Origin: an uncultured Desulfovibrio sp.
GTDB lineage: Bacteria; Desulfobacterota; Desulfovibrionia; Desulfovibrionales; Desulfovibrionaceae
Direction of reading: 5' to 3'
NCBI GenBank assembly: GCA_947177645.1
Contig: CAMWVJ010000018.1
Location: 1 to 10,144, forward strand
Length of the DNA: 10,144 bases
This document shows, one piece after another, positions 1 to 10,144 of this stretch; positions within the stretch are counted from its first letter, which is position 1; the number at the start of each line of letters is the position of its first letter. Under the pieces are notes generated by a model that saw only the letters and a list, made by a program, of their open reading frames with translations, was not told the DNA's origin and searched no databases. Both the position numbers and the translations under genes were made by a program.

Positions 1-52
1 AAATCACCCCAAGGACGGGAGCGGAAAGGATTCGCGGCGGCACACACCGCTC

Positions 53-73
53 GGGCTGCCCCCCCGGCAGCCC
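53..73 (+). other. perfect hairpin in upstream tail
   Basis: An 8-bp perfect inverted repeat (gggctgcc at 53-60 and ggcagccc at 66-73) closes a five-C loop. No U-tract follows directly. It lies just before the terminator at 86-121, so it may be part of the 3' end of an upstream transcript. I see no coding region or recognisable RNA gene in positions 1-85. Confidence 0.45.
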
Positions 74-85
74 CCACCACTTCAG

Positions 86-121
86 GAGCAGGCATGCGAG
101 GATCATGCCTGCTCTTTTTTT
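86..121 (+). terminator. intrinsic terminator of the upstream unit
   Basis: An 11-bp perfect stem (gagcaggcatg at 86-96, catgcctgctc at 104-114) with a 7-nt loop is followed at once by seven T residues (115-121). This is a textbook rho-independent terminator on the plus strand. It ends a transcript whose gene lies left of the window and insulates the hydrogenase unit from it. Confidence 0.9.
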
Positions 122-205
122 GAGCGCGGGGCAGCGTGCGCCCAGACCTGCTGGCCCTTCTTGCGCCTCCATTCCGGGCACTTACCGTCATTCCCCGGCG
201 AACCA

Positions 206-234
206 TTGAACTGTCGCCCTCAGTGTGGTATGGG
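206..234 (+). promoter_or_regulatory. possible sigma70-type promoter of the hydrogenase unit
   Basis: TTGAAC (206-211) and TATGGG (229-234) are separated by exactly 17 nt. They would start transcription near 241, leaving a leader of about 75 nt before the ATG at 316. The match is only 4/6 and 3/6, so this is a weak guess, favoured by spacing and by its place between terminator and gene. Confidence 0.25.
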
Positions 235-301
235 CATGCACATACTCTCACGGCTTTACCTCAAGCCAAGCGGGCGGCGCCGGCACTCCCCGCGCCGCTG
301 T

Positions 302-308
302 GGAGGAG
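302..308 (+). promoter_or_regulatory. ribosome binding site that fixes the start at 316
   Basis: GGAGGAG lies 7 nt before the ATG at 316. The reading frame is open upstream to a GTG at 136, but that extension has no ribosome site and no recognisable domain, so this site decides the start. Confidence 0.85.
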
Positions 309-315
309 ATCGCCC

Positions 316-2295
316 ATGCCGCGACTTGTCTATGGAGTCTGGGACGGCACTGTCTATGACAACCGCAACGGCGGCGACGCCACGCCCCCCGGACTGGACC
401 TTTCCGTCTTTGACAGCTTCAGCGAAGGCAATCCGGCCCGCTCCTTCCTCTCCGACAGGGGCTTTCTCGTCTTCGACCCCGAGCTTCCCCTGCTCTGGGC
501 CCTGTGGAAACATTTTGACAAGGTGGCCTCCGAATCCTGCGGCAAGTGCTCGCCCTGCCGCACCGGCGCGCCCCTCGTGCGCGATGTGCTGGCTGCGGCG
601 CGCGATGGCGCCGCCGTGGACTGGCAGGACCTGCGCGACATCGCCGTGCAGATGAGCGCCACCTCGCTCTGCGGCGTGGGCCAGACCGGCGCCCTGCCCC
701 TCCTGGCGGCGCTCACGCACTTCCCGGCGGAGCTCAAGCCCGGCGAGAGCGGCGACACGCGCGGCTTCTACAGCGCCATCACGAGCCCCTGTATCGAGGC
801 CTGCCCGGGCCTTGTCAACATCCCCCGCTATATCGACTACATCAAGGACGGCCACGACGACCTCGCCGCCAATACCGTCCTCCGCAGTTATCCGCTCGTG
901 GGGAGTTGCGGCCGCGTCTGCGTGCGCAGTTGCGAGCGCGCCTGCCGCCGCGCCAGGGTGGACGCGCCGGTCTCCATCCGCAATCTCAAGCGCTACGCGG
1001 CCGACAGGGCCATCGCCTCGGGCATGCTCAAGCCGCAGGACGCCGCCCCGGCCAAGAACAAGCGCGTGGCCGTGGTGGGCGCCGGGCCGGTGGGCATCTC
1101 CTGCGCGTATCACCTGCTCGAGCGCGGCTACCCGGTAGACATTTTCGAGGCCAAGCCCAAGGCCGGCGGCATGATCCGCTACGGCATCCCCATCTACCGC
1201 CTGCCCAAGACGACCCTCCAGGAAGAGACGGACATCGTGGCCGCCATGGGCGCGCGCTTCTTCTTCAACCAGAAGCTCGGCCGGGATTTTGACGTGGACG
1301 AGCTCTTCCGGCGCGGCTACGACGCGGTGTTCATCGGCTGCGGCTGCCCGAGCGGCGCCTATCTCGGCATGGAGGGCGAGGATACGTCGCTAGCCGGCTA
1401 CGAGAACGGCATCGCTTTTCTGGAGCGCGTGTACGAAGGCGTGGAGGCGGGCGAGCCGCCCGTGCTCGAGGGCGACGTGGTGGTGGTGGGCGGCGGCAAC
1501 GTGGCCATGGACTGCTGCCGGGCGGCCGCGCGCGTGGCCACCGGTGTGACCCATCTCATCTATCGCCGCACCGAGGCCGACGCCCCGGCCGACCCTGAAG
1601 AAATCCACGCCGCCAAGGAAGAAGGCGTCAAGTTCCACTTCCTCTGCGGGCAGGACGCTCTGATGGTGGAAAACGGCGAGATCACGGGCCTCAGGGTGGT
1701 CGACATGGAGCGCACGGAGCCCGACGCCAGCGGCCGGCGCGGTGTCCGACCCATCCCGGGCTCGGAGCATGTCATCCCCTGCCGGCACGTCATCGCGGCC
1801 ATCGGCCAGAAGACCGACGCCGCCATGCTGCGCGACGACGAAGGCATCGCGCGCGACCGCAAGAACTGCATCGTCATCAACGCCGCGCACGAGACGAGCC
1901 GCAAGGGCGTCTTCGCCGGCGGCGACTGCACCAGCGGCCCGCGCGCCTCGGGCCCCACCACCATGATCATGGGCATGGGCCACGCCTATTTTGCGGCGCG
2001 CTCCATCGACCAGTTCCTTTCCACGGACCAGGTGCCCTTTGATTCGCGCTGGCGCCTCAGCGAATGGATCGCCAAGGGACGCCTGCTTGACGACGCGGCG
2101 CCCGCGCCGGCCAAGCCCCGGCAGGAGCGCGTGGGCGTGCGCGAGATCTCTCCCGAAGAGCGGGATCACAATTTTGACGAAGTGGAACAGACCATGACCC
2201 GCGAGGAGGCCTGGTCCGAGGCCTCGCGCTGCATGCGCTGCTACCGCGTGCTTTCCGTCATCACCGAAAGCCCCATCCCCGGCAATCCCGCCTGA
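316..2295 (+). CDS. NuoF-type iron-sulfur tail fused to GltD/NfnB-like FAD, NAD(P)H oxidoreductase (659 aa)
   Basis: Probable diaphorase subunit moving electrons between NAD(P)H and the [FeFe] hydrogenase encoded next; cytoplasmic, with no signal peptide. Residues about 55-140 match the C-terminal domain of NuoF, which binds cluster N3: Cys75, Cys78 and Cys81 in CGKCSPCR, then Cys119 in SLCGVGQT. The FMN and NADH domains and the SLBB domain of NuoF are absent. Residues about 150-650 are GltD-like: a cysteine-rich N-terminal part (Cys159, 163, 198, 202, 206, 210), an FAD Rossmann motif VAVVGAGPVG (251-260), an NAD(P)H Rossmann motif VVVVGGGNVA (388-397) with YRR at 416-418, and the second FAD site GVFAGGDC (531-538). 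The protein ends with a CxxC (Cys639, Cys642). The YRR after the second Rossmann fold suggests NADPH, but this is inference. The hydrogenase ATG lies 29 nt downstream, so the two are surely co-transcribed. Domain calls are firm; substrate and direction are not. Confidence 0.9.
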   Translation: MPRLVYGVWDGTVYDNRNGGDATPPGLDLSVFDSFSEGNPARSFLSDRGFLVFDPELPLLWALWKHFDKVASESCGKCSPCRTGAPLVRDVLAAARDGAAVDWQDLRDIAVQMSATSLCGVGQTGALPLLAALTHFPAELKPGESGDTRGFYSAITSPCIEACPGLVNIPRYIDYIKDGHDDLAANTVLRSYPLVGSCGRVCVRSCERACRRARVDAPVSIRNLKRYAADRAIASGMLKPQDAAPAKNKRVAVVGAGPVGISCAYHLLERGYPVDIFEAKPKAGGMIRYGIPIYRLPKTTLQEETDIVAAMGARFFFNQKLGRDFDVDELFRRGYDAVFIGCGCPSGAYLGMEGEDTSLAGYENGIAFLERVYEGVEAGEPPVLEGDVVVVGGGNVAMDCCRAAARVATGVTHLIYRRTEADAPADPEEIHAAKEEGVKFHFLCGQDALMVENGEITGLRVVDMERTEPDASGRRGVRPIPGSEHVIPCRHVIAAIGQKTDAAMLRDDEGIARDRKNCIVINAAHETSRKGVFAGGDCTSGPRASGPTTMIMGMGHAYFAARSIDQFLSTDQVPFDSRWRLSEWIAKGRLLDDAAPAPAKPRQERVGVREISPEERDHNFDEVEQTMTREEAWSEASRCMRCYRVLSVITESPIPGNPA

Positions 2296-2313
2296 GCGCC
2301 GTGAGCCGCAGAA

Positions 2314-2319
2314 AGAGGA
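2314..2319 (+). promoter_or_regulatory. ribosome binding site that fixes the hydrogenase start at 2325
   Basis: AGAGGA lies 5 nt before the ATG at 2325. An in-frame GTG at 2301 would add eight residues but has no ribosome site at a good distance. The protein from 2325 begins MKAYLNGQEY, as expected for the [2Fe-2S] fold. Confidence 0.8.
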
Positions 2320-2324
2320 TACTC

Positions 2325-4124
2325 ATGAAAGCCTATCTCAATGGTCAGGAATATGCGTTCGAGGAAGGGGAAACCATCCTTCAGCTCGCGCGGCGCGCCG
2401 GTGTCTTTATCCCCACGCTCTGCCGCTTCGAGCCGCTTTCCCACAAGCCCGCCACCTGCCGCGTGTGCCTCGTGGAAGTGAGCGACGGCGCGGGCACGCG
2501 CATGGTGGCCTCGTGCGAGACGCCGCTTGCGGACGGCATGCGCATCGACACCCTCTCCCGCCATGTGCGCGACATGCAGCGCACCCAGGTGGAAATGATC
2601 TTCGCCGACCATGACCAGGAATGCGTCTCCTGCGCGCGCCATGGCGACTGCGAATTGCAGGACCTGGGCGAGGCCGTGGGCCTCACGCGCAACCGCTTCA
2701 CCCACCGCCTGCGCCCCACAGCGGCCGAGCGCCCGCTGGACGACAGCGCCGCCGGCATGACGCGCGACATGAGCAAGTGCATCCGCTGCCTGCGCTGCGT
2801 GGAGGTGTGCCGGCAGATCCAGGGCGTGGCCGCGCTCACCGTGGACGGTCAGGGCCTCGGCACCTGTATCGGCGTGGGCATGGCCGACGATCACAGCGCC
2901 TCGGCCTGTATCCAGTGCGGCCAGTGCACCCTTGTCTGCCCCACCGGGGCGCTCGCCGAGCGCGACCAGAACGACCTCGTGCTCGACATGCTGGCCGACC
3001 CTAAGATCACCACGGTCTTCAGCTTCGCGCCCTCCGTGCGCGTGCTGCTGGGCGAGGAATTCGGCTTCGCGCCCGGCGTCAACGTGGAGGGCAAGATCGT
3101 GGGCGCACTCCGGCGCATCGGCGCGGACGTGGTGCTGGACACGGACTTCGCCGCGGACGTGACCATCATGGAAGAAGGCACGGAGCTTCTGGGCCGGCTC
3201 AAGAAGGGCGCCAAAGGGCCCATGTTCACCTCCTGCTGTCCGGGCTGGATCAACTATGCGGAAAAGCACTGCCCGGGCGTTTTGCCGCACATCTCCTCCA
3301 CGCGCTCGCCGCAGGCCATCCTCGGGGCGCTGGCCAAGAGCTACCTGCCCGAGGCCATGGGGCTCGAGAAGGGTCGCCTGCGTACCGTCTCCATCATGCC
3401 CTGCGTCGCAAAGAAGGACGAGGCCGCACGGCCCGAGCTTGCCCGCGAGGACGTACCCGACACGGACGTGGTGCTCACGGTGCGCGAATTCGCGCGCCTG
3501 CTCAGGCGCATGGGCGTGGACCTCGCCGACGTGGAGCCCGAGCCCTTCGACAACCCCTTCATGAGCGCGTCCACGGGCGCGGCGGTGATCTTCGGCTCCA
3601 CCGGCGGCGTCATGGAGGCCGCCGTGCGCACCGTCTATGCGGTGGTCACGGGCAAGGAGCTGGAGCACATCGAGGTCACACCGCTGCGCGGCATGGACGG
3701 CGTGCGCGAGGCCGTCATCGACCTCGGCGAGGGCAATGGCAGCATCCGCGTCGCCATCTGCCACGGGCTGCGCAACGCGCGCGCCCTGGCCGAGCAGGCC
3801 ATGGCCGGGGAATCGCCCTATGACTTCATCGAGGTCATGGCCTGCCCCGGCGGCTGCGTGGACGGCGGTGGCACCTCGCGCGTCAAGGGCGACTACCACC
3901 CCCACGCGCGCACGCGCCAGCAGGGCCTCTACAGCCTCGACCGCGCCATGCCCCGCCGCCAGTCGCACAAAAACCCGCAAGTGAAGAAGCTCTATGAGGA
4001 CTTTCTGGGCGAGCCCAATTCGCACAAGGCCCACGAGCTGCTGCACACCGCCTACTCCGACCGCAGCGAAAGCCCGAGCGAGACCATCTTCGCCAACAAG
4101 CAGCGCCTGACGCTGACGGACTGA
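2325..4124 (+). CDS. hydA: cytoplasmic [FeFe] hydrogenase, NuoG-like N-terminus (HndD/CpI type, 599 aa)
   Basis: Catalyses reversible 2H+ + 2e- to H2. The order of clusters matches Clostridium pasteurianum CpI and Desulfovibrio HndD: a [2Fe-2S] domain (Cys33, 45, 48, 64), a His-Cys [4Fe-4S] site (His96, Cys100, 103, 109), and two ferredoxin-like [4Fe-4S] sites (Cys152, 155, 158, 162 and Cys195, 198, 201, 205). The H-cluster motifs are all intact: TSCCPGW (302-308; Cys304 the likely proton relay, Cys305 a ligand), MPCVAKKDE (358-366; Cys360) and EVMACPGGCVDGGG (503-516; Cys507, Cys511). The C-terminal stretch from about 530 is the small-subunit-like domain. There is no Tat or Sec signal, so it acts in the cytoplasm. 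The upstream NuoF-tail/GltD fusion is the likely electron partner through the [2Fe-2S] domain. Maturases (HydE, HydF, HydG) are not in the window. Whether it bifurcates electrons cannot be told from sequence alone. Confidence 0.95.
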   Translation: MKAYLNGQEYAFEEGETILQLARRAGVFIPTLCRFEPLSHKPATCRVCLVEVSDGAGTRMVASCETPLADGMRIDTLSRHVRDMQRTQVEMIFADHDQECVSCARHGDCELQDLGEAVGLTRNRFTHRLRPTAAERPLDDSAAGMTRDMSKCIRCLRCVEVCRQIQGVAALTVDGQGLGTCIGVGMADDHSASACIQCGQCTLVCPTGALAERDQNDLVLDMLADPKITTVFSFAPSVRVLLGEEFGFAPGVNVEGKIVGALRRIGADVVLDTDFAADVTIMEEGTELLGRLKKGAKGPMFTSCCPGWINYAEKHCPGVLPHISSTRSPQAILGALAKSYLPEAMGLEKGRLRTVSIMPCVAKKDEAARPELAREDVPDTDVVLTVREFARLLRRMGVDLADVEPEPFDNPFMSASTGAAVIFGSTGGVMEAAVRTVYAVVTGKELEHIEVTPLRGMDGVREAVIDLGEGNGSIRVAICHGLRNARALAEQAMAGESPYDFIEVMACPGGCVDGGGTSRVKGDYHPHARTRQQGLYSLDRAMPRRQSHKNPQVKKLYEDFLGEPNSHKAHELLHTAYSDRSESPSETIFANKQRLTLTD

Positions 4125-4160
4125 GTGGAAAGCAAGAACAAATGAACCGATGAACGCAAA

Positions 4161-4188
4161 GCGCCGGGGGGAGACTCCCGGCGCTTTT
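4161..4188 (+). terminator. terminator with GAGA tetraloop, shared by convergent units
   Basis: The arms gcgccggg (4161-4168) and cccggcgc (4177-4184) pair perfectly. Two further inner pairs, one of them G-U, close a GAGA (GNRA-type) loop at 4171-4174. Four T residues follow on the plus strand. On the minus strand only three T residues follow, so it should stop hydrogenase transcription well and mazEF read-through less well. It sits between two convergent stop codons (4124 and 4208). Confidence 0.8.
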
Positions 4189-4207
4189 GCTTGGACGCCT
4201 CAGCGCC

Positions 4208-4540
4208 CTATTCGGCGAACATGAGTTGGAGCACAGAGAGGACTTCCCGGCGCGTCTCCTCCGGCAAGACCGCCATGCGCCTGGTGAGCCGGGCCTTGTC
4301 CAGCGCGCGGATCTGGTCAAGGGCGACTTGGCCCGGAATATCGCTTACAACGGTCTGCACGCGGAAGGGATAGGGCCGGATGGTGGACGTGAGCGGCGCC
4401 ACCAGCACCGTACCCAGATGCCGGTTGAGCTCGTCAGGGGAGATGATGAGCACGGGGCGGGTTTTCCTGATTTCATGGCCGATGGTGGGGTCAAGATTGG
4501 CCCACCACACCTCGAAGCGGCTCACGGTTTTTGGGGCCAT
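4208..4540 (-). CDS. mazF: MazF/PemK-family endoribonuclease toxin (110 aa)
   Basis: Family members cut mRNA at short sequence motifs and are held inactive by MazE. The whole length matches the fold: RFEVWWANLDPTIGHE at the N-terminus, then KTRPVLIIS (residues 26-34) with the Arg usual for catalysis, then VLVAPLTST (45-53) with the conserved Thr, then a DQIRALDK segment (75-82). The length is normal. The ATG at 4540 is chosen because GGAG lies 5 nt upstream; a GTG six bases earlier would sit right on that site. It overlaps the end of mazE by 19 nt, the usual sign of translational coupling in toxin-antitoxin pairs. The cleavage motif cannot be predicted from this sequence. Confidence 0.92.
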   Translation of the reverse strand: MAPKTVSRFEVWWANLDPTIGHEIRKTRPVLIISPDELNRHLGTVLVAPLTSTIRPYPFRVQTVVSDIPGQVALDQIRALDKARLTRRMAVLPEETRREVLSVLQLMFAE

Positions 4541-4797
4541 GTCCACTCCGCGGCGTCGAAGCCGGTATCCAGCTGGTCGAATTCCGCAAATTCCCGCGCA
4601 TCCGCGGCTCTTTCAGCGGCAGGGACGGCAAGCAGCGCCTCTTCCCACGCGCCGCGTCCCTGCTTCACCGGCGAGAGCAGGAGGCCCCCATCGGTGACAG
4701 TGAGGGACACCATATCACCGAACCCGCACTGGGCTATGAGCGCCTTGGGCAAACGGATGCCGCGCGAATTGCCGATGGGCACAAGGGGAATATCCAT
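4522..4797 (-). CDS. mazE: MazE-like antitoxin, AbrB/SpoVT DNA-binding domain (91 aa)
   Basis: Antitoxin that should bind and block the MazF encoded downstream and repress its own promoter. Residues 1-43 form the swapped-hairpin AbrB-type DNA-binding fold, with IPLVPIGNSRGIRLPKALI near the N-terminus, nearly the family consensus. The rest (about 44-91) is acidic and rich in Ala, Glu and Asp (EFAEFDQLDTGFDAAEW), as expected of the disordered toxin-binding tail. The start ATG at 4797 has GAGG 6 nt upstream. A good promoter of its own (4816-4844) shows that the pair need not depend on the nrd operon ahead of it. Confidence 0.9.
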   Translation of the reverse strand: MDIPLVPIGNSRGIRLPKALIAQCGFGDMVSLTVTDGGLLLSPVKQGRGAWEEALLAVPAAERAADAREFAEFDQLDTGFDAAEWTWPQKP

Positions 4798-4815
4798 TGC
4801 TTACCTCGTGAGCAC

Positions 4816-4844
4816 AATGTAATTATTTGCAAAACAGCCGTCAA
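4816..4844 (-). promoter_or_regulatory. sigma70-type promoter of mazEF
   Basis: On the minus strand TTGACG (4844-4839, 5/6 match) and TACATT (4821-4816, 4/6 match) are separated by exactly 17 nt. The spacer is AT-rich. Transcription would start near 4809, only about 11 nt before the mazE ATG, with the GAGG ribosome site in that short leader. Confidence 0.65.
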
Positions 4845-4892
4845 GCCGTGTCGCAGACTGGAGGAGAAAGGGCAGGCAAAAGGCGCGAGGAC

Positions 4893-4917
4893 AAAAAAAG
4901 GTGGGGACTATCCCGCC
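4893..4917 (-). terminator. probable terminator of the nrd operon
   Basis: On the minus strand a small hairpin (GGGA, loop TAG, TCCC, with an outer GG/CC pair across an internal loop) runs directly into seven T residues (4899-4893). The nrdG stop codon TAG forms the loop. The T-tract is strong but the stem is short and imperfect, so termination may be partial. Confidence 0.5.
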
Positions 4918-5480
4918 AGAGAAAGCAGCCGCGCGCGCAGCTCTCTGTCCAGGAGGCGCTGGTTGGAGCTGCCGCGCCAGGCGATGTCCAGGCTGCGCAG
5001 GGCCTCGATATAGGGGCCGTCGATGAGTAGATCCGTGGCGTCGAGGAGCGCGGCCACGGCCGCGTCCATCGGGGCGCGGCCCGCCAGCTCTTCAAAAATA
5101 TAGCCGGTATAGGTGATGACCGTGCCGCCGAGGGCATGGATGCGGCCGGCGAGCACGGCGAGGGGCGACGCCTGGAGAAAGGGCTCGCCGCCGGAAAAGG
5201 TCACGCCCGAAAGCAGCGGATTTTCCCGGTAGCGGGCCACCAGTTCGTCGAGCGAATGGAAGCTCCCGCCGTTCACGGGATGCGTCTCGGGATTGTGGCA
5301 GCCCGGGCAGCCGTGCGGGCAGCCCTGGGTGAAGATGGTGAGCCGGAGGCCCGGGCCGTCCACGATGGAGTCTTCCACGATGCCGGCCAGCCGCAGCCGG
5401 GGGGCCACATCCCCCCGGGTCACAGGGGCGCGAAAGCCTGCGAGTCGAAGTCCGGGGGCGGGGCGCGCCGCTTCAGGCAT
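4908..5480 (-). CDS. nrdG: class III ribonucleotide reductase activating enzyme, radical SAM (190 aa)
   Basis: Uses S-adenosylmethionine and a [4Fe-4S] cluster to make the glycyl radical of class III ribonucleotide reductase. The radical-SAM motif CPHGCPGC is at residues 54-61 (Cys54, Cys58, Cys61), preceded by the NrdG signature IVEDSIVDGPGLRL and followed by GVTFSGGEP (92-100), the SAM-binding GGEP. LLIDGPYIEALRSLDIAWRG (151-170) is also typical. The chosen ATG overlaps the stop of the upstream small gene in ATGCCTGA, so translation is likely coupled; no good ribosome site is seen. This start gives about 30 residues before the family fold, with LRLAG occurring twice. A GTG at 5408 would give a 166-residue protein closer to the usual length. 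Function is secure; the exact start is not. Confidence 0.93.
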   Translation of the reverse strand: MPEAARPAPGLRLAGFRAPVTRGDVAPRLRLAGIVEDSIVDGPGLRLTIFTQGCPHGCPGCHNPETHPVNGGSFHSLDELVARYRENPLLSGVTFSGGEPFLQASPLAVLAGRIHALGGTVITYTGYIFEELAGRAPMDAAVAALLDATDLLIDGPYIEALRSLDIAWRGSSNQRLLDRELRARLLSLAG

Positions 5481-5667
5481 GGCGCACGCGGTCGTGCTCT
5501 TCGGCGCGCTTGGCGTTGTTGAAGCGGTCGAGCGTGCCCACGAGATAGCCGGTGATACGCCGGATGCGCTCAAAGCCCACGCCCTCGCCCACCAGCGCGT
5601 GCGCCGCAGGCGCCGCGGCCGCTTCCTCGTTCTGCGCTTCCTCGAACAGGCGCGATTTCATCAGCAT
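5473..5667 (-). CDS. stand-alone glycyl-radical domain of class III ribonucleotide reductase (64 aa)
   Basis: Short protein carrying what is normally the extreme C-terminus of NrdD. Residues about 32-63 contain RIRRITGYLVGTLDRFN (34-50), followed by an NAKRAEEHDRVRH tail. This fits the glycyl-radical segment of NrdD proteins (compare RRTCGYIG in the E. coli enzyme), with Gly40 as the predicted radical site. Residues 1-30 are rich in Glu and Ala and look like a linker. The ATG at 5667 is preceded by GAGGAGG with 8 nt spacing. An in-frame TTG at 5694 gives a longer form but lacks such a site. It lies 61 nt after nrdD, and its stop overlaps the nrdG start by 8 nt. NrdD itself lacks this segment, so the simplest reading is a two-piece enzyme. 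The other reading is a spare-part subunit, as YfiD/GrcA is for pyruvate formate-lyase. Confidence 0.88.
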   Translation of the reverse strand: MLMKSRLFEEAQNEEAAAAPAAHALVGEGVGFERIRRITGYLVGTLDRFNNAKRAEEHDRVRHA

Positions 5668-5675
5668 GGCTTCTT

Positions 5676-5682
5676 CCTCCTC
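5676..5682 (-). promoter_or_regulatory. strong ribosome binding site of the glycyl-radical gene
   Basis: GAGGAGG on the minus strand lies 8 nt before the ATG at 5667. It shows that the small open frame is translated on its own and is not a decayed, frameshifted tail of nrdD. Confidence 0.8.
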
Positions 5683-5692
5683 GGGAGTGTTC

Positions 5693-5723
5693 AAAAAATC
5701 CCTGCCGCCCTGCCACGGGCGGC
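5693..5723 (-). terminator. terminator-like hairpin between nrdD and the glycyl-radical gene
   Basis: On the minus strand gccgccc (5723-5717) and gggcggc (5710-5704) form a perfect 7-bp GC stem with a 6-nt loop. AGGGA and then six T residues (5698-5693) follow. The 5-nt gap between stem and T-tract makes this a poor or partial terminator; it may act as an attenuator or as a barrier that protects the nrdD mRNA 3' end. Confidence 0.5.
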
Positions 5724-5728
5724 TTCTC

Positions 5729-7978
5729 TCAGTTCCAGCGCGGCATATTGGGGTACAGCTTGCGCAGCTCGCGCAGCTTTTCCTCGCTCACGCCCTCGCC
5801 CTCGCGGCGCCCGCAGCGCGGGCAGACATCGTTGATGACGCCCGTGTAGCCGCACACCGGGTCGCGGTCGAGCGGGTGGTTCACCGAGCCGTAGCCCACG
5901 CCCGCATCGTGCATGCAGCGGATGATGCGCTCGAAGGCCGCGGTGTTTTTCGCCGTGTCGCCATCAAGCTCCACATAGGTGATGTGCCCGGCATTGGTGA
6001 GCGCGTGGTACGGCGCCTCGATGGCGATCTTCCTGTGCGCCCGGATGGGGAAATACACGGGCACATGGAAGGAATTGGTGTAGTAGCCGCGGTCGGTGAT
6101 GCCCGGAAGCTCGCCGTAGCGCGCCTTGTCGAGCGCGGTGAAGCGGCCGCTCAGGCCCTCGGCGGGCGTGGCGATGAGCGAGAAATTGAGCTTCGTCTTT
6201 TCCGCCTCGGCATCGGCGCGGCGGCGCATGTGGCCGATGATCCTGAGGCCCAGCGCCTGCGCGGCCTCGCTCTGGCCGTGATGCTCGCCGATGAGGGCCA
6301 CCAGCGTCTCGGCGAGGCCGATGAAGCCCACGGTGAGCGTGCCGTGCTTCAGGACCTCGCCGATGCGGTCCTCCACGTCCAGCTTGCCGGAATCGATCCA
6401 GATGCCGTTGCCCATGAGGAAGGGATAGTTGCGCACCTTCTTGGCGCTCTGGATCTTGAGGCGGTGCATGAGCTGGCGGAACACGAGGTCGATGGCGTCG
6501 TCGAGGAGGCCGAAAAAGGCGTCCACATCGCCCTTCGCCTCGATGCCCAGGCGCGGCAAATTGATGGTGGTGAAGCTCAGGTTGCCGCGGCCGCAGGTCA
6601 CTTGCCGTTCCGGGTCATGCACATTGCCGAGCACGCGCGTGCGGCAGCCCATGTAGGCCACCTCGCTGTTGTAGTCGCCCGGCCGGTAATACTGGAGATT
6701 GAAGGGCGCGTCGAGAAAGCTGAAATTGGGGAAGAGCCGTTTCGCCGAGGTCTCCATGGCGAGCTGGAAGAGGTCGTGGTTGGGGTCGCCGGGATCATAG
6801 TTGACGCCTTCCTTCACCTTGAAGATCTGCACCGGGAAGATGGAGGTCTCGCCATTGCCGAGGCCGGCCTGCGTGGCGAGCAAGAGGTTCTTCATGACCA
6901 TGCGGCCCTCGGGCGACGTGTCCGTGCCGTAATTGATGGAGCTGAAGGGCACCTGCGCGCCGGCGCGGGAATTCATGGTGTTGAGGTTGTGGATGAGCGC
7001 TTCCATGGACTGGTAGACGCGCGTCTCCGTCCGCGTGAGCGCTTCCTCCACGGCATAGGCGTGGGCGCGGGCCACGAGCTCCCGCTGCTCTGGCGCGGCA
7101 GCGGCCACAAGGGCCTCGCCCAGGGCCTCGGCCTCGCCCATGCGCGGGTCCAGCCCTTCGAGGAGGCGGTCGGCGAGGACGTGCACGGCCGCGGCTTCCA
7201 TGCCGCCGGCAAGGCGCAGGCAGGCCTCAAGGGCGCGGCGGTATTCCTTGCGCCAGGTCTTGGCCACGCCCTCGGCCATGGCCCAGTCAAAATTGGGCAC
7301 GCTCTGGCCGCCGTGCATCTCGTTCTGGTTGGCCTGGATGGCGATGCAGGCCAGCGCGGCGTAGCTCTCGATGGAATTGGGCTCGCGCAAAAAGCCGTGT
7401 CCCGTGGAAAAGCCGTTGCGGAACAGCGGGATGAGGTCGATCTGGCAGCACGTTTCCGTGAGCATGTAAAAATCTTTGTCGTGGATGTGGATATCGCCGT
7501 TGATGTGCGCCGCCGAGGCGTCCTTGGGCAGGATATAGCTGTCCACGAAATACTTGGAGCCTTCGGAGCCGTACTTGAGCATGGTGCCCATGGCGGTGTC
7601 GCCGTCGATATTGGCGTTTTCGCGCTTGATGTCCTCGGCCACGGCCGGGGAATAGGTCAGGCGCTGGTAGATCTCCATGAGGGCCGATTCCGCGTTGCGG
7701 ATCTTGGCGTGCTCCGCCCGGTAGAGGATATAGGCCTTGGCCGTGCGGGCGTAGTCGAAGCGGATGAGGCTTTCCTCCACCACGTCCTGGATCTCTTCCA
7801 CATGGCGCAGGTTGCGCTCGTCGAGGGTGCGGCAGACCTTTTCCGTGACGAAGAGCAGATCCGTCGGGGACATGTCCTCCCCTTCCACGGCCTGGTTGGC
7901 CCTGGTGATGGCGCTCAGGATCTTTTTCGAGTCAAAGGGCACGGCGGCGCCGTCCCGTTTGATGATCGTCGCGGGCAT
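5729..7978 (-). CDS. nrdD: class III anaerobic ribonucleoside-triphosphate reductase, catalytic chain lacking the glycyl domain (749 aa)
   Basis: Reduces ribonucleoside triphosphates to deoxy forms without oxygen. Residues 1-95 are an ATP-cone allosteric domain (begins MPATIIKRDGAAVPFDSKKI). The ten-stranded barrel follows, with INGDIHIHDKDF (159-170), HGGQSVPNFDWAMA (222-235), SINYGTDTSPEGR (347-359), and AYMGCRTRV (441-449), where Cys445 is the predicted thiyl-radical residue. GNLSFTTINLPRLG (465-478) and GFIGLAETL (551-559) are also family motifs. Near the C-terminus is a zinc-ribbon-like segment with Cys709, Cys719 and Cys722; the position expected for a fourth Cys is Asp706. The chain then ends in a charged tail (KLYPNMPRWN) with no RxxGY glycyl-radical motif; that motif is in the next gene. 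The ATG at 7978 has GGGAG 6 nt upstream. A cobalamin riboswitch lies ahead of it. Confidence 0.95.
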   Translation of the reverse strand: MPATIIKRDGAAVPFDSKKILSAITRANQAVEGEDMSPTDLLFVTEKVCRTLDERNLRHVEEIQDVVEESLIRFDYARTAKAYILYRAEHAKIRNAESALMEIYQRLTYSPAVAEDIKRENANIDGDTAMGTMLKYGSEGSKYFVDSYILPKDASAAHINGDIHIHDKDFYMLTETCCQIDLIPLFRNGFSTGHGFLREPNSIESYAALACIAIQANQNEMHGGQSVPNFDWAMAEGVAKTWRKEYRRALEACLRLAGGMEAAAVHVLADRLLEGLDPRMGEAEALGEALVAAAAPEQRELVARAHAYAVEEALTRTETRVYQSMEALIHNLNTMNSRAGAQVPFSSINYGTDTSPEGRMVMKNLLLATQAGLGNGETSIFPVQIFKVKEGVNYDPGDPNHDLFQLAMETSAKRLFPNFSFLDAPFNLQYYRPGDYNSEVAYMGCRTRVLGNVHDPERQVTCGRGNLSFTTINLPRLGIEAKGDVDAFFGLLDDAIDLVFRQLMHRLKIQSAKKVRNYPFLMGNGIWIDSGKLDVEDRIGEVLKHGTLTVGFIGLAETLVALIGEHHGQSEAAQALGLRIIGHMRRRADAEAEKTKLNFSLIATPAEGLSGRFTALDKARYGELPGITDRGYYTNSFHVPVYFPIRAHRKIAIEAPYHALTNAGHITYVELDGDTAKNTAAFERIIRCMHDAGVGYGSVNHPLDRDPVCGYTGVINDVCPRCGRREGEGVSEEKLRELRKLYPNMPRWN

Positions 7979-8111
7979 GGTCTACTCCCAAACAGGGGGG
8001 CTTTTCTGTAAATACTGCCGTGCTACGGCCGCGAGCGCGGCGCAGGGCGCGGGACCGCGGCAAAAGCCCGTTGCGGCGGCCCTCTTCCTGTGCGCCCCTC
8101 GGGCGCACGTC
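7979..8111 (-). other. nrdD leader, expression platform of the riboswitch
   Basis: This 133-nt GC-rich stretch lies between the riboswitch core and the nrdD ATG and has no gene. The ribosome site GGGAG is at 7989-7985. A run of six C residues (8000-7995) lies only five bases before it and could pair with its GGG, but that gives just three pairs. I see no hairpin followed by a T-tract, so control by hiding the ribosome site seems likelier than termination. This is not settled by inspection. Confidence 0.5.
8090..8108 (-). other. hairpin just after the riboswitch core
   Basis: A perfect 8-bp stem (gtgcgccc, 3-nt loop, gggcgcac) begins 3 nt after the closing P1 helix. Its place fits the P13-type stem whose loop contacts L5 in many cobalamin riboswitches. 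No T-tract follows, so it is not a terminator. The role is inferred from position only. Confidence 0.5.
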
Positions 8112-8288
8112 ACGCGAAAGCAGGTCTTCCGGCTTGCCGCCCGTGTTTCCGCCTTCCCGGGCATGGGCCCAGTGGCACAGTGGAAAACGGGGCGCGGCCG
8201 CTCTTTGCGGCGCGCGCGATGGCTGACGGCGGCGGGTCCGCTCCCGATTTTAACGGGATTCCCTATTAAGCCCGTGGCGCTCTCGCGT
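8112..8288 (-). promoter_or_regulatory. cobalamin (vitamin B12) riboswitch upstream of nrdD
   Basis: On the minus strand the conserved core is clear. TAATAGGGAA (8268-8259) is followed by a CCCG/CGGG stem and then by GAGCGGACCCGCC, close to the family consensus GGAGCGGCCCCGCC. The 3' B12 box AAGCCGGAAGACCTGC is at 8135-8120. The ends pair as a 9-bp P1 helix (ACGCGAGAG at 8288-8280 with CTTTCGCGT at 8120-8112; one G-U). It points toward nrdD with no other gene between. Cobalamin riboswitches usually lower expression when adenosylcobalamin is bound. They are known ahead of B12-independent isozymes, including ribonucleotide reductases, in genomes that also carry a B12-dependent isozyme. Confidence 0.93.
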
Positions 8289-8293
8289 TTCTA

Positions 8294-8322
8294 GAACTAT
8301 TCAAAACTTTTTGCCGCGTCAA
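8294..8322 (-). promoter_or_regulatory. possible promoter of the nrd operon
   Basis: TTGACG (8322-8317, 5/6 match) is followed after 17 nt by TAGTTC (8299-8294), a poor -10. Transcription would start near 8287, right at the first base pairs of the riboswitch P1 helix, which is where it should start. The -35 element and the position are good; the -10 is weak. Confidence 0.4.
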
Positions 8323-8530
8323 TGCGGGGGCGAAAAAAAGGTCTCCTAGTGTCGGTGCACTCATGCAAAATCATTGATAAAATTTCTCGGTCTTTCGCCC
8401 TTTTCGCCCGCTGGGGCGCGATGACGCCCGTTGACAGGGGGGAGGGAGGCGGCAAGCCGCCTTGAGGGCGCGCTGGAGCGCATCGTCCCCTTCAGGGAGG
8501 CGGCCGCCGGGGCGAACATCTAGCCCCCAA
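8323..8530 (-). other. gene-free spacer between fliW terminator and nrd promoter
   Basis: No convincing open frame or RNA gene is seen on either strand. Notable parts are an AT-rich island (8361-8388) unlike its GC-rich surroundings, a short interrupted repeat AGTG...CACT (8348-8361), two copies of ttcgccc nine bases apart (8394-8400, 8403-8409), and a small hairpin aggcgg-caag-ccgcct (8447-8462). These could be operator or upstream promoter elements of the nrd unit, but none matches a site I can name. Confidence 0.4.
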
Positions 8531-8567
8531 AACGCCAAGGCCCCCGCAGCGTGTGCCGCGGGGGCCT
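8531..8567 (-). terminator. terminator of the flgL-csrA-fliW unit
   Basis: On the minus strand a perfect 10-bp stem (aggcccccgc at 8567-8558 as read, gcgggggcct ending at 8538) closes a 10-nt loop. TGGCGTTTT follows. The T-tract is interrupted, but the stem is very GC-rich and lies 28 nt after the fliW stop codon. Confidence 0.7.
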
Positions 8568-8595
8568 GAATCTCGGGGGACGGGCCTGTGTGCCC

Positions 8596-9105
8596 TTAGT
8601 CTCCGGCGGGGCGCGCTTTTTCGCCGTCGGCCGGCTCCTGCGGGGCCGCGTCCATGGGCTGCGGCTCCAGCGAGTGCATGTTGACCTGCGAGGGGCCGTC
8701 AAAGCCCTGTGGCACCTGGATGCCGATGCGCGCCGGGTGGTTGATGACGATGGGCCCCGTGAGGTTGAGGGCGGCCTTTTCCGGCTCGCCCGGCGGGATG
8801 GACACCGTGACGAGGATGGCCGCGTCCTCGGTGTTCTGGATTTGGAGCAGGGCCTGCTCCGCATCGCCGAGCATCACCGGGTAGGATGACAAAAAGCTGT
8901 ACGGGTCGGCCACGAGCAGGCCCACCTGCGGGTTGGTCACGCTCTGGAGGATGAGCAGGGGCGCGTCGGGCCTGAGCTGGAGGAGGATGAAGTCGTGCTC
9001 CTCCTCAAAACCGGCCAGCCCGCGGGGAAAACGAATGATCTTGTCGGGATCGATGACACGCCGCCCGAGGCGGGTTTCGATCTCTAGCTCTTTTTCGCTT
9101 GCCAT
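8596..9105 (-). CDS. fliW: flagellar assembly factor FliW (169 aa)
   Basis: FliW binds CsrA and frees flagellin mRNA for translation; free flagellin in turn takes FliW away, so the pair senses flagellin use. The family pattern is clear: [20 protein letters not shown] (12-31), then [14 protein letters not shown] (32-45), then a beta-rich core with [20 protein letters not shown]. Residues about 150-169 form a tail rich in Pro, Ala and acidic residues that goes beyond the usual fold. The ATG at 9105 lies inside the end of csrA (22-nt overlap), so translation is probably coupled; the ribosome site is weak. Its place directly after csrA is the classic pairing. Confidence 0.95.
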
Positions 9106-9320
9106 AGTTCAGCAGCCACCATCAAGTCTTCGTTCTTGGTCGCCAGGGCGCGGCGATTTTCCTCAATGACCCGTTTATAGACCTCTTCGCGGTACACCGT
9201 GGTGTCGCTGGGCACGTCCAGGCCGAGCTTGACCTGCCGCCCCTGGATACCGAGCACGGTGATGCGGATGTTTTCGCCCAAATACAGGCTTTCGCCGGGG
9301 CGTCGCGTCAGAATGAGCAT
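9084..9320 (-). CDS. csrA: carbon storage regulator CsrA (78 aa)
   Basis: Small dimeric RNA-binding protein that blocks translation by covering GGA motifs near ribosome sites. The sequence is canonical from [20 protein letters not shown] through [15 protein letters not shown] to VYREEVY (42-48). Leu4 and Arg44, the residues most important for RNA contact, are both present. At 78 residues it is longer than the 61-residue E. coli protein; the added C-terminal helix is the usual form in bacteria where FliW controls CsrA. It starts 30 nt after the flgL stop and overlaps fliW by 22 nt. Flagellin mRNA is the expected main target, inferred from context. Confidence 0.97.
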
Positions 9321-9350
9321 GGCATGGCGTCCGATGCGCCAGGGGCGCGC

Positions 9351-10144
9351 TTACACATAGTTGGCGAGGCTCAGCTTCATGATCATGGACGAGGATTGCA
9401 GGACCGTCTGGTACGTGAGCTGCTGGCGCGTCAGCTTGGTCAGCAGTTCCGTCAGGTCGATGTCTTCAGTATAGCTCAAACGCTCCTGCTGGTCCAGCTT
9501 CTGGAACGAGAGCACGTCCGAGGCCGTCTGGATGCGGTTTTCCTTGCCGCCGATGGACGTGGCCGCCGAGAGCACCTGCTTTTCCGCCACCTTGAGGGCC
9601 GCGAGGGTCTTCTGCGCGCCCTCCTGGTTGTTGCCCTCGAGATAGCCGATGAAGGCGCCCACCACCTCGAAGAGGTTGTTGTCGCCGTCAAGGGCGGGCA
9701 TGCCCTCGTAGTAGCCGCCGAAGATGTCCTTGCCCACGGCGTTCACCGAGAGGTAGGTGTCCTTCATGATCTCGAACTTGAGGTCCGCGCGCGAGGGATG
9801 CACCAAGACCTGGCTGCCGGCCGTGACCGTCTTGTCGCCCACGCCGCTGGCGTCAAGATCCACATAGCCGCCGGGCACGGGCAGGCGCAGCTTGTCGCCG
9901 CCGGTGGTCTGGCCCTTGAGCGTCACCCAGTTGGAGCCGCCGTCCGTGCTGTAGGACCAGGTGAATTCGTTGCCCGCCGTGGAGAGGTCGGCGTCCGTAT
10001 CCATGCGCACGAGGAGATTCTTGCCGAAATCGCCCTTGGCCTCGACCTCGAGCCCCTGGGGCGCGCCCATCTGGGTGATGTCGAGCGGCGGGTCCTTGTC
10101 ATCGCCCTGATAGATGGCGGCCGGGCGGATATAGAGCATGGTGC
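9351..10144 (-). CDS. flgL: flagellar hook-associated protein FlgL (HAP3), 5' end outside the window
   Basis: Partial gene: the frame runs off the right edge, and the ATG at 10139 is internal or unproven as a start, since the frame stays open before it. FlgL joins the hook to the flagellin filament. The last about 110 residues have the coiled, flagellin-like D0/D1 character, ending with LTKLTRQQLTYQTVL and then SLANYV, the typical hook-associated C-terminus. The part before is a beta-rich variable domain (WSYSTDGGSNWVTL and following), as in surface-exposed insertions of FlgL in Desulfovibrio. The position just ahead of csrA and fliW supports flgL over flagellin itself. The N-terminal domain and the presumed flgK neighbour lie outside the window. 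Confidence 0.85.
   Translation of the reverse strand, partial: TMLYIRPAAIYQGDDKDPPLDITQMGAPQGLEVEAKGDFGKNLLVRMDTDADLSTAGNEFTWSYSTDGGSNWVTLKGQTTGGDKLRLPVPGGYVDLDASGVGDKTVTAGSQVLVHPSRADLKFEIMKDTYLSVNAVGKDIFGGYYEGMPALDGDNNLFEVVGAFIGYLEGNNQEGAQKTLAALKVAEKQVLSAATSIGGKENRIQTASDVLSFQKLDQQERLSYTEDIDLTELLTKLTRQQLTYQTVLQSSSMIMKLSLANYV

Follow-up and report, generated by a model that had tools for sequence, protein, structure and literature searches.

A split class III ribonucleotide reductase locus of Desulfovibrio with the glycyl-radical motif encoded by a separate small gene

Results

Genes at the locus

The window (the whole stretch of 10,144 nucleotides analysed here) carries nrdD, a small gene whose product we named the G chain, and nrdG (Table 1). 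The host is a gut Desulfovibrio (uncultured Desulfovibrio sp., GCA_947177645.1). In profile searches, the NrdD product showed an ATP-cone at residues 4-91 (PF03477, 70 bits) and a barrel matching PF13597 with 611 bits; the match covers positions 1-531 of the 562 in the profile and no more. Cys445 lies in the motif GCRTRV; its role as the thiyl-radical cysteine is one that we assume from the NrdD family in general. The zinc-like stretch contains three cysteines (709, 719 and 722) of the four expected for the zinc site of a class III enzyme, the same as in most fused relatives. Beyond this region the chain ends with the tail ...CPRCGRREGEGVSEEKLRELRKLYPNMPRWN and a stop codon, and the glycyl-radical motif, absent from the C-terminus of this 749-aa chain, is carried by the 64-aa chain.

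Table 1. Features of the split reductase locus in the window
Feature	Position	Strand	Basis
nrdD, catalytic chain, 749 aa	5729-7978	minus	ORF, profile matches and alignment to P. copri NrdD
Cys445 codon, presumed thiyl-radical Cys in GCRTRV	6644..6646	minus	invariant in 59-row alignment A2
Zinc-site region, Cys709/719/722	5813..5854	minus	sequence
NrdD tail RREGEGVSEEKLRELRKLYPNMPRWN, where the glycyl loop would be	5732..5809	minus	shuffle test against fused glycyl-domain profile
Shine-Dalgarno AGGAGG, 5' of the small-gene ATG	5676..5681	minus	sequence
Small glycyl-radical protein gene (G chain), 64 aa	5473-5667	minus	ORF, profiles, alignment, conservation, pN/pS
Gly40 codon, presumed radical glycine in RRITGY	5548..5550	minus	aligned with Gly of QRITGYLVG in P. 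copri NrdD
nrdG, radical-SAM activase	4908..5480	minus	TIGR02491 match; start ATG 5480 assumed

The small chain matched PF13597 at profile positions 533-562 only, and the last ~30 positions of TIGR02487, NF005497 and NF011292; the ORF holds this stand-alone glycyl-radical domain and nothing else. When both products were aligned with P. copri NrdD, they met at residues 706/708 of that protein; where aligned ranges end in a structural comparison is no proof of the individual residue pairs. The small gene and nrdD are in different reading frames (offset 256 nt). Shine-Dalgarno-like motifs preceded all 14 small genes examined (those of the window and 13 congeners). For the same 14 genes (91 pairs, 38 codons), mean pN/pS was 0.083/0.596, which indicates purifying selection on the small gene.

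The activase gene nrdG adjoins the small gene. Its product scored 121.4 bits (E 3e-35) against TIGR02491, just below the cut-off of 126.1. With the start placed at ATG 5480, which is a choice because the open frame extends further upstream, the two genes overlap by 8 nt. A preliminary description of this DNA had depicted an NrdD with an ATP cone, Cys445 and a "zinc-like" site but no glycyl motif, followed by a small gene that encodes just that motif (Gly40), has its own strong ribosome site and leads directly into nrdG. The profile matches, the three cysteines, the AGGAGG and the overlap bear out each of these points, and its suggestion that the small protein might fill the missing C-terminus agrees with the abutment of the chains on P. 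copri NrdD.

Possible remnants of the glycyl domain in the NrdD tail

We compared NrdD tails with a profile of fused glycyl domains. The profile omitted 10 of 26 fused rows, namely L088 and nine distant sequences. The score of the window tail was reached by 3 of 200 shuffles. Among 86 tails (L259, in which no zinc motif was recognised, was dropped), 21 had scores reached by no shuffle, but for six (L047, L206, L225, L230, L250 and L252) over half of the shuffles did as well; these six, and the part of the signal that comes from the zinc-proximal linker, count against our reading. The split NrdD tails resemble one another between species, and a stretch of sequence is shared by both chains, reading RREGEGVxxEKL in NrdD and VGEGVxFERIRR in the small chain.

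Conservation in Desulfovibrio

An nrdD of the split type was found in 20 of 24 congeners; the same 20 possess the small gene, and the other four have neither. By coordinates, nrdD and the small gene are linked in 16 of the 20, including two single-contig genomes; the preliminary description had proposed to look in related genomes for the gene order nrdD/small gene/nrdG, and it is kept in these. In two of the 20 (G011 and G023) nrdD and the small gene are not adjacent: the small gene is on another contig and nrdD leads directly into nrdG. In G003 the copy beside nrdD has decayed and two other copies exist. Searches for a second NrdD were negative in the window's genome (a 64% complete assembly) and in G005 and G020, both single-contig congeners. 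All six congener genomes searched for a class I/II-type RNR (PF02867) hold one each, so the split enzyme is not necessarily the sole RNR of Desulfovibrio. Among 297 genomes sampled from the window's phylum, the small gene was present in eight of the window's genus (its own included), and one further match was weak and contained stops (9/297).

Wider distribution

With the small protein as query, a scan gave 80 loci that were kept, 66 of which show the split arrangement; five NCBI phylum names are represented among these. Because it is constrained (pN/pS) and keeps its place in many genomes, the small ORF is more than a chance open frame. In 34 of the 50 genomes behind split loci, two of them from named strains, the split NrdD was the only RNR found (most of these are MAGs, in which genes may be missed); the other 16 contain another RNR. 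The three relative frames of nrdD and the small gene are represented by 28, 24 and 15 rows, and the gap between the genes varies widely. In S. dextrinosolvens the two genes are separated by three in-frame stops, and in G344, G351, G373 and G384 they are in frame with one stop between. Some genomes, such as G760 (L265, L266), combine a fused NrdD with an extra small gene, and among ten loci with a longer small gene (L270-L279) only four have nrdD within about 3 kb. A FastTree tree of fused and split NrdDs showed 10 label changes, a rough guide given its long-branch warning and the undersampling of fused sequences. The division into two genes is genuine and conserved, and the chains can be encoded apart.

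Structure models

AlphaFold2 was presumably trained on NrdD structures. The first model (59 rows) was uninformative on docking because MAFFT had aligned the glycyl domains of fused sequences with the tail of NrdD and not with the small part. In the second model, built with 25 in-frame pairs, most of the radical loop (794-808) had pLDDT <50.

Discussion

The window very probably encodes an obligate two-chain class III RNR with the 64-aa protein as its separate glycyl-radical subunit. Such a division between chains had been put forward in the preliminary description; it gains from the finding that the catalytic chain lacks what the small chain supplies and that this pair is the only RNR detected in many genomes. 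Like the class III NrdDs of T4, P. copri and S. thermophilus, the window's enzyme has an ATP-cone, a barrel, the GCRTRV cysteine, a zinc region, an RRITGY-type loop and an nrdG neighbour, but its loop is on a second polypeptide, whereas NrdDs described in PMC11226230 and PMC9669993 have it at their own C-terminus. Among open-licence PMC papers, a collection outside which most subscription papers fall, we found no description of a split NrdD. The split class II RNR NrdJa/NrdJb is likewise an RNR in two chains (PMC9669993, PMC4520616, both in excerpt); its second chain, according to the PMC9669993 excerpt, carries IscU-like and zinc domains and no radical. Phage nrdD genes interrupted by introns or homing endonucleases are also in pieces (PMC3653736, in extract), but the break in the window lies at the edge of a functional domain, recurs in cellular genomes and leaves an independent second piece.

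In the mechanism that we propose, NrdD would provide the ATP-cone, the barrel, Cys445 and the zinc region. NrdG would presumably abstract hydrogen from Gly40 of the small chain, either free or already docked. The RRITGYLVG loop would enter the NrdD barrel at the place taken in a normal NrdD by its own C-terminal loop, and the radical would move from the small chain to Cys445, with reduction then proceeding as in other NrdDs. Since the sequences of NrdD and the small chain overlap, the arrangement fits an origin in which the tip was first duplicated and the version built into NrdD then decayed, more than one in which a single gene was cut in two.

The closest parallel is GrcA/YfiD (and Y06I), a stand-alone glycyl-radical domain that acts in trans as a spare part for pyruvate formate-lyase (PFL); YfiD has 127 aa and a disordered N-terminal half (sections of PMC8683613). 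By this precedent, the small protein could be a mere spare part and the shortened NrdD degenerate or dormant, with Desulfovibrio using another RNR. The class I/II RNRs of the congeners and the genomes that have a small gene in addition to a fused NrdD are in keeping with this idea, but the full-length, conserved barrel of NrdD, the apparent purifying selection on the small gene and the many split genomes in which no other RNR was seen make it improbable. The PFL spare part replaces a damaged built-in domain, whereas the NrdD of the window lacks a built-in loop that could be replaced; for this enzyme the small chain would be an obligate component, not a repair part. The small protein might instead serve another glycyl radical enzyme, for instance PFL itself, as GrcA/YfiD does (PMC8683613, as excerpted), the loop chemistry being common to these enzymes. 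This is less probable still: meaningful scores were obtained only with NrdD-type models, and among solved structures only with NrdD, not with any PFL or GrcA model or structure; the gene is placed between nrdD and nrdG and co-occurs with split NrdD in the congeners.

A frameshift or stop read-through could in principle join the two frames into a normal NrdD, and the four genomes with in-frame genes and a single intervening stop would suit this explanation. The preliminary description had held a frameshift to be unlikely, rightly in our opinion: because the relative frame of the genes differs from locus to locus, with all three possibilities represented, recoding is hardly credible, and the widely varying gaps, the three stops in S. 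dextrinosolvens, the ribosome site of every small gene examined and the unlinked genes of G011 and G023 speak against it as well. Equally hard to credit is an assembly or sequencing error, or a recent nonsense or frameshift mutation. The window does come from a fragmented, MAG-like assembly of 352 contigs, but the split recurs in linked form in most congeners, single-contig genomes among them, and at most of the loci kept, so sequencing error can in practice be excluded; the overlap of the chains and the likeness of NrdD tails between species are also more than one point error would produce.

The two-chain reductase would be a recurrent form, present in this Desulfovibrio and in many other anaerobes, in which one protein routinely carries the radical that another uses, and not for repair alone. 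It bears directly on a question raised in PMC8683613, whether glycyl radical enzymes besides PFL have radical-bearing spare parts, and it offers a naturally divided enzyme whose tip binding, activation and damage by O2 can be studied one by one.

Small genes also occur within prophage-like regions, and in 31 of 40 viral records of at least 30 kb the small gene was present without NrdD. For the longer of the small proteins from viruses, neither Pfam nor PHROGs named a domain at the N-terminus. That viruses carry copies of the tip suggests that the radical part may be swapped like a cartridge. As a tentative idea, which we consider somewhat less likely than its opposite, the NrdD radical tip could be a mobile cartridge exchanged among phages and anaerobes: a phage tip might dock onto the host NrdD and rescue or take over dNTP synthesis, and the built-in tip of the host could have been lost several times. 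Standing access to phage tips would then have let the host NrdD come to depend on a part supplied in trans. Tip binding would then also add a new level of control; this same glycyl-radical domain is known to become disordered with dATP in the NrdD of P. copri (PMC11226230, in part).

With the proposed role, very small genes of bacteria and phages that at present lack annotation, are called "hypothetical" or bear the name of the whole reductase gain a function that can be tested. A plasmid search returned 29 records, 23 of which are annotated as anaerobic reductase at the match.

A separate gene carries the radical loop of NrdD

The preliminary description had claimed an nrdD without a glycyl-radical motif, accompanied by a gene for a small stand-alone glycyl-radical protein. 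Pfam searches bore this out: the NRDD profile PF13597 (562 positions) is shared out between the two chains, the window NrdD covering positions 1-531 and the small protein 533-562. In a comparison with solved structures, the window NrdD aligned with P. copri NrdD residues 7-249 and 282-706; a profile built from the small protein matched residues 708-738, which contain the QRITGYLVG loop. The chains meet within two residues (706/708), the small protein filling the missing C-terminus as proposed; Cys445 (the presumed thiyl-radical residue) and Gly40 were confirmed at the positions claimed. The break point is between the zinc region, which stays on NrdD, and the radical loop. The names G chain (the small protein) and cartridge (an exchangeable radical tip) were coined in this analysis.

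Features of the nrd locus and its surroundings in the window
Feature	Position	Strand	Remark
nrdD	5729-7978	-	ATP-cone + NRDD barrel
Small gene	5473-5667	-	64 codons
nrdG	4908-5480	-	counted from its ATG; shares 8 nt with small gene
MazE-like antitoxin gene	4525-4797	-	Pfam; immediately 3' of nrdG, with the toxin gene
PemK/MazF-like toxin gene	4211-4546	-	Pfam
NADH/pyridine-nucleotide oxidoreductase and [FeFe]-hydrogenase large-subunit genes	136-4124	+	opposing nrd operon
fliW, csrA	within 8596-10139	-	overlapping; upstream of nrdD
ORF	9351-10139		no Pfam family at E 0.001

As far as we found, such a split is undescribed: searches of open-licence papers, RNR and GRE papers included, turned up no NrdD divided in this way. 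Tiny proteins like this one bear the name of the reductase in some database records and are called hypothetical in others, so the pieces are visible, though apparently undescribed.

Conservation in Desulfovibrio

The split is real and not an artefact. NrdD of the window type was found in 20 of 24 other Desulfovibrio genomes (congeners), and the small gene in the identical 20; three of the remaining four had only a distant NrdD, and the NrdD search found nothing in the fourth (G013, 74% complete). None of 16 genomes from the same order outside the genus had the small gene. The expected nrdD/small gene arrangement recurred in related genomes, the two genes being linked by coordinates in 16 of the 20 and unlinked in G003, G011, G015 and G023; in G011 and G023, nrdG directly follows nrdD and an intact small gene lies on a different contig. 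A Shine-Dalgarno motif precedes all 14 small genes inspected (window included), and their mean pN/pS was 0.083/0.596 (91 pairs, 38 codons, 14 genes).

More than one match was present in 12 of 24 Desulfovibrio relatives. In G003, a decayed small gene beside nrdD is followed by an apparent broken nrdG (L085, 7950-8300; judged by eye); the genome has two intact small genes at other sites. In L073 (6015-6188) and L071 (5905-6141), extra copies from two Desulfovibrio genomes, the RITGY motif is gone or interrupted by an insertion. G020, a single contig, encodes identical small glycyl proteins at two sites (L067 and L068), as expected for a mobile element.

Spread across bacteria

Patterns drawn from aligned Desulfovibrio small proteins were used to scan one genome per species (84,980 species); at least 592 stretches were found to encode a relative. 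Among the best 80 of these, 66 showed a motif-less nrdD followed by the small gene, 10 a fused NrdD (motif on its own C-terminus), and 4 a small gene with no nrdD within the stretch examined. By NCBI phylum, the 66 split loci belonged to Bacillota (53), Thermodesulfobacteriota (5), Pseudomonadota (2), Fibrobacterota (2) and Mycoplasmatota (2), with 2 unassigned; because the set was picked by small-protein similarity, neither these counts nor 66/80 are prevalences. Among 67 split rows, nrdG was detected downstream in 53, and nrdD and small gene stood in the three possible relative frames 28, 24 and 15 times. Of 398 genomes sampled across the phylum of Massiliimalia, 153 matched the motif; among the matches listed, at least 27 genomes have it in an open frame of <200 codons.

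The small gene also occurs in a second, longer form, whose additional N-terminal region of about 55 residues is conserved. This longer gene lies between nrdD and nrdG in L270 and L277-L279; in L271-L276 it adjoins nrdG, and nrdD may be elsewhere in the genome, since it is absent from the ~3 kb examined. Proteins resembling this form came from Selenomonas, Anaerovibrio and Pectinatus frisingensis. One Clostridia MAG (L256, 2941-3556) has two small glycyl genes within a single nrdD-nrdG operon.

Probable dependence on the split enzyme

All NrdD and class I/II RNR were inventoried in 50 of the 66 split genomes, Desulfovibrio being among the 16 left out. PF02867 (class I/II-type RNR; search positive in 11 of 14 control genomes) was detected in 4 (G338, G346, G370, G374), and an additional complete, distant or partial NrdD in 14 (G336, G338, G340, G342, G348, G357, G359, G360, G367, G370, G372, G379, G381, G382), together 16 genomes with another RNR. 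The split NrdD was the sole RNR detected in the other 34, mostly MAGs, including the named strains Massiliimalia timonensis Marseille-P3753 (G343) and Succinivibrio dextrinosolvens DSM 3072 (G377). Judged from gene content, these genomes make the case that the split enzyme must function. The same case is weaker in Desulfovibrio, because each of the six congeners searched has one PF02867 enzyme.

Proposed docking of the small chain

An in-frame congener pair (G005, L081) was read through the stop, so that the natural intergenic linker joined both parts into a single chain, and was modelled with AlphaFold2 from an alignment of 25 in-frame read-through pairs. The model aligned structurally with T4 NrdD over 124..803 vs 26..587 (1h78), 125..804 vs 27..589 (1h7a) and 124..800 vs 27..583 (1h79). 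Judged from the range ends, model Gly796 corresponds to T4 Gly580 within one residue. Most of the loop has pLDDT <50; block 781-790, directly ahead of it, has 79. The model is compatible with docking of the small chain into NrdD, and is not proof of it. P. copri NrdD has a mobile glycyl domain: with ATP it is ordered in one monomer, and with dATP it becomes disordered (PMC11226230). A detachable tip fits this behaviour.

Origin of the split

The tails of split NrdDs start like the pre-loop sequence of fused enzymes (GEGVPxERI) and then diverge. NrdD and the small chain overlap in sequence, since a VGEGVxFERIRR stretch is also present in the latter. Tails of the Butyricicoccus type aligned (MAFFT) along the entire lost domain. 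Scored with a profile of the fused domain, 21 of 86 tails exceeded all 200 shuffles, 6 were not above chance, and the score of the window tail was reached by 3 of 200 shuffles. The overlap between the chains fits an origin in which a duplicate tip would have taken over and the built-in tip decayed. On a FastTree phylogeny of 113 NrdDs (lost-domain columns excluded), the split and fused states require at least 10 changes, 5 of which are forced by well-supported branches. Window-type Desulfovibrio NrdDs are nested in a clade that also contains sequences from Bacillota, a position suggestive of horizontal gain.

Phages and extra copies

In some genomes of the Massiliimalia phylum (e.g. G760), a separate small gene accompanies a fused NrdD, as would be expected if it were a spare part. 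Extra Desulfovibrio copies had 104 listed neighbours at 18 loci; the 50 scanned included terminase, RusA, primase, baseplate and endolysin families.

A viral scan yielded 128 loci, and among the best 80 a short ORF carries the motif in 72 and a fused NrdD in 8. L140 and L177, both among the 72, retain the zinc-site Cys and look like fragments of an interrupted NrdD. No NrdD beyond the small gene was found in 31 of the 40 viral records that are 30 kb or longer, though these may be fragments; other viral records carry the split pair, and in one of them (L135) the small gene comes first. A similar N-terminal addition of ~55 residues occurs in viral small proteins (L150, L156-L158, L163, L166, L171, L173, L175, L176, L178-L180); in the proteins scanned, neither Pfam nor PHROGs convincingly assigned another family to it. 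In Eggerthella phage EL753P1 (L261, 5911-6120), the small glycyl gene that comes after an annotated nrdD has its frame broken within RRITGY.
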